Shown piece by piece: positions 1 through 64,000 of a stretch of 64,000 nucleotides of DNA. How positions within the stretch are numbered: position 1 is the stretch's first letter; the number at the start of each line of letters is the position of its first letter. The stretch is from an uncultured Tropicimonas sp. GTDB taxonomy: Bacteria > Pseudomonadota > Alphaproteobacteria > Rhodobacterales > Rhodobacteraceae. The stretch is from the NCBI GenBank assembly GCA_947495685.1, contig CANLZY010000002.1, positions 1-64,000 of the forward strand. The letters are read 5' to 3'. The position numbers and the translations under genes are program-made. The notes below the pieces were generated by a model. The model searched no databases and was not told where the DNA came from. It worked only from the letters and a program-made list of their open reading frames with translations.

Positions 1-92
1 CTGGCCAACTCGCTGACCGTCTGCTCGCCCGTCACAGCCTCCAACGCGACCTTGGCCTTGAACTCCGGGGGGTGTTGTTTCCGTTTCGACAT
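1..92 (-). CDS. IS3-family transposase OrfA, N-terminal part
   Basis: The reverse strand encodes a start codon at 92 followed by MSKRKQHPPEFKAKVALEA and continues off the left edge. This is the typical N-terminus of the helix-turn-helix OrfA of IS3-family elements, which binds the element ends and is joined to OrfB by frameshifting. An AAGGAG ribosome binding site lies just upstream of the ATG. Only about 30 residues are visible, so the subgroup and intactness cannot be judged. Confidence 0.75.
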   Translation of the reverse strand, partial: MSKRKQHPPEFKAKVALEAVTGEQTVSELA

Positions 93-174
93 CTCTGATC
101 TCCTTCGTGTTGAAGATCGGCAGACAACAAATCGTAGCTTGCGTCAGTGTCCGGTTTTCGGGGGGTAGCTCCCA
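93..174 (-). mobile_element. Terminal leader of the IS3-family element with its probable inverted repeat
   Basis: Non-coding leader between the orfA start and the likely outer end of the IS3 element. Read on the minus strand, 174-148 begins TGGGAGCTACCCCCCGAAAA and continues CCGGACA, which fits an IS3-type end (5'-TG, C-rich terminal repeat). Immediately beyond it, IS1182 transposase coding sequence resumes (PDHSTF), which places the insertion junction at about 172-175. The other end of the element lies outside the window. Confidence 0.5.
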
Positions 175-1315
175 GACCATTCCACTTTTCCAAAGAACCG
201 GCACGGCCGGTTTCGCGAGAGCGAGCTTCTTCGGCACCCTTTCGAGGATGTGGTTGCCTGCTGCATTGCCGAGGGGCTGGTCAGCGGGCAGCGCTTTGCC
301 ACTGACGCCAGCTTGATTGAAGCGGATGCCAACAAGCAGAATTCGACGCCGAAGGAAGAGTGGGATGCAGCGCAGATCGATCCGGAGGATGCGCCGAGGG
401 CTGTGAGGGAATATCTTGATGTCCTCGATGACGCAGCCTTCGGCGCGGCGTCGCCGGTTGAGCCGAAGTTCACCTCGCATTCTGATCCGGCCAGCCAGTG
501 GAGTGAGGAGGGTCAGCGAATGATCCGGGGGATCATTCGCCCGACGAACGCACGTAAGGGCCCGGAATTCTTTTCCTGTTCGGACAACTACCTGATCGAC
601 ACCGACCATGGCGTCATTGTCCCCTCTCGTGCATGTAAACATGCACTGCCGGGCAGTGGATGTCGAAGCCTCGCGGTCAATCCGCCAAGCCAAAGTCGGC
701 GCGACGCGCACCATGCTGGAGCGGGTCAAGGACCGGTTCGAGCTGCATCCCGAGAGACTGATTGCCGACACGGCATACGGATCCGCGCCAATGCTCGGTT
801 GGCTGGTCGATCACAGGATCGCTCCGCACATTCCCGTTCTGGATAAATCCTGGCGCAACGACGGCACCTGGACCCGCGCAGAGTTCGAGTGGGACGCCGA
901 GAGCAATCAACACACCTGCCCCGAGGGCCATACGCTCAAGCAGTTCCGCCGGAACTACTCGGACCCGAACCGCGGACCGACTGGCAAGGACGTAGCCAAA
1001 TATCAGGCGCTGAAACACACCTGCCTGGCCTGTCCATCCAAGTCAAAATGCTGCCCGAATGCCGATGCTCGCAAGATCACCCGCGAAGAACATGAAGACG
1101 CCCGTCAGGTCGCACGCGACATCGCGAAAACCAGGCAATACGAGATCTCGATGAATCTCCGGATGAAGGTCGAGATGCTCTTCGCGCATCTCAAGCGCAT
1201 TCTTGGCCTCAACCGCCTCCTATTGCGCGGTCCGAACGGTGCCAGCGACGGATTCCTCCTCGCCGCAACCGCCCAAAACCTCAGGAAACTGGCAAAGATC
1301 CTTCCTGCACCGTAG
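169..1315 (+). pseudogene. IS1182-family transposase, 5'-truncated and frameshifted
   Basis: Two frames together give a recognisable IS1182-family DDE transposase. The first frame, from 169, encodes PDHSTFPKNRHGRF, then a DASLIEADANKQ block and YLIDTDHGVIV. The second frame, from 659, encodes DVEASRSIRQAKVGATRTML, then ADTAYGS, a cysteine cluster (CLACPSKSKCCP) and the terminal KKVEMLFAHLKRIL-like block ending in AQNLRKLAKI. The N-terminal third is missing because of the IS3 insertion, and a 37-bp insertion at 622-658 shifts the frame. The gene cannot make an active transposase. Assignment rests on motif recognition. Confidence 0.85.
622..658. repeat. 37-bp insertion with two inverted repeats inside the IS1182 transposase
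   Basis: Between the codons for DHGVIV and DVEAS, which are normally adjacent in this family, 37 extra bases are present. They contain GTGCATGTAAACATGCAC (629-646, 8-bp arms, 2-nt loop), then CTGCCGGGCAG (646-656). The length (3n+1) causes the frameshift. It could be a miniature element or an excision footprint. Confidence 0.5.
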
Positions 1316-1410
1316 AAACCACAAACCGCCTGACAAGAAAGGCGCTTGCGCCGTCCGAAAGTCCCCACTTTGTGCACGAGCGACACCTTTTTTCAACGAA
1401 ATCGGCACTT
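1316..1410 (+). mobile_element. 3' end of the IS1182-family element
   Basis: Non-coding tail after the transposase stop. TTTTTTCAACGAAATCGGCA (1387-1406) resembles the conserved terminal repeat sequence of IS1182-type elements and is the likely right end. The matching left repeat is not in the window, so the exact boundary is inferred. Between here and 1587 no gene is seen. Confidence 0.4.
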
Positions 1411-1587
1411 AGGGGCCGTTCGTCCATACCGCAGCAATGAACCTGTACCGCATTCATGCCTGTCTCCGCCCTGAACGCAGAGTTGAGACGACCGCGAGGC
1501 TGGCCCTTGCAAATCGAGCGGCGGCCGTCGGCACTCTCTGATGGAGAGCCATTGCATCCTTGCTGCAGCAGGATGCCATTGCCGCCA

Positions 1588-2364
1588 TCATACGGTTACT
1601 TTCATTCCGCCATCGACAAAATAGGTGGAACCGATCGAGTAGCTCGCGCGGTCGGAACACAGGAAGACAAAGAAATCCGCCAACTCCGCGGGCGTGCAGA
1701 ACCGCTTGATCGGCGCGTGTTCGTCCGCGACGTCCTGTAGATATCCCTGCCAGTCGCCACCGCTTTCGGCGGTCAGTTCACGTGCCGTGTTTTCCCAGTC
1801 GGGCGTTTGAACCAGTCCGGGATTGACGCAATTCACACGAATGTTCTTGCCGACCAACTCGGTCGCCAGGGTACGGGAGAACATCATCAGCGCTGCCTTG
1901 GTGACGTTGTAGATGGGTTCATACCAGAGTGGTTGGACGGCGCAGATCGAGGCATTGTTCAACACAACACCACTGCCGCGAGACTCCATGTACGGAACGA
2001 CACCGCGCGCCAGGCGGACCGCAGCCATCACGTGCAGGTTCCAGTAGTCCTGCCATTTCTCGTCCGGCGCTTCCATGATCGTCTCATTCGACCCGGTGCC
2101 GGCATTGTTGATCAGAATATCGACCCCGCCAGCATCCGCGACTGCCTTCATGACACTGGCGATGCCATCGACGGTCGCGACATCGCCAACAGCCGGCATC
2201 GCAAGCTCTCCAATGGATTTGCAAGCTTGGTCCACCTTGTCGGCGTGACGCCCGTTGATCAGGACACCGACGCCCTCGGCGGCAAGCCCCTTGGCGACGG
2301 CAAATCCTATACCGTCCGAACTTCCGGTTATGAGCGCGGTCTTGCCGGTGAGATTCAGGTCCAT
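1588..2364 (-). CDS. Short-chain dehydrogenase/reductase (SDR)
   Basis: A 258-residue classical SDR, an NAD(P)-dependent cytosolic oxidoreductase of unknown substrate. The cofactor motif TGSSDGIG lies at about residues 13-20, NNAG at about 86-89, the catalytic serine in NNASI at about 139, and YNVTK (Tyr152, Lys156) is intact. The ATG at 2364 is preferred over the upstream in-frame start at 2391 because AAGGAGGAATCAA precedes it directly. The gene stands alone between the IS1182 remnant and a broken integrase, so it may be cargo of a decayed island. Substrate cannot be predicted. Confidence 0.85.
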   Translation of the reverse strand: MDLNLTGKTALITGSSDGIGFAVAKGLAAEGVGVLINGRHADKVDQACKSIGELAMPAVGDVATVDGIASVMKAVADAGGVDILINNAGTGSNETIMEAPDEKWQDYWNLHVMAAVRLARGVVPYMESRGSGVVLNNASICAVQPLWYEPIYNVTKAALMMFSRTLATELVGKNIRVNCVNPGLVQTPDWENTARELTAESGGDWQGYLQDVADEHAPIKRFCTPAELADFFVFLCSDRASYSIGSTYFVDGGMKVTV

Positions 2365-2545
2365 TTGATTCCTCCTTTTTCGAGACGTCACGGGCTGTGA
2401 ATCTTCGACCTCCCGACCGCGCCACTTCCGTTAACAGGCCGCACCCGGTCAGCGCGATCTTCACAACACTCCTTATGCCGCTGTCGCTCTTGTACTTCGA
2501 AAAGGCAATGGTCGCCTTGTCGCAAGTGTCGTGGACCCTTGTGCG

Positions 2546-3110
2546 TCAGGAAGCATCCGTCTCAAGCGGGTTAAGAACGGGTGTTCGTTGCGACTTGAAC
2601 GAATGGCGGTTCTGGGCCGAAAGCGACGAGCATGAGACGAGTGTATTTTCAGACGCAGCGTTGTGGATGGTCATCGAATTATGATCAATGACATCGATCA
2701 GATTGACGGGCCCCAGCTTTTTGTTCTCCATGGCCTCGGCAAAAGCGAGAGTATCCTGCAACCAGACGCCGAGATATCGCTCGGTGCTATCCATCTTGGT
2801 GTGCCCAAGCAGCAGCACCACTCGCAAGCTTCCCGTCTTGCGATTAATATCGGTTTCCTGGGTTCGACGCATCGAGTGGATTCCAAACGACGTCGGTTTC
2901 AGGCTGATCGATTTCATCCATTCTCCGGCAAGTCGGCATACTGGCGCGTCGGGATACGCAGTCTCTGGTGGAACCGCCCCGGCCAAAGGTTTTTGGACCC
3001 GACCATCTATGGGGCAGCCAGCCACGGCGAGACTCCCTTCCTGATCCCCTCGGAGATTTCGAACCGAATGGGTTTGTTCGTCCTGCTCTGGATGATGGAA
3101 GCGCGTTCCT
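2546..3110 (-). pseudogene. Tyrosine recombinase/phage integrase, C-terminal fragment with frameshift
   Basis: The reverse strand encodes the C-terminal catalytic half of a tyrosine recombinase in two frames. The upstream frame gives ERASIIQSRTNKPIRFEI up to a stop at 3007. The next frame, open from 3025, gives SFGIHSMRRTQET (His-x-x-Arg box) and LLGHTKMDSTERYLGV (His plus the nucleophile Tyr). The N-terminal half is missing and a frameshift lies at about 3007-3025. About 55 unrelated-looking residues follow the normal end, so the original stop is probably lost. It marks a former integrative element, and no attachment site or tRNA is visible nearby. Confidence 0.75.
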
Positions 3111-3191
3111 TGATGATGCCAATTGCCGTCGTTGCGGAACTGTCGATTTGCTTCGCCGTTCGTTCGCTAGGCCGAGCCTCGCCGCCTCGGC

Positions 3192-4550
3192 CTATTGTCC
3201 TGCGGACCACCCGGCCGCCCGAAGCTGTGCAAGGACCTGTTCGGCATGTTCCGGATACCGATAAAACCGCGCGACTGCGGCATCCGGGCGGAAGGCGGGC
3301 CAGGTTGCCTGCAAGTCTTCGAGGAGGGCCCTGGCGGTGCCGGTGTCGCCGAGAGCCTGGCTGGCGGCGGCCTTGTACATCAAGGTCAACTCGCTCACCG
3401 GACCACCCAGTTGTATCGCGGCATCAATAGACGAAATCGTGGCCTCGTAGTCTCCAAGGTGGAAGTTCGCGACACCATGGATGTTAAGATGGGCCGGGTG
3501 GCGGCGCTTGTCGTTCCTCGGGCGTGCGGGGGCCGAGGCCTCGGCGGATTCTTCGAAGTGCCCAGTCATTCCGAGGATGACACCGTGGAAATCAAGCGTC
3601 TTGCCATCCAGATCGTCCAGGGAAGCCCCGAGGCGGCTCAGATCCACGGCTCGATCATAGTCGCCATTCACAAACGCAACCCAGGCCGCTGCAGATTGGG
3701 ACCAGCCGCTGCGCGGGGCGAGGTCGATGGCCTTGTCGGCGAACTCCTCGGCCTCGCCCAGAAGCTCGCCGCGGATCTTCGCTGTCGGAGCGAGCAGCGC
3801 AAGGGTCGCGAGGCTGTGGGCGGCACCGGCGAACCCATCGGAGAAGCTCGGATCGATCCGGATGGCTTCCCTGTACATCGAGATGGCGAGTTTCTGGTGT
3901 TCGGCATCTGCGATCGGGAACAACAATCCGCTGGCCTGTTCGGCGAGATTGGCCGCCTGAAGGGTTGCCGTGGATTTCTCTGCAAGGGCGGACCGTTCCA
4001 ACTGGCTTCGGACGGCGTGATCGGAAGGCGGCATCCTCTCCGGTGACATCGGCGATCGGGCGAGCAATGCACCGGCCAGAACCGCCAGCGTCAGGGTGCC
4101 CCCCGCAACCAGCAACCATGGAAGATCGCCCCGAGGCCGGGGGCGGGCTTCCCGAGCCTCGACTTCGGGACCCGGACTTGCTCCTTTTGGTTTCATGACT
4201 TCGAAGCGTGGTGCATATCCACCGCTGTCGATATGCACCCTGATGGGATCGTCGGCGCCTTCGCCCTCGAAATACTCGGAGAGCTTGCGCCGCAATCTGC
4301 CGGCATCGACGCGAACGATGCTGTCGCTGCCGTAGTCTGGTTCCCGACCGTAGACATCGTGGGCGATGGTCTTGCCGGCGATGAGATGCGCCCGACCAGA
4401 GAGGCTCTCCTCGATCACGTAACTCAGAAACGCCCTCAACCGGTCGGCATTCGCGAAGGTTGTGCTTGCGAGAACGCGATCGAGTTCCAGCCGGATCGAA
4501 CTGTCTCGCTGCACGTTGGCCGAGTCCACGTTCTTGTCCATCTCCGCCAT
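3192..4550 (-). CDS. Membrane-tethered regulator: winged-helix-like N-terminus, one TM helix, TPR C-terminus
   Basis: A 452-residue protein in three parts. Residues about 15-118 form the conserved domain with RLRAFLSYVIEE, GKTIAHDVYGR and SIVRVDAGRLRRKLSEYF, found at the N-terminus of many proteobacterial TPR proteins and thought to bind DNA. A single hydrophobic helix spans about 144-165. An alanine-rich TPR-like domain occupies about 180-450 and would lie in the periplasm. No clear ribosome binding site precedes the ATG, and Met4 is an alternative start. The gene faces away from an arylsulfatase, with two palindromes in the shared intergenic region (4588-4627). A role in controlling the sulfatase genes is inferred from that layout. 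Confidence 0.7.
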   Translation of the reverse strand: MAEMDKNVDSANVQRDSSIRLELDRVLASTTFANADRLRAFLSYVIEESLSGRAHLIAGKTIAHDVYGREPDYGSDSIVRVDAGRLRRKLSEYFEGEGADDPIRVHIDSGGYAPRFEVMKPKGASPGPEVEAREARPRPRGDLPWLLVAGGTLTLAVLAGALLARSPMSPERMPPSDHAVRSQLERSALAEKSTATLQAANLAEQASGLLFPIADAEHQKLAISMYREAIRIDPSFSDGFAGAAHSLATLALLAPTAKIRGELLGEAEEFADKAIDLAPRSGWSQSAAAWVAFVNGDYDRAVDLSRLGASLDDLDGKTLDFHGVILGMTGHFEESAEASAPARPRNDKRRHPAHLNIHGVANFHLGDYEATISSIDAAIQLGGPVSELTLMYKAAASQALGDTGTARALLEDLQATWPAFRPDAAVARFYRYPEHAEQVLAQLRAAGWSAGQ

Positions 4551-4587
4551 CTGACTGGAAAACCTTTTCGGTCAGAGCATTACGATA

Positions 4588-4627
4588 GGTTACACCGCCG
4601 GTGTAACGTCGATTATACGGTATAACC
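4588..4627. promoter_or_regulatory. Paired palindromic operator, four half-sites
   Basis: GTTACACCGCCGGTGTAAC (4589-4607) is a perfect palindrome with 9-bp arms. TTATACGGTATAA (4613-4625) is a second with 6-bp arms. Their centres are 21 bp apart, two helical turns. The outer halves GGTTACACCG and CGGTATAACC are inverted copies with one mismatch, so the region can be read as four related half-sites. It lies 38 bp upstream of the TPR regulator and 38 bp upstream of the small gene at 4665. Confidence 0.6.
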
Positions 4628-4664
4628 CTTGTTCCGAAAATCAAGGGCGACGCAACAATCCACG

Positions 4665-4913
4665 ATGAGTGTAGAAAACGAACCGGAGCACCCCGAAGCA
4701 CGGAGCGCAGAGGAATTTTTCCCGAAGTGGCGGGAAGAGATCCAGCATCTGCGCAGAGCCAGTCCGATCTTCGAAGAGATATGCAGCGACCTCGAACTGG
4801 TGGCAGGACTGCTCCGCGACGAGGGAACCGGTGACAGGGCGGCGAGCGAATGCCTTGAGGGGCTGAAGGACGAAATCCGCGGCGCTCTGACGCGAAACAC
4901 TGGAAATGCGTGA
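4665..4913 (+). CDS. Small acidic hypothetical protein (82 aa)
   Basis: I do not recognise a named family. The product is rich in Glu and Leu, predicted helical and soluble, with segments EEFFPKWREEIQHLRRASPIF and EEICSDLELVAGLLRDEGTG and no signal peptide or TM segment. The start MSVENE was chosen because upstream in-frame residues look non-coding, although no clear Shine-Dalgarno sequence is present. Its position directly behind the paired operator and in front of the arylsulfatase suggests co-regulation. A short hairpin (4927-4946, 7-bp stem) follows the stop. Confidence 0.55.
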   Translation: MSVENEPEHPEARSAEEFFPKWREEIQHLRRASPIFEEICSDLELVAGLLRDEGTGDRAASECLEGLKDEIRGALTRNTGNA

Positions 4914-5019
4914 CCTGCACTGGCTATGGTCTTTCAGCCAAGACCAACGGGGGAGCAAAGATGACGACAGGCAACAGAGCTACCCCTAAATCTAATCAAT
5001 CGACGCTACAGGGAGATAC

Positions 5020-6654
5020 TTGCCAACGACGGATCGACTTCAGCCCTTCGGTGGTTGGCTCGCCGCAACAACCGTTTCGCTTGCCGTGATGGCAGGCGGG
5101 GCGGCCACAGCTCAGACGGCAGAAATTCCGGGCGGTCTTGTTCACGACGCCGAGTTCCAGCGCATTTGGGAGCAAAACGGCGACCGCTGGGCCGCCGAAG
5201 ACGTGGAGGTGGCCGCGAAACTCGCCGAGCTTGAGGCCAAGTTCGGCAAGAAGCCGAACATTATCCACATCCTGTGGGACGACATGCGCTATGGCGCAGT
5301 TGGGCATCGGCTCCTGACCGACATTTCCGGCTATGACGCGCCCAACCTGGAGCAGATGGCGGAGGAAGGCATGTCCTTCACCCGGATGTACACCGAGCCT
5401 TCCTGTACGCCCACGCGGGTCGCCGCCGCTACCGGACGGCTTGCCGTGCGCTCGGGCATGGTCTTCCCGATCTTCCCGATTCACCGCATGGGTCTGCCGG
5501 GCTCGGAGGTGACCATTGCCGAGGTTGTCGATGACACCTATCACACCGGCTTCTTCGAAAAGGCCCATTTCGGCGATCAGGAAGAAGGCTTCGTGACCAA
5601 TCAGGGCTGGGACGAGGCGATCTTCTCGCTCTACAACCAGTTCGCCGGCCAGATGTTCAACTCCAATGCTGAAGATCAGGGCTTCGCTGTTGCCTACAGC
5701 CCGGATGGCTACGACAAAAAGTATTTCTTTGACGACAGCTTCCGTCCGCTGGAGTGGATGTGGACAGTTCAAGGCGTCGAAGGGGGTGAGAACAAGGAGT
5801 TCTCGACCCCGAACTCGGCCGAGGAATATGTCGAGGCCAATATGCGGATGTGGGACGCGACGAAGGATTTCGTGACCCGGCACGCCGACAGCGACAAGCC
5901 GTTCATGCTGCAATGGTGGCCGAACGTCTACGAAGTGTCCGATCAGGACGCAAACCGTCCGTTTACGACCCAGCATGCCACCTCGACCGCCGAGAGCGTC
6001 AAGAAGATGGATGCCAAGATCGGTGAACTCTTTGTCATGCTGGAAGAGCTTGGCATTGCCGACAACACCCTCGTGATCGCCATGGCCGACAACGGCCCGA
6101 TGGAGGCAATCCACCCCGAGACGGGTCAGAACGGCTTCTTCCGCGGTGGCAAGAACGACGTGACCGAGGGCGGCATCCGTGTACCCGCCTTCGCCAAGTG
6201 GCCCGGCGTGATCGAGCCCGGCTCGGTTGCGGGCGACATCGTGCATGTTTCGGACCTGTTCAACACCTTCGCGCGGATCTCCGGCCGCTATGACCAGATC
6301 CCGACGGATCGCGTCATCGACGGCATCGACCAGACGGCCCTGTTCGTGAAGGGCGACACGCATGGGCGCCGGGACTATGTGTTCACCTACAAGGGTGCCA
6401 CGATGGGCTCGATCGTGAAGCAGCAGTTCAAGCGGCTCCTTCCGGTGGGACCGGGCGCTCTGGCCGGTGCAGAGTTCTTCGATCTCTACAAGGACCCGCG
6501 CGAGGAGCATCCGCTCATGGCCGAGTTCCTCTGGGCATGGGCTCAGTTCGACGCCATGAAAGCGCGGCATGATGCTCTGATCGCGGAATACCCGCATACG
6601 CCGGTCGCTCGCGGCGAGCCCTATACCGGCGTGATCCGGATCGCAGACCAGTAG
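5020..6654 (+). CDS. Periplasmic arylsulfatase
   Basis: A 544-residue type I sulfatase that hydrolyses sulfate esters. A Sec signal peptide covers about residues 1-32 (hydrophobic LAATTVSLAVMAGG, then ATAQT). The metal-binding ILWDDMRYG (Asp87, Asp88) and the sulfatase signature SCTPTRVAAATGR (Cys129) are present. In this family the Cys is converted to formylglycine, but no maturation enzyme gene is visible here. A TTG start is chosen because GGGAGATAC lies just upstream and the ATG at 4961 is in another frame. Sulfated aromatic or algal compounds are plausible substrates. Control by the divergent TPR protein is inferred. Confidence 0.9.
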   Translation: MPTTDRLQPFGGWLAATTVSLAVMAGGAATAQTAEIPGGLVHDAEFQRIWEQNGDRWAAEDVEVAAKLAELEAKFGKKPNIIHILWDDMRYGAVGHRLLTDISGYDAPNLEQMAEEGMSFTRMYTEPSCTPTRVAAATGRLAVRSGMVFPIFPIHRMGLPGSEVTIAEVVDDTYHTGFFEKAHFGDQEEGFVTNQGWDEAIFSLYNQFAGQMFNSNAEDQGFAVAYSPDGYDKKYFFDDSFRPLEWMWTVQGVEGGENKEFSTPNSAEEYVEANMRMWDATKDFVTRHADSDKPFMLQWWPNVYEVSDQDANRPFTTQHATSTAESVKKMDAKIGELFVMLEELGIADNTLVIAMADNGPMEAIHPETGQNGFFRGGKNDVTEGGIRVPAFAKWPGVIEPGSVAGDIVHVSDLFNTFARISGRYDQIPTDRVIDGIDQTALFVKGDTHGRRDYVFTYKGATMGSIVKQQFKRLLPVGPGALAGAEFFDLYKDPREEHPLMAEFLWAWAQFDAMKARHDALIAEYPHTPVARGEPYTGVIRIADQ

Positions 6655-6674
6655 ATCTGTCTGAGTTTTCCGCT

Positions 6675-6698
6675 CCGGCCCGCGATTTCGCGGGCCGG
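6675..6698 (+). terminator. Terminator-like hairpin after the arylsulfatase
   Basis: A perfect 10-bp GC stem, CCGGCCCGCG-ATTT-CGCGGGCCGG, begins 20 bp after the sulfatase stop. No strong T tract follows, so termination may be partial or Rho-assisted. Confidence 0.6.
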
Positions 6699-6765
6699 GT
6701 GTCCTTCCCAAGACCGGACTGATCGCGCCAGGGGTCGCCCCGATCGGCGCCGGAGGCCCTCCCGA

Positions 6766-7110
6766 ATGCCCAATCCGCAACCCGTACATCTTGCCGGCAT
6801 CCCGGGCGTGGGTGTTTCCCTTGCCACCAACGCCCAGGCCCAGTCGGGGGAGGCGCTTGCAAGGCAAGTCGCCAATCCGATCGCGCCTCTGATCTTGGTT
6901 CCGATCGATCTGATACATGCCAAGGGGGTCGGGCCGGACGGCAAGGGGTCGCAAACGGCCTTTGTCGTGAATCCCGTCATCCCGTTCGTCTCTCAAAGAA
7001 GCTTCGCACCCGGATTGCCCGGCAAGGAGCTTGGTCTGGGGTGTCGGACCGGTATTCCAGATTCCCTTCGACGCCATTGCGACCGGCGACAAGCGCCCGG
7101 GCGGCGGCGA
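6766..7110 (+). pseudogene. Decayed outer-membrane transporter of the MetA-phenol-degradation/neuromedin-U type
   Basis: The frame from 6766 gives a signal-peptide-like stretch ending LATNAQAQ, then ARQVANPIAPLILVPIDL and GSQTAFVVNPVIPF, the characteristic start of this family of putative outer-membrane channels. The sequence then jumps frame at about 7000-7030 to SLVWGVGPVFQIPFDAIATG, another family block, and meets a stop at about 7108. The segment that normally separates these blocks is shortened and the C-terminal two thirds are absent. No other gene is seen in the 6699-7213 interval. In the intact state it probably served the sulfatase region as a transporter. Confidence 0.6.
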
Positions 7111-7213
7111 ATGATGCGTCGGCCTGACGGGCGTGAAGCTCGGGGCGACATTGCTGTTTCCGAAAGTAACCCGCACCCGCCCGCGCGCGGTGTGCAAACA
7201 AAGGACCTGACAG

Positions 7214-8311
7214 ATGCTGCGTAGAACCTTCCTGAGATCCGGGGCCGCCCTTCTGGCCGCTCCTGCAGTCCTTCGCTCCCCGGTTGCCGCCGCTCAGGGT
7301 GGCGGGCTGCCGATTACGGTGTCCAGCTATCTTCTGGACCGGACCGAGGCGCTCTTTGACGGGCGCGTTCAGATCGCAGGCACACAGGCGACATTCGTCG
7401 CCGACGCGATCGGAGATATGAACACCGCCGCCTTTTCCGGCAACGGCACACGCGAGATCACCGAGCTTGGATTGCATCCCTTCATGCTGGCCCATGCCAA
7501 CGAAGGGTTCCGGGACTATGCCCTTCTGCCCATCCCGCTCCTGCGGCAGTTCCGGCACAAGAGTGTCTTTGTCCGCACCGATGCCGGAATCAATCGCCCC
7601 GAAGACCTGAAGGGCCGTCGCATCGGCACGCCGGGCTATTCCTCGACCTCGCTCACCTGGATACGCGGCATCTTCGAGGATGAATATGGCCTCAAGCCCT
7701 CCGACGTCGAATGGGTGCAATCTGTCAAGGACAGTTCGGCCGGCGAGGTCGGCAAGGTCTCGGCACAGGAACAGCGTCTGCCGGAGGGGATCTCCGTGAC
7801 GACCGGCACACCCGGGTTGGACGAATCCGAATTGCTGCTGGAAGGCGAGGTTGACGCGCTGTTCCACGCCGGCACGCCGGCGGCCTTCATTGAGGGGGAC
7901 GCGCGGATCGAACGGCTCTTTCCGGATTTCCGCTCCGTCGAGCGCGATTACTTCGAGCGGACGGGCATCTATCCGATCATGCATGTCCTGGCCATCCGCC
8001 GGGACGCCGCCGCCGAACATCCATGGCTCGCCCGCGCCGTGTTCGATGCCTACTCGCAGGCGAAATCCATCGCCTACGAAACCAAGGACCGCTGGACCTG
8101 GGCGACCGACATGCTGCCCTGGTACAGTCAGGAGTTGGAAGACACGAGGGCCTTGATGGGACGAAACTTCTATCCCTACGGGATAGAGCCGAACCGAAAG
8201 ACCATCGAGACGCTGTTCCGCTACTCGTACCATCAGGGGCTTGCCAACCGGGAGCTGACGATCGCGGAAGCATTCTTGCCAGGAAGCCTCGATTTCGCCG
8301 AAAGTATCTGA
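7214..8311 (+). CDS. Tat-exported solute-binding-like protein (4,5-dihydroxyphthalate decarboxylase-like / NMT1-type fold)
   Basis: 365 residues. A twin-arginine signal (LRRTFLRSG, then hydrophobic AALLAAPAVL) directs export. The mature part contains LLPIPLLRQFRHKSVFVR, GINRPEDLKGRRIGTPGYSS and TWIRGIFEDEYGL, matching the periplasmic-binding-protein-like family often annotated as 4,5-dihydroxyphthalate decarboxylase. Export argues for a binding role rather than the cytosolic enzyme. An AAAGGA site precedes the ATG. It follows the sulfatase and the transporter relic and is 58 bp from the HlyD-type gene. The ligand is unknown. Confidence 0.7.
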   Translation: MLRRTFLRSGAALLAAPAVLRSPVAAAQGGGLPITVSSYLLDRTEALFDGRVQIAGTQATFVADAIGDMNTAAFSGNGTREITELGLHPFMLAHANEGFRDYALLPIPLLRQFRHKSVFVRTDAGINRPEDLKGRRIGTPGYSSTSLTWIRGIFEDEYGLKPSDVEWVQSVKDSSAGEVGKVSAQEQRLPEGISVTTGTPGLDESELLLEGEVDALFHAGTPAAFIEGDARIERLFPDFRSVERDYFERTGIYPIMHVLAIRRDAAAEHPWLARAVFDAYSQAKSIAYETKDRWTWATDMLPWYSQELEDTRALMGRNFYPYGIEPNRKTIETLFRYSYHQGLANRELTIAEAFLPGSLDFAESI

Positions 8312-8369
8312 CGACCGGATCCGCGTTCCGCGCCGTTTCGCATGGCCCATCAACTGAAGGACAGCACCG

Positions 8370-9479
8370 ATGCTCATCATCCTTGGACTCTATGCGGGCC
8401 TCGTCTGGCTGATCTTTTTCCGGCTGAAGCTGCTGCCGTGGAACGGTGGGTTCAAGAGCCTCGTCTGGTCCGGCGCCCTTGTCATCGCCCTCGTGGTGAT
8501 TGGTGCGCTGACCTATACGACGCCAACCGGAACCGTGTCGGTGCAAGGCATCGTGACCAATATCGTCCCCAACGTGTCGGGGCGGGTTACCGAAGTGGCC
8601 GTCGCGCCAAGTAGCGACGTCAAGGAGGGCGACGTCCTGTTCCGGATCGACGACACGGTCTATGCCGCCGAGGTTGCGCGGCTTGAGGCTTCGCGGGAGT
8701 CGGCGCTGTCTGCTGCCGATCAGCTTCAGGAAGACCTTGCAGCAGCCGAAGCCGAGATCGACTCGCTGCAGGTCCAGCTTGCGTTCGGCGTTCAGCGCCG
8801 TGACGATATCATCAGGCTGGAAGATCGTGGCGCATCCACGACCTTCCAGTTGCAAGAGGCCGTTTCCACGATCGATCAGCTCGAGGCGGGCATCCGCGCC
8901 GCAGAGGCGCGCAAGGCCAGCCTGGAACGCCGCATCGCGGCACAGATCGACGGCACCGACGTGGGGGTCGTGGAGGTCGAGAATGCGCTGGCACAGGCGC
9001 GCTGGAATCTTGAACAGACCGTAGTCCGGGCACCGGCGGACGGTCGTGTCACAGGTGTGACGCTCCGCCCTGGAAACCGGGCCACGACGGTCCGCGGCGC
9101 GATCAATTTCACCATTCTGGACGACCGCTACCTCGTTGCGACCTTGCCGCAATCGAGCCGCCGGAATGTCTCGGTTGGGGACGACATTCGCGTCGCTCTT
9201 CGCACGATGCCGGGCACTGAATTCACCTCGCAGATTGCAGGCTTTCCTGCGGGCACCGCCGAAGGGTCACTCGACACACGCACCGGATTGCCGAGCCTGC
9301 GAGAGCTGCGCGGAAGTGGGCAATACCCGGTGTTGATCGCCGCCCCGGCGGAGACCGATCTTTCAGACCTGCCAATTGGCAGCTCGGGTACCGCCCTCGT
9401 GCTGACGGAAAAGGCCGGGGCAATCGGTATTCTCGCCGAAATCCTGTTCTGGATCACCAAACAGATGAACTACCTTTGA
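8370..9479 (+). CDS. HlyD/EmrA-type membrane fusion protein
   Basis: 369 residues. Two N-terminal hydrophobic segments (about 1-17 and 30-48) anchor the protein. Next come a lipoyl-like half-motif (VSVQGIVTNIVPNVSGRVTEV), a long alpha-helical hairpin at about 105-195 rich in Ala, Glu and Gln, the second lipoyl half (VVRAPADGRVTGVTLRPGN) and a beta-barrel region. Such proteins link an inner-membrane pump to an outer-membrane channel. No pump gene adjoins it and the nearest channel-like gene (6766) is broken. AAGGACAGC precedes the start. Confidence 0.85.
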   Translation: MLIILGLYAGLVWLIFFRLKLLPWNGGFKSLVWSGALVIALVVIGALTYTTPTGTVSVQGIVTNIVPNVSGRVTEVAVAPSSDVKEGDVLFRIDDTVYAAEVARLEASRESALSAADQLQEDLAAAEAEIDSLQVQLAFGVQRRDDIIRLEDRGASTTFQLQEAVSTIDQLEAGIRAAEARKASLERRIAAQIDGTDVGVVEVENALAQARWNLEQTVVRAPADGRVTGVTLRPGNRATTVRGAINFTILDDRYLVATLPQSSRRNVSVGDDIRVALRTMPGTEFTSQIAGFPAGTAEGSLDTRTGLPSLRELRGSGQYPVLIAAPAETDLSDLPIGSSGTALVLTEKAGAIGILAEILFWITKQMNYL

Positions 9480-9788
9480 ACAGGTGATCGCTGTTTTCAA
9501 TCTGCTCCGAGTGGCCGTGGGACTTGCATCAGGTAGTTTCCCTTGGAGCGAGACCTGCACGGAACGGACCTCTCTGGCGGCGGTCTCAAAGATTCATTCA
9601 GTTCTCTGTTATCAAAGGTCGCGGCCTCTTTTTGCCTGACACCCAAGACCGTCATAAAGTCGAAAAATGTCCCGCCACAGGGAAAGCGTCAGCGTCTGGC
9701 CGTCTCTGGTTCGTTCGAGCGGTGCTTCTTTGTCTCCCGACCCAGCGAGGGTCTTGCCATGGTCGGCGTGTCTCTCGATAAGGACGAT
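9480..9788. other. Intergenic stretch without a recognised gene
   Basis: 309 bp between the HlyD-type gene and rppH. The reading frame of rppH is open back to 9543, but that extension has no family similarity and a good ribosome binding site favours the start at 9789. No hairpin or operator stands out. Confidence 0.5.
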
Positions 9789-10268
9789 ATGATCAAGAAT
9801 GCCTCAGACCTACCGTACCGGCCCTGTGTGGGCGTCATGCTGTTGAACTCCGCCGGACATGTCCTTGTCGGCCAACGGCTGGACAGCGATGTCGCTGCCT
9901 GGCAGATGCCACAGGGTGGCATCGACAAGGGCGAGGCGCACCGGGATGCGGCGCTGCGTGAACTTTGGGAAGAGACCGGCGTCACCGCCGACCTGGTGGA
10001 ATTCGTCGCCGAAACCGACGACTGGGTAAACTATGACCTCCCGGCCGAGTTGATCGGCAAGATCTGGAAGGGCAAGTATCGCGGCCAGAAACAGAAATGG
10101 GTTCTGCTTCGCTTCCTTGGCTCAGACGATCAGGTCCGGATCGAGACCGAACACCCCGAATTTTCCGAATGGCGTTGGCTGGCACCGGAGGATCTGGTGG
10201 CCAACATCGTGCCGTTCAAGCGCAAGGTCTACGAGACCGTCGTCGCGGCGTTCAATCCCCACTTCTGA
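9789..10268 (+). CDS. rppH: RNA pyrophosphohydrolase (NudH)
   Basis: A 159-residue Nudix hydrolase that converts 5'-triphosphate ends of mRNA to monophosphate and so triggers decay. The protein opens with [13 protein letters not shown], carries the Nudix box [23 protein letters not shown] at about residues 45-67, and has the RppH-typical [17 protein letters not shown] segment. Length fits the family. The ATG at 9789 follows AAGGACGAT. It appears to be a single-gene unit convergent with gpgS. Confidence 0.93.
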
Positions 10269-10317
10269 ACCAGCGGAGCCGCCACGACCCGCTTGGGCCG
10301 ATCGTGGCGACACGTGA

Positions 10318-11538
10318 TCAGGCGTATTCAGTTGCGTCTTCGCTGACGGCCTTCAGCATGTCGGCCATGATGTCGGGGTCCGCCGAATGCACCCGGTTCC
10401 AGGTCGGGATCGACGGTGGTTCGGCGGGGTTATCAAGAAAGATCTGACCGGCCAGAACAACATTGCGGGCAAACAGCTCGATGGCCTGTTCTTCCTGGTG
10501 ACGGTCGATCGACAGGCCGTTCATCCGGGCATCGTTGTAGTAGGATTCCAGCAGGTCCAGTGCTGCACGGTAGTAGGTTGCCTTTAGCGAGCGGAAGATC
10601 TCTTCGGAGAACACGGTGCCATCGGTGGCCAGTTTGCGGAAGATCGCCTTGCAGATGTCGACCGACATGCGCGACAGCCCGGCGTTGGCGTCCTCTTCGG
10701 ACAGCGGTTGGTGCTTGTGGTCATAGCTGTCGGCGATTTCCACCTGGCAGACCGATTTTGGCGCAAGGTTGCGCCAAGCCTCCGACAGCACACCGATTTC
10801 CAGACCCCAGTCCGACGGAATCCGCAAATCCGGCAGGATCGGCACCCGCATGGCGAACTCGCCCGACAGCGGGTAGCGGAAGCTGCGCAGGTAGTCGAGG
10901 TAGTCGCGGTCGCCGATCACCCGCTTCAGCGCGATCAGCAAGGGCGAGACCAACAGCCGCGTGACACGACCGTTGAGCTTTGAGCCGTCCGTGCGTGGGT
11001 AGAACCCCTTGGCCATCTGATAGGGAAAATTGGGGTTCGCAACCGGATAGACCAGCCGGGCCAGCATGTCGCTGGTGTAGGTGACGATATCGCAATCGTG
11101 GATCGCCACGACGGAACTGTCCTGGCAGGCCAACAGGTAGCCGAGGCAGCTCCAGACGTTCTTTCCCTTGCCCGGTTCGCGCGGCGCAAGATCCATCATC
11201 CTCAGCCGCTCCTGGATGGCCAGCATCCGGGGGCTGTCGTTCCAGATCACGGAATGGGTCTGTGGCAAGACCGAGAAGAACTCCCGCGCATGGCGGTATT
11301 GTGCTTCGTCTGCCCGATCCAGGCCGATGATAATGCGGTGGAGATACGGAGCCTTTGCCAGTTCGGCCAGGATCCTGGGCAACGCCTCACCCTCCAGTTC
11401 GGAATAGAGCGATGGGAGGATCAGGCTGATCCTTCGATTGCCCGCGAGGGCAACCAGTTCGCGCGTCAGGTCCTCGGTCGACCGTGTGCGCAGGTTGTGC
11501 AGGGTGGCGATATTGCCGTTCTGGTGGAAGTCGGCCAT
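10318..11538 (-). CDS. gpgS: Glucosyl-3-phosphoglycerate synthase (GT81)
   Basis: A 406-residue GT-A glycosyltransferase that moves glucose from an NDP-glucose to 3-phosphoglycerate, the first step to the compatible solute glucosylglycerate. Visible landmarks are LILPSLYSELEGEAL near the N-terminus, a GKGKNVWSCLGYLLA segment, the metal-binding HDCDIV (Asp148, Asp150), and FYPRTDGSKLNGRVTRLLV followed by the acceptor-side region. It lies 18 bp downstream of the matching phosphatase gene in one minus-strand unit. Mannosyl transfer is an alternative, but the family is better known for glucose. Confidence 0.85.
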   Translation of the reverse strand: MADFHQNGNIATLHNLRTRSTEDLTRELVALAGNRRISLILPSLYSELEGEALPRILAELAKAPYLHRIIIGLDRADEAQYRHAREFFSVLPQTHSVIWNDSPRMLAIQERLRMMDLAPREPGKGKNVWSCLGYLLACQDSSVVAIHDCDIVTYTSDMLARLVYPVANPNFPYQMAKGFYPRTDGSKLNGRVTRLLVSPLLIALKRVIGDRDYLDYLRSFRYPLSGEFAMRVPILPDLRIPSDWGLEIGVLSEAWRNLAPKSVCQVEIADSYDHKHQPLSEEDANAGLSRMSVDICKAIFRKLATDGTVFSEEIFRSLKATYYRAALDLLESYYNDARMNGLSIDRHQEEQAIELFARNVVLAGQIFLDNPAEPPSIPTWNRVHSADPDIMADMLKAVSEDATEYA

Positions 11539-11556
11539 TTGTGAATGTCGCTTTCT

Positions 11557-12330
11557 CTATAGGTCCAGCTGATCAAGAAGAGCCCCCACCGCGATATTCC
11601 AACCATGGGGGCCAGCAGCGGTTGTGCGTGTCACCAGCCCGGCGGCCTCGCCGTCCATTGGGGGCAACGGGGGCGCGTACGGATTGGTGACGATGATTCC
11701 ATAGTCGGCAACCTCGATCATCTCGCGGTCGTTGGGCGCGTCGCCAAGGGCCAGCCGGGGCGGATTGCCAAAGCGTCGGGCAAGCTCGTCCATACGGTCG
11801 GCCTTGGTGCCGCCGAACGACAGCGTCAGGAAGCGCCCGCCGTGCCGAGCCGTTACGCCCAGTCGGGACAGGGCGGTAACAAAGGCCCACAGATCCTCGC
11901 CGCTGCCATGCCAAAGGCCGGGTTCGGAGAATTGCCGGGTTGCTGCAAGTGCCGCATCCGCCGCTGGCAGCCCTGTCACATGGGCAACGCCTTCCGGGCC
12001 GAGGTCCGAAAACCCGACGAACAGGGCGCGCAGATAGGGGGAAACCGCCTCCAGCGCTTCCAGCAGCCGGGGATAGTCGCCAGGGTCGGAGTCGGGCGTC
12101 GCCTCAAGCAGCCCTGCGCCGTTCTCCACGATGGCGGGGTAGGTGCTACAGCCGATCCTGTCGCGCAGGACCTCGATTTCGGCGGCAGTCTTGGAGCTTG
12201 CAAGGATAAGGGGGATTCCGTTGCGCTCCAGCCGATCCAGCGCAGGCCGCGCCGGCTCGGCCGAATAGGTGTGGTGGTCCAGCAATGTCCCGTCGAGGTC
12301 GGTGAAGACAATCAGCGGCGGGTGGTTCAT
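11557..12330 (-). CDS. gpgP: Glucosyl/mannosyl-3-phosphoglycerate phosphatase (HAD-IIB)
   Basis: A 257-residue HAD phosphatase of the mannosyl-3-phosphoglycerate phosphatase family. It removes phosphate from the product of the neighbouring synthase to give glucosylglycerate. FTDLDGTLLDHHTY carries the Asp nucleophile; ILASSKTAAEI and GGTKADRMDELARRFG...LGDAPNDREMIEVADYG are the later HAD motifs. The ATG at 12330 is chosen because GAGGATCC precedes it and the upstream permease gene ends 11 bp earlier. The mpgP label would be equally defensible; pairing with gpgS decides the name. Confidence 0.8.
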   Translation of the reverse strand: MNHPPLIVFTDLDGTLLDHHTYSAEPARPALDRLERNGIPLILASSKTAAEIEVLRDRIGCSTYPAIVENGAGLLEATPDSDPGDYPRLLEALEAVSPYLRALFVGFSDLGPEGVAHVTGLPAADAALAATRQFSEPGLWHGSGEDLWAFVTALSRLGVTARHGGRFLTLSFGGTKADRMDELARRFGNPPRLALGDAPNDREMIEVADYGIIVTNPYAPPLPPMDGEAAGLVTRTTAAGPHGWNIAVGALLDQLDL

Positions 12331-12340
12331 GCCAGGATCC

Positions 12341-13099
12341 TCAGTCGCGCACCGCCCAACCGGCCAGTGCCTTTTCCAACGCAATGACCACATAATACAA
12401 CACGATCCCGAGCACTGCGAGGGCGATCAGCACCGCGAACATCAGAGGATAATCGGAGTTGGTCTTGCCACTGTCGAACAGCGCGCCAAGGCCACGGCCA
12501 TGCGGAGAGACGATCTCCATCAGGTTCGTGCCAATGAACGCCAGCGTGACCGACACCTTGAGGGCGCCAAAGAACTCCGGCAGCGTCTTTGGCAGGGCGA
12601 TCTTTCGAAAGATCGTGACCTTGGAGGCGCCAAGCGCGGCAAGGATGTCCCGGTACTCCGGCTCCAGAGTCGACAGTCCGATCGAGATCGAGACGGCGAT
12701 TGGGAAGAACGAGATCATGAAGGCGATCAGGATCGTGTTGAAATCGTGCATGCCGACAAACATCAGCGCCACGATCGGCACGACGGTGGCCTTGGGGATC
12801 GCATTGAACCCTACCAGCAGCGGATAGAGCGCTTCGCGCATGACCCGCGAGAACCCCATGACCATCCCGAGGGCCGTGCCAAAGACAATGGCGAGGCAGA
12901 GGCCCGCAACCGTCCGCCAGAGCGTCTGCCAGCCATTGATAATGAAGAGATCTGAGTATTTGACATAAGCCGGCCAGAGATCGCTGGGAGAGGCCATCTT
13001 GTAGTTTGGCCATCCCATGAACCACACGAGGGCCTCCCAGAGAACCAGGAAGATCACGATAGCTGCAACGGGAACAAGAACCTTGTGGACAAGCATCAT
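12341..13099 (-). CDS. ABC transporter permease, SsuC/TauC type
   Basis: A 252-residue inner-membrane permease with about six helices and the EAA loop (LAALGASKVTIFRKIALPKTLPEFFGALK). It belongs to the family that transports sulfonates, taurine, nitrate or pyrimidine-like compounds. Its start overlaps the ATPase stop by 4 bp (ATGA), so the two are translationally coupled. The substrate is not predictable. Location directly upstream of gpgP-gpgS suggests transcription through into the solute genes. Confidence 0.85.
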   Translation of the reverse strand: MMLVHKVLVPVAAIVIFLVLWEALVWFMGWPNYKMASPSDLWPAYVKYSDLFIINGWQTLWRTVAGLCLAIVFGTALGMVMGFSRVMREALYPLLVGFNAIPKATVVPIVALMFVGMHDFNTILIAFMISFFPIAVSISIGLSTLEPEYRDILAALGASKVTIFRKIALPKTLPEFFGALKVSVTLAFIGTNLMEIVSPHGRGLGALFDSGKTNSDYPLMFAVLIALAVLGIVLYYVVIALEKALAGWAVRD

Positions 13100-13917
13100 G
13101 CGGGCTCCGCGGGCGAGCCCACCGGCGCACGGCCTTGGGCGATTTCGATCTGGTGGCGCAGGAGTGTCAGCATTTCCGCCGCCTCGTGAGTGTAGAGATG
13201 TTCAAGATCCCGGGGACCGTTCATCGGCACATCCAGCACATACTGGGTCCGGGCCGGGCGGCCCGACAACACCACAACCTGATCCGCGAGGAAGATCGAC
13301 TCGCGCAGGTCGTGGGTGATGAGCAGACCGGTAAACGGTTCCTGTTCTTTCACCCTGTGCATGGTCTGCCACAGGTCTTCGCGGGTGAAGGCGTCGAGCG
13401 CCCCGAACGGCTCGTCCAGGACCAGCACCTCTGGCTGGTGCACCAGAGATCTGCACAACGACGCACGCTGGCGCATGCCACCGGACAATTCGCTCGGGCG
13501 CTTGTCCTCGAAGCCCTCCAGCCCAACCAGGGCGAGAAGATACCGGGCCCGCTCCTCCTGCTGCTTGTTCGTCAATTTGGTCGGAACGATCTCGAGCGGA
13601 AGCATCACGTTCTTCAGGATGCTGCGCCATTCGAGCAGCACAGGATTTTGGAATGCCATGCCGACAGTCGATCGCGGGGATCGGACCAGTTCACCGTGCA
13701 GGCGCACTTCACCGGAATCCGGTTTCAAAAGGCCGGCCACCAGTCGGGTCAGTGTTGACTTGCCGCAGCCGGATGGGCCGACCACGGCGCAAAAGCCGCC
13801 CTCGCGGACCGAGATGTCAAGACCGTCCAGAACCGGCAACGGCCCGCTGTCGGTCTGAAACCTGTGGCTGACGTTCATGATCTCGATAAGGGGGGAGTCG
13901 GTCATGTTTGCCTTCAA
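13096..13917 (-). CDS. ABC transporter ATP-binding protein, SsuB/TauB type
   Basis: 273 residues. Walker A GPSGCGKST, Q-loop FQNPVLLEWRSI, signature LSGGMRQRASL, Walker B VLVLDEPFGALD and the switch histidine in LLITHDLRESIFLADQV are all intact. It energises the permease encoded directly downstream. Met5 is an alternative start. Confidence 0.9.
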   Translation of the reverse strand: MKANMTDSPLIEIMNVSHRFQTDSGPLPVLDGLDISVREGGFCAVVGPSGCGKSTLTRLVAGLLKPDSGEVRLHGELVRSPRSTVGMAFQNPVLLEWRSILKNVMLPLEIVPTKLTNKQQEERARYLLALVGLEGFEDKRPSELSGGMRQRASLCRSLVHQPEVLVLDEPFGALDAFTREDLWQTMHRVKEQEPFTGLLITHDLRESIFLADQVVVLSGRPARTQYVLDVPMNGPRDLEHLYTHEAAEMLTLLRHQIEIAQGRAPVGSPAEPA

Positions 13918-14032
13918 GAATTCCAGAGCCCGCGGCGGGGAAGTTTTCGGACAGAAGAAGTCGGCATCCTCGCGCGGCTTCAGTTGTCTTCAGGAAACCC
14001 CGCCGCAGGCATCAAAGCTGCAACAATCCTCT

Positions 14033-14056
14033 GCCGCCGGAGGTCAATCCGGCGGC
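14033..14056 (-). terminator. Hairpin between the binding-protein gene and the ATPase gene
   Basis: GCCGCCGGA and TCCGGCGGC form a 9-bp stem with a 6-nt loop, 8 bp after the stop of the binding-protein gene. In transporter operons such hairpins commonly keep binding-protein mRNA more abundant than that of the membrane components. It may act as a partial terminator or a 3' stabiliser. Confidence 0.55.
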
Positions 14057-14064
14057 GCCGACGA

Positions 14065-15072
14065 TCACTTGAGCGAGAACAACTCTTCGGGAAGGTAGGA
14101 GCTATCGAAGTACAGCGACGCGTCGGGCGCGTTCTGGAACTCGTAGTTCTTGCCGAACTGGGAAATTGCGGCGGTCATTCTGTCATCGTCGATACCACCG
14201 AAACCGTTCGCGACCACGTAGTCGGTCAGGACGTTGTCATTGATCGACAGTTCGAGCCGACGTTGTTCCAGTCCGGCGTCAGCAGCAGGGTTGCGGGCAA
14301 TCACGGCTTTTGCGCCCATGGCGGGATCGTCGATCACGTCCTTCCAACCCGCGGCAACGGCGGTCAGGAACCCCTTGAGCGCATCGGGGTTGGCCGCGGC
14401 AAATTCGGTGTTCGCAATGATGGCGTTGCCATAAAGCTCTAGCCCGTAGTCGCCCATCAGCATGGTCGAGATGTCGTCCTCGGCCACGCCAAGGCGAACA
14501 AGGTTCAGGAAGGATGAGAACGAGAAACCTGTGACGGCCGCTACCTTGCCCTCGGCGAGCATCGGTTCACGAGTCGGAAAGCCGACCGGTTCCACGGTGA
14601 TCTTGCCAAGGTCGATTCCGGCGGATTCGGCGAAGGCCGGGAACTGCGCCCAGGCGCCATCGGGGGGCGGCGCACCCAGGACCTTGCCTTCGAGGTCGGC
14701 GGGTGTTTCGACGCCCAGGGACTTGCGTCCGATGACGGCAAACGGTGGCTTGTCATAGACCATCATCACGGCGATCACAGGCGCGCCGGGGTTCTGATCC
14801 AGGAACTTGATCAGCGAGTTGATGTCGGCAAATCCCACGGGGAAGGCGCCGGTGGCGACCTTCGGAATCGCGTCGAGCGATCCCTGACCTGCCGAGATTT
14901 CGACCTCAAGACCGGCATCGGCGAAGTGTCCATTGTCGACGGCGGCGAAATACGCCGCTGACGGGCCTTCGAATTTCCAGTCGAGGGCAAAGGGCATCTG
15001 CATTTCCGCATGGGCGGTGCCCGTGGTCAAAATTGCGGCAACAGTTGCGGCTGCGAGGGCTCTGTGGAGCAC
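14065..15072 (-). CDS. ABC transporter substrate-binding protein (NMT1/SsuA type)
   Basis: A 335-residue periplasmic protein. The signal peptide is VLHRALAAATVAAILTTGTAHA. The mature part has the NMT1/SsuA pattern: FALDWKFEGPSAAYFAAVDNGHF, a GxxDAIPKVATGAFPVGFAD block and LGAPPPDGAWAQFPAFAESAGI. The GTG at 15072 is chosen over the ATG at 15093 because AAGGAGGT lies 6 nt before it. It is first in the transporter unit. Ligand unknown; candidates in this family are aromatic or heterocyclic amines, sulfonates and pyrimidine precursors. Confidence 0.85.
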   Translation of the reverse strand: MLHRALAAATVAAILTTGTAHAEMQMPFALDWKFEGPSAAYFAAVDNGHFADAGLEVEISAGQGSLDAIPKVATGAFPVGFADINSLIKFLDQNPGAPVIAVMMVYDKPPFAVIGRKSLGVETPADLEGKVLGAPPPDGAWAQFPAFAESAGIDLGKITVEPVGFPTREPMLAEGKVAAVTGFSFSSFLNLVRLGVAEDDISTMLMGDYGLELYGNAIIANTEFAAANPDALKGFLTAVAAGWKDVIDDPAMGAKAVIARNPAADAGLEQRRLELSINDNVLTDYVVANGFGGIDDDRMTAAISQFGKNYEFQNAPDASLYFDSSYLPEELFSLK

Positions 15073-16144
15073 GGTGGTACCTCCTTGTTTCATCTTGCCG
15101 GAAGACTGCGAGGAAATCGGGCCGGTAGGGGAGGCATCTGGACCGTGTTCCGTCGCGCAAGAGAGAAGATGATGGGGTTTTTGCCTAAAAAATGCGCTCC
15201 CTGCCTGATTTGTAGTCCGAAAAAGCGGGGCCTGTCACGATTTTTGCGTCGAACTTTGGCAAATCACCTCTGTCGCCAGGATCGTTTCTTCTTGAGTGGC
15301 GGAATCCCCTCGGTCAGAGGCAATCGAGAGGCAACCGCTGGTGGGCAGAGATCGGGATCGCAAGGAACACGACATCCTTTCCTGATTTGTCACCATGTCA
15401 GACGCGCCGATCATGCCGTCCTCGGATCTCAAGACCGGCATTGCCGTCAATGACAATCGCCTGTCGGGTGGGGCAAGCCTCGCAGTCAAGCCTCTGATCG
15501 GCCAGGGGCGAGCTAACGTCAGGATCATTTCCTGTTTCAGGAAACCGATCGATGGTCAGGCCAACGATGGCTTTTTCGAACATTGGCCCACGCCGTTTGA
15601 GGGTTCCGATACGCCCACCCATTTGGACTGGATACCGTAGGGTGCCGTCGCGGTTGACGGTTATCCGTCCCTGACGCAGGTCGTGGCAGCAGCAGGTATG
15701 AAGTCGGAAACCGCGCTGGCCCCGAAGATTGTGGAAGTGCTCCATGGACAGGATACTGGCTCCGGCGGCGCTTGGTGGCGGAAGCCAGCGACGGAGGTAG
15801 GAACTTCACCGGATGACAACAGTTTGAACGAGAACGGCAAACCTCTCCTATCGTCCCAATGTGGGATCCATCACCATGACGGTACCTACAGCTGGGGGCG
15901 GACAGCCGGAACAAAGCTCCCCTTCGGCCGAGCAACATCGTGAAGATGACTTCGGACAGTATTATCGGGTCGGGCCACCGACCGTTCGGGTCGAGGCCTG
16001 GAACGGGACAGGCGCGCCCCTGTCGAAGCTGAAACGCGGGAAACGTCGATGGAACCGGCGCGGTTGACGGAGTCTGTCAAGACGTGATCTGTGACCGCAC
16101 ATTCGGGCGGTAGTCGCCGTTCGGATCGGTGCAGGAGCAAAGAC
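15073..16144. other. Long intergenic stretch, possible gene remnant
   Basis: About 1.07 kb with no confident gene. On the minus strand 15398-15745 is open for 115 codons and contains GPMFEKAIVGLTIDRFPETG after RQGRITVNRDGTLRYPVQMG, which reads like real protein sequence. I cannot name the family, and it lacks a convincing start. The phrase CCTGATTTGT occurs twice (about 15207 and 15382). The promoter of the transporter operon must lie near 15100-15250, but I see no clear operator. Confidence 0.3.
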
Positions 16145-16774
16145 ATGAGTACGTCGACACGATTTTGGAATTTCATCGCGCGGCGGTATGCCCGAACGCC
16201 GATCCGCGACGAGCAGGCCTATCAGCAGAAGTTGTCGAAAACGCAGGACTACCTGCGGCCGGACTCGCGTGTGCTGGAGTTTGGGTGTGGCACGGGATCG
16301 ACGGCGCTGGTTCACGCACCACATGCCGAGCATGTCATTGGGCTCGACAGTTCCAGCAACATGATCGAAATCGCCTGTGAAAAGGCAGCCGCTGCCGGGA
16401 TCGAGAATGCCACCTTCGAGGTGGCGTCGATCGAGGCGTTCGATGCTGCCGACGATCAATTCGATGCGGTCCTCGCGATGAGCATCCTGCATCTTCTGGA
16501 GGATCGCGATGCAGTGATCGACAAGGTTTTCCGCTTGCTGGCGCCGGGCGGCGTGTTCGTGTCCAGCACCATTTGCTTTGAGCCGGGATGGAACCCGATC
16601 AAGATGATCCTGCCGGTGGGCAATGCCGTCGGGCTATTGCCAAAGCTGCGGTTTTTTCCGACTGAGGATCTGGTCGGTTCGATTACGGCCGCCGGGTTCG
16701 AGGTGGACTACCGTTTGCAACCAGAGGGATCAAAGGTGCTCTTCCTGGTGGCGCGAAAGCCTTCCCAACCCTGA
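16145..16774 (+). CDS. Class I SAM-dependent methyltransferase
   Basis: A 209-residue methyltransferase with motif I VLEFGCGTGSTALVHA at about residues 44-59, the acidic loop VIGLDSSSNMIEIA and the post-motif LAMSILHLLEDRDAV with LLAPGGVFVSST. The fold fits small-molecule methyltransferases of the ubiquinone/menaquinone type, but the substrate is not evident. The ATG at 16145 follows CAGGAGCAAAGAC. It is an isolated gene, convergent with cpdB. Confidence 0.8.
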   Translation: MSTSTRFWNFIARRYARTPIRDEQAYQQKLSKTQDYLRPDSRVLEFGCGTGSTALVHAPHAEHVIGLDSSSNMIEIACEKAAAAGIENATFEVASIEAFDAADDQFDAVLAMSILHLLEDRDAVIDKVFRLLAPGGVFVSSTICFEPGWNPIKMILPVGNAVGLLPKLRFFPTEDLVGSITAAGFEVDYRLQPEGSKVLFLVARKPSQP

Positions 16775-16862
16775 TTGCTGGTGGCGAACCGTTCCTGATG
16801 GACCATGCCATAGGACAAGACCTCGCGACCGGTGCGGTCGCGAGGCCATTTTTCAAGGAAGA

Positions 16863-18839
16863 TCAGAGCGTGATGCGATAGGCCGCAAAGCCGTCCGCGC
16901 CGTCGCCAGCCGCCTCGATCGTTACGGCCTTGACGTCGTCAATATAGTCCGCAGCTTTCGGGCCGGTTTCGAACAGGACGGTCGTTCCCTCCATCGGCGC
17001 AAAGGTCCAGTTGCCGTCGGCGCTGGGGCTGATGGTGCCCTGTTCGACGATATACCGTACGATGACGTCGCGGTTGGTGTCTGGCGCTTCCAGAATGATC
17101 GTATCGCCGGTGCCGGGGAAGTCGCCGCCGCCCGAGGCGCGGTAGTTGTTGGTGGCGATGACGAACTCCATGTCGTCGGTCACCGGCTTGCCGTCGTAGG
17201 CAAGGTTGAGGATCCGGGTGGCCGCGGGGTTGAGATCTTCGCCCTTGGGGCCAAACCGGGACGGCTGGCTGAGGTCGATCTGGTAGGTCACGCCGTCGAT
17301 CACGTCGAAGTTGTAGGACGGGAACTCCGGGTTCAGCAGCGGCGCGTCGGTGGCACCGGGGGCAACCTGGAGGAACATCCCGGCAGAGCGTTCCAGCCAG
17401 CCCTTGAGCTGTGCACCGGTGACCTTCACCGCACGCACGGTGTTGGGATACAGGTACAGGTCGGCGACGTTCTTGATCGCGACGTCTCCGGGGGCAACGT
17501 CGGTGTAATACTCGGGGCCACCTCGCCCACCGGCCTTGAACGGCGCAGCGGCAGACAGAAGCGGCAGGCCCTCGTACTCGGTGCCCTTCAGCATCTCGGC
17601 CACGTACCACTTCTGGGCAATGGAGACGATCTGGACCGATGGGTCGTCGGCTACCAGTGCGAAATAGGAGTGCAACGGCGCGTCGGTCTTGCCCACGGCG
17701 CGGCGCACGTAGGCCAGCGTTGCGTCGTGCACATCCTGCACAGATGCCAGAACCTCGGCATCGTCCTCGACCAGGGCGGTATAGGAGCGATCCTCGTTGC
17801 GTTTGGAGATCGGGCGAGCAGTGGATTCGAAGTTCACCACGCGCCAACTGTTTCCGTCACGCTCCAGCATCAGGTCGATCAGGCCCATGTGGGAGCCCCA
17901 GAACCCGCCCATGACGGCTGGCTTGCCATGGATCGTTCCCTTTTCAACATCCACACCAGCATAGTCGGCGTAGGTCGGCGAGGGGAATACGAGGTGGCTG
18001 TGGCCGGTCATCAGGGCGTCGATGCCATCGACTTCGGCCAGCGGCACGGAGGCGTTTTCCATCAGGTCGGTGCGGTCGGCAGAGCCGATTCCGGAGTGCG
18101 ACAGCGCGATGATGATATCGCAGCCCTCTTCCTTCATTTGCGGCACATAGGCTTGGGCCGTCTCGACGATATCGCGGGTCTGGACGTTGCCTTCCAGGTG
18201 GCGACGATCCCAGTTCATGATCTGCGGCGGCACGAAACCGATGATGCCGACGCGGATCGCGTGGGTTTCGCCGGCGCCATCGGTGACCTCACGGTCCAGA
18301 ATGACGTAGGGCTTCAGCAGCGTGGTGTCCTTGGTCGGGTCGGACCCCTTTTCCTTGGCGATGTTGGCGGAGACGATCGGAAAATCAGCCCCGGCAAGCG
18401 ACTTCATCAGGAAATCGAGGCCATAGTTGAACTCGTGGTTGCCGAGCGTCGAGGCATCGAAGCCGACGGTGTTCATCGCGGTGATGACCGGGTGCATGTC
18501 GCCTTCCTTCATGCCCCGTTCGTAGGCGATGAAGTCGCCCATCGGGTTGCCCTGAAGGAAATCGCCGTTGTCGACCAACATGGAGTTGGTCGCCTCGGCG
18601 CGGATGTCGTTGATGATCGACGCGGTGCGCGACAGGCCAACGGTGTCGCGCGGCTTGTCGGAGTAATAATCGTAGGGGAACACATGGACGTGCAGGTCCG
18701 TTGTTTCCATTATGCGCAAGTGGGCCTGATTGGTGGCGGCCCGGGCGGAATAAGGATGCAGCGTAATCAACGAGGCGCCTGCGATGCTGCCCGCCAGGAA
18801 GCCACGGCGGGAAAGGTTGAATTGGTTTTGATGCGACAT
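16863..18839 (-). CDS. cpdB: 2',3'-cyclic-nucleotide 2'-phosphodiesterase / 3'-nucleotidase
   Basis: A 658-residue periplasmic enzyme that releases nucleosides and phosphate from cyclic and 3'-nucleotides. The Tat signal [13 protein letters not shown] is followed by the metallophosphatase motifs [40 protein letters not shown] and MTGHSHLVF, then the 5'-nucleotidase C-terminal domain. The ATG at 18839 is used because AGGGGGAC precedes it and the Tat motif then sits at the expected distance. It is divergent from nudC. Confidence 0.9.
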
Positions 18840-19055
18840 GAGTCGTCCCCCTGAGTTGTTCTCTCTCGGGTAACGGTATCCCATCACATTCAAATGACCG
18901 ATAGGCGATTTGTGGGCGGAAAGGCCATTCTGAAACGTGCATTCCTGCGACGTCTGTTCACCTCAGGGTTGAATTTGTCACATGAACGCCCGAAAAATTG
19001 CGATCCGGTTCGTGTCGTGCCAAGAGCGCAGGACGACAGGTTCGGGAGTAACGGT

Positions 19056-20024
19056 ATGAAGATCGCGGAACAGGTGACATTTGGAGGGTCGGGGCTGGAC
19101 CGCGCGGCGGAACTCCGGGCCGATCCAGCGGCATTGCAGGTGCTGGCGGCCGATCCTGCGGCCCGTTTCCTGCCCATGTGGCGGGCCAAGCCGCTGGTGA
19201 GTGGAGACAGCGACCTGACCTTGGCCGGCCTGCCAGCCGGGGCTGCGCCCCTGGAACATGCCCGCGAAGCACCGGTGTTCCTGGGGAGCAGTGACGGCGT
19301 GCCGTGGTTCGCTGTCGATATTTCTGGTTGGGAGCCCGAGGATCAGGAAACGGACACGGTCGGAGCGTTTGTAGATCTGTCGGAACAGCGCTATCCCGGT
19401 TTGCCCGAGGATCACCGTTTCGCCGAGTTGCGGGGTATCATGACCGCGTTGACACCACGCGACGCAGAGCTGGCGGCAACAGCCCGAGCGGTTCTGGCAT
19501 GGCACGAGTCGCATGGTTTCTGCGCCCGGTGTGGCGCGAAGAGCCGGCTGATAGAGGGCGGGTGGCAACGGCATTGCCCCGGCTGCGGCACTCGGCACTT
19601 CCCGCGCACCGATCCGGTTGTGATCATGCTGATCACCCACGGAAACTCCGTCCTTATGGGCCGGTCGCCGGGTTGGCCGGAGGGCATGTTCTCGCTGTTG
19701 GCCGGATTCATCGAGCCTGGCGAGACCATCGAGGCGGCGGTGCGGCGCGAGGTCTTCGAGGAGGCGGGTGTCAGGGTGGGAGAGGTCGACTATCTTGCTT
19801 CGCAGCCATGGCCGTTTCCGGCATCGTTGATGATCGGGTGTCGCGGACAGGCCGAGACTCGCGACATCACCATCGACCCGGCCGAGATCGAAGAGGCGCT
19901 CTGGGTCAGCCGAGAAGAGATGTTGTCGATCTTTGCCGGGGATCACCCGCGAATCAAGGCCGCCCGTAAGGGCGCGATTGCGCGGTTCATCCTGGCAAAC
20001 TGGCTTGCGGACCGGCTGGAATGA
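19056..20024 (+). CDS. nudC: NAD(+) diphosphatase / NAD-decapping Nudix hydrolase
   Basis: 322 residues. A zinc ribbon (CARCGAKS...CPGCGTRHFPR) at about 152-180 precedes the Nudix box GFIEPGETIEAAVRREVFEEAGV. The NudC signature SQPWPFPASLM follows and distinguishes it from other Nudix proteins. The enzyme cleaves NADH/NAD to NMN and AMP and can remove NAD caps from RNA. The ATG at 19056 follows CGGGAG; the longer open frame upstream has no family similarity. The next gene starts 74 bp downstream. Confidence 0.93.
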   Translation: MKIAEQVTFGGSGLDRAAELRADPAALQVLAADPAARFLPMWRAKPLVSGDSDLTLAGLPAGAAPLEHAREAPVFLGSSDGVPWFAVDISGWEPEDQETDTVGAFVDLSEQRYPGLPEDHRFAELRGIMTALTPRDAELAATARAVLAWHESHGFCARCGAKSRLIEGGWQRHCPGCGTRHFPRTDPVVIMLITHGNSVLMGRSPGWPEGMFSLLAGFIEPGETIEAAVRREVFEEAGVRVGEVDYLASQPWPFPASLMIGCRGQAETRDITIDPAEIEEALWVSREEMLSIFAGDHPRIKAARKGAIARFILANWLADRLE

Positions 20025-20098
20025 CGCGAAACAGCGCCGCGCGCCATGCAGTCCGGGACCGGATGGTGAACGAGTAGGAACTGGAAACAGGACGGCCC

Positions 20099-20557
20099 AT
20101 GAAGCTTTCGACCCGCGAAGACATCGAAGCCCCAATCGCAACTGTCTGGGCCGCGATTACCAATGCCACCGAGTTCGAACGCATGGCAAAGCGCAAGGGA
20201 ATCGACCTCGCACGCGCCGCTGAGCCAACCGAACTGGGGCTTGGGTCCTGCTGGACCGCGTCTTTCGAATTCCACTCTCTGCAACGAAATCTTGAAACCC
20301 GTGTCACACGGTTCGAGGGGCCATCGCACCTCCACCTCTTGTCAAGGACCGGCGGGATCGACGGGACGGTCTCGGCAGAGTTGATCGCGCTTTCACCCAA
20401 GACGACACGTCTGATGCTGGCTGTCGATCTGAAGCCGACGTCGCTGTCCGGCCGGGTCATGATCCAGACCTTGCGGCTGGCAAAGACGTCCCTGACGAAG
20501 CGCTTCAAGGGGCGCGTTCACCGGTTCGCAAAGGATATTGCCAAACGGGCAACCTGA
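20099..20557 (+). CDS. SRPBCC (START/Bet v1-like) family protein
   Basis: 152 residues with the usual SRPBCC opening (STREDIEAPIATVWAAITNATEFE), which forms the first strand and the two small helices of a helix-grip fold that binds hydrophobic ligands. The C-terminal long helix is basic (RLAKTSLTKRFKGRVHRFAKDIAKRA). No catalytic motif is seen. It follows nudC in the same direction and may be cotranscribed. The ligand is unknown. Confidence 0.75.
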   Translation: MKLSTREDIEAPIATVWAAITNATEFERMAKRKGIDLARAAEPTELGLGSCWTASFEFHSLQRNLETRVTRFEGPSHLHLLSRTGGIDGTVSAELIALSPKTTRLMLAVDLKPTSLSGRVMIQTLRLAKTSLTKRFKGRVHRFAKDIAKRAT

Positions 20558-20648
20558 CAGTGACGTCGTTGCCAGCGCACATCCCAACGGTCGCCCCCAG
20601 AGGCATCGTTTCGGACAGGCGCACCCTGTTCGACCACTGGGCAGGCCC

Positions 20649-22175
20649 TCAGGTAAACAGAAAATCGCCCGCGTCGATGTCGGTCGTGGACACGCCCGGC
20701 AGGGTGATCGACGACTTGAAGGAGATGGAGACGAGTGTCCCGTCATCGGATTGCAGGATTCTCAGGTCGTCCATCGACAGTTTCTGGCCCTTGGCCCCCG
20801 CCACTTCGATGGTCTCCCGGAAGGATTCGAAATCCGTGATCGTGTCATGGCCGGATGTGTTGGTGAACACGAACGTGTCCTTACCCTTGCCCCCGGTCAG
20901 TTTGTCGTCGCCGGTGCCCCCGACGAGACGATCTGCCTGGGCGCCACCGATCAAGGTGTCCTTGCCGGCGCCGCCCTCCAGCGTGTCCTTGCCATCCCGA
21001 CCCTTCAGGAGGTCTTTGCCCGGCGCCCCGTGCAGGTTGTTGTTGACTGACGATCCCAGCAGGACATCGTCGCGTTCCGTCCCGGTCAGGTTCTCGACCC
21101 GCTTGATCTCGAAGCGTCCTTCCGTGCCGGTGCCCAGTTCGACCCCAAACCCTCGGGCCAGGTCGACCTTTACGCCATCGGTCGTGCCAGCGTCCGCGCC
21201 GGTCGTCGAAAGCCGGGTTCCGAAAAAACTGACCTCGTCCTTGTCCTCGCCGCCGTCGATCTTGAGGCCGGCCAAAGCGGCCTGCCCGCGCGCCTGTCCT
21301 TCGGGTGCCAGTGGGGACGGTTGCAGGACAAACAGGACAAGATCGTCTCCTTTGCCGCCCTTGAGGATGTCAACGCCGAGGTGGGACGTCAGAACATCAT
21401 TTCCACCTCCGCCCTTGAGGGTATCCGGGCCGGAATAGGACGTCAGAAAATCGCGCCCCGCGCCGCCCGCCAACACGTCCGTGTCGTCATAGAACGGCAG
21501 TCGGGTTGCCTGCTTGTTGTTCAGATCATCGCCGTCATGCAGATAGTCGTCCCCGTCACCGCCCGTCAGAATATCGTCCCCGGCGCCACCGTAAAAGAAC
21601 ACGACGTGCCGGGAAGCGCCTGCATTGGCCGAGGGCACGCTGACCTTGTCGTTTCCCTGACCGGAGTGGATGATGAACAGGTCATCGTTGGTCTGGATGA
21701 TATCGTCAAGGGAAGAGGTCCGAAGCTCCTCGACGTTGCTGAGGGTCACGAGTGTGGCCTTGTCGAAACGGCTGGTGACGACCCCACCGGAAACCTTCAG
21801 GCCGACGTCTACTAGCGGCAGATATAGATCGTCGTGTCCCGCTCCGCCGTTGACGTAATGATTGCGCGATCCAACGACCGTTGCCCAGTTGAGACTGAAG
21901 GTATCGTCACCGGTGCCACCAAAGGCGCGGTCGTATTCGCCAACCTTGTAGAACAGCCCCGTTTGCCCGAAATGAATCCGGTCGTCCCCACCCTGTCCGT
22001 AAAAGATGTTGTTGCCCGTACCGCCGCTCAGGTTGTCGCTTCCGCCACCGGCCTTGATGACGTCGTTCTGCCGGTATGCGCCCGCGTAAAACGGACTGCC
22101 GCGAAAGGTCTCGTCCGCAGACGTGCCTGTCTGGAGAAGCGTTTGGTCGTCAATTATCTTGTATGAAATGGCCAT
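20649..22175 (-). CDS. RTX (hemolysin-type calcium-binding repeat) secreted protein
   Basis: 508 residues without a Sec signal. Glycine- and aspartate-rich nonapeptide repeats occur in three clusters, for example GGSGNDNLSGGTGN near the N-terminus, GGAGDDILTGGDGDD in the middle and KGRDGKDTLEGGAGKDTLIG near the C-terminus. The last repeat block is followed by DTFVFTNTSGHDTITDFE, the usual lead-in to the C-terminal type I secretion signal. Repeats bind Ca2+ and fold the protein outside the cell. No enzymatic domain or type I secretion genes are visible nearby. GGAGCCTCGC precedes the ATG at 22175. Confidence 0.88.
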   Translation of the reverse strand: MAISYKIIDDQTLLQTGTSADETFRGSPFYAGAYRQNDVIKAGGGSDNLSGGTGNNIFYGQGGDDRIHFGQTGLFYKVGEYDRAFGGTGDDTFSLNWATVVGSRNHYVNGGAGHDDLYLPLVDVGLKVSGGVVTSRFDKATLVTLSNVEELRTSSLDDIIQTNDDLFIIHSGQGNDKVSVPSANAGASRHVVFFYGGAGDDILTGGDGDDYLHDGDDLNNKQATRLPFYDDTDVLAGGAGRDFLTSYSGPDTLKGGGGNDVLTSHLGVDILKGGKGDDLVLFVLQPSPLAPEGQARGQAALAGLKIDGGEDKDEVSFFGTRLSTTGADAGTTDGVKVDLARGFGVELGTGTEGRFEIKRVENLTGTERDDVLLGSSVNNNLHGAPGKDLLKGRDGKDTLEGGAGKDTLIGGAQADRLVGGTGDDKLTGGKGKDTFVFTNTSGHDTITDFESFRETIEVAGAKGQKLSMDDLRILQSDDGTLVSISFKSSITLPGVSTTDIDAGDFLFT

Positions 22176-22502
22176 GCGAGGCTCCGGAATTCTCGGTCTG
22201 CAGTCAGGAAATGGTGCATCCGGCGAGATCAGCGCGGATGAAACGTGGACAAATCGCGCTGCGCCGAGCGCGGGCGACGCCTTCAGAGGTACCATAACTG
22301 AGGGTTTCGGTCCAATTGCAGGCAACTGAACCGATCAACGCGTTCGCGCGCGCCTGCCGGTGGCGCAGATCTGGTGCAGAGGCTCAGTTGATCGATGCGC
22401 GGGGCTTGTTGGGCATCAGACGGTGGCCTCGTGCCGGATCGGAGCGGTCCGCAGCGCCCGAAAACCCGCTCCGGTGAGCACTTCGCCAGCCTGACCGTTG
22501 AA
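22176..22502. other. Intergenic region upstream of the RTX gene
   Basis: About 330 bp between the pheA terminator hairpins and the RTX start, presumably holding the RTX promoter. No palindrome or gene is recognised. Confidence 0.4.
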
Positions 22503-22534
22503 CCGCCTGCACAGGAGGCGGGCCTGATCAGGCC
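22503..22534 (-). terminator. Double hairpin downstream of pheA
   Basis: GGCCTGATCAGGCC (22521-22534, perfect palindrome) abuts CCGCCT-N7-AGGCGG (22503-22521), 11 bp after the pheA stop on the minus strand. They share a base and could be alternative structures. Confidence 0.5.
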
Positions 22535-22544
22535 GGTCGCCGAG

Positions 22545-23384
22545 TCAGTGCCGCCGGGGATCTGCCGGATAGACGCCCAAGATCTCCAACCGATCGGTGA
22601 AGTAGTCCAGTTCTTCCATCGCCAGGCGAACGTTTCGATCTTCGGGGTGACCTTCGATGTCTGCATAGAACTGGGTGGCCGAGAACGAGCCATCGACCAT
22701 GTAGCTTTCCAGCTTGGTCATGTTCACGCCATTGGTCGCGAAACCGCCCATTGCCTTGTAGAGCGCCGCCGGAATGTTGCGAACCTGAAAGACGAAGGTT
22801 GTCATGATGCCGTGATCCCCGCGGCGGTCATGGTTCGGCGAGCGGGACATGATCACGAAGCGGGTCGTGTTGTGGCCATGGTCCTCGATGTCCGAGGCCA
22901 ACACCTCCAACCCGTAAATCTCGCCTGCCAGCGCCGAGGCCAGTACGCCCTCGCCGGGGGCGGCGGTTTGCGCAAGCGAACGTGCCGCGCCGGCGCTGTC
23001 TGCAGCGGCGACGCCCGTGATGCCGTGTTGTTTCAGGTAGCCCGCCGATTGCGGCAGCAGAACCAGGTGGGCGCGGACGAGGTTGATATCCTCCAACGCT
23101 GTTCCTGCCCGTGCCAGCAGCGCGATTCGTACCCGCACGAATGCTTCGTCGACAATGTGCAGGCCGCTTTCGGGGAGCAGCCGGTGAATGTCGGCTACCC
23201 TGCCGTACGTGGTATTCTCGACCGGCAACATCGCGAGGTCGGCGACTCCGTCACGCACCGCGTCGATGGCTTCTTCGAACGTGTGACAAGGCAAGGCCTC
23301 GTAGCCTGGGCGAGCGTCCAGGCAGGCCTGGTGGGAATAGGAGCCCGGGTCTCCCTGAAACGCGATGCGGGGGCGATTGGTCAT
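22545..23384 (-). CDS. pheA: Prephenate dehydratase
   Basis: A 279-residue monofunctional enzyme that turns prephenate into phenylpyruvate in phenylalanine synthesis. The N-terminal domain shows RIAFQGDPGSYSHQAC, MLPVENTTYGRV and the essential NTTRFVIMS (TRF) motif at about 174-182. A C-terminal ACT domain (TTFVFQVRNIPAALYKAMGGF...NMTKLESYM) should mediate feedback by phenylalanine. No chorismate mutase domain is present. It is divergent from the cytochrome gene at 23509. Confidence 0.93.
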   Translation of the reverse strand: MTNRPRIAFQGDPGSYSHQACLDARPGYEALPCHTFEEAIDAVRDGVADLAMLPVENTTYGRVADIHRLLPESGLHIVDEAFVRVRIALLARAGTALEDINLVRAHLVLLPQSAGYLKQHGITGVAAADSAGAARSLAQTAAPGEGVLASALAGEIYGLEVLASDIEDHGHNTTRFVIMSRSPNHDRRGDHGIMTTFVFQVRNIPAALYKAMGGFATNGVNMTKLESYMVDGSFSATQFYADIEGHPEDRNVRLAMEELDYFTDRLEILGVYPADPRRH

Positions 23385-23508
23385 TGAAAACCTGCTATCA
23401 ACTTCAAGGCGATGCGACGATATGGCGAGCCTTGGGAAAAACTACACCTTGCGCAGGGTGGGCGGAACCATGATAGATGCGCGAAACGTTCATTTAGCGG
23501 GATGCGAC

Positions 23509-24036
23509 ATGTTCGACACGATGACTATCACCAAGGTCACCGGAGCCCTCTGCGGCTCCCTCCTGATCTTTCTGCTTGGCGTCTGGGCCGCGGAATCGCT
23601 GTTTCACGTTGGTGGCTCTGGCCACGGCGACGAGGCACATCAGGCCTATATAATCCCCACCGGGGATGACGAAGGCAGTTCTGAAGAAGAAGCTGCGCCG
23701 GTCGATTTTGCCGAACTTCTGGCGAATGCGGACGTCGCGAAGGGCGCGAAGCTCTTCAAGAAGTGCCAAGCCTGCCACAAGCTCGAGGACGGCGCCAATG
23801 CGACCGGCCCGTCGCTCTACCAGGTCGTGAATCGTCCGGTGGATGCTGTCAGCAGCTTTTCGGGGTATTCCGGTGCCCTGTCGGCCGTTGTCGACGTCTG
23901 GACCCCGGAAAACCTGGACGGCTATCTCGAAAATCCCAAAGGCTTTGCGCCGGGGAACAAGATGGCCTTTGCCGGGTTCAAGAAGCCGCAAGAGCGCGCG
24001 GACATCATCGCCTTCCTGGAAAACCCGGACGGCTGA
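23509..24036 (+). CDS. cycM: Membrane-anchored cytochrome c (CycM / c552 type)
   Basis: 175 residues. One N-terminal uncleaved helix (about 8-28, KVTGALCGSLLIFLLGVWAAE) anchors a periplasmic class I cytochrome c. An acidic linker (GDDEGSSEEEAAP) precedes the heme site KKCQACH (Cys86, Cys89, His90), and Met in GNKMAFAGFKK is the probable axial ligand. Such cytochromes carry electrons from the bc1 complex to terminal oxidases. The start MFDTMT is chosen by family resemblance; an in-frame ATG at 23470 is possible. Confidence 0.88.
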   Translation: MFDTMTITKVTGALCGSLLIFLLGVWAAESLFHVGGSGHGDEAHQAYIIPTGDDEGSSEEEAAPVDFAELLANADVAKGAKLFKKCQACHKLEDGANATGPSLYQVVNRPVDAVSSFSGYSGALSAVVDVWTPENLDGYLENPKGFAPGNKMAFAGFKKPQERADIIAFLENPDG

Positions 24037-24062
24037 TCGACCTTTGATTGATCAAGGGAATT

Positions 24063-24092
24063 GGCCCCGCCGATCACAGGATCGACGGGGCC
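24063..24092 (+). terminator. Intrinsic terminator after cycM
   Basis: GGCCCCG-C-CGATC / GATCG-A-CGGGGCC gives a 12-bp stem with one internal mismatch and an ACAG loop, followed by TTTCTTA. Confidence 0.75.
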
Positions 24093-24501
24093 TTTCTTAC
24101 GTCCGGCAGGAGGCGGGACGTTAACCGTCGCGCACATGTGGCACCGTTCCTTTCCGCATCGGCCAGTCGGAATGAACGTCGCGGTCCGGGCTCGGCCGCT
24201 TTGCCCGGACCGCCCTTGTCGGCCAACGGCAATGGGCACGGGGGTGATATCGCAGCGGCACGGCCCTGCCTGAGGGCGGAGGCACGTCTGGCCGGTGGAG
24301 AGCCTGACGAAGCCTGACGTCAGGCTGCCTATGGTCGATCACACCTGCCGTGTACAAACTCTTGGTGCCCCGTCGTCTCAGAACTATCGGTCTGGTGGAA
24401 CCGCCCGATCACGACAGTTCACGCAATCTCGCCTTGTTCCCTGTTTGCAGGCTCACTAGCCTATGGCACGAACAGTCGATTGTCGCCAAAAGGATGCCAC
24501 G
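24093..24501. other. Intergenic region upstream of yejA
   Basis: 409 bp without a gene. It contains a second hairpin at 24182-24212 (CGGTCCGGGC / GCCCGGACCG, 11-nt loop) and a perfect palindrome at 24311-24326, annotated separately. The yejA promoter must lie downstream of these. Confidence 0.45.
24311..24326. promoter_or_regulatory. 16-bp perfect palindrome upstream of yejA
   Basis: AGCCTGACGTCAGGCT is fully self-complementary and is directly preceded by a partial direct copy, AGCCTGACGA (24301-24310). It lies 175 bp before yejA. It could be an operator; no cognate regulator is obvious in the window. Confidence 0.35.
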
Positions 24502-26382
24502 ATGACCCTGACCGCCATGTTGCCCGCCCTTCGGACCCGCGCCAGACTGGCGGCGTCGGCGGTGGCCCTGTTGGCCTTGTCCACGGCTGTGCTGGCTGCC
24601 CCGGAGGGCTGGGTCACGTCACACGGGATCTCGACCTTTCCCGGCGAGATGAAATACCCCGCTGACTTTGCGCATCTGGCCTATGTGAACCCAGAGGCGC
24701 CAAAGGGCGGCGAGATGTCGATCTGGGGGTTTGGCGGCTACGATTCGATGAACCCGTATTCGATCAAGGGGCGGGGCGACAGGCTGGCATCGCTGCCCTA
24801 TGAAACCCTGCTGGAAGGGGTCGCCGACGAGATCGGCACACAATATGGCCTTTTGGCCGAGTCATTGGAATACCCCGAGGACCGCAGCGAGGTGATCTTT
24901 ACCCTGCGCCCGGAGGCTGCCTTTTCCGACGGTAGCCCGGTGACGGCACAAGACGTGGCGTTTTCCTACGAGTTGTTCCGCGAAAAGGGGCTGCCCAGTT
25001 TCCGCTCTGTGCTGCGCCAGCAAATGAAGAGCGCCGAGGTGCTGGACGAGCGCCGCATCCGCTATGTCTTCATGGAAGACGAGCCCAAACGCGACCTGAT
25101 CCAGACCGTGGGTGGGCTGCCGGTGTTTTCCAAGGCGCACTACGAAGCAAATGGGTTGGATCTCGAAGAAAACTCGATGACCCCGTTCCTTGGCTCCGGA
25201 CCCTACGTGCCGGACGTTCTGGACGTTGGCAAACGCTCGATCTATCGGCGCAACGCCGATTACTGGGGCAAGGACCTGCCGCAAAACATCGGGCGGCACA
25301 ATTTCGACAGCATCCGGTTGGAATACTTTGCGGACTACAACGTGGCGCTGGAGGGCTTCAAGGGGGGGACCTACCATTTCCGCAACGAGGCGAGTTCAAA
25401 GAACTGGGCCACGAGCTATGATTTCCCGGCGGTGACGGATGGTCATGTGATCCGGGCAGAATTGCATGACGGCACGATCGCCACCGGTCAGTCGTTTGTC
25501 ATGAACCTGCGGCGGCCACAGTTCCAGGATCCCAAGGTGCGCGAGGCGATCGCGTTGATGTTCAACTTCGAATGGTCCAACGAGCAGTTGTTCTATGGTC
25601 TCTACGAGCGGATCAACTCCTTCTGGGACAATTCCGACCTGGCCGCGACGGGGCTCCCATCCGACGCCGAACTGGCGCTGCTGGAGCCGATCGCCGACAA
25701 GTTGCCGGCCGGAGTGCTGGACAGTGAACCGCCGATGGCGCCGGTGTCGGGCGCCCGGCAGCTCGACCGTGGAAACCTGCGCAAGGCGCTGGCGCTGCTG
25801 GACGAGGCCGGTTGGGCTGTGGGCGACGACGGGATGCGCAGCAAGGACGGCAAGGCGCTGAAGGTCGAGTTTCTGAACGACAGCCAGACCTTCGACCGGG
25901 TCATCAACCCGTATGTCGAGAACCTGCGTCGCGCCGGGATCGACGCGGTGCACATCCGGGTTGATCAGGCCGAGGCGACCAACCGCGAGCGGTCGTTCGA
26001 TTTCGACATCGTGACCGACCAGTTCCCGATGAGCTATATCCCCGGCGCCGGGTTGAAACAGTATTTCGGCTCTGAAACCGCGGATTCGTCGGTGTTCAAC
26101 GCGATGGGGCTGAAATCCGAAGCGGTGGATGTCCTGATCGACGGAATTGTCGCCGCCGAGACCCAGGAGGACCTCGAAACCGGGGTGCGTGCCCTGGATC
26201 GGGTGCTGCGGGCAGAACGGTTCTGGGTGCCGCAGTGGTTCAAGAACAAGCACACGGTCGCCTATTTCAACATGTACGAACATCCCGATCCGCTGCCGCC
26301 CTATGCGTTGGGCAATCTGGATTTCTGGTGGTACAACGCCGACAAGGCCGAGGCACTCAAGGCGGCGGGTGTTCTGAGATAA
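24502..26382 (+). CDS. yejA: Oligopeptide ABC transporter, substrate-binding protein
   Basis: A 626-residue periplasmic binding protein of the SBP_bac_5 family, YejA branch. Residues about 1-33 are a signal peptide (ARLAASAVALLALSTAVLAAP). Mature landmarks include FAHLAYVNPEAPKGGEMSIWGFGGYDSMNPY, FSDGSPVTAQDVAFSYE and GPYVPDVLDVGKRSIYRRNADYWGKDLP, all typical of YejA. With YejBEF it imports peptides and, in enterobacteria, microcin C. AAAGGATGCCACG precedes the chosen ATG. First gene of yejABEF. Confidence 0.92.
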   Translation: MTLTAMLPALRTRARLAASAVALLALSTAVLAAPEGWVTSHGISTFPGEMKYPADFAHLAYVNPEAPKGGEMSIWGFGGYDSMNPYSIKGRGDRLASLPYETLLEGVADEIGTQYGLLAESLEYPEDRSEVIFTLRPEAAFSDGSPVTAQDVAFSYELFREKGLPSFRSVLRQQMKSAEVLDERRIRYVFMEDEPKRDLIQTVGGLPVFSKAHYEANGLDLEENSMTPFLGSGPYVPDVLDVGKRSIYRRNADYWGKDLPQNIGRHNFDSIRLEYFADYNVALEGFKGGTYHFRNEASSKNWATSYDFPAVTDGHVIRAELHDGTIATGQSFVMNLRRPQFQDPKVREAIALMFNFEWSNEQLFYGLYERINSFWDNSDLAATGLPSDAELALLEPIADKLPAGVLDSEPPMAPVSGARQLDRGNLRKALALLDEAGWAVGDDGMRSKDGKALKVEFLNDSQTFDRVINPYVENLRRAGIDAVHIRVDQAEATNRERSFDFDIVTDQFPMSYIPGAGLKQYFGSETADSSVFNAMGLKSEAVDVLIDGIVAAETQEDLETGVRALDRVLRAERFWVPQWFKNKHTVAYFNMYEHPDPLPPYALGNLDFWWYNADKAEALKAAGVLR

Positions 26383-26419
26383 GGTCAGACCAACAACAAG
26401 AGGCGGGCAGAGCACCTAG

Positions 26420-27577
26420 ATGGGCGCCTATATTCTCCGACGAATTCTGCTGATCATTCCGACCCTGTTCGGGATCATGCTGATCAATTTCGTCCTGACA
26501 CAATTCGTTCCCGGTGGGCCGATCGAGCAGATCATTGCCCAGGTCGAGGGCGAAGGCGATGTGTTCGAAGGCATCGCAGGCGGCGCGGATGCTGGCGGTG
26601 GCGCCGGTGCCGAGAGCAGCGACGACCGCTACCTTGGTGCGCGCGGGCTGCCGCAGGACTTCCTCGACGATCTGGAAGTCGACATGGGCTTTGCCCGGAT
26701 TGTCTGTGCCGACGGTTTCGAGGGCGAACCTGACCTCGACAACGATGCCTGCGAGAAGCAAGAGATCGGAATTGTCGAACGGTTCGGGATCCTGATGGGA
26801 AATTACCTGCGTTTTGACTTTGGCCAGAGCTACTTCCGATCGATCTCGGTGATCGACCTGGTGATCGAGAAGATGCCGGTATCGATCACGCTGGGACTGT
26901 GGTCGACGCTGATCGCCTATGTCATCTCCATTCCGCTCGGCATTCGCAAGGCAGTCAAGGATGGTTCACCCTTTGACACCTGGACGTCGGGCTTCATCAT
27001 CGTGGCCTATGCGATCCCGGGGTTCCTGTTTGCCATCCTGTTGTTGGTGCTGTTCGCGGGCGGATCCTACTGGCAGATCTTCCCGTTGCGGGGGTTGGTC
27101 AGCGAGGGTTGGGAAAACATGAGCCTGATGGGCAAGATCGGCGACTATTTCTGGCACATCACCCTGCCTGTTCTGGCCTCGACGATCTCCAGCTTTGCCA
27201 CGCTGACGCTGCTGACCAAGAACTCGTTCCTGGACGAGATCAAGAAGCAATACGTGATCACCGCCAAGGCCAAGGGCCTGTCGGAAAGCCGGGTGCTGTA
27301 TGGTCATGTGTTCCGCAACGCAATGTTGATCGTGATCGCGGGATTTCCAGCGGCCTTCCTGTCGGTCTTCTTTGGCGCCTCGATCATCATCGAGACGATC
27401 TTCTCGCTCGACGGGTTGGGCAGGCTGGGATTCGAGGCGGCCGTGGCGCGCGACTATCCCGTTGTGTTCGGCACGCTCTATGTATTCGGGCTGATCGGCC
27501 TGCTGGTCGGCATCCTGTCCGACCTGATGTATGTCCTTGTCGATCCGCGGATCGACTTCGAGAGCCGGCAGGTGTGA
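26420..27577 (+). CDS. yejB: Oligopeptide ABC transporter permease YejB
   Basis: A 385-residue permease of the DppB class. The first helix ([23 protein letters not shown]) is followed by a large periplasmic insertion rich in Gly, Asp and Glu (about 40-110), usual for YejB. The core contains the EAA loop [22 protein letters not shown] and ends [12 protein letters not shown]. It starts 37 bp after yejA and is separated by one base from yejE. Confidence 0.92.
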
Positions 27578-27578
27578 G

Positions 27579-28739
27579 ATGACGGATCGTGCCCCCTCTA
27601 CCTATGCCGAACCCAAGCGCGGGCTGTTCACCCTGTCGCCGTTGAACCAGCGCCGCTGGCGAAATTTCAAGCGGAACCGACGGGCCTATTGGTCGCTGAT
27701 GATCTTTTCGGTGATCTTTGTGCTGTCGTTGTTTGCCGAGTTCATCGCGAATGACCGGCCGATCCTGATCCAGCACCGCGGCGAATTCTTCTTTCCGATC
27801 CAGCAATTCTATCCCGAGACGGCGTTCGGCGGGGATTTCCCGACAGAGGCCGTCTATCGCGACGCCGAGGTCCAATGCCTGATCGTGTCGGGCGGGTTGG
27901 AGGACTGCTTTGACAGCCCCGACGAGGTCATCGCGCAGGTGAACGACGGCGCGACCGAAATCAACGGCGAACCAGTCGTGAAGGGCTGGATGCTGTGGCC
28001 ACCCGTGCCCTACAGCTACAACACGCCCAACAACCTGGGCCAGCCCGCGCCCTCGCCACCTGACGCGGAGCACTGGTTGGGCACGGACGATGCGACCCGG
28101 GACGTTCTGGCCCGCGTGATCTATGGCTTCCGGCTGTCGATCCTGTTCACGCTGATCGTCACCGTCTGCTCGTCGATCATCGGGATCATCGCAGGCGCGG
28201 TGCAGGGGTATTTCGGCGGCTGGGTCGACCTGTTTTTCCAGAGATTCATCGAGATCTGGGTGAGCACGCCGTCGCTCTATATCATCATCATCATGTTCGC
28301 GATCCTTGGGCGAAGTTTCTGGCTGCTGGTGTTCCTGACGGTCCTGTTCGGATGGCCAGGGCTGGTGGGCGTGGTGCGGGCGGAATTCCTGCGGGCTCGG
28401 AACCTCGAATATGTGCGGGCGGCCAAGGCACTTGGCGTGTCGAACTGGAAGATCATGTTCCGGCACATGTTGCCCAATGCCATGGTGGCAACATTGACCA
28501 TGCTGCCCTTTATCGTGACCGCGACCATCGGGTCGCTGGCCTCGCTGGATTTTCTGGGCTTTGGCCTGCCATCCTCTGCGCCGTCGCTGGGCGAGCTGAC
28601 GTTGCAGGCCAAGCAGAACCTGCAGGCGCCCTGGCTGGGGTTCACGGCGTTTTTCGTGTTTGCCATCATGCTGTCGTTGCTCGTCTTCATCTTCGAGGGC
28701 GTTCGCGACGCGTTCGACCCGCGGAAGACCTTTCAATGA
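27579..28739 (+). CDS. yejE: Oligopeptide ABC transporter permease YejE
   Basis: A 386-residue permease of the DppC class. The N-terminal LSPLNQRRWRNFKRNRRAYWSL and the first helix precede a long periplasmic loop; the DppC motif HWLGTDDATRDVLARVIYGFRLS and the EAA loop VRAAKALGVSNWKIMFRHMLPNA follow. The ATG lies one base after the yejB stop (TGAGATG). 128 bp separate it from yejF. Confidence 0.92.
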   Translation: MTDRAPSTYAEPKRGLFTLSPLNQRRWRNFKRNRRAYWSLMIFSVIFVLSLFAEFIANDRPILIQHRGEFFFPIQQFYPETAFGGDFPTEAVYRDAEVQCLIVSGGLEDCFDSPDEVIAQVNDGATEINGEPVVKGWMLWPPVPYSYNTPNNLGQPAPSPPDAEHWLGTDDATRDVLARVIYGFRLSILFTLIVTVCSSIIGIIAGAVQGYFGGWVDLFFQRFIEIWVSTPSLYIIIIMFAILGRSFWLLVFLTVLFGWPGLVGVVRAEFLRARNLEYVRAAKALGVSNWKIMFRHMLPNAMVATLTMLPFIVTATIGSLASLDFLGFGLPSSAPSLGELTLQAKQNLQAPWLGFTAFFVFAIMLSLLVFIFEGVRDAFDPRKTFQ

Positions 28740-28867
28740 GTGCGCGCCGCATGGGTGGATCGGGTCTGCCCGCCCTTCACGCATCCCGGCTCGGGACGCT
28801 CCTCCCGTGGGTAGTTCGATCAAAAACAAGGGCGGGCGCTGTGCATTCGCCGGTCAGGGGATGATGG

Positions 28868-30484
28868 ATGTCCATGCGTAACATTCTGACAGTGCGCGAT
28901 CTGTGCGTTTCCTTTCGCCAAGACGGACGGGACATCCCGGCCGTGAAAGGCGTTTCCTTTGACGTTGCGGAGGGTGAAACGCTCGCGCTGGTGGGGGAAT
29001 CCGGATCGGGAAAGTCGGTGACGGCGTTGTCGACGGTGTCGCTGCTGGGAGAGAATGCCACGATTTCAGGGTCGATCGACTACAAGGGCACCCAGATGGT
29101 CGGGGCGCCCGAAGCCGACTTGCAAGACGTACGAGGCGACGACATCAGCTTTATCTTCCAGGAGCCGATGACCTCGTTGAACCCGCTGCACACGTTGGAA
29201 CGGCAGCTGGCAGAGTCGATCACGCTGCACCAAGGGTTGGTCGGGGATGCTGTGCGGGAACGGGTGCTGGAATTGCTGCTCAAGGTGGGCATTCGTGACC
29301 CGGAGAGCCGGCTGGGCGCCTATCCGCACCAGTTATCGGGCGGACAACGTCAACGGGTGATGATTGCGATGGCGTTGGCCAACGGCCCTGATCTGCTGAT
29401 TGCGGACGAGCCCACAACCGCGCTGGACGTGACGATCCAGGCGCAGATCCTCGAGTTGCTTGCCGAGTTGAAGAAGACCGAGCAGATGAGCTTGCTGTTC
29501 ATCACCCACGACCTTGGAATCGTGCGCAAGATCGCCGACCGGGTTTGCGTGATGAAGGATGGCGAGATCGTGGAGTCCGGCCCGGCTGCCGAGATCTTTG
29601 CGAACCCGCGGCATCCCTACACGAAAAAACTCCTGGAGGCCGAGCCGACCGGGACGATGGCGCCGATCGAAGAAGGTGCCGAAGAGGTTGTTTCCACCAA
29701 GGATCTGAGGATCTGGTTCCCGATCCAGCGTGGTTTCATGCGCAAGACCGTTGGCCATGTGAAGGCCGTCAATTCCGCGTCGCTGTCGGTGCGCGCCGGT
29801 GAGACACTGGGGATTGTCGGTGAAAGCGGGTCTGGAAAGACCACGTTGGCGCTGGCGATCATGCGTTTGATTGCGTCCGAGGGTCCCGTGATTTTCATGG
29901 GCGAAGACGTGCAGGGGCGGCCGCAACGGCAACTGCGCGATCTGCGCCAGCACATGCAGATCGTGTTCCAGGACCCGTACGGAAGCCTGAGCCCCCGGAT
30001 GACCGTGGAGCAGATCATTGCGGAAGGGCTCGGCGTCCATCGACGAGACGGGGCGCATGGCCGGCGCCAGATGGTGGCGGACATCATGGAGGAGGTCGGG
30101 CTGGAACCGGCCATGATGCACCGCTATCCGCACGAGTTTTCCGGTGGCCAGCGGCAACGCATCGCCATTGCCCGAGCGATGATCCTGGAGCCGCGACTTG
30201 TGGTCCTGGACGAGCCGACCTCGGCGCTGGACATGACGGTGCAGGTCCAGATCGTGGAACTGTTGCGGCGGCTGCAGGCCAAGCATGGACTTGCATACCT
30301 GTTCATCAGCCATGACCTGCGGGTTGTGCGGGCGCTCAGCCACAAGGTGATCGTGATGAAACAGGGTGACATTGTCGAAAGCGGCACGGCGCAGGATATC
30401 TTTGCGCGGCCGACGACCGACTATACCCGCGAACTGATCGCCGCCGCCTTCAACCTTGGGGACGCCCTGCCAGAGACCGCCTGA
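28868..30484 (+). CDS. yejF: Oligopeptide ABC transporter, duplicated ATP-binding protein YejF
   Basis: 538 residues with two complete ABC ATPase domains. Domain 1 (about 1-265) has [23 protein letters not shown] and [12 protein letters not shown]. Domain 2 (about 275-530) has [24 protein letters not shown] and [12 protein letters not shown]. Both are intact. It powers YejBE. Its stop overlaps the next start by one base. Met3 is an alternative start. Confidence 0.93.
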
Positions 30485-30759
30485 TGCCGGCGATGTCCGT
30501 GTTGTGGGGTCTTCTGGCGATCAACCTGATTTGTTTCGTGTTGTTTGGCTGGGACAAGGTCTGTGCTGGTCGCCATTGGTGGCGGGTGCCCGAGCGCAGG
30601 CTGCTGCTTGTCGCCATGCTTGGCGGCAGTGTCGGCGCCAAGGCAGGGCAAGTCGTGTTTCGGCACAAGACACGCAAGGAGGCCTTTCGCACTCGCCTGA
30701 ATCTGATCCTGGCCGCGCACCTTGCCCTTGTTGGAGCGCTGGCGGTCTGGCGCCTCTGA
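30484..30759 (+). CDS. DUF1294 small membrane protein
   Basis: A 91-residue protein with three hydrophobic segments and the DUF1294 pattern: WDKVCAGRHWWRVPERRLLLVAMLGGSVGAKAGQVVFRHKTRKEAFR. Function is unknown in the literature I know. It is translationally coupled to yejF (TGATG), so it belongs to that operon here, and it is convergent with the GH13 gene. Confidence 0.85.
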   Translation: MPAMSVLWGLLAINLICFVLFGWDKVCAGRHWWRVPERRLLLVAMLGGSVGAKAGQVVFRHKTRKEAFRTRLNLILAAHLALVGALAVWRL

Positions 30760-30794
30760 CCCTCCGCGCGCCAGACGATCTTGTGACGAAGGGG

Positions 30795-32540
30795 CTAGTG
30801 ACGGTTGCTGATCCAGCGGCACTGGTAGGGCGCAAAGGTGATCTCGCCTTCAGAGGGATCGATCGGCTCGCCCGACAACAGGTCGACCCAGGTCTCGCCG
30901 CTGATCAGGTTGATATCGAGGGCCGACAGGGTGATCGCCTGATCCGTGACATTGTGGATCGCAAAGACCGACTGGTCACGGTTGATGCTCTGCCGCCAGA
31001 AACCGAAAAACGGGTCGCCCAGGTGCAGCGTGAATTGCGTTGCGTTGGGGTGGAAGGCTTTTTGGCGGGTGCGGATCGAGATGCGGTCCTTCATGGCCGC
31101 CAGAACCCGGGCGTGCACACTTTCAGGATCCGCGAGCGCTGTGCGCAGTTCATCGTAATCCCAACGATGCCGGTTGATGGCTCGGTTGACGCCGGTCTTC
31201 TCGACACCCGCATGGTCGTTCGAGGTGCCCAGCAATGAATGGATGTAAAAGGCCGGCAGGCCTTCCAGCGCCATCACGATGGTCTGGCTGCACAGGAAAC
31301 GTTCCATCTGCCAGTCATCCGGCCCAGCAACCGTGCCTTTCATCGAGTCGAAATAGGTGATGTTCAACTCGTAGGGCTTCTCGCCGCCATCGGGCAGGGA
31401 TCGCATCGATACCAGCCCGCCAGAGGCGCGGACGGTGTCCACCAGCGCATCGATCTCTTCCTGTGGCAGCAGGCCTTCGACCGGACGCATGCCGATGCCA
31501 TCATGAGACGCCGTGAAGTTCAGATAGGCGCAGCCAAGCTGGGCCGGCGGCATGCCCATCTGCCACTGGTTCAACCGCTTTGCCGTGCCATTCAGAAGCG
31601 CATGCAGGATCAGCGGCGGCAGCGAGAAGTTATAGATCGAATGCGCTTCGTTCATGTTGCCGAAATACGAGAGGTTCTCGGCGTTGGGCACGTTCGTCTC
31701 GGTCAGCAGGACGACCGGTTCCTTTGCATAGTCAAACAGCAGTCGCATCAATCGCACGATTGCATGTGTCTGGGGCAGGTGAATGCAGTTGGTGCCAAGT
31801 TCTTTCCACAGGAAGGCCACGGCATCCAGGCGGATGATCCGCACGCCGTTGTCGATATGCAGGCGCATGATCCGCAGGAATTCCAGCAGCACCTCTGGAT
31901 TGGTAAAGTCTAGGTCGACCTGGTCGTGGCTGAACGTGCACCAGACGTGTCGTGTGCCCATCGTGGTTTCGACCTCGCGCAACAAGGGCGAGGTACGGGG
32001 GCGGACGACCATGCTCACGTCGTCTTCGGGGTCGGCCTCGAAGAAGAACCGGTCATAGGGTGCGTGGCCCTGTCGATACTCCTGAAACCAGGTGGAAAAA
32101 CTGGAGACATGGTTCAGCACCAGGTCCGACATCAAACGAAATTCGCTCGCAATCCGGCTGACGTCGGACCAGGAACCAAGATTGCTGTTCACGACGGTGT
32201 AATCGGTCACCGCGAACCCGTCGTCGGAAGTAAACGGAAAGAACGGTAGGATATGCACGCCGCTGATCACACCGCTGAGGTTTTCCTCCAGGAAATGCCG
32301 GAGCAGGTCGAGCGGCTTGTGCACCCCGTCCACGATGGAGTTTCCGTAGGTGATGACGAGCGTGTCAGTTTCGTCCCACAAGGTATTTCCGGGCGGGCGG
32401 GCACGGTTGCGTACCATGCTGCCCTCTGGCCAGAAGGCGTCGACGATCTGTTGCGAGAGGGCGCTGGCGTCGGCTTCGGGATAGATCTGGTCCAGAAGCG
32501 ACGTGAGCTTGGCGTTGAATTTGGAACTGTTTTTCGGCAT
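30795..32540 (-). CDS. GH13_18 phosphorylase, probable glucosylglycerate phosphorylase
   Basis: A 581-residue member of the sucrose-phosphorylase subfamily. Landmarks are VHILPFFPFTSDDGFAVTDY, LVLNHVSSFSTWFQEY, the nucleophile region VRIIRLDAVAFLWKELGT, the acid/base region LLTETNVPNAENLSYFG and TASHDGIGMRPVEGLLP. The WKELGTNC motif and length are closer to glucosylglycerate phosphorylases (E. coli YcjM type) than to classical sucrose phosphorylase. Together with gpgS-gpgP in the window this favours phosphorolysis of glucosylglycerate to glucose-1-phosphate and glycerate. Sucrose remains an alternative substrate. GAGGGTC precedes the start; a LacI-type operator lies 30 bp upstream. Confidence 0.75.
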   Translation of the reverse strand: MPKNSSKFNAKLTSLLDQIYPEADASALSQQIVDAFWPEGSMVRNRARPPGNTLWDETDTLVITYGNSIVDGVHKPLDLLRHFLEENLSGVISGVHILPFFPFTSDDGFAVTDYTVVNSNLGSWSDVSRIASEFRLMSDLVLNHVSSFSTWFQEYRQGHAPYDRFFFEADPEDDVSMVVRPRTSPLLREVETTMGTRHVWCTFSHDQVDLDFTNPEVLLEFLRIMRLHIDNGVRIIRLDAVAFLWKELGTNCIHLPQTHAIVRLMRLLFDYAKEPVVLLTETNVPNAENLSYFGNMNEAHSIYNFSLPPLILHALLNGTAKRLNQWQMGMPPAQLGCAYLNFTASHDGIGMRPVEGLLPQEEIDALVDTVRASGGLVSMRSLPDGGEKPYELNITYFDSMKGTVAGPDDWQMERFLCSQTIVMALEGLPAFYIHSLLGTSNDHAGVEKTGVNRAINRHRWDYDELRTALADPESVHARVLAAMKDRISIRTRQKAFHPNATQFTLHLGDPFFGFWRQSINRDQSVFAIHNVTDQAITLSALDINLISGETWVDLLSGEPIDPSEGEITFAPYQCRWISNRH

Positions 32541-32569
32541 GGCTTTGACCCTCGAGCGTTCTCAAAGGT

Positions 32570-32587
32570 AAAGCGCCAAAACGCTTT
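32570..32587. promoter_or_regulatory. LacI-family-type operator upstream of the GH13 gene
   Basis: AAAGCG-CCAAAA-CGCTTT is an inverted repeat of the AAAGCG half-site typical of LacI/GalR regulators, though with wider spacing than the common AANCGNTT core. It sits 30 bp before the phosphorylase start, where repressor binding would block transcription. No LacI-type gene is in the window. Confidence 0.4.
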
Positions 32588-32718
32588 GAACTGCAAGTCA
32601 TAAGCACGAAACCGGGTTTCGGCCCGATGCAGGGGCCGAAATTGCCAAAAAAAATGCCATCAACGGCTGATCGTCCGGCACGGGACGAGGGCGATGCCGA
32701 GTTTCCCGGCCGGATCGG

Positions 32719-34074
32719 TCAGATCGCGGGACTGTGGCCGGCTTTGTCCATCTCGTAGGCGTCAAAGGCCTTCGCGATGATCCGTGCCAGCGGCCGCCCA
32801 TCGACCGGGATCTCGAGGCCAGCGTCTGTGACAGTCACGAAACGCCCGAATTGCTGTTTCACATCTGCAAAGAAGCTGTCCATCTGTTCGGGCAGCGCGC
32901 CCCAGTCGCGGATGATTTCGGCGCGATCAATGCTGAAGTTGCACATCAGTGTCTCGATCATCCGGGCGCGGAGCAGATCCTGACCGGCAAAGGCATGGCC
33001 GCGCGCCGTCGCGAACCGGCCCGCGCGAATTGCCTTGGTGTAATCGCCGGTGCCGGAAGCGTTCTGGGCATACCCCTGAGGGAACCTCGATATCGCCGAC
33101 GCGCCAAGTCCGATCAGGGCCGGCGCGGGATCGACCGTGTAGCCCTGGAAATTCCGCCGCAAGGTGCCGTCGCGGGCTGCCACGGCCATGGAATCGTCCT
33201 TGCGCGCGAAATGGTCGATGCCGACCTCGTCGTAGTCGTCCCACAGGAACAGGCGGCGCGCAGTTTCGAACAACGTCAGGCGTTCTTCCGGTGTAGGCAG
33301 CAAGTTTGAAGGGATCAGAGTCTGACGGCGTGCCATCCAGGGAACATGCGCGTAACCGTAGAGTGCAACCCGGTCGGGCGACAGGGACAGCAGTTTCTGC
33401 ACGCTTTCCGTGATTTTTGCGCGGCTCTGATTGGGCAGGCCATACAGGATGTCGGCGTTCAGGCTGGTCACACCGCGGGCGCGTATGCCATCCACTGCGG
33501 CCTGGGTCACTTCGAAGCTTTGTTCGCGGCCGATGATCTTCTGGATTTCGGGGTCGAAATCCTGGACCCCGATCGAGGCGCGGCTCATTCCGGCCGCGGC
33601 CAGAGCATCCAGCCGTGCATCATCGATCTCGCTCGGGTCGATCTCGACCGAAAACTCGCCGTCATCGGCCATGGGGATTGCCCGGAACACCGATTCGGCC
33701 AGATCCGTCATCATCTCTGGCGCCAGCAATGTCGGGGTACCTCCACCCCAGTGCAGGGCGGACAATTTGACGCCGGACGGCAATGCGGCGGCCAGAAGGT
33801 CGATCTCGGTCTTCAGCGTCTCCAGATATGCGGCGACGGGCGACAGGGTTGATGTCCCTTGTGTCCGGCAGGCACAGAACCAGCAAAGCCTTCTACAAAA
33901 AGGAATATGAATGTATAAAGAAACTCTCGAGTCCGGTGGCAAGGCGCTCACCCAGTTCGAGAAATCCCGATCGCCGACCGCATTCTTGAAATGCGGTGCG
34001 GTGGGGTAGCTTGTGTAGCGAGGCACCCGGGCATCGAAAAGTCCGAGCTTCGCAAGTTGTGATACCGTTTCCAT
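32719..34074 (-). CDS. hemN: Oxygen-independent coproporphyrinogen III oxidase
   Basis: A 451-residue radical SAM enzyme that decarboxylates coproporphyrinogen III without oxygen in heme and bacteriochlorophyll synthesis. FDARVPRYTSYPTAPHF opens the protein, the iron-sulfur motif CRRLCWFC lies at about 62-69, and HWGGGTPTLL, SVEIDPSEID and IGVQDFDPEIQKIIGREQ follow, matching true HemN rather than HemW. It is divergent from fnrL with an FNR box between them. No Shine-Dalgarno sequence precedes the ATG. Confidence 0.93.
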   Translation of the reverse strand: METVSQLAKLGLFDARVPRYTSYPTAPHFKNAVGDRDFSNWVSALPPDSRVSLYIHIPFCRRLCWFCACRTQGTSTLSPVAAYLETLKTEIDLLAAALPSGVKLSALHWGGGTPTLLAPEMMTDLAESVFRAIPMADDGEFSVEIDPSEIDDARLDALAAAGMSRASIGVQDFDPEIQKIIGREQSFEVTQAAVDGIRARGVTSLNADILYGLPNQSRAKITESVQKLLSLSPDRVALYGYAHVPWMARRQTLIPSNLLPTPEERLTLFETARRLFLWDDYDEVGIDHFARKDDSMAVAARDGTLRRNFQGYTVDPAPALIGLGASAISRFPQGYAQNASGTGDYTKAIRAGRFATARGHAFAGQDLLRARMIETLMCNFSIDRAEIIRDWGALPEQMDSFFADVKQQFGRFVTVTDAGLEIPVDGRPLARIIAKAFDAYEMDKAGHSPAI

Positions 34075-34109
34075 GCGACTACGTTTATGTATAGGGCGCT
34101 TGGAGGGCC

Positions 34110-34123
34110 TTGATTAAGATCAA
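34110..34123. promoter_or_regulatory. FNR box between hemN and fnrL
   Basis: TTGATTAAGATCAA matches the FNR/FnrL consensus TTGAT-N4-ATCAA perfectly. On the hemN side a -10-like TATACA follows after 16 bp, the geometry of an activated promoter. On the fnrL side the box lies 14 bp before the start codon, a position more suited to repression or autoregulation. Confidence 0.85.
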
Positions 34124-34137
34124 GAAGGCGCGCGCAG

Positions 34138-34884
34138 ATGGAGATGCAGGAAATCGAACTGACCCACATGGACTGTATTGACTGTCCGATCCGACATCGG
34201 GCGGTGTGTTCGCGATGTGAATCTGACGAGCTGAACCTGCTTGAGGAAATCAAGTACTATCGGACCTTCGACGCCGGGCAGACCATTGCCTGGACGGGGG
34301 ACAAGCTCGATTTCGTCGCCACGGTTGTCAGCGGCATCGCGACCCTCAGTCAGACGCTGGAGGACGGGCGGACCCAGATGGTTGGCCTGCTGTTGCCATC
34401 CGATTTCATGGGGCGGCCGGGCCGCGAGATGGCCTCCTATGATGTGACCGCGACCACCGAAGTCCTGATGTGCTGTTTCCGCCGACGTCCCTTCGAGGAG
34501 CTGATGCGCAATACGCCGCACATCGCGCAGCGGTTGCTGGAGATGACTCTGGACGAGTTGGACGCAGCGCGGGAATGGATGCTGCTGCTCGGCCGCAAGA
34601 CCGCGCGCGAAAAGATCGCCAGCCTGCTTGCCATCATCGCACGGCGGGATGCCTCGCTGAAGTTTTCCAAGACCGGCGGTGCAATGGAGTTCGACCTTCC
34701 GCTGACCCGCGAGGCGATGGCGGACTACCTGGGGCTGACGTTGGAAACGGTCAGCCGACAGGTATCGGCCTTGAAGCGCGAGGGCGTCATCGAACTGGCC
34801 GGAAAGCGCCACATCAACGTGCCGGATTTCGAACGACTGATGCAGGAAACGGGCGACGATACCGACGGCGGCATGCTCGTCTGA
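34138..34884 (+). CDS. fnrL: FnrL, oxygen-sensing Crp/Fnr transcription regulator
   Basis: 248 residues. N-terminal cysteines in DCIDCPIRHRAVCSRC (about 12-27), with Cys further on, fit [4Fe-4S] ligation. A cNMP-binding-like beta-roll, a long dimer helix (EMTLDELDAAREWMLLLGRK) and the HTH TREAMADYLGLTLETVSRQVSALKREG follow; E-x-x-S-R is the FNR-type recognition element. Under low oxygen it activates hemN, the cbb3 oxidase and related genes, and FNR boxes precede those genes here. Start could also be Met3. Confidence 0.93.
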   Translation: MEMQEIELTHMDCIDCPIRHRAVCSRCESDELNLLEEIKYYRTFDAGQTIAWTGDKLDFVATVVSGIATLSQTLEDGRTQMVGLLLPSDFMGRPGREMASYDVTATTEVLMCCFRRRPFEELMRNTPHIAQRLLEMTLDELDAAREWMLLLGRKTAREKIASLLAIIARRDASLKFSKTGGAMEFDLPLTREAMADYLGLTLETVSRQVSALKREGVIELAGKRHINVPDFERLMQETGDDTDGGMLV

Positions 34885-34902
34885 GCCGGATCCGAACCGG
34901 GA

Positions 34903-35319
34903 TCAGGGCCAGAGTCGATTCGCGTCGCGCATGTGCATGGCGCAATAGTTGAGGTCGAGTTCGGGACGGGTCCTTGCGAGGCCGGCATCGGGAGGCGGAA
35001 AAAGCCGTGCTCCCTTGGTCTGGTTGCAGCCGCGCGCGCCGCTTTCATAGGATTTGCAGAGAACAATCGCGTTCAGCACGATATTCGAGGCGTTCGGGCT
35101 GTCTCGGAACTCTCTGTCCGGAACGAGATGATCGATGTCGAAATACATCCGATCGGTCTGGCAGAACTTGCAGTTCTCGCAGAAATAGACCCGACCGGCC
35201 AACTTGTCGGCCATGTGGCGCTCATCGATCATGATGCCGGAGACGTGGTGGATAAGGTCCGTGGCGTTCCAGCGGAAGACCTCGTCGCGAAGGATGGGGC
35301 TGAATTCCTGTCGTGCCAA
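34903..35319 (-). CDS. HNH-type nuclease-like protein
   Basis: 138 residues. A Cys pair (FCENCKFC), then FDIDHLVPD with the likely catalytic His64, a run with SNIVLNAIVLCKSYE, and GCNQTKG fit an HNH endonuclease with structural zinc (Cys50/53 and Cys88/98). The TTG at 35319 is chosen because GAGAGG precedes it; a GTG at 35370 has no ribosome binding site. It is convergent with fnrL. No partner methylase or phage gene is nearby, so its role is unclear. Confidence in the fold is moderate. Confidence 0.6.
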   Translation of the reverse strand: MARQEFSPILRDEVFRWNATDLIHHVSGIMIDERHMADKLAGRVYFCENCKFCQTDRMYFDIDHLVPDREFRDSPNASNIVLNAIVLCKSYESGARGCNQTKGARLFPPPDAGLARTRPELDLNYCAMHMRDANRLWP

Positions 35320-35563
35320 TGGCTGCCTCTCAAGCAAAAAAACGTCGCAACACCGGTCAGACTGTAGCACGAAATGGCGGCGTTTCGAATGGGCGCGGGT
35401 TCACTTGCGCCGAAAGTGACAGCGCGAAGGGGCCCCTCGGGCAGGGCTGGCGGCTTCTCGCTGGCTTGGATCGGGCATGGCCGTCTTCGTCCGTGACGAC
35501 ATGCTCAACCGCACTTCGACCTATTGACGACGACCCGGGGTGGAAAGAACCGCCCCGAGGGGG

Positions 35564-36400
35564 TCAGTGGCTCATGAACACCGGGATATTCGCGGCTTCC
35601 AGCATGTCGCGTGTCGCGCCGCCCATGATGGCCTCGCGGAAGCGCGAGTGACCATAGGCGCCCATCACCAGAAGGTCCGCCTGCTGATCCTCGCAATGGC
35701 GGGCCAGAACATCTGCCGTGCGGGGCAGGGTGGCCGCAATGACCGAAATCTCGGCCCGAACCCCGTGCCGTGCCAACATTTGCGACAGCATTCCGCCCGG
35801 ATCGGACCGGTCGGGGCCATGCCGGGGCGGATCGACGATGACGATGTTGGTCAGGCTGGCTTGCTGCAACATCGGCAGTGAGGCCCGAATGGCGTCCATG
35901 GCTTCGGCACTCTGGTTCCAGGCCAGAACGACCTTTTCGGGGCGTTTGACCTCCTGGTCGCGCGGCAGCACCAGCACCGGAACATTCCCAGCGAACAGGG
36001 CGGCCTCCAGAATCGCCTCTTCCGCGATGCCCTTGTCCTTGCCATAAGGCTTTGACAATACGACCAGATCGGAGAACCGAGCCCGGTTGCCGACAATGGT
36101 CTGGATCGTTCCGATCTGGGCCAGCGCCGATTCACAGGACCAACGACACTGACGTTTCGCCATCACGGCCCGAATCTGCTCCTCGCACTCGGTTGCTTCT
36201 TGCCGGGCGCGTTCGAGTGTGGCCTGTTCGATGAGGGCATTTGTACCTGCATAATAGTAGCCCGGCGTCGAGTGATCGATTCCGAGAGCAAGAATGTCCA
36301 GATGACCGTCCTGAGCCTGCGTCAGGCCGACTGCCCCCTCAAGTGCGGCGTCATTGAGGTTGGCGCCCGCGACAATTGTAAGTATCGATTTATAGGCCAT
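35564..36400 (-). CDS. Universal stress protein with two UspA domains
   Basis: 278 residues. The first Usp domain starts MAYKSILTIVAGANL, the second VVLAWNQSAEAMDAIRASLPML and ends with the nucleotide-binding-type ADLLVMGAYGHSRFREAIMGGATRDML. Tandem UspA proteins next to cbb3 oxidase genes are common in alphaproteobacteria and are induced at low oxygen. The ATG at 36400 is chosen by homology and a weak GTTGGAA site. It shares the 199-bp divergent region, with one FNR box, with ccoN. Confidence 0.88.
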   Translation of the reverse strand: MAYKSILTIVAGANLNDAALEGAVGLTQAQDGHLDILALGIDHSTPGYYYAGTNALIEQATLERARQEATECEEQIRAVMAKRQCRWSCESALAQIGTIQTIVGNRARFSDLVVLSKPYGKDKGIAEEAILEAALFAGNVPVLVLPRDQEVKRPEKVVLAWNQSAEAMDAIRASLPMLQQASLTNIVIVDPPRHGPDRSDPGGMLSQMLARHGVRAEISVIAATLPRTADVLARHCEDQQADLLVMGAYGHSRFREAIMGGATRDMLEAANIPVFMSH

Positions 36401-36495
36401 TATTTCCAACTCCAGCCGCTTCGTTGCTATGGCGGAGTTTAGATGCACTCGAAGTGTCGCGCATTGACCTGTCTCAAGCACAGCCTGCGACGACA

Positions 36496-36509
36496 TTGAC
36501 CTAGATCAA
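36496..36509. promoter_or_regulatory. FNR box between the usp gene and ccoN
   Basis: TTGACCTAGATCAA matches the consensus at nine of the ten arm positions. TACCAT (36526-36531) follows after 16 bp as a -10 element, the same spacing as at hemN, giving a ccoN leader of about 60 nt. It may also serve the divergent usp gene. Confidence 0.85.
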
Positions 36510-36598
36510 AGCGGGGCTTGCCCCGTACCATCAGAAGCAGTCAAGGAACTCGTGGGGAGACGTGTGCGCTTCTCCAAATAATAAACAAGGGACACACC

Positions 36599-38203
36599 AT
36601 GTGGGATTACGCCAAGATCGCCTTGGTTGGCCTCGTTGCGCTCTGCGCAGCAATCGCGGCCAACTATGCGCGTGACGCCGCCTATCTGGTCCATGCCATC
36701 ATCATCATGCTCGCCTCCGGCGTAGCTTTTGTGTGGCTGGTCCGCCAGATCGACGAGCCGAAAGCCGTTGCGGAGACAACGGGATATATGGATGGGGTTG
36801 TACGATACGGCGTCATCGCTACTTCTTTCTGGGGCGTTGTCGGTTTTCTCGCCGGCACGTTCATCGCATTTCAACTCGCCTTTCCGGTGCTCAACTTCGA
36901 ATGGGCACAGGGTTATGCCAACTTTGGCCGACTGCGGCCGTTGCATACCAGCGCTGTGATCTTTGCCTTCGGGGGCAACGCGCTGATCGCAACGTCGTTC
37001 TACGTGGTTCAACGTACCAGTGCCGCGCGGCTCTGGGGCGGCAACCTCGCGTGGTTCGTCTTCTGGGGCTACAACCTGTTCATCGTGCTTGCCGCGACCG
37101 GCTACTTGCTGGGTGCGACGCAGTCGAAAGAATACGCAGAACCCGAGTGGTACGTGGACATCTGGCTGACGATCGTCTGGGTCGCCTACCTGGCCGTGTT
37201 TCTGGGTACGATTCTCAAGCGCCAGGAAAAGCACATCTACGTCGCCAACTGGTTCTACCTGTCCTTCATCGTGACCGTCGCGATGCTGCACCTGGTCAAC
37301 AACCTCAGCCTGCCTGTGTCGATCTTCGGCGCCAAGTCGGTTCAGCTGTTCTCGGGGGTTCAGGATGCCATGACCCAGTGGTGGTATGGCCATAACGCCG
37401 TTGGCTTCTTCCTGACCGCCGGTTTCCTGGGCATGATGTACTACTTCGTGCCCAAGCAGGCCGAACGTCCGGTGTTCTCCTACAAGCTGTCGATCATCCA
37501 CTTCTGGGCGCTGATCTTCCTCTACATCTGGGCCGGCCCGCACCACCTGCACTACACCGCGCTGCCGGACTGGGCCGCGACGCTGGGCATGGTGTTCTCG
37601 ATCATGCTGTGGATGCCCTCCTGGGGTGGCATGATCAACGGCCTGATGACGCTGTCCGGCGCCTGGGACAAGCTGCGCACCGACCCGATCATCCGCATGA
37701 TGGTCGTTTCGATCGGCTTCTACGGCATGTCCACCTTCGAAGGCCCGATGATGTCGATCAAGGCAGTGAACTCGCTCAGCCACTACACCGACTGGACCAT
37801 CGGCCACGTGCACTCCGGTGCGCTCGGCTGGAACGGCATGATCACCTTCGGTGCTCTGTACTTCCTGGTCCCGAAGCTGTGGAACCGCGAGCGTCTGTAC
37901 TCGTTGGCTGCCGTCAACTGGCACTTCTGGCTCGCCACGATCGGCATCGTTCTCTACGCCGCGTCGATGTGGGTTACCGGCATCATGGAAGGCCTGATGT
38001 GGCGTGAAGTGGATGCCAACGGCTTCCTGGTGAATTCGTTCGCCGACACCGTTGCCGCGAAGTTCCCGATGTACGTTGTGCGTGGACTGGGCGGGGTGAT
38101 GTACCTCACCGGCGCCATCATCATGGTCGTCAACCTCTGGCTCACCGCGACGCGTGGCGAGCCGAAAGCCGCGGCTGCACCTATTGCAGCTCCGGCAGAA
38201 TAA
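36599..38203 (+). CDS. ccoN: cbb3-type cytochrome c oxidase subunit I
   Basis: 534 residues, about 12 to 14 TM helices. Heme-copper ligands are visible: [17 protein letters not shown] (low-spin heme b), [15 protein letters not shown] (Cu_B His), WAGPHHLHY (the two Cu_B His) and [12 protein letters not shown] (hemes). The subunit reduces O2 to water with high affinity and pumps protons. First gene of ccoNOQP; ACAAGGGACACACC precedes the ATG. Confidence 0.96.
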
Positions 38204-38217
38204 GGGAGGGACGCAAG

Positions 38218-38943
38218 ATGGCCCTTATCGACAAGCACAAGATCATCGAAACCAACGCGACGATCCTGCTGGCTCTCAGCTTCCTCGTTGTCACCATTGG
38301 TGGCATCGTGGAAATCGCTCCTCTGTTCTATCTGGAAAACACGATCGAGGATGTGGAGGGCGTGCGCCCCTACTCCCCGCTCGAAATGGAGGGGCGCAAC
38401 ATCTACGTCCGTGAAGGGTGTTATGTCTGTCACAGCCAGATGATCCGTCCGATGCGCGACGAGGTGGAGCGCTACGGTCACTACTCGCTGGCAGCCGAGT
38501 CGCAATACGATCACCCGTTCCAGTGGGGATCCAAGCGGACCGGTCCGGACCTCGCTCGCGTTGGCGGTCGGTATTCGGATGACTGGCAGGTCGATCACCT
38601 GACCGACCCACAGTCCGTGGTGCCGGAATCGGTGATGCCGAAGTACGGCTTCCTGCTCAACCGCATGGTTGACGGCAAGTATATCGAGGATGTGTTGCGC
38701 ACCAACCGTGCGGTTGGCGTGCCCTACACCGACGAGATGCTGGAGGCCGCGCGGGCCGACTTCGCCGCCCAGGCGGATCCGGACAGCGATTACGATGCGC
38801 TGCTGGAACGGTACCCGGGGGCGCAGGTGCGCAACTTCGACGGCCGGCCTGGTATTTCGGAGATGGACGCTCTGGTGTCTTATCTCCAGATGCTCGGCAC
38901 GCTCGTCGACTTCTCGACCTTCACGCCCGTCGCAAGCCGTTAG
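38218..38943 (+). CDS. ccoO: cbb3-type cytochrome c oxidase subunit II (mono-heme)
   Basis: 241 residues. An N-terminal TM helix ([21 protein letters not shown]) anchors a periplasmic cytochrome c domain with EGCYVCHSQ (Cys68, Cys71, His72). [14 protein letters not shown] probably supplies the axial Met. It relays electrons from CcoP to CcoN. It starts 14 bp after ccoN with GGGAGGGACGCAAG upstream. Confidence 0.95.
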
Positions 38944-38956
38944 GGAGCCAGGGGGC

Positions 38957-39160
38957 ATGGATACATACTCCCTGACGCGTCAATTTGCAGACAGCTGGAT
39001 GCTTCTGTTCATGACGCTCTTCTTCCTTGGTGTCGTTTTCTGGGCGTTTCGCCCAGGAAGCGCCAAGGAGCATCGCGACAGCGCCAACATTATCTTCCGC
39101 CACGAAGACTCGCCTGACGAGAATGCGACGGAAATGAACCCGAAGGAGGTTCGGGAATGA
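38957..39160 (+). CDS. ccoQ: cbb3-type oxidase subunit IV (CcoQ)
   Basis: A 67-residue single-span protein ([20 protein letters not shown]) with a charged C-terminal tail. CcoQ stabilises the interaction of CcoP with the core. GGAGCCAGGGGGC precedes the ATG; its stop overlaps the ccoP start (ATGA), so the order is ccoNOQP. Confidence 0.92.
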
Positions 39161-40050
39161 GCAAACAACCCGTAAAGAAGAAGAAGGACGAGGTCGGCAC
39201 GACTGGTCACAGCTGGGACGGGATCGAGGAGCTGAACAACCCGATGCCGCGCTGGTGGCTGTGGACGTTCTATGGCTGCGTGATATGGGCGCTGATCTAC
39301 ACGGTGCTCTATCCTGCATGGCCGTTGGTGAACGGTGCAACGGCCGGGCTGCTGGGCAAGTCTACCCGGGCTGACGTGGCCGCCGAAATCGTCCGGTTCG
39401 AAGATGCCAACGCGGCCATCAAGGCGAAACTGGTGGAAACTGAATTGCCGGATATCGCCAAGGACCCGGAACTTCTCAGCTATGCCCAGAACGCCGGTGG
39501 AGCTGTGTTCCGGACCTGGTGTGCGCAGTGCCACGGTGCCGGCGCTCAGGGTGCGCAGGCGGCGGGGTATCCCAGCCTGCTGGACGACAGCTGGCTCTGG
39601 GGCGGAACGATCGAAGAGATCCACACGACGATCAGCTACGGCATTCGCCACAACGACGATTCCCGGTTCGGCGACATGCTCGCCTTTGGTCGGGACGAGT
39701 TGCTGACGGAAGACGAGGTCGCACAGGTGGTTGCCTATGTTCAGAAAATCTCGGATCAGGAACATGACGCGGCCCTGGCTGCTCCTGGCGAGACCATCTA
39801 TATGGACAACTGCGCGTCCTGCCACATGGAAGACGGCAAGGGTGAAATCTCGGTCGGTGCGCCCAATCTGACCGATGCCATCTGGCTCTACGGTGGTGAC
39901 GACGTCACCCTGACGGAGACCATTTGGAACGGGCGTGGCGGCGTGATGCCGCCGCGTGGTGGTGCCCCGGAATCCGCGGTCGACGAGGCCATGGTCCGTG
40001 CGGTCTCTACCTATGTCCACGGCCTTGGTGGTGGCGTTCAGTCCGAATAG
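39157..40050 (+). CDS. ccoP: cbb3-type cytochrome c oxidase subunit III (di-heme)
   Basis: 297 residues. The cytosolic [17 protein letters not shown] motif precedes one TM helix ([19 protein letters not shown]), then two cytochrome c domains with WCAQCHG (122-126) and CASCHM (219-223). It accepts electrons from soluble or anchored cytochromes. The 4-bp overlap with ccoQ indicates coupled translation. A strong terminator follows at 40079. Confidence 0.95.
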
Positions 40051-40078
40051 TAACGGACGGTTCTCCGCGCAATCACAG

Positions 40079-40111
40079 CGCCTCGCCCCTCATGCATCCA
40101 GGGGCGGGGCG
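40079..40111 (+). terminator. Intrinsic terminator of ccoNOQP
   Basis: CGCCTCGCCCC pairs with GGGGCGGGGCG (11 bp, one G-T wobble) across an 11-nt loop; TTCTTCGTTTCT follows. Confidence 0.75.
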
Positions 40112-40200
40112 TTCTTCGTTTCTGGAGGTGATTCCAGTGTGAGCTCTTCCGTCACGTCATGGCGGCCATGCGTACGAAAAGGCGCATCTTATATTAGCAT

Positions 40201-40214
40201 TTGATCTGGATCAA
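40201..40214. promoter_or_regulatory. FNR box without an adjacent coding gene
   Basis: TTGATCTGGATCAA is a perfect consensus site. It lies after the ccoNOQP terminator and 365 bp before ccoG, which has its own box at 40499. A -10-like TAGAAA (40238-40243) lies downstream in the plus direction. Confidence 0.8.
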
Positions 40215-40244
40215 AGTGTGAGGCCACGCTTGCTCGTAGAAATA

Positions 40245-40390
40245 GGTCAACGGCGACGATGTTTCAAATCAAACGACACATCATCGCCCCAACAACATAG
40301 CGTTTCCAGAGGGTGTCCTCCCCTGGAAGATACGCCTCGGCTCTCCGTCCTGTTCGCGCGTTTCCTAGGAGAGTCGGGGCGCCTTTATGT
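40245..40390 (+). ncRNA. Candidate FnrL-dependent small RNA or structured leader
   Basis: No open frame with protein-like composition is seen in 40215-40498. Two hairpins are present. TTCCAGAGGG / CCCCTGGAA (about 40310-40328) has one bulged base. CGCCTCGGCTCTCC / GGAGAGTCGGGGCG (40333-40346 with 40368-40381) is a 14-bp stem with two G-T wobbles, followed by CCTTTAT. The start is inferred from the FNR box and the -10-like element. The second hairpin could terminate a transcript of about 130-140 nt. Confidence 0.35.
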
Positions 40391-40498
40391 CCACATCCCA
40401 AATATGCATTCACAAAGCCGCGCGCGACACGCGGGCGCAGGGTCCGCGATCCGGTTTTTTGCTAAGTGTTGGTGGACAGGAGGAACGCGCGCATTCTA

Positions 40499-40512
40499 TT
40501 GACACATGTCAA
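40499..40512. promoter_or_regulatory. FNR box upstream of ccoG
   Basis: TTGACACATGTCAA is a full dyad of the FNR type, 66 bp before the ccoG start. CATACA (40534-40539) could be the -10 element. Confidence 0.8.
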
Positions 40513-40578
40513 AGACGCCTTTTCCCGGCCCCCCATACAACGGGCGAATTGTGAACCCCTAGCCATCGGAGAGCTTCC

Positions 40579-42018
40579 GTGAGCGATACTGGCAGCCAGC
40601 CTGAACAGCTTTATTCGGCCCGTGAGCCGGTGTTTCCCCGCAAGGTCAGCGGAAAGTTCCGCAACCTCAAGTGGGCGATCATGATCGTCACGTTGGGCAT
40701 CTACTACCTGACGCCCTGGATCCGGTGGGATCGCGGCCCGAACCTTCCTGATCAGGCCGTTCTGGTCGATCTCGCCAATCGGCGATTCTTTTTCTTCTGG
40801 ATCGAGATCTGGCCGCACGAGTTCTATTTCGTGGCCGGCCTGTTGATCATGGCGGGGTTGGGGCTGTTTCTGTTTACCTCGGCCCTTGGTCGGGTCTGGT
40901 GCGGATACACGTGCCCCCAAACGGTCTGGACCGACCTGTTCATCCTTGTCGAACGGTGGATCGAAGGGGATCGGAACGCGCGACTGCGCCTGCACCGTCA
41001 GGAAAAGATGGATGCTCGAAAACTCCGGCTGCGTGCCACGAAGTACGTGAGTTGGTTCCTGATCGCGCTGGCGACGGGCGGTGCCTGGGTATTCTATTTC
41101 ACCGACGCGCCTACCTTGCTCAAGGACCTGGTCACCCTGAATGCCAGCCCGGTTGCCTACACGACCATCGGTGTGCTGACCGTGATCACGTTGATCTTTG
41201 GCGGGTTCATGCGGGAGCAGGTCTGCATCTACATGTGCCCCTGGCCTCGGATCCAGGGCGCGATGATGGACACGGACACGCTGACAGTTGGCTACCGGGA
41301 CTGGCGCGGAGAGCCGCGTGGCAAGCACCGCAAGAAGGGCGTCGAAAGCGACCAGGGCGATTGTATCGACTGTATGGCCTGTGTGAATGTCTGCCCGATG
41401 GGCATCGACATCCGCGATGGTCAGCAGTTGGAATGCATCACCTGTGCGCTGTGCATCGACGCCTGCGATGACATCATGGACAAGATCGGCAAGCCTCGCG
41501 GTCTGATCGACTACATGGCCCTCAGCGACGAGATAAGCGAACGGGCTGGGGCCACGCCGAAATCGGTCTGGAAACACATCTTCCGCCTGCGCACGGTCCT
41601 CTACACGACACTATGGACCGCGGTTGGTGTCGGACTGGTGGTGATGCTGTTCGTCCGTCCGGATATATCGGCCACCGTGCACCCGATCCGTCAGCCGGTC
41701 TTTGTGACCATGTCCGACGGTACGATCCGCAACAGCTATGACTTTGGCCTGCGCAACAAGCACGGTGAGGATCGTAGATTCCGTGTCACGCTCAAGGTCG
41801 ATGAACAGGATCTGCGCCTGACCGTCGAGGGGACCCCTTACGAGAGCTTCATGGTGCCGTCCAACAGCACCATGAAACAGCGGATCTATGTGTTGGCTCC
41901 CAAGGGCAGCGAAGCTGCCATCGCCAATCGGACCGACATCCGTTTCTGGATCGAGGACTTGTCGAATGGCGAGCGGGTGCATAAGGATTCCACGTTCAAC
42001 GGAACCGGAGCACGCTGA
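40579..42018 (+). CDS. ccoG: cbb3 oxidase accessory protein CcoG (FixG family ferredoxin)
   Basis: 479 residues with about five TM helices and a cytosolic 2[4Fe-4S] ferredoxin domain: DCIDCMACVNVCPMG and ECITCALCIDACDD. A C-terminal Ig-like domain (RFRVTLKVDEQDLRLTVEG...) follows. CcoG acts as a copper reductase in cbb3 assembly. The start is GTG with CGGAGAG upstream. First gene of ccoGHIS. Confidence 0.94.
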   Translation: MSDTGSQPEQLYSAREPVFPRKVSGKFRNLKWAIMIVTLGIYYLTPWIRWDRGPNLPDQAVLVDLANRRFFFFWIEIWPHEFYFVAGLLIMAGLGLFLFTSALGRVWCGYTCPQTVWTDLFILVERWIEGDRNARLRLHRQEKMDARKLRLRATKYVSWFLIALATGGAWVFYFTDAPTLLKDLVTLNASPVAYTTIGVLTVITLIFGGFMREQVCIYMCPWPRIQGAMMDTDTLTVGYRDWRGEPRGKHRKKGVESDQGDCIDCMACVNVCPMGIDIRDGQQLECITCALCIDACDDIMDKIGKPRGLIDYMALSDEISERAGATPKSVWKHIFRLRTVLYTTLWTAVGVGLVVMLFVRPDISATVHPIRQPVFVTMSDGTIRNSYDFGLRNKHGEDRRFRVTLKVDEQDLRLTVEGTPYESFMVPSNSTMKQRIYVLAPKGSEAAIANRTDIRFWIEDLSNGERVHKDSTFNGTGAR

Positions 42019-42019
42019 T

Positions 42020-42466
42020 ATGCCACTTACTGGTCGCAAGGTCTTTATCATCACCGCCTCTGCCTTTGGGGTCATCATAGCGGTCAATATCACGATGGCC
42101 GTGCTGGCCGTGGGGACCTTTCCCGGCCTTGAGGTGAAAAACAGCTACGTCGCCAGTCAAAGCTTCGATGCTGATCGTGTCGCGCAAGAGGCGCTCGGCT
42201 GGAAAGCGGTCGCGGACGTGGAGGATGATATGCTTCATATCACCTTTACCGGCCGCAACGGTTATCCGGTCGAGGTGGATACCCTGGAAGCGACGGTTGG
42301 TCGGGCAACCCACGTGAAGGACGATATCGAACCCGAATTCTCCTATTTCGACGGAAAGTTCACCGCGCCGGTGGCGCTTGCGTCGGGAAACTGGAACGTT
42401 CGGCTTGTCGCGACCGCGCCGGATGGGACGCGGTTTCGGCAGAGACTTGCCTTGTTCGTCAGATGA
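42020..42466 (+). CDS. ccoH: FixH/CcoH family cbb3 assembly protein
   Basis: 148 residues. One N-terminal TM helix (VFIITASAFGVIIAVNITMAVLAV) and a periplasmic domain with GLEVKNSYVASQSFDAD and GNWNVRLVATAPDGTRFRQRLALFV, as in FixH. It is needed for stable cbb3 assembly. It starts one base after the ccoG stop and ends 6 bp before ccoI. Confidence 0.92.
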   Translation: MPLTGRKVFIITASAFGVIIAVNITMAVLAVGTFPGLEVKNSYVASQSFDADRVAQEALGWKAVADVEDDMLHITFTGRNGYPVEVDTLEATVGRATHVKDDIEPEFSYFDGKFTAPVALASGNWNVRLVATAPDGTRFRQRLALFVR

Positions 42467-42472
42467 CCTGAA

Positions 42473-44680
42473 ATGTCTGACAGCACGTTCGAACACGCTC
42501 CCACGATATCCGCTTGTCCAGCATGCGACGCTGCCCCGATGGCACGTCGTCTGGCGGCCAGCGGGGCGTTGGCGGACGTGACCGGTGACGGCCCGCTGAT
42601 GCTGTCCCTGCCGGACATTCGTTGTGCGGCCTGCATCTCGACCGTCGAACGGGCATTGGAGGCGCATCCGGGGGTAACCTCGGCCCGGGTCAACCTGACC
42701 CTGAAGCGCGCCACGGTAGAGGCTGCCCCGGATGTCACACCCGAGGCGCTGATCGAAACCGTTGCCGCTGCGGGATACACTGCCCACGAGCTTGACAGTT
42801 CGGCGCTTAGCTCGACGGCCACGGACAAGCAGGGGCGCGAGCTGTTGATGCGCCTTGCGGTGGCTGGATTCGCCGCGATGAACGTCATGCTGCTGTCCGT
42901 CGCGGTGTGGTCCGGGGCAGCGGATGCCACGCGGGACCTGTTCCATTGGATCTCGGCCGCGATCGCGATTCCGGCTGTTTCCTTTGCGGCGCAACCGTTT
43001 TTCCGCAACGCCTGGGCCGCGCTGAGCCGGGGCCGCCTGAACATGGACGTGCCGATCACGCTGGCGATCCTGCTGGCCCTGGGCACATCTCTCTATGAAA
43101 CGGCCCATTCGGGCGAACACGCCTATTTCGACGCGGCGATTTCGCTGACCTTTTTCCTGTTGGGCGGTCGCTACCTTGACCACCGGACCCGCGCCATTGC
43201 CCGATCCGCGGCAGAGGAACTGGCAGCCCTGGAGGTGCCGCGCGCCGACAAATTGGTCGATGGCGCGGAGCAGAGCGTCAATGTTTCGGAGCTTCGGCCG
43301 GGCGACCTGATTCGTGTGCGTCCAGGAGGCCGGATGCCAGTGGACGGTGTGATCGCCGAGGGCGTCTCGGAACTGGACCGTTCGTTGCTGACCGGTGAAA
43401 CCCTGCCAGTCTTTGCCGAACCTGGGCGCGAGGTCAGCGCAGGCGAGGTCAACCTGACCGGGCCATTGACCGTGCGGGTCACGGCCGCTGGCAAGGACAG
43501 TTCCCTGCACCGGATGGCAGACCTTGTTGCGATGGCCGAGACGACACGCAACCGCTACACCTCGCTCGCCGACCGGGCCGCCGGGCTCTATGCTCCGGGT
43601 GTGCACATTCTGTCCTTTGCGGCGGCGGTGGGCTGGTATCTCTACACTTGGGACGCACGACTGGCGCTGAACATTGCCGCTGCGGTGCTGATCATCACCT
43701 GCCCCTGTGCACTTGGCCTTGCCGTGCCGGCGGTGACCACCGCGGCCTCTGGGCGGCTGTTCAAGAAGGGCATGCTGATCAAGAGCGGCACCGCGCTGGA
43801 ACGTCTGGCCGAGGTAGATACCGTTGTGTTCGACAAGACCGGCACGCTGACGCTGGGAACGCCCGAGGTTCAGGGTGTTGGCGAATACGACGCGCGGACA
43901 CTGGCCATCGTGGCCGGGCTGTCGGAGGCTTCCTCTCACCCGTTGTCCCGCGCCCTCAGTCAGGCCGTGGCCACCGCAGGGGTTGTCGCAGAACCGGTGG
44001 GCGACCTTGTCGAGGTGCCGGGTTACGGGACCGAGGGCCTGTGGCAAGGGCGTCGGGTGCGTCTGGGCCGTGCAGCTTGGGTCGGCGCCGCGGCGTCGGC
44101 GGAAACCTCTGCCTGGCTGTTGATGGAGGGCGAAGCACCTGTTCGGTTCAGCTTTGCGGACCGGATGCGCCCGGGTGCCGAACAAGCCGTACAAGGGCTC
44201 AGGCAGGCGGGGCTTACGGTCCTGTTGATCTCCGGCGACTCAGAGCCTGCGGTGCGGGCCTTTGCGGCGCGGTTGGGCATCGAGGATGTCATGGCCGAGG
44301 CGTTGCCGGACGACAAGGTCGCTCGCGTCAATGCGCTGACCGCTGACGGCCACAGGGTCTTGATGGTCGGCGACGGCCTGAACGACACCGCCGCCCTGGC
44401 CGCGGCCCATGCGTCGATCTCTCCGGCAACCGCGCTGGATGCCGCGCGCGTCGCGTCCGACATCGTATTGCTGGGCGAGGATATCGGGCCGATCTCGGCG
44501 GCGGTGACCACATCGCGGTCCGCGGTTCGGCGGATCAAGGAGAACTTTTCCATCGCGACGCTCTACAATTTCATCGCCGTGCCGATTGCGATTGCCGGTT
44601 TCGCAACACCACTCGCCGCAGCCCTGGCGATGTCGGCGTCGTCGATCACCGTGTCGCTCAATTCGCTCCGTCTGAGGTAA
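42473..44680 (+). CDS. ccoI: Copper-transporting P1B-type ATPase (CcoI/FixI)
   Basis: 735 residues. N-terminal cysteines CPAC (15-18) and an HMA domain with RCAAC (51-54), the TM metal site CPCALGLAVP, the phosphorylation site DKTGTLTLG and the hinge VGDGLNDTAALAAAH are all intact. It delivers copper across the membrane for the Cu_B centre of CcoN. The ribosome binding site overlaps the end of ccoH. Confidence 0.95.
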   Translation: MSDSTFEHAPTISACPACDAAPMARRLAASGALADVTGDGPLMLSLPDIRCAACISTVERALEAHPGVTSARVNLTLKRATVEAAPDVTPEALIETVAAAGYTAHELDSSALSSTATDKQGRELLMRLAVAGFAAMNVMLLSVAVWSGAADATRDLFHWISAAIAIPAVSFAAQPFFRNAWAALSRGRLNMDVPITLAILLALGTSLYETAHSGEHAYFDAAISLTFFLLGGRYLDHRTRAIARSAAEELAALEVPRADKLVDGAEQSVNVSELRPGDLIRVRPGGRMPVDGVIAEGVSELDRSLLTGETLPVFAEPGREVSAGEVNLTGPLTVRVTAAGKDSSLHRMADLVAMAETTRNRYTSLADRAAGLYAPGVHILSFAAAVGWYLYTWDARLALNIAAAVLIITCPCALGLAVPAVTTAASGRLFKKGMLIKSGTALERLAEVDTVVFDKTGTLTLGTPEVQGVGEYDARTLAIVAGLSEASSHPLSRALSQAVATAGVVAEPVGDLVEVPGYGTEGLWQGRRVRLGRAAWVGAAASAETSAWLLMEGEAPVRFSFADRMRPGAEQAVQGLRQAGLTVLLISGDSEPAVRAFAARLGIEDVMAEALPDDKVARVNALTADGHRVLMVGDGLNDTAALAAAHASISPATALDAARVASDIVLLGEDIGPISAAVTTSRSAVRRIKENFSIATLYNFIAVPIAIAGFATPLAAALAMSASSITVSLNSLRLR

Positions 44681-44684
44681 CACT

Positions 44685-44843
44685 ATGGAAGTTCTGGCGT
44701 TTCTGATTCCGATCTCGTTGTTTCTTGGCGGGATCGGACTTGCCGCGTTCTTCTGGACGATCAAGACGGATCAGTACGACGACCCGGAGGGTGACAGTCA
44801 CCGAATCCTGTCGTCCGACTATGACGATCACCCCAAGGAATAG
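44685..44843 (+). CDS. ccoS: cbb3-type oxidase assembly protein CcoS
   Basis: A 52-residue protein with one N-terminal TM helix (FLIPISLFLGGIGLAAFFWTI) and the conserved KTDQYDDPEGDSHRIL segment. CcoS is required for heme and copper insertion into the oxidase. It starts 4 bp after ccoI and ends the operon. Confidence 0.93.
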   Translation: MEVLAFLIPISLFLGGIGLAAFFWTIKTDQYDDPEGDSHRILSSDYDDHPKE

Positions 44844-44995
44844 AATGCGCGCGTGATCCTGTTGGGCGGATGACCCACTGAAGTCAGGAGTCTGTGCCGA
44901 CAGAACTGTGATCGAGTTTGCTCGCCCAGAATGAACCGAACATCGGGGCCCTGGATCGACCGAGCGTGTCGCGTTCACGGCATTGTTGGCGGAAG

Positions 44996-45015
44996 GGGCG
45001 GACAGGTGTCCGCCC
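44996..45015. terminator. Hairpin between ccoS and the convergent carboxypeptidase gene
   Basis: GGGCGGACA-GG-TGTCCGCCC is a 9-bp inverted repeat in the convergent region. There is no T tract, so its role as a bidirectional terminator is tentative. Confidence 0.4.
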
Positions 45016-45056
45016 ATAGGGCCGATGTCGGGATCTGGGACGCGTTTGGCGGACGG

Positions 45057-46535
45057 TCAGGTCCCGCTTGGGCCGAAGGTCGTGCATTCCTCGCCACGGG
45101 CCTCCAGTCTGCGGCAGGCGAGATCAGCTTGATCCTCGCTCAACCCGACAAAGTTCGCGTCAAACCCGGACTTGCTCTGGGACACCTTGCGAAGAGCCCC
45201 ATCCAGAGTTGCCATCTCCTTCAATGCGGTTTTCAGAAGAACCCGCTCTGCGGAATAGCGCGATGGGTACTTGCCGACGTTGATGCCCCAATGATGGCCG
45301 CCAGACGTGGACACCCGGGTGACCACCTGAAGATCCGAATCGTGACTTGCGGCGGGCTTGGCAGCGGCGAAATTGATCTTGCGCGGTCGCGGCTTGGGCA
45401 CCGGAGCGCTGGCAAGCGTGATGTTCGCCGACAGTGCCGTCGCAGCGGATGCAGTGGCCGTTCCCAGTTGGGCCTTGGGGTCGGACTTGACCGTTACGGC
45501 GGTCGAGACGGCCAATGCCACGGCTGCTTCGATGCCCAACTGCAGTGCTGCAGTCTGGACCTCTGCCGCCGCGTTCGGAATGCTCGGGCGAGCGACCGGG
45601 CGCATGGACCGGGACACGGCCTTGGCCACGACGATTGTCTTGCTGCCAGGGCCGGGAGACGATGTGCGGGAATAGTTGGGCAGTTGAGGTTTGCGGACGG
45701 CGACCCGTTTGGGTGCCTTTTTGAAGCCCAGGTCCATCAGTTGGGCCACCTTGGCGTTGCGGGCTGCGCTGGATGTTGCACCAAAGACGGTGGTGATGAT
45801 CCTGGTGTCACCCCGCTGTGCCGAGGCGACAAGGTTGGACCCCGCAGCGTTTGTATAGCCTGTCTTGATCCCGTCGGCGCCCTTGTAGGCGGCAAGGAAC
45901 TTGCGGTTTGTGTTTGAGACCTGACGGATCTTTGCATCGGTGGAGCGGCGCGAGAACAGATTGTAGTAGGCCGGATAGTCGTAGAACATGTGGCGCCCGA
46001 GGATGGTCATATCGCGCGCGGTTGACAGGTGCCCTGATTCCGTCAGGCCGTTCATGTTCTTGAAGGTGGTCCGGGTCATGCCAAGCGCTTGCGCCGTCCG
46101 GTTCATGCGTCGGGCAAAGGCAGATTCGCTCCCTTCGATGGCTTCGCCGATTGCGGTGGCGGCATCATTGGCCGACTTCACTGCGGCGGCCCGGATCAGG
46201 TAGCGAAATTCGATCTTCTGCCCAGCCTTGAGCCCCAGTTTCGACGGCACTTCGTTGGCCGCCTTCCGGGAGATCGTGACCTTGGTATCCAGTCCGATTT
46301 CGCCATGTTCCACCGCTTCGAAGGCGATGTAGAGCGTCATCATCTTGGTCAGGGAGGCCGGATGCAACCGGGTGTCGGCATTGGTTGACTGCAACACCTC
46401 GCCGGTGCGCGCATCCATCACCATCGATGCAAAGGGTGCAGCGCCTGCCCGAAAGCTGGCACCAAAGAGAACAACAAAGAACAACACTAAAAATACAGGA
46501 AGGAAGAGGGCATTTCGCCCACTAACGCTCATCAT
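45057..46535 (-). CDS. D-alanyl-D-alanine carboxypeptidase with C-terminal SPOR domain
   Basis: 492 residues. The signal peptide (NALFLPVFLVLFFVVLFGASFRAGA) precedes a penicillin-binding domain with SLTK (active serine), SAN and KTG (DGIKTGYTN) motifs. A long Ala/Pro-rich linker (about 300-405) leads to a SPOR-like domain (GGHHWGINVGKYPSRYSAERVLLKTAL...) that binds denuded septal peptidoglycan. It trims stem peptides during division. The start at 46535 gives a proper signal peptide; Met+1 is equally possible. Confidence 0.9.
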   Translation of the reverse strand: MMSVSGRNALFLPVFLVLFFVVLFGASFRAGAAPFASMVMDARTGEVLQSTNADTRLHPASLTKMMTLYIAFEAVEHGEIGLDTKVTISRKAANEVPSKLGLKAGQKIEFRYLIRAAAVKSANDAATAIGEAIEGSESAFARRMNRTAQALGMTRTTFKNMNGLTESGHLSTARDMTILGRHMFYDYPAYYNLFSRRSTDAKIRQVSNTNRKFLAAYKGADGIKTGYTNAAGSNLVASAQRGDTRIITTVFGATSSAARNAKVAQLMDLGFKKAPKRVAVRKPQLPNYSRTSSPGPGSKTIVVAKAVSRSMRPVARPSIPNAAAEVQTAALQLGIEAAVALAVSTAVTVKSDPKAQLGTATASAATALSANITLASAPVPKPRPRKINFAAAKPAASHDSDLQVVTRVSTSGGHHWGINVGKYPSRYSAERVLLKTALKEMATLDGALRKVSQSKSGFDANFVGLSEDQADLACRRLEARGEECTTFGPSGT

Positions 46536-46714
46536 GACGTTCTGCCTCTGTCTGCCTCGAACCGCCCTGTTTTCAGGGTCGGAAACCTTTTTGATTTGGC
46601 TCACGCTAACACGCAATCCGAGTCTCGAAAAGTGTTCTATTTCAATGTCTTTTCGGGTGACATTCACGCAACATCACAAGATGTGGCCGGTCGGGGCAAG
46701 CGGTGCACTAGATC

Positions 46715-47413
46715 TCAACCGATCTCGCCGATCAACCCCTGCAATTCTCCGAGGTCGTTAATGGTCCGGTAACGTGCGTTTCCCACCGGTGGATCGGCGT
46801 GCTCCAGTGCCCAGGCCAGATCGAACGGTACATGGATGCCCCACGATCCGGCCGCGATGGCGGGCAGAACATCCGACTTCATGGAATTTCCGACCATGAC
46901 TGCGCGCTGCGCACCGTCACCGCGATCCTGAAAGATCCGCTCGTAAACCGCTGCGGTCTTTTCCGACACGATCTCGACCCCGTCGAAGAATTGCCGCAAG
47001 TCCGATTCGGCCAGCTTGCGTTCCTGGTCCAGAAGATCGCCCTTGGTGATCAATACGACTCGGTGGTCCGATGCGGCCATCGCTTCAACCGCTGCGCGCG
47101 CATGCGGCAGCAGTTCGATCGGATGGCGCAGCATCTCCTGGCCGATTTCGAGAATCTGTTGGATCACGCTGGCCGGTACACGGGAGTCCGTCACCTCGAT
47201 CGCCGTTTCGATCATCGACAACATGAAGCCCTTGATGCCGTACCCGTAGTGCCCGATGTTCCGCGTCTCGGCCTCCAGCAGGCGGTCGTCCAGCGTTCCG
47301 CGGTCGGAATAGTCCCGCAGAAGTTCGGCGAATCGATCCTGGGTCAACACGAAGAAACGCTCGTTGTGCCAAAGCGTGTCGTCCGCATCGAAGCCGATTG
47401 TCGTGATATTCAT
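46715..47413 (-). CDS. HAD-family hydrolase
   Basis: 232 residues. Motif I GFDADDTLWHNE, motif II VVLITKGDL, a lysine in SEKTA and motif IV VGNSMKSDVLPAIAAG make a complete HAD phosphatase site with a helical cap at about 20-95. The DDTLW form is typical of YjjG/phosphoglycolate-type enzymes. The substrate is not predictable. It is divergent from clpS. Confidence 0.85.
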   Translation of the reverse strand: MNITTIGFDADDTLWHNERFFVLTQDRFAELLRDYSDRGTLDDRLLEAETRNIGHYGYGIKGFMLSMIETAIEVTDSRVPASVIQQILEIGQEMLRHPIELLPHARAAVEAMAASDHRVVLITKGDLLDQERKLAESDLRQFFDGVEIVSEKTAAVYERIFQDRGDGAQRAVMVGNSMKSDVLPAIAAGSWGIHVPFDLAWALEHADPPVGNARYRTINDLGELQGLIGEIG

Positions 47414-47547
47414 GGTGAAACTCTATGGTCATTCGCACCTGAAGTCTTTTCAGATGGCATCTGGCCCCTATATAACCGGTCTCAGCACCCGAAATACTAT
47501 TAGCCAATGGAGCGCACCGCGCCTTGACCCGCTTCAGCGAAGTTTTG

Positions 47548-47871
47548 ATGTCCGACCGCGATGATGACCAGACCGATGACGATGTCGGTGTGGCCACCAA
47601 GACCCGGCCAAAGACGCAGCGACCACCGCTCTACAAGGTGCTGTTGCTGAATGACGACTATACGCCAATGGAATTCGTGGTGCATATTCTGGAGCGTTTC
47701 TTTGGCATGACCCACGCTCAGTCGTTCGAAGTCATGCTGGTTGTCCACAAGAAGGGGGTCGCGGTCGTGGGGGTGTTCAGTCACGAGGTGGCCGAAACCA
47801 AGGTCGCGCAGGTGATGGATTTTGCCCGCCGCCACCAGCATCCGCTGCAATGCACGATGGAAAAGGAATGA
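47548..47871 (+). CDS. clpS: ATP-dependent Clp protease adaptor ClpS
   Basis: 107 residues. A flexible acidic N-terminus ([12 protein letters not shown]) precedes the core [23 protein letters not shown], with the N-degron pocket residues Asn-Asp, and the [22 protein letters not shown] segment. ClpS delivers N-end-rule substrates to ClpAP. A TTG at 47524 could extend it by eight residues; the ATG is preferred. Confidence 0.93.
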
Positions 47872-47986
47872 CAGCCATCGATGTTTGACCCTGCGATGGG
47901 CAACCGCACGCCCTGTGGGAACGGCTGGACTGTCGAACGTGTTTTGCGCGTGACGCTGCCGCGGCTTCACGCTACACCAAGCGATC

Positions 47987-48991
47987 ATGTCTGACAGCCG
48001 CCTCACAATGGCCCTTCACTCGGGGTCCGTCGAACTTCCCCAGACCGGGCAGATCGCCGTCTTTCGTCCTCGTGCCACCGCCGACCTGTCCGCGTTGCCG
48101 CGCGACCGCGTCGAGATCGTGCAGGGCAATCGCCCGGACCACGACGTCTGGCTCGACCGTGGCTATGCCACAAGTGTCGTTGCGCCCCGGGATCACGCCG
48201 CCGCCATCGTCATGCTGCCGCGCGCCAAGGCCGAGGCGCGGGCGTTGATCGCCGAGGCGAGCGCCTCGGGCGGGGTGATCATCGTCGACGGTCAAAAGAC
48301 AGATGGTATCGATTCCATCCTGCGCGAGATCCGTCAGCGGGTCGCGGTTTCGGCACCATTTTCAAAGGCGCACGGAAAGATCTTTCAGTTCATGCCGTCG
48401 CCCGACACATTTGCCGATTGGGGGCTGCCGCCCGTCACACGGTTGGACAGCGGCTGGATGACGGCACCGGGGATGTTCTCGGCCGACGGTCCGGACCCGG
48501 CGTCGGTCGCTCTGGCTGCGGCATTGCCGCCGAAGTTGTCAGGGCGGGTCGCCGATCTGGGCGCCGGCTGGGGGTATCTTGCCTTTCATGTGCTGGAGCG
48601 GCGCGGCGTCACCGAATGCGCGCTGGTCGAGGCCGAACACGCGGCCCTGGAAGCCGCCCGCCTGAATGTCAGCGACGACAGGGCCCGGTTTCACTGGGCC
48701 GATGCAACGCGCTGGAGCGACCCCGAGCCCTTTGATCACGTGGTGATGAATCCGCCATTCCACAGCAGTCGCGCCGCCGATCCGGCGCTTGGTGGCTCCT
48801 TTATTGCGGCTGCGGCGCGGCTCTTGTCGCCGCATGGCACGTTGTGGCTGGTGGCCAACCGCCACCTTCCCTACGAGGCGCCGCTCAACGCCGCCTTCCG
48901 CGAGTTGCGCGAACTTGACGGCCCGCCGGGGTTCAAGATCATCGCCGCGCGGCGACCTCAAAAGAAAGCGACGGCGTCCGCACGCCGCTGA
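47987..48991 (+). CDS. RsmC-like 16S rRNA guanine-N2 methyltransferase
   Basis: 334 residues, the length of RsmC. A degenerate N-terminal methyltransferase-like half is followed by a C-terminal catalytic half with VADLGAGWGYLAFHVLER (SAM binding) and the NPPFHSS motif typical of N2-guanine or amino methylation. RsmC modifies G1207 of 16S rRNA; RlmG is a related alternative. It is 115 bp downstream of clpS and 55 bp upstream of an SDR-like gene. Confidence 0.8.
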   Translation: MSDSRLTMALHSGSVELPQTGQIAVFRPRATADLSALPRDRVEIVQGNRPDHDVWLDRGYATSVVAPRDHAAAIVMLPRAKAEARALIAEASASGGVIIVDGQKTDGIDSILREIRQRVAVSAPFSKAHGKIFQFMPSPDTFADWGLPPVTRLDSGWMTAPGMFSADGPDPASVALAAALPPKLSGRVADLGAGWGYLAFHVLERRGVTECALVEAEHAALEAARLNVSDDRARFHWADATRWSDPEPFDHVVMNPPFHSSRAADPALGGSFIAAAARLLSPHGTLWLVANRHLPYEAPLNAAFRELRELDGPPGFKIIAARRPQKKATASARR

Positions 48992-49046
48992 CTTACGCCA
49001 ACATCCCCGTCACCACCTTCTGGCACAGACCGACAGGTATGCTCAC

Positions 49047-49865
49047 ATGACATTCTCCATCGCAGGAAAGACCGCCATCGTCACCGGCGCCGCCAACGGC
49101 GTCGGGTTGGCCATCGCTCGCCATTTCGTCGACCAGGGGGCGAACGTGATGTTCGCCGACATGGACGAATCCCGGCTATGCGACGAACTGGGCGAAGCGA
49201 AGGGCGACGGTGGCCCCGGCACCGCGCGCGCCTTTGCCGGGGATTTGCGCGAACGATTGACCGTCGCCAACCTCCTGTCAGCCACTCTGGATGCCTTCGA
49301 GCGTGTCGACATCCTGATCAACGCCTGCCGCCAGATGGTACCCTCGGACCCGCTGGACCCTGACAGCGACGCGGTCGCGATGTTGCTGGAGCAGAACCTG
49401 ATGACGTCGCTGCGGCTCAGCCAGGCGGTCGCCAAGCGGATGATCCGTCAGGCCGAGGCGTCCAAGGATGAAGAGGTGAATGCGATCGGGTCGATCATCA
49501 ACCTGTCGTCCATTGCGGCGCGGCGGACCCACCCGGAACTTCTCGGCTATTCGGTCTCGACGGCGGCGCTGGACCAGATGACCCGGTCGCTTGCCGTGGC
49601 GCTGGCGCCTCGCCGAATTCGGGTGAATGGGGTCTCCTTCGGGTCGGTCCTGTCGTCGAGCCTGATGGGCGCGCTCAAGACGAATGCCGACTACCGGAAC
49701 GATATCCGCGATCATACGCCGATGAACCGCATCGCCAAACCGGGCGAGGTGGCCGAGGCAGTTCAGTTCCTGGCCTCGGATGCGGCGGCCTTCATGACGG
49801 GGCAGATCCTGACCGTCGATGGCGGGCGGACCCTGTTGGATCCGGTTACCGTCCCGGCGCACTGA
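49047..49865 (+). CDS. SDR-fold protein lacking the catalytic lysine
   Basis: 272 residues. The NAD-binding TGAANGVG (13-20) and the C-terminal DGGRTLLDP of classical SDRs are present. However, the catalytic YxxxK reads YSVST (Tyr168, Thr172), and the NNAG motif reads NACR. The serine in INLSSIA is kept. The codon is clearly ACG in an otherwise open frame. It is therefore probably not a standard oxidoreductase and may be a pseudoenzyme or use a different mechanism. It follows the RsmC-like gene. Confidence 0.8.
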   Translation: MTFSIAGKTAIVTGAANGVGLAIARHFVDQGANVMFADMDESRLCDELGEAKGDGGPGTARAFAGDLRERLTVANLLSATLDAFERVDILINACRQMVPSDPLDPDSDAVAMLLEQNLMTSLRLSQAVAKRMIRQAEASKDEEVNAIGSIINLSSIAARRTHPELLGYSVSTAALDQMTRSLAVALAPRRIRVNGVSFGSVLSSSLMGALKTNADYRNDIRDHTPMNRIAKPGEVAEAVQFLASDAAAFMTGQILTVDGGRTLLDPVTVPAH

Positions 49866-49941
49866 CGCCCCGCGAGACCCCGACCGCTCCAAGGGCGGGG
49901 GCCGATCTTGTCCCATGTCGCGGGGGACACCCGTTCATGAA

Positions 49942-49978
49942 CAAGAGGCGCCGCGATCAATGATTGCAGCGCCTCTTG
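49942..49978. terminator. Bidirectional hairpin between convergent SDR-like and ALDH genes
   Basis: CAAGAGGCGC and GCGCCTCTTG form a perfect 10-bp stem with a 17-nt loop midway between the two stops. Confidence 0.65.
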
Positions 49979-49993
49979 CTCATGTTGGTCCGG

Positions 49994-52324
49994 TTATTCG
50001 CCGTAGGGTACCCAGACCGTCTTGATCTCGGTAGCCTGAGCCAAGGCCGCGCGGGCGGCCATGGCGTCGGTGCAGGAGGCCATCCAGGTCCGTTTCAGGT
50101 TGCCCGCAGCCGCGGCTTCGATCGCCGTGTCCAGATCCGGAGCGTCGAGATTCCAGATCGCCGCCACGTCCAGATGCGATGCGATATCGGCTGACAGGGC
50201 CGCCGGGTCACCGGTCACGATGTTCACCACACCTGCCGGAATATCGGAGGTATCGAGGATCTGGTAGAAATCGGTCGCCGCCAGCGGGAAAGCCCGCGAC
50301 GGGATCAGAACGATACGGTTGCCCATGGCGATGGCCGGCGCCATGGCGGCCACCAGCCCGAGAAGAGGTTGTCGCGATGGGCAGATCGCCCCGATCACGC
50401 CCACCGGCTCGTTCACCGCGACGGCCAGCCCGCGCAACGGCACGCCCTTGACGGCACCGTCATGCTTATCGGCCCAGGCGGCATGGGTGAACAGCAGGTC
50501 CAGCGCGGCCTCGACTTCCTCGGCACCGGTTGTCTCTCCGGTCATCGCGTCGATGCGAGCAGCGAATTCGCCAGACCGGGCCGACAGGTTTTCGGCGATA
50601 TAGAACAGGATCTGCGCGCGCAGGTGCCCCGTTGTTCTGGCCCAGCCTGCGGCCTTGTTGGCGGCTTCCACGGCGTTGCGCACATCCTTGCGGGTGCCCT
50701 CTCCGACATGGCCCAGCAGGGCGCCTGACGGCGACCAGACCGCACGCGAATAGCCGCTGTCGGGGCGGGCCTGTTTGCCGCCGACGTACATCTTGGCGGT
50801 GCGGTCCAACGGATCGTCGGGCGAGGCGACGTCAGGGGCAGGGAAGGGCAACTGGGTTGCCGTGCGGTCGCTGGGGGTGGCGGCGCGGGTATAGGCCAGC
50901 AGCCCTTCCCAACCGCCCTCACGGCCATAGCCGCTTTCGCGAACGCCGCCAAAGCCGGCCGCCGCATCGAACAGGTTGGTGGCGTTGATCCAGACCACGC
51001 CAGCCGCCAGTTTCGGCGCGATATCCAGCGCCAGGTTTATATTCTCGGACCAGACCGTGGCGGCCAGCCCGTACCGGGTGTTGTTGGCCAGTTCCACCGC
51101 CTCGACCGGGGTGCGGAACGTCGTCGACACCAGCACCGGACCAAAGATCTCCTCCTGCATCAGGCTGTCGGAGGGTGCCAGGCCGGTGATCAGCGTCGGC
51201 GGATAGAAACAGCCCTCGGGCATCTGCACGGCGGGCTGATACAGTTCACCCTCGCCGGCCCCCTGTTCGACAAGACGGGTCACGCTGCGCAACTGCGCCG
51301 GATCGACCAGCGCACCAACGTCGATGCACTTGTCCAGCGGGTCACCGACACGCAGCTTGTCCATCCGCGCCTTCAGCTTGGCATAGAACCGCTCCGCGAT
51401 CCCTTCCTGCACCAGCAGGCGGGACCCGGCGCAGCAGACCTGCCCCTGGTTGAACCAGATCGCGTCCACCAGCCCCTCGACTGCCGAATCGAGATCTGCG
51501 TCCTCGAAGACGATGTAGGGCGACTTGCCGCCCAGCTCCAGCGTCAGCGACTTGCCGGTCCCGGCAGTGGCGGTGCGGATGGCGCGGCCAACGGAGGTGG
51601 AGCCGGTAAAGGCAACCTTGTCGACCTCGGCCCCCACCAGCATCTCTCCAACCGCCCCGTCGCCGGTCACGATGTTGACCACGCCGGCCGGCAAGCCCGC
51701 TTCCTGGCAGATCTGGCCAAACAGCAAGGCGGTCAACGGCGTATATTCGGCCGGCTTCAGGACAACGGTGTTGCCCATGGCTATCGCCGGGGCGATTTTC
51801 CACGCCAGCATCAGCAGCGGAAAGTTCCACGGAATGATCTGCCCGCAGACGCCAAGCGGCGCGCGCTCCGGCATTTCCTCTTCCATCAACTGGGCCATCC
51901 CGGCGTGGTAATAGAAATGTCGCTGCGCCAGCGGGATGTCGATGTCCCGGCTCTCGCGGATCGGCTTGCCGTTGTCGAGCGTCTCCAGCACCGCGAACAG
52001 GCGTGCATGTTTCTGCAGCAACCGCGCCAACGCGTACAGATGCCGGGCCCGCCGGTGCCCGCCAAGGGCGGCCCATCCCGGTTGTGCGGCACGCGCCGCC
52101 GCCACCGCTGCCGACACATCCGCTTGACTGGCCTGGGTCACGCGCGCCAGAACGACGCTGGTCGCCGGGTTGCGCACCTCGAAGGTTTCGCCCGCGTCGG
52201 TAAACGTTCCGCCGACAAAATGACCAAACTCGCGCCCACGCGCTTCAAGCCAGGCCTGCGCCTCGGCTGCACTCTCGGGGGCCGGTCCGTATTCCATGCT
52301 CTCGAAGATATCCTGAATGCTCAT
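49994..52324 (-). CDS. ALDH16-type two-domain aldehyde dehydrogenase
   Basis: 776 residues. The first domain (about 1-490) is a complete NAD-dependent aldehyde dehydrogenase with IPWNFPLLMLAWKIAPA, FTGSTSVGR, the general base in LELGGKSPY and the nucleophile in FNQGQVCCAGSR. The second (about 505-776) is a shorter ALDH-like domain (MYVGGKQARPDSGYSRAVWSPSG...) without the Glu and Cys. This arrangement is ALDH16; a Loktanella member has been structurally studied. The ATG at 52324 follows AAGAAGAAGAC. With deoC 55 bp upstream, the likely role is oxidation of aldehydes from deoxyribonucleoside breakdown. Confidence 0.9.
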   Translation of the reverse strand: MSIQDIFESMEYGPAPESAAEAQAWLEARGREFGHFVGGTFTDAGETFEVRNPATSVVLARVTQASQADVSAAVAAARAAQPGWAALGGHRRARHLYALARLLQKHARLFAVLETLDNGKPIRESRDIDIPLAQRHFYYHAGMAQLMEEEMPERAPLGVCGQIIPWNFPLLMLAWKIAPAIAMGNTVVLKPAEYTPLTALLFGQICQEAGLPAGVVNIVTGDGAVGEMLVGAEVDKVAFTGSTSVGRAIRTATAGTGKSLTLELGGKSPYIVFEDADLDSAVEGLVDAIWFNQGQVCCAGSRLLVQEGIAERFYAKLKARMDKLRVGDPLDKCIDVGALVDPAQLRSVTRLVEQGAGEGELYQPAVQMPEGCFYPPTLITGLAPSDSLMQEEIFGPVLVSTTFRTPVEAVELANNTRYGLAATVWSENINLALDIAPKLAAGVVWINATNLFDAAAGFGGVRESGYGREGGWEGLLAYTRAATPSDRTATQLPFPAPDVASPDDPLDRTAKMYVGGKQARPDSGYSRAVWSPSGALLGHVGEGTRKDVRNAVEAANKAAGWARTTGHLRAQILFYIAENLSARSGEFAARIDAMTGETTGAEEVEAALDLLFTHAAWADKHDGAVKGVPLRGLAVAVNEPVGVIGAICPSRQPLLGLVAAMAPAIAMGNRIVLIPSRAFPLAATDFYQILDTSDIPAGVVNIVTGDPAALSADIASHLDVAAIWNLDAPDLDTAIEAAAAGNLKRTWMASCTDAMAARAALAQATEIKTVWVPYGE

Positions 52325-52378
52325 GTCTTCTTCTTGGTCCAAATACCCATGGCCTGTGCGTTCGGCCTGGGGTGCCGC

Positions 52379-53386
52379 TCAGGCAAGGGGATGACGGTAG
52401 GCAGCCGAATAGGCGCCGGTGACGTGGTGTTCCAACTGGCGTTCGATGTCGCCCAACAGGGACGAGGCACCAAAGCGAAACAGGTCGGGCTGGAGCCAGC
52501 GGTGGCCCAACTCCTCCTTCATCAGCGCCAGGTACACCAATGCGTCCTTGGCCTTGGAGATCCCGCCGGCAGGCTTGTAGCCAACCCGCACCCCGGTGCG
52601 TTCGTGGTAATCGCGAATGGCCCGCATCATGACAAGGCTGACGGGCAGGGTCGCGTTCACGCCTTCCTTGCCGGTCGAGGTCTTGATGAAATCGGCCCCT
52701 GCCATCATGCACACCAGCGACGCCCGCGCCACGTTGCGCAGGCTGCCCAGCTCTCCGGTGGCCAGGATCGCCTTGACATGGGCCTCGCCACAGGCGGCGC
52801 GAAACTGCTGCATCTCGTCATACAGCGCCTGCCAGTTACCGGTCAGCACGTGACGGCGCGAGATCACGATGTCGATCTCGGATGCCCCGGCGCGCACCGA
52901 TTCTCCGATCTCTGCCAGTCGCAAGGAAAATGGCGACAAGCCGGCCGGAAACCCGGTCGAGACGGCGGCAACCGGAATGCCGGATCCCGCCAGCGCCTCC
53001 ACCGCCGTGGGCACCATGTCGTGATAGACGCAAACCGCACCGGTGGTCAGGTGATCGATGCCCATTGCCGCCAGCAGATCGGCCCGCACCGGATGACGGG
53101 CCTTGGCGCACAGGCGCCGCACCCGACCGGGGGTGTCATCACCGGCCAGTGTCGTCAGGTCGATCAACGAGATCGTCTTGAGCAGCCAGGCGGCCTGGTA
53201 GTCCTTCTTGACCGAGCGCCGACCCGGGAGCGTCGCCGCGCGCCGTTCGATGGCCGAGGTGTTGGCCTGGGCGCGCATCACCCAGTCCATATCCAGCGCC
53301 ATCCCCGGGTTGCGGGTTTCGGTCACCTGCGGAAGATGCGCGGCGCCGCGGGCGACGGCTGTTGTGCTTTCGGAATCTGTCTGCAC
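52379..53386 (-). CDS. deoC: Deoxyribose-phosphate aldolase
   Basis: 335 residues. It splits 2-deoxyribose-5-phosphate into acetaldehyde and glyceraldehyde-3-phosphate. The Schiff-base lysine is in HVKAILATGEL (Lys205) and the second lysine in ADFIKTSTGKEG (Lys235); GYKPAGGISKAKDAL forms the phosphate site. It has an N-terminal extension relative to short bacterial DERAs. The start is GTG with GGGAGG upstream. It probably forms an operon with the ALDH16 gene. Confidence 0.92.
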   Translation of the reverse strand: MQTDSESTTAVARGAAHLPQVTETRNPGMALDMDWVMRAQANTSAIERRAATLPGRRSVKKDYQAAWLLKTISLIDLTTLAGDDTPGRVRRLCAKARHPVRADLLAAMGIDHLTTGAVCVYHDMVPTAVEALAGSGIPVAAVSTGFPAGLSPFSLRLAEIGESVRAGASEIDIVISRRHVLTGNWQALYDEMQQFRAACGEAHVKAILATGELGSLRNVARASLVCMMAGADFIKTSTGKEGVNATLPVSLVMMRAIRDYHERTGVRVGYKPAGGISKAKDALVYLALMKEELGHRWLQPDLFRFGASSLLGDIERQLEHHVTGAYSAAYRHPLA

Positions 53387-53459
53387 GGGGCGAGTCCTCC
53401 CTTGCCAGTTGCTGTCGGCACGGTCGCATGCGCCGCACCGCTGGGCAAGGGAGCACGGA

Positions 53460-54569
53460 TCAGGACGTTGCGAGATGCCGGGTCAATGTTTCCGCCGTGA
53501 ACGGATCGGCTGGGCCGAGGTCGCGATTTCCAAGCCGGTTGTAGCTTTTCCAGTTGGTGGTGATCCCGCGACAATGCCAATAGCCAAAATCGCGCCGCCT
53601 CAGCAGATTGGTGGGAAAACGGACCTCGGGCTTGTGTACATCCCAGCTGATGCCAGACCGCCAGCCGTCGGGCCGGATGCAGTACTTGGTCGGGCAGGGG
53701 CGCTTTCCGGGCTGCGGGTACAGGTGGTCTGCGTGGCGAAGGGGCAGGGCTGCGTCGGCAGCCGGGTTGCGCCAGCTGCCCTCGAATGTCACGAAGCCCA
53801 TCGGACTTGCAGCCGTGGCGTCGAAAACCGACCCCGCACGGCTCCACACCACCTCGTCGAGGTCGACGTTCAGCACGGCGCGGGCGCGCGACAGGAACCG
53901 CAGCCGCGCCAGGTTCAGCATGGCCGGTTGCAGAAACTTGGCACCGCCACCACCGGATTTCGAACGTACCGGTCCATAGGTTTGGGGCACCTTCAGCACC
54001 ACAGCGCGCCGCAATCCGGTGCGCGAAAGCGCTTCCAACACGTCCTCGGGGGCATAGGCGTCCGAGGCGTTGTCCATCACCAGCATCGCCCCAAGGCCAT
54101 GCTCGCCAACATGAAACCGCGCCCAGTCCGCGATCCAATCCAGCCGGTTGTTGCGCGAGATGTGCATCGAGGCGTTCAGACCGGCAAACAGGCCGGTCTG
54201 GTCGAGGCTGATGCCGCTTGTGCCTGTCCAGCGGGCGGCGCGGGTGGAAACCTGCTCCACCGACTCGTCCGTTGCGATTTCGACGATATCGTGGCGGCGG
54301 AAACGCCGGACGCGGCGCACGGACGCCGGGCGCCCGTCCAGCGACAACACGCCATCGGCGATCAATGCCTTGAAGTTCAGAAGTTTCGGGCACACCAGAT
54401 GCAGCACATCGCCCAGCCGGACCGCATCGTACCAGAGCGTCGTCCAGTCATAGGCTGCGGCAAAGCCCTCGCCCTGTGCGTCTGCCGAGACGATCGCTGC
54501 GCGACGCAAACCGCTGCCTTCGACAGACAGGCTGCACATCTCGGCAATGGAAAAATCTGTCAGATCCAT
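53460..54569 (-). CDS. Putative glycosyltransferase (GT2/GT92-like)
   Basis: 369 residues. The central part has RNNRLDWIADWARFHVGEHG and AMLVMDNASDAYAPEDVLEAL, the usual opening of GT-A transferases that lack a clear signal, and AVLNVDLDEVV with a DxD-type metal site. A C-terminal segment contains KYCIRPDGWRSGISWDVHKPEV and a His/Trp-rich end (DFGYWHCRGITTNWKSYNR), as in surface-polysaccharide enzymes. Donor and acceptor are unknown. The ATG at 54569 is chosen over a GTG three codons earlier; neither has a clear ribosome binding site. Confidence 0.65.
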   Translation of the reverse strand: MDLTDFSIAEMCSLSVEGSGLRRAAIVSADAQGEGFAAAYDWTTLWYDAVRLGDVLHLVCPKLLNFKALIADGVLSLDGRPASVRRVRRFRRHDIVEIATDESVEQVSTRAARWTGTSGISLDQTGLFAGLNASMHISRNNRLDWIADWARFHVGEHGLGAMLVMDNASDAYAPEDVLEALSRTGLRRAVVLKVPQTYGPVRSKSGGGGAKFLQPAMLNLARLRFLSRARAVLNVDLDEVVWSRAGSVFDATAASPMGFVTFEGSWRNPAADAALPLRHADHLYPQPGKRPCPTKYCIRPDGWRSGISWDVHKPEVRFPTNLLRRRDFGYWHCRGITTNWKSYNRLGNRDLGPADPFTAETLTRHLATS

Positions 54570-54626
54570 GCACGTCACTTAGGTCAAATGTCGGCCCGGT
54601 GCCGACGGATCACGCGGTGCCTCGGT

Positions 54627-54983
54627 TCAGACGACTTCTTCGCCGTCCGTGAAGGTGTAGTCGTAGGCGACAGCGCCGTTGCGGAACCGGTCCACCGACA
54701 CTTCGGCCAGCGTGAAGGCGTACAACCTCGGGTGGGGCTTGGCCGTCCCTTCGGCCGGGTCCAGGACGACGGCGTGCACGCGGCGCTCGGGGTTTCCGGC
54801 GGTCAACTGCCGGACAACGGCGTCGAACTGGCGTTCGGCCAGCATCGCATCGCGCGCATTGGAGGTCCGGCGCTTGTGATGAAGGCGATCCTCCTTCAAC
54901 TCTTCCGAGGGCAGCACTGGCACGGTGCCCATGCCGGAGACGGTCGCTGTCAATTGTCCGCGCGTCTGGCTGATATTGGCCAT
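54627..54983 (-). CDS. Conserved-looking hypothetical protein (118 aa)
   Basis: I do not recognise the family. The protein is soluble, with an N-terminal ANISQTRGQLTATVSGMGTV, a basic middle (HHKRRTSNARDAM) and a beta-rich C-terminus (RVHAVVLDPAEG, YAFTLAEVSVDRFRNGAVAYDY). There is no signal peptide. GAAGGGATCATCATC precedes the ATG. It lies downstream of the sulfur operon but behind a hairpin (55030-55054), so it may be separately expressed. Confidence 0.6.
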   Translation of the reverse strand: MANISQTRGQLTATVSGMGTVPVLPSEELKEDRLHHKRRTSNARDAMLAERQFDAVVRQLTAGNPERRVHAVVLDPAEGTAKPHPRLYAFTLAEVSVDRFRNGAVAYDYTFTDGEEVV

Positions 54984-55029
54984 GATGATGATCCCTTCAT
55001 AAAACAAAAACGGCGCCGGCGTGAGCCGA

Positions 55030-55054
55030 CCCTTACCATATCATATGGGAAGGG
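55030..55054 (-). terminator. Hairpin ending the sulfur operon
   Basis: CCCTT-A-CCATA / TATGG-G-AAGGG forms a 10-bp stem with one mismatch, 62 bp after the SulP stop. A shorter CGGC-GTGA-GCCG hairpin and, on the minus strand, TTTTTGTTTT (55010-55001) follow, so this region probably terminates transcription. Confidence 0.55.
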
Positions 55055-55115
55055 CGATGCGCGATTGCACGTCCCGCAGATCGGGGACGATAGCATCGTC
55101 ACCACGCGCGGCAGA

Positions 55116-56855
55116 TTATTCGGCTGCCTCGGCAGGATGTGCATCACCCGAAAGGGCCATGTAGGCATCGTACTGAGACAGAAAAACACGGCCATTCATC
55201 TCGTCGAGAAAATGGCTGCGCTTCAGCCGATCCATAACCGGCCCCTTCACCTCGGACAAATGCAGCGTAATGTCCATATCTTTCAGTCGGTGCAGAATGG
55301 CTTCCAGCGATTCCAGCGCCGAAAGGTCAACCTCGTTCACCGCAGGAAAGTTCAGAACCACGTTCTTGAGCTGTGTATCACCGACCACTCGGTCATAGAC
55401 GTAATCCTCCAGAAACCGGGCGTTGGCGAAGTACAGGCTTTCATCCACACGCAGGGTCACTGTTTTTGGATCGGTCATCACCTTGTGCCGCTTGATGTTG
55501 CGGAAGTGGTGGGTCCCCGGCACCAACCCGATCTCGGCCACATGCGGGCGCGAGGTCTTGTAAAGGTGCAGGAAGATCGACAGTACGACGCCCGCCGACA
55601 CGCCGACCTCCACGCCGACGCCCAGTGTCAGCAGGATGGTGGTCAACACGGCAAAGAAATCGGCCTTGGAGAACGCCCAGGCGTGTTTCAGGATCGAAAA
55701 GTCCACCAGGCTCAGCACGGCGACGATGATGGTCGCGGCCAACGTCGCCTTGGGAAGGAAGAACAGCAGCGGGGTGAGCAACAGCGCGGCCAGCGCGATG
55801 CCGATGGCGGTGAACGCACCGGCGGCGGGCGTTTCGGCGCCCGCATCGAAATTCACCACCGAGCGTGCAAAGCCACCGGTGACCGGATAGCCGCCCGAGA
55901 TCGACGCTGCGATGTTCGATGTGCCCAGGCCGATCAATTCCTGATCGGGATCGATGCGCTGGCGCTTCTTGGCGGCAAGTGTCTGGGCCACGGAGACGGA
56001 TTCGACAAACCCGATGATGGATATCAGCACGGCAGAGCCGAACAATGCGGCCCACAACTCCATGTCGAAACTGGGCGCGGAGAGTGGCGGCAAGCCACGC
56101 GGCACATCGCCAACGATGGCAACCCCGCGATCCGCGAGTCCCAGGCCCCAGGTCAGCAAGGTCGTCACCACCACGGCGGCGACTGGGCCGGCCTTGGTCA
56201 GCACCTCTGCCAGGCGCGGTTTGAGCCCAGTTTTCAACAGCAGCGGCTTCAGCCCCTTGCGGACCCAGAACAGGAAGGCCGTGGCCGACACCCCGATGAT
56301 CAGCGTCCAGAGGTTCGTCTGCCCGATGTTCCCGATCAGGTTGCCAACGGTTTCGATCAGGTTGTGGCCCGAGGCCTGCACGCCGAGGATATGTTTCAAT
56401 TGTGAAGTGGCGATCAGGATGCCAGACGCGGTTATGAAACCAGCGATCACCGGGTGGGACAGGAAATTTGCGATGAACCCCAGCTTCAGCAGCCCCATCA
56501 CGGTCAGGAAGATGCCAGACAGGAAGGCAAGCGTGATCGCGGCCAGTGCAATCGCGCGCGGGTCGTCCAGCCCTAGGTTTCCGATTGCTGCGGCCGTCAT
56601 CAGAGAGACCACGGCCACCGGTCCGACGGCCAGGGCCCGCGACGTGCCGAAGATCGCGTAGGCGACCAGCGGCAGGATCGAGGCGTACAGGCCCATCTCG
56701 GCCGGGAGCCCCGCCAGCAGCGCGTAGGCCAATGATTGGGGGATCAGCATGATCGTCACGATCACGGCGGCCAGCGCATCGCTTTCGAAGGTCGTGCGGT
56801 TGTACTGGCTGCCCCAGTCGAAGATGGGCATGTAACGGCGAAGGAACGGCGGCAT
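55116..56855 (-). CDS. SulP-family anion permease with STAS domain
   Basis: 579 residues. The SulP opening (PIFDWGSQYNRTTFESDALAAVIVTIMLIPQSLAYALLAGLP) is followed by about ten to twelve TM segments and SISGGYPVTGGFARSVVNFDAGAETP. A C-terminal STAS domain spans about 440-560 (LRVDESLYFANARFLEDYV, VNEVDLSALESLE). Sulfate or bicarbonate are the usual substrates. As last gene of the sulfide-oxidation operon it may move sulfate or sulfite. AGGA precedes the ATG at 56855. Confidence 0.88.
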   Translation of the reverse strand: MPPFLRRYMPIFDWGSQYNRTTFESDALAAVIVTIMLIPQSLAYALLAGLPAEMGLYASILPLVAYAIFGTSRALAVGPVAVVSLMTAAAIGNLGLDDPRAIALAAITLAFLSGIFLTVMGLLKLGFIANFLSHPVIAGFITASGILIATSQLKHILGVQASGHNLIETVGNLIGNIGQTNLWTLIIGVSATAFLFWVRKGLKPLLLKTGLKPRLAEVLTKAGPVAAVVVTTLLTWGLGLADRGVAIVGDVPRGLPPLSAPSFDMELWAALFGSAVLISIIGFVESVSVAQTLAAKKRQRIDPDQELIGLGTSNIAASISGGYPVTGGFARSVVNFDAGAETPAAGAFTAIGIALAALLLTPLLFFLPKATLAATIIVAVLSLVDFSILKHAWAFSKADFFAVLTTILLTLGVGVEVGVSAGVVLSIFLHLYKTSRPHVAEIGLVPGTHHFRNIKRHKVMTDPKTVTLRVDESLYFANARFLEDYVYDRVVGDTQLKNVVLNFPAVNEVDLSALESLEAILHRLKDMDITLHLSEVKGPVMDRLKRSHFLDEMNGRVFLSQYDAYMALSGDAHPAEAAE

Positions 56856-56922
56856 CGTGTATCCTGTCAGCAATCGTATGGTCCGGCGCGCCCGTCACAG
56901 GCACGCCGGTTTGGTGTCGGGA

Positions 56923-58608
56923 TCAGACCACCGGATCTTCGCCGGTGACCTTCTCGGGTTTCGCCATCCACTCGCGGCCCTTGAGCATGGCGCCCCAGTA
57001 GACAGGGGGCAGCAGCATCTCTTTCATGAACCAGGCGGCCCGCGTCGGCTTGCTGCCGTCGATGATCCACTTGGGCAGGGTCGGAAGCAGCGTGCCGCCA
57101 TAGCCGAACTCGGCCAGGACGATCTTGCCCCTTTCGACGGTCAGCGGGCAGGACCCGTAGCCGTTGTAGGCGCCGCGCGGGCTACCGCCGAGAATGTCGG
57201 CGGTGACGTTGGCGGCCACGATCGGGGCTTGCAGGCGTGCAGCGGCGGCAGTCTTGGCGTTGGGCGCGTTCATCACGTCGCCCAGCGACCAGATGTTGTC
57301 GTAGGTCTTGTGCCGGAGGGTCGTCTGATCCACATCGACCCAACCTGCGGCATCGGCCAGCGGCGACACCCGGATGAAGTCGGGCGCGGTCTGCGGCGGG
57401 CAGACATGCATCATGTCGAACTCGGTCTCGACGGTGCGGACCTCCTGATCCGGTTCCTTGACCTCGAAGGTTGCCTTCCTGGCCGGTCCGTCCACCGAAA
57501 CGAGATTGTGGAAGAAGTTGAGGGTGGAATCGTATTTCTTCACGTACTCCATCAGCGCCGGGACGTATTCCTTCACGCCAAACAGCACGCCGCCGGCATT
57601 CATGAACTGGATGTCGATGTTGGGCAGAACACCCTCGCGGAACCAGTGGTCGCCCGACAGGTACATCGCCTTTTGTGGCGCGCCGGCACATTTGATCGGC
57701 ATCGGCGGTTGGGTGAACACCGCGCGACCGGTCTTGAGCCCCTGAGCCAGTTCCCAGGTGTAAGGTGCCAGGTCATAGCGATAGTTCGAGGTCACACCGT
57801 TTTTGCCCAGCGTTTCCACCAGCCCGTCGACCTTGTGCCAATCCAGCTTGATGCCGGGACAGACGATCAGGCGGTCGTACTTCACCACCCGGCAGCCATC
57901 GAGGATAACGGCGTTGTTGTCGGGTTCAAAGGCAGCGACGGCGGCCTTGATCCAGTGAACGCCCTTGGGGATCAGCGAGCCCATGGTGCGGGCCGTTGTG
58001 GCAGGGTCGAACACACCGGCCCCGACCATGGTCCAGCCGGGCTGGTAATAATGGATGTCGGCGGGGTCGATCACGGCGATGTTCAGGTCGCGCATCCGGC
58101 TCTTGAGCGAGGAGGCCGCCGAGATGCCACCGGCACCGGCACCCACGATCACCACGTCGAACTTGGCGTCGCCGGTATCGGTCGGGGTCTTGCCGCCGTT
58201 GACGATGCGGCGAACCACGCCGCCCATGTCGTAACCGGCTGCCTTGGCTGTGGCCAGAATTTCGGCGGCGGGCATGTCCTTGGCGTGGCTCAGCGACCAG
58301 AGCGTCGTGGAGCGTGTTCCGGTCCGGCAATAGGCCAGAACGGGGCCGGGAAGCTCGGTCATCGCGCGACCGAAATCCTCGGCCTGCGCGTCCTGCACCA
58401 TGCCCGAGGTGATCGGCAGATAACGGATCTCCAGACCCAGGTCCTGTGCCTTTGCCTCGATTTCCTCGAAGGTCGGTTGGTCGTTGCCTTCGCCGTCGGG
58501 CCGGTTGCAGATGATGGCGCGGAAGCCCGCGTCCTTGATCTTCTGCACGTCCTCGGGGGTCACCTGCGAGGCGACGGAGAGCCCGTCTGTAAGCTTCTTG
58601 AATTCCAT
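56923..58608 (-). CDS. BLH-domain / sulfide:quinone oxidoreductase (SQOR-type) fusion
   Basis: 561 residues. Residues 1-130 form a TIGR01244/DUF442 (beta-lactamase-hydrolase-like) domain with the phosphatase/rhodanese-like loop CRTGTRS (94-100). From about 148 a flavoprotein begins, with VVIVGAGAGGISAAS. The two cysteine motifs of type II SQR/human SQOR are kept: IKCAGAPQK and GYGSCPLT, with ILAEF-like VLAEFGYGG after it. It should oxidise sulfide to a persulfide, passing electrons to quinone; the BLH domain may handle the persulfide. GGAGG precedes the ATG at 58608. It sits between the dioxygenase and SulP genes. Confidence 0.9.
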   Translation of the reverse strand: MEFKKLTDGLSVASQVTPEDVQKIKDAGFRAIICNRPDGEGNDQPTFEEIEAKAQDLGLEIRYLPITSGMVQDAQAEDFGRAMTELPGPVLAYCRTGTRSTTLWSLSHAKDMPAAEILATAKAAGYDMGGVVRRIVNGGKTPTDTGDAKFDVVIVGAGAGGISAASSLKSRMRDLNIAVIDPADIHYYQPGWTMVGAGVFDPATTARTMGSLIPKGVHWIKAAVAAFEPDNNAVILDGCRVVKYDRLIVCPGIKLDWHKVDGLVETLGKNGVTSNYRYDLAPYTWELAQGLKTGRAVFTQPPMPIKCAGAPQKAMYLSGDHWFREGVLPNIDIQFMNAGGVLFGVKEYVPALMEYVKKYDSTLNFFHNLVSVDGPARKATFEVKEPDQEVRTVETEFDMMHVCPPQTAPDFIRVSPLADAAGWVDVDQTTLRHKTYDNIWSLGDVMNAPNAKTAAAARLQAPIVAANVTADILGGSPRGAYNGYGSCPLTVERGKIVLAEFGYGGTLLPTLPKWIIDGSKPTRAAWFMKEMLLPPVYWGAMLKGREWMAKPEKVTGEDPVV

Positions 58609-58687
58609 TATATCCGTGTCCTCCACAATTCAGATACGCCGGGCGCACAAATGCGTGCACCCGGGGCCGGCGATCCGGGCGTTGGGG

Positions 58688-59569
58688 TCAGAGGCCGTTG
58701 ACCGGTACCTTCAGCATCGGATTGCCATCGTCATCGACCGGGATCGCGCCGGCGCGCATGTTCACCTGAAGCGACGGGATGATCAGGTTCGGCATCGCAA
58801 GCGTTGCATCCCGCTCGGTGCGGAACTTGACGAAATCCTCTTTCGTCTTGCCTTCGCCGACGTGGATGTTGTGCTTCCGCTCGTCGCCGACAGTGGTTTC
58901 CCACGCGATCTCGCGGCCATTGGGGCCGTAGTCGTGGCACATGAACAGACGCATTTCGTCGGGCAGCGCCAACACCTTCATGATCGAGTCATACAGCGTC
59001 GCGGCGTCCCCGCCCGGGAAGTCCGCGCGGGCCGAGCCACCGTCGGGCATGAACAGCGTGTCACCAACAAACGCGGCATTCCCAACCACGTGCACCATGC
59101 AGGCCGGCGTGTGACCTGGTGTATGCATGGCAACGACATTCATGTTGCCGATCGTGTAAGTGTCGCCGTCCTTGAACAGTGCGTCGAACTGGCTGCCGTC
59201 GCGCTGGAACTCGGTGCCTTCGTTGAAGACCTTGCCGAATACGTCCTGCACCGTGACAATGTGCTCGCCCACCCCGATCTTGCCGCCCAGTTTCTCCTGG
59301 ATATACGGCGCCGCCGACAGGTGGTCTGCATGCACATGGGTCTCGATCAGCCATTCCAGCGTCAGGCCGTTGTTCCGCACGAAGGCAATCAATTCGTCGG
59401 CATGGGCATAGGTGATGCGCCCGGCCGCGTAGTCGATGTCCATCACGGAATCGTAGATCGCGCAGCTGGTCGACTCCGGATCTTTCACGACATAGCTGAT
59501 CGTGTGGGTCAGCGGATCGAAGAAGCCGGTGACTTCGGGTTTCACGGAAATGTCTACGGGATAGTCCAT
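58688..59569 (-). CDS. Persulfide dioxygenase-like MBL-fold protein (ETHE1/Blh type)
   Basis: 293 residues. The metallo-beta-lactamase motif ETHVHADHLSAAPYI, then MHTPGHTPACMVHV, FVGDTLFMPDGGSARADFPGG and FMCHDYGP provide the iron ligands of persulfide dioxygenases, with the ARADFPGG segment diagnostic for this group. The enzyme oxidises glutathione persulfide to sulfite. It is flanked by the SQOR fusion and a YeeE/YedE gene, forming a complete sulfide-to-sulfite route. Confidence 0.92.
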   Translation of the reverse strand: MDYPVDISVKPEVTGFFDPLTHTISYVVKDPESTSCAIYDSVMDIDYAAGRITYAHADELIAFVRNNGLTLEWLIETHVHADHLSAAPYIQEKLGGKIGVGEHIVTVQDVFGKVFNEGTEFQRDGSQFDALFKDGDTYTIGNMNVVAMHTPGHTPACMVHVVGNAAFVGDTLFMPDGGSARADFPGGDAATLYDSIMKVLALPDEMRLFMCHDYGPNGREIAWETTVGDERKHNIHVGEGKTKEDFVKFRTERDATLAMPNLIIPSLQVNMRAGAIPVDDDGNPMLKVPVNGL

Positions 59570-59587
59570 TGGGTTCCTCCTAATCTG

Positions 59588-60106
59588 TCAGGTCTTGTCC
59601 GAGTCGGGGGCAGGGCCCATCGGCGCATGGGTGATCGGGCCGTGTGCCGCCGGCTGGTGCAGGGCAGGGCCGCCCGGGGTCTGGAAGCGTTTGGTGGTGT
59701 GGGTATTGATGTACCGCGCAAGGGCCATGCCGCCGATCAGGGCGACGGTAAAGATCAGCACCTCGATGCGCCCGGTTCCAATGGCTGGCAGTGCGCCGCC
59801 GGGGCAGAATCCGGACAGGCCCCAGCCAACGCCGAACACGGCCGACCCGCCCAGAAGCTTCAGGTCGATCGTGCGGTTCTGCGGCACGTGGAACATGTGG
59901 TCAAAGCTCGGGCCCGGGCGTTTCAAGACGTACCGGTAGCCGAAAAAGGCCACGACAACCGCGCCGCCCATCACAAAGGCAAGGGACGGATCCCAAGTGC
60001 CGGTGATGTCGAAGAAGTTCAGGACCTTTTCGGGGTTGGCCATGCCAGAGATCGAGATCCCCAGTCCGAAGATCAGGCCAATCAGGTATACGGAAAGCAA
60101 TCGCAT
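59588..60106 (-). CDS. YeeE/YedE (DUF6691) half-transporter, second half
   Basis: 172 residues with about four TM segments. GLIFGLGISISGMANPEKVLNFFDI and GWGLSGFCPGGALPAIGTG, with the essential-type cysteine, are YeeE/YedE signatures. These proteins import thiosulfate or related sulfur species. A cytosolic His/Pro-rich tail is present. The ATG at 60106, after GGGGGGCTGATCCG, is preferred over an upstream start inside the preceding gene. Confidence 0.88.
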   Translation of the reverse strand: MRLLSVYLIGLIFGLGISISGMANPEKVLNFFDITGTWDPSLAFVMGGAVVVAFFGYRYVLKRPGPSFDHMFHVPQNRTIDLKLLGGSAVFGVGWGLSGFCPGGALPAIGTGRIEVLIFTVALIGGMALARYINTHTTKRFQTPGGPALHQPAAHGPITHAPMGPAPDSDKT

Positions 60107-60110
60107 CGGA

Positions 60111-60539
60111 TCAGCCCCCCACCACATGGCGTACGACATAGACCGTGATCGCGGTCGCAGCCATGAACGTCAGAACCGCCGCGAAGGATCGCGGCGACAG
60201 CCGGGCCAGCCCACACACTCCGTGTCCGGACGTGCAGCCCGAGCCATAGGATACGCCTATCCCGACAAGGACGCCACCGACGATCAGCGACAACGTGGAT
60301 ACGGGCACGGTGATTTCCGGCCAGTTTCCGGTCAACAGCAGGTACAGCCCAGGACCGCTGACCATGCCGGCAAGGATTGCCCACCGCCACGCACGATCAT
60401 CCTCGGCAAAGACCGCCGCCGAAAGGATGCCGGTTGCCCCCATGATACGGCCGATCGCGGCCATGAGCAGAACGGCGGCCAGCCCGATGAGGCTGCCGCC
60501 GAACAGAGACGCCAAAGGCGTGAAGTTCACGATCTGCAT
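60111..60539 (-). CDS. YeeE/YedE half-transporter, first half
   Basis: 142 residues with four TM segments. LFGGSLIGLAAVLLMAAIGRIMGATGIL and GSGCTSGHGVCGLARLSPRS, with two conserved cysteines, are typical. Together with the next gene, 4 bp away, it should form one complete sulfur-compound channel. Confidence 0.88.
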   Translation of the reverse strand: MQIVNFTPLASLFGGSLIGLAAVLLMAAIGRIMGATGILSAAVFAEDDRAWRWAILAGMVSGPGLYLLLTGNWPEITVPVSTLSLIVGGVLVGIGVSYGSGCTSGHGVCGLARLSPRSFAAVLTFMAATAITVYVVRHVVGG

Positions 60540-60543
60540 GAGT

Positions 60544-60753
60544 TCAGCTTTTTTTCATCGGGCAAGTCTTGAGGCCCAGGATACTGTAGGCCGGGCAGCT
60601 GGACATGGCGGCGGTGACCAGCATCACCAGCGCGACGACAACCGCGATCACGGTCCAAAGGGTGCTCCAGCCGGCCGAAAAGGCGGCGATCAGCAGGACA
60701 ATGCCCACAACGGCACGGAGGATTCGGTCGAGGTTTCCAACATTCTTGGTCAT
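60544..60753 (-). CDS. DUF2892 small membrane protein
   Basis: 69 residues. NVGNLDRILRAVVGIVLLIAAF and a second TM segment end in SSCPAYSILGLKTCPMKK. The two-cysteine C-terminus is typical of DUF2892 proteins, which often accompany rhodanese, SQR and YeeE genes. Role unknown, possibly in membrane sulfur handling. It is the first gene of the sulfur operon. Confidence 0.85.
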   Translation of the reverse strand: MTKNVGNLDRILRAVVGIVLLIAAFSAGWSTLWTVIAVVVALVMLVTAAMSSCPAYSILGLKTCPMKKS

Positions 60754-60991
60754 TGGTGGGTTTCCTTCATGTTTCAGGTTTCACCGGTGTCTTACCCGAG
60801 TCGGCGGTGGGGGTCTGTGATCTTGTCACCGACACGCACTGCCCGTGGTTCAGCAGTCGTGCCGACAAGAATTGTCTTGCGCATCAAACAGGTGCCTTCC
60901 GTTCCGCGCCAGATCACAAGATCGGCTCCATACCCCAATGGTCCGCCAAGGCGGAGATGGTCTGTCACCCTGTTACAGCAGTTCATAAGAA

Positions 60992-61007
60992 ATTCAAATG
61001 CGTGAAT
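60992..61007. promoter_or_regulatory. Candidate operator upstream of the sulfur operon
   Basis: ATTCA-AATGCG-TGAAT is a 5-bp-arm dyad resembling Crp/Fnr half-site geometry, in an AT-rich stretch between the regulator gene stop and DUF2892. It is 239 bp before the first operon gene, so the leader would be long. Tentative. Confidence 0.3.
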
Positions 61008-61027
61008 GTAATTGCCCGACGCGACCG

Positions 61028-61684
61028 TCAGGCATTGGTCTGTGCAAGGCCGGACAAGCCGTCGCGGTTGGTGATCTCGATCACGCCTCGGGACTGCGCA
61101 ACCCATCCACGACGGTGGAATTCCGACAATTGCCGCGAGATGACTTCACGCGCCGTGCCCAACTCTGCCGCCATCTTCTGGTGCGTGGTCTGGACCGCCC
61201 CGTCCTGCTCCAGTTCAAGCAGTTTCTGCGCCAGTCGAATGTCCATCCGACGAAAGGCGACCTCTTCGATGATCATGAAAAGGTCCGTGATCCGGCGGGA
61301 ATAGGCGTTGAACACGAACTGCCGGAACTGCTCGGAGCGCGCGACCAGATCGTCAAAGACGGCCCGCGGGATCGCCGAGGCCACGACGTCGGTCTCCGCG
61401 ATGCCTTCAGCGGTATAATCCTCGTGCGCCAGCAGGCACGCGGTCGTCAGCACACAGCTTTCGCCGGCTCGAACTCGGTAGAGCACGATCTCGCGTCCCG
61501 ATTCCGATGTCTGCTGAACCCGAACCGTCCCCTCCAGCAACAGCAGCATGTTCTCCGGTTCGTGGCCGGGTCCGAAAACCACGGTACCGGTTGGAACCGA
61601 CAGCACCCGGCTGCGATCCACCAGACCGGTGCGCACCTCGGGATCCAGCCCGACCAGGCCCGGGAAGCGGTCGATCCATGGCAT
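61028..61684 (-). CDS. Crp/Fnr-family regulator with two sensor-domain cysteines
   Basis: 218 residues. The cNMP-like beta-roll (about 15-115), dimer helix (AYSRRITDLFMIIEEVAF) and HTH (THQKMAAELGTAREVISRQLSEFHRRG) are intact. It has no FNR-type N-terminal cysteines. Its only cysteines are Cys77 and Cys83 in GESCVLTTACLLAHE, next to the effector pocket. GTCGAGGAG precedes the ATG. It is directly upstream of, and in line with, the sulfide-oxidation operon. Sensing of persulfide or other sulfur species by a Cys pair is inferred, not shown. Confidence 0.85.
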   Translation of the reverse strand: MPWIDRFPGLVGLDPEVRTGLVDRSRVLSVPTGTVVFGPGHEPENMLLLLEGTVRVQQTSESGREIVLYRVRAGESCVLTTACLLAHEDYTAEGIAETDVVASAIPRAVFDDLVARSEQFRQFVFNAYSRRITDLFMIIEEVAFRRMDIRLAQKLLELEQDGAVQTTHQKMAAELGTAREVISRQLSEFHRRGWVAQSRGVIEITNRDGLSGLAQTNA

Positions 61685-62114
61685 CGTTGGGGCTCCTCGA
61701 CAGATGGTACACTCCCTTGTATCGCGCTCTACCTCGGGGGCAACCCTGACTGCAGGGCTGGTGCCCTTGCCGTGTTTCGCGCAAGTTCGAGTACCGAAAA
61801 AACCCTGCTGGCCCGGGTTAGTTGCGCGTCAACATCCGTATCCGGACTGCTTGCGCCGGAGTGGACACGGGAATGTCGCAGTCAAATCCGACTGGTAGCA
61901 CTTGACCTTGTCCCACAGGTGGGCGGAATACTTGAGGGCCGCGCGGTCAGGTCATTCCGATCCCTCAAACGGGTGATGTCGGATCCGGCCACGGGGCAGG
62001 ATCAGACGGCGGCGGGAGATCGCACGGGATCCAAAAGGTTCGCCACAGAAGCGGACCAGGGTCGCATCCAGATCTCGACCGCCAAACCGGCAATGTTTGG
62101 AGGAAATCAAAAAG
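61685..62114. other. Divergent intergenic region with promoters of the Crp/Fnr and EF-G-like genes
   Basis: 430 bp without a recognised gene. On the plus strand TTGACC (61902-61907) followed after 17 bp by GGAATA is a possible weak promoter for the EF-G-like gene. No strong palindrome is seen. Confidence 0.35.
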
Positions 62115-64000
62115 ATGCGCTGTTTCACTGTTCTCGGCCCCTCGAATTCGGGCAAGACCACCCTGATCGAGGGCCTGAGCCAACTCGACTCCAAACCTGT
62201 CCGCTCTGAACTGGCCGAGTTTTTTGCGCTGACCGAATTCACCTATCTGGACGAGCCTTGGTGCGCCATCGATGTTGCCGGCGGATCGGAGTATCTGGGA
62301 TATGCGGGCGAAGCGCTGGCCGCCAGCGATGCCGCCATCCTCTGTGTGCCGCCCGAGCCGGAGGCGGCCGTTCTCTGTGCGCCCTACCTGCGCCTGATCG
62401 AGGAAAGCGGAACACCCTGTGTGCTGTTCATCAACCGGATGGACACCACCGATAACCGGGTGCGCGACATCGTGGCGGGACTTCAGGCTTTTGCCAACCA
62501 TACGATCATCCTCCGCCAGGTTCCGATCCACCAAGACGGGGAGATCGTGGGCACTGTGGACCTGATCTCGGAGCGCGCCTGGGAGTTCCAGCCCGGCGAG
62601 CCCTCCAACCTGATCCAGATCCCGGACGGGGTGCGTGACCGCGAAAAGGAAGCCCGCGCCGAATTGCTGGAGCATCTGTCGGACTTTGACGACCACCTTC
62701 TGGAAGAACTGATCGAGGACAAGGCGCCGCCTCGGGACGAGGTCTACGAGGTCGCCACGGCCGTGCTGCGCGACAACGAGGACATTCCGGCCTTCCTCGG
62801 CTCGGCCCTTGGGAAGAACGGCATCACCCGCCTCATGAAGTCGTTGCGCCACGAGGCCCCGACGATCGAGGTGACAGTCGAACGGCTGGGCACTGACGCC
62901 ATTGCCGCCGGTATCTTTGCCACCTATCGCAAGCATATGGGCAAGGCTGTCGTTCTGCGGGCCATGTCGGCCCCGATCGAGGCAGGCATGAAGCTGGGCG
63001 GTGCCAATATCGGCAACCTCAGCGGCATCGACGCCAAGCAACCCGAGACCTCGATTGCACCTGGCAAACTGGGCATCGCGGTCAAATCCGACCACCTGAA
63101 CTCCGGTCAGACCTACACGGCGGATGGCGTTGTGCCGATGGAAGACTGGGCCAGGGGGCACCCGGCGAGCTTTGCCAGTCTCGTGACACCCAAGCACGAA
63201 AAGGATGACGCCCGCCTGTCGGCGGCGCTGTCTCGGGTGGCCGAAATCGATCCCGGTATGACCGTGGCGCAGGACGAGGCCAGCGGCCATGCCGTGGCGC
63301 GGTTGCAGGGCCCGATGCACCTGCGGCGGATCCAGACCGTTCTGGACGCGGATTTCGGGGTCGAGATCGAAACAGACCAGGTCGGTGCAAGCTACCGCGA
63401 GACGATCTCGAAAGCGGTCGAAAACCAGCATCGCCACCGCAAGCAATCGGGTGGTGCCGGGCAGTTTGCCGATGTGCACATGAAGATCGCCCCGCAACCG
63501 CGTGGAGCCGGATTCCTGTTTGAGGAGGTGGTCAAGGGCGGCGCGGTCCCACGCAACTATATCCCCTCGGTCGAAACCGGCGCACAGGATGCGATGGTCA
63601 AGGGGTCTCTCGGGTTCCCGGTCATCGATGTCGCGGTCACGCTGACCGATGGCAAGTCGCATTCGGTCGACAGTTCTGACTTCGCCTTCCGGGCCGCGGG
63701 AAAAGCCTGTGTGAAGGAGGCCCTGGTCAAGGCGGATCCGGTTCTGCTGCAACCGATCGACCGGGTGGACATCCACGTCCCGTCGGTGTTTTCGGGCGCC
63801 ATCGTCACGTTGGTGACGTCGCTCAAGGGGCAGGTGCTGGGCTTTGATCCCAACCCCAAGGCCAAGGGCTGGGATATCTTCCACGCCCTGCTGCCTGACT
63901 CGTCGCTGGACGAGCTGGCCAAGGCGCTGGGTGGCGCGGCGCAAGGAACCGCATGGTACGAGGCCGAATTCGACCACTATCAGGAGGTCCATGGCAAGGA
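62115..64000 (+). CDS. Elongation factor G-like GTPase with a shortened G domain (partial, runs off the right edge)
   Basis: 628 codons are visible. The P-loop is GPSNSGKTT (8-16) rather than the usual AHxDAGKTT; DVAGG (53-57) stands for DTPGH and NRMD for NKMD. Only 36 residues separate P-loop and DVAG, so the switch I/RGITI segment is missing. Domains II to V are recognisable, for example SGGAGQFADVHMKIAP and GFPVIDVAVTLTDGKSHSVDSSDFAFR in domain IV. GGAGGAAATC precedes the ATG. It is an EF-G paralogue, not the main fusA. Function unknown; a ribosome-associated role with impaired GTPase is possible. Confidence 0.85.
   Translation, partial: MRCFTVLGPSNSGKTTLIEGLSQLDSKPVRSELAEFFALTEFTYLDEPWCAIDVAGGSEYLGYAGEALAASDAAILCVPPEPEAAVLCAPYLRLIEESGTPCVLFINRMDTTDNRVRDIVAGLQAFANHTIILRQVPIHQDGEIVGTVDLISERAWEFQPGEPSNLIQIPDGVRDREKEARAELLEHLSDFDDHLLEELIEDKAPPRDEVYEVATAVLRDNEDIPAFLGSALGKNGITRLMKSLRHEAPTIEVTVERLGTDAIAAGIFATYRKHMGKAVVLRAMSAPIEAGMKLGGANIGNLSGIDAKQPETSIAPGKLGIAVKSDHLNSGQTYTADGVVPMEDWARGHPASFASLVTPKHEKDDARLSAALSRVAEIDPGMTVAQDEASGHAVARLQGPMHLRRIQTVLDADFGVEIETDQVGASYRETISKAVENQHRHRKQSGGAGQFADVHMKIAPQPRGAGFLFEEVVKGGAVPRNYIPSVETGAQDAMVKGSLGFPVIDVAVTLTDGKSHSVDSSDFAFRAAGKACVKEALVKADPVLLQPIDRVDIHVPSVFSGAIVTLVTSLKGQVLGFDPNPKAKGWDIFHALLPDSSLDELAKALGGAAQGTAWYEAEFDHYQEVHGK

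Follow-up and report, generated by a model that had tools for sequence, protein, structure and literature searches.

FnrS is a small RNA that FNR activates under oxygen limitation. The RNA that we predict here would resemble FnrS in this principle, as it too would be FNR-activated when oxygen is limiting, but its architecture is different, and in most of the relatives examined it is found at the 3' end of a presumed mRNA. The enterobacterial FnrS is named in the available text of a study of Rhodobacter sphaeroides, which also lists FnrL sites that are assigned to no gene, including two at small RNAs (PMC4263372). SorX of R. sphaeroides is described, in the available text of PMC6238624, as a small RNA derived from a 3' UTR. 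Copies of our element that are attached to ccoP (74 of 118, the mRNA being presumed) are comparable to SorX as that text presents it, in that each forms the structured 3' end of an mRNA and closes with a terminator; in contrast, we infer control by oxygen and not by oxidative stress, and the copy described here is not attached and has its own promoter. Another candidate, sRNA-29 (denR) of Paracoccus, is antisense to Pden_0526 according to the available text of PMC6686037 and so is not this element. The main texts of PMC4809877, PMC8625941, PMC7866481 and PMC6238624 contain no word that begins with cco. Rfam contributed no family at the gathering score in the window (the whole stretch of 64,000 nucleotides that was analysed), and a search of positions 40040-40580 up to E = 10 gave one unrelated, weak match.

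Among described elements, the closest is HRC-8-4 of Brewer et al. (2021), a motif for which the available text gives 160 representatives between ccoNOQP and ccoGHIS and offers as a guess either a riboswitch or a binding site for HvrB (PMC8632094). By place and form, compared with the description and not with the published consensus drawing, the element in our window is HRC-8-4, because its place, its taxonomic range and its terminator with a conserved loop all agree. As far as the available text describes the motif, the two share the restriction to the order Rhodobacterales, the location between ccoNOQP and ccoGHIS (seen both in the window and in its relatives), the occasional insertion of hvrB, and a terminator stem displaying conserved loop nucleotides. 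The two layouts of the motif and its own FNR promoter are added here. The main text of PMC8632094 never mentions "fnr", the name HRC-8-4 appears in no other paper of the open-access literature that we searched, and a link between the motif and FNR was not found in the main texts of that literature. Thus, the hairpins had been published before as a motif lacking an explanation, and the FNR link appears to be new.

The cco locus and its predicted FNR promoters

The gene order in the window is hemN on the minus strand, fnrL on the plus strand, a minus-strand gene that we read as universal-stress-like, ccoNOQP on the plus strand, the stretch studied here, and ccoG and ccoI, both on the plus strand. 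The stretch is thus flanked by two sets of genes for the cbb3 oxidase, a respiratory enzyme used at low oxygen. The likely regulator, fnrL (34138-34884, plus strand), scores 457 bits against the NCBIfam FnrL equivalog NF045989, which has a cut-off of 300. The last gene of the oxidase operon, ccoP (39157-40050, plus strand; TIGR00782, 379 bits), is followed at about 40077-40113 by a terminator-like hairpin with an ordinary short loop (-27.4 kcal/mol) and then a T-rich stretch. Downstream of this hairpin, at 40201-40214 on the plus strand, is the perfect FNR box that an earlier note on this DNA had placed after the ccoNOQP terminator; its sequence, TTGATCTGGATCAA, is unchanged across the genus, in the window's own genome and the eight others. 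The degenerate pattern TTGAYNNNNRTCAA occurs 41 times in the 5.6-Mb genome, versus 3 times when the same pattern is read backwards, and four of the 41 sites (34110, 36496, 40201 and 40499) fall within 6.4 kb of this cluster.

The -10-like TAGAAA pointed out in the same note is located at 40237-40242 (plus strand), 22 nt past the box, and a TA is kept at this gap in 9/9 genus genomes, again counting the window's own. FNR-dependent promoters of class II have the box centred at -41.5. The centre of the box is at 40207.5, TAGAAA has class II spacing, and this rule together with the position of TAGAAA predicts a transcription start near 40249. The spacing extends beyond the genus. Among 43 copies of the motif with a box of their own, a gap of 22 nt gives A at the second -10 position in 37 and TA in 19 (28 and 10, respectively, of the 34 copies outside the window's genus, counted from the list); over the other gaps from 14 to 30, TA occurs in at most 4 of the 43 and A at position 2 in at most 27. 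Other Crp/Fnr proteins besides FnrL may also read such boxes; CrpK of R. sphaeroides has sites in common with FnrL and binds upstream of rdxBHIS, according to the available text of PMC4263372.

A separate FNR box at 40499-40512 (plus strand), TTGACACATGTCAA, precedes ccoG (40579-42018, plus strand; TIGR02745, 539.7 bits); it fits TTGAYNNNNRTCAA, with two mismatches to TTGATNNNNATCAA. The earlier note had given ccoG a box at this position. Between the predicted small RNA and this box, GCGACACGCGGGCGC at 40424-40438 was recognised by eye in 9/9 genus genomes. We take this sequence to resemble the RegA/PrrA consensus; perhaps it provides a second redox control of ccoG.

Fold, covariation and loop conservation

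For 40240-40400, the plus strand has a folding energy of -58.4 kcal/mol (z = -4.46), a value matched by none of 200 shuffles, versus z = -2.47 and 3 of 200 shuffles as good for the minus strand. Where two strong hairpins had been reported, one with a 14-bp stem, the fold contains three, and the 14-pair stem stands. The first hairpin (40252-40288, plus strand) is not conserved, because matches in the eight other genus genomes are all confined to 40287-40448. The second, P2 (40303-40329, plus strand; supported by the fold, covariation and RNAalifold), is free in sequence while covariation keeps its stem. The third, P3 (40333-40381, plus strand), is a terminator hairpin of 14 pairs (40333-40346 with 40368-40381), all 14 of which show changes on both sides among relatives. 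Its loop carries a nearly invariant stretch at 40349-40365 (plus strand) with the core UGUUCGCGC at 40351-40359. Past the stem the U run is short in the window (40384-40386, plus strand, within CCUUUAUG), and a TTT shortly past the P3 stem is found in 73/118 copies, compared with 27/118 at one control place. P3 contains G-U pairs where the opposite strand would have mismatches, and this favours an RNA read from the plus strand. Class II spacing and the position of the terminator would give a small RNA of about 139 nt, from 40249 to 40387 on the plus strand, with both ends predicted. The covariance search of 40240-40390 that the earlier note had proposed thus succeeds for the 3' part (about 40288-40389) and fails for the first hairpin.

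In an alignment of 83 copies, fitted to the model and so favouring its structure, 24/24 pairs change on both sides, a count that 5 of 500 shuffles also reach. The covariation score of the same copies is reached by none of the 500 shuffles, and 96.1% of cells are paired, as against 38.9-55.3% when the partners are slid by one to three columns. RNAalifold, given the same 83-copy alignment, returns the identical 24 pairs. The P3 loop, compared over 119 copies, has no more than one deviating row at any position of the segment C(-2) to G(+8) around GUUCGCGC, and among 30 weaker-scoring genomes at most one differs at each position of GUUCGCGC; this invariance is overstated to some degree because the copies were partly found and anchored by the loop.

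In the window, one octamer (GCGUUUCC / GCGTTTCC) is present in both the 5' arm of P2 (40300-40307) and the P3 loop (40358-40365), and this holds in 8/9 genus genomes. An antiterminator formed through GCGUUUCC was considered and dropped, since by eye the octamer is missing from P2 in the copies of other genera. A loop dimer through CGCGCG was likewise set aside, the palindrome being broken in several weaker-scoring copies.

Distribution in the Rhodobacterales

Among 394 genomes of the family, a covariance model built on the core detects the motif in 176. With a second model it is detected in 201 of 390 genomes drawn from the order, those listed all belonging to the window's family, and in 3 of 385 drawn from the class, all again in that family. 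Eleven loop-bearing hairpins outside the Rhodobacterales score 17.2-27.6 bits with the second model, versus 61.1-79.9 for three Rhodobacterales loci. A ccoN match is present in 361/394 family genomes (345 above the curated cut-off), and by eye in 175 of the 176 genomes with the motif, the remaining one, G280, being 73% complete. The motif was not detected in 186 of the 361 ccoN-bearing family genomes, under strict filters that lose weak motifs.

Several genomes carry more than one copy: two to four matches per genome, several in tandem, occur in L112 (G193; 2501-2784), L071 (G324), G528, G531, G620 and G501, with three copies at a tandem spacing of 92 nt in G193 and four matches in G531.

Attached and detached copies

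The motif occurs in two layouts, which we scored in 118 copies, drawn from the nine genus genomes and the 108 best-scoring of 174 other matching genomes, one of which contributes twice. We defined an own box as TTGAYNNNNRTCAA within 40-330 nt before the loop and called a copy attached when no more than 140 nt separate it from the ccoP stop. Outside the 118 is the first copy of L054, which is attached and has an altered loop and no perfect box; of the three copies of G193, the middle one is left out of the scoring. In the 74 attached copies the loop is 48-136 nt past the ccoP stop. None of these has a box of its own, versus 43 of the 44 detached copies, with one tandem copy a short way past ccoP as the exception. 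Leaving out the window's genus, the counts are 34/35 versus 0/74 (Fisher p = 1.8e-27, kinship ignored).

Thirty weaker-scoring genomes, picked from the family and order scans, repeat the rule: a box is found in 0/22 attached and 7/8 detached copies, the exception being the second of two tandem copies. Among the matches listed for a named set, which overlaps the set of 118, it is found in 0/52 attached copies and 26/41 others; the 15 boxless others comprise 11 from outside the Rhodobacterales, 3 second copies of tandems and 1 at the edge of its locus. Both kinds of copy are found together in L054 and in Shimia thalassica (L159, L186), and there the attached copy is boxless and the second copy boxed. 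The attached copy of L054 (1587-1687) has a strongly altered loop, TGCTTGCAGGATTTCC, beside an intact second copy with its own FNR box; perhaps it has decayed after the duplication.

The association was also examined with kinship taken into account. On a quick tree of 103 CcoG proteins, with 43 of its 100 branches open, the layout label changes 19 times on the best tree and at least seven times on starred branches, and in 7/7 independent starred-branch pairs that differ in layout the box differs likewise (p = 0.0156). On this tree the layout has switched at least seven times, box and separation changing together. The predicted start precedes the loop by 36-46 nt in 10 of the 43 boxed copies and thus falls approximately at P2, so that we set the working RNA at P2 plus P3.

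Flanking genes and alternative explanations

The arrangement around the motif bears directly on what it could be. Brewer et al., in the available text, speculate on a riboswitch or a protein-binding site embedded in the terminator, in which a ligand or HvrB would open P3 and permit read-through into ccoG or hvrB. The first recognised downstream gene is indeed ccoG on the same strand in 65/119 copies and a LysR-like gene on the same strand in 36/119 (one example of which was confirmed as LysR), and the FNR promoter could feed such a switch. However, no constant, co-oriented target gene follows the motif: the first downstream gene is on the opposite strand in 5/119 copies (DUF2270 in L044, L054 (first copy), L097 and L102; RtcB in L025), in a mechanical assignment in which the minus-strand picks of L002, L117, L120 and L110, antisense to cco genes, and that of L090, which has no relatives, are not counted as opposite-strand genes. 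Moreover, ccoG has its own FNR box in 106/109 loci and so does not need the promoter of the motif; tandem and second copies occur; and in L110 (G016; 1-5093) fnrL, the stress gene, the FNR box with TATTAA, the motif and ccoI are kept although ccoNOQP and ccoG are absent from the locus. Read-through control of this kind is thus unlikely. The box of ccoG and the varying, at times opposite-strand, downstream gene also weigh against a regulated leader linking the oxidase and assembly operons, which had been raised in the earlier note and is disfavoured here. As a 5' leader of ccoG the element would be on the correct strand, and in the nine genus genomes CcoG similarity begins 185-225 nt past the motif, but a terminator hairpin and the second FNR box intervene, and elsewhere the distance to ccoG often exceeds 1 kb and includes a LysR gene, which makes this reading very improbable.

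The motif could also serve ccoNOQP alone, as an ordinary terminator or an element that stabilises the 3' end, which its position directly after ccoP in the attached copies would allow. Termination alone does not need a conserved loop, however, and the detached copies have their own FNR box. In addition, 37 of the 39 detached loci with a readable ccoP end have another hairpin followed by TTT at most 90 nt past the stop (in L054 this hairpin is P2 of the attached copy), versus 1/39 shuffles, and the motif is thus not needed to end ccoNOQP there. Hairpin energy by itself is uninformative in this comparison, as 38/39 ends reach -15 kcal/mol or lower but so do 32/39 shuffles. We regard this role, too, as distinctly improbable. 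Finally, the stretch contains open frames, of 94 aa at 40218-40502 and 50 aa at 40313-40465. In the nine genus genomes, own included, the box-to-core distance varies from 104 to 124 nt in steps that are not multiples of three, so no frame is kept in 40218-40502, and the changes seen in relatives are compensated between paired stem positions; the longer frame is mechanical, in keeping with the earlier view that nothing protein-like is encoded here, and a short protein is scarcely credible. What is fixed across the copies is an upstream FNR link, either direct or through ccoNOQP, followed by the P2-P3 RNA; the downstream gene is not fixed. With a fixed upstream FNR promoter followed by P2-P3, a small RNA acting in trans is to be expected more than a cis-acting switch.

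Search for targets of the loop

Searches of the nine genomes for complements of the loop gave no convincing target: a 17-mer with up to three mismatches had 381 sites versus 302 control sites, and an exact 10-mer 464 versus 540, in each case including the nine motif copies. Among 150 fetched sites (30 automatic loci over nine genomes plus 120 from three genomes), inspection by eye found no site at a start codon common to three genomes; one group of three and nine pairs are at matching places, by eye mostly in coding sequence. Two genus pairs, L324/L360 and L351/L441, each share at the locus centre an exact loop-complement 10-mer just upstream of a start codon. These are weak candidate targets whose letters also encode Arg-Glu-Gln.

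The start region of ccoG is richer in complements. Complementary 7-mers are found there in 58/108 loci, compared with 16.2 on average after shuffling and 19 with the loop reversed (2 of 300 shuffles reach the observed count), and 9-mers number 16 versus 1.2; the duplex energy is reached by 5/100 shuffles. However, 20 of 34 CGCGAAC sites are about 40 nt into ccoG, where the conserved peptide AREP largely dictates the letters, and for this reason we do not count the ccoG sites as evidence; the AREP argument leaves room for ccoG as a target of the loop.

A predicted FnrL-dependent RNA

From sequence comparison, we consider that 40201-40387 is probably an FnrL-controlled small RNA gene; the small RNA proposed in the earlier note is well supported by the distribution of boxes, the covarying stems and the loop. 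Low oxygen would activate FnrL, which would bind the box at 40201 as a class II activator, and transcription would run from near 40249 to the P3 terminator near 40387. The working part would be P2 and P3, roughly 80 nt. P3 would have two functions, terminating the transcript and displaying a single-stranded loop that is nearly invariant. The most likely role of this loop is to bind targets in trans, either by base pairing or via a protein. Elsewhere, in the majority of the motif-bearing genomes that we examined, this RNA would form the 3' end of the FnrL-driven ccoNOQP mRNA and could be released from it by processing.

More tentatively, and at somewhat less than even chances, we propose that this RNA serves the oxygen response family-wide, with its regulatory site in its own terminator loop, and that it has remained under FnrL either through the ccoNOQP 3' end or through its own promoter over the at least seven switches between these layouts. 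The promoter rule explains the placement of the motif, and the loci form a natural series in which one RNA alternates between an mRNA 3' end and a stand-alone gene while its presumed control stays constant. A published orphan motif with a riboswitch guess becomes a testable candidate for an FnrL-dependent small RNA, which would add a post-transcriptional arm to the FnrL regulon. If the proposal is correct, the UGUUCGCGC loop is a seed or protein site common to much of the Rhodobacterales, and it would couple expression of the oxidase to a post-transcriptional response.
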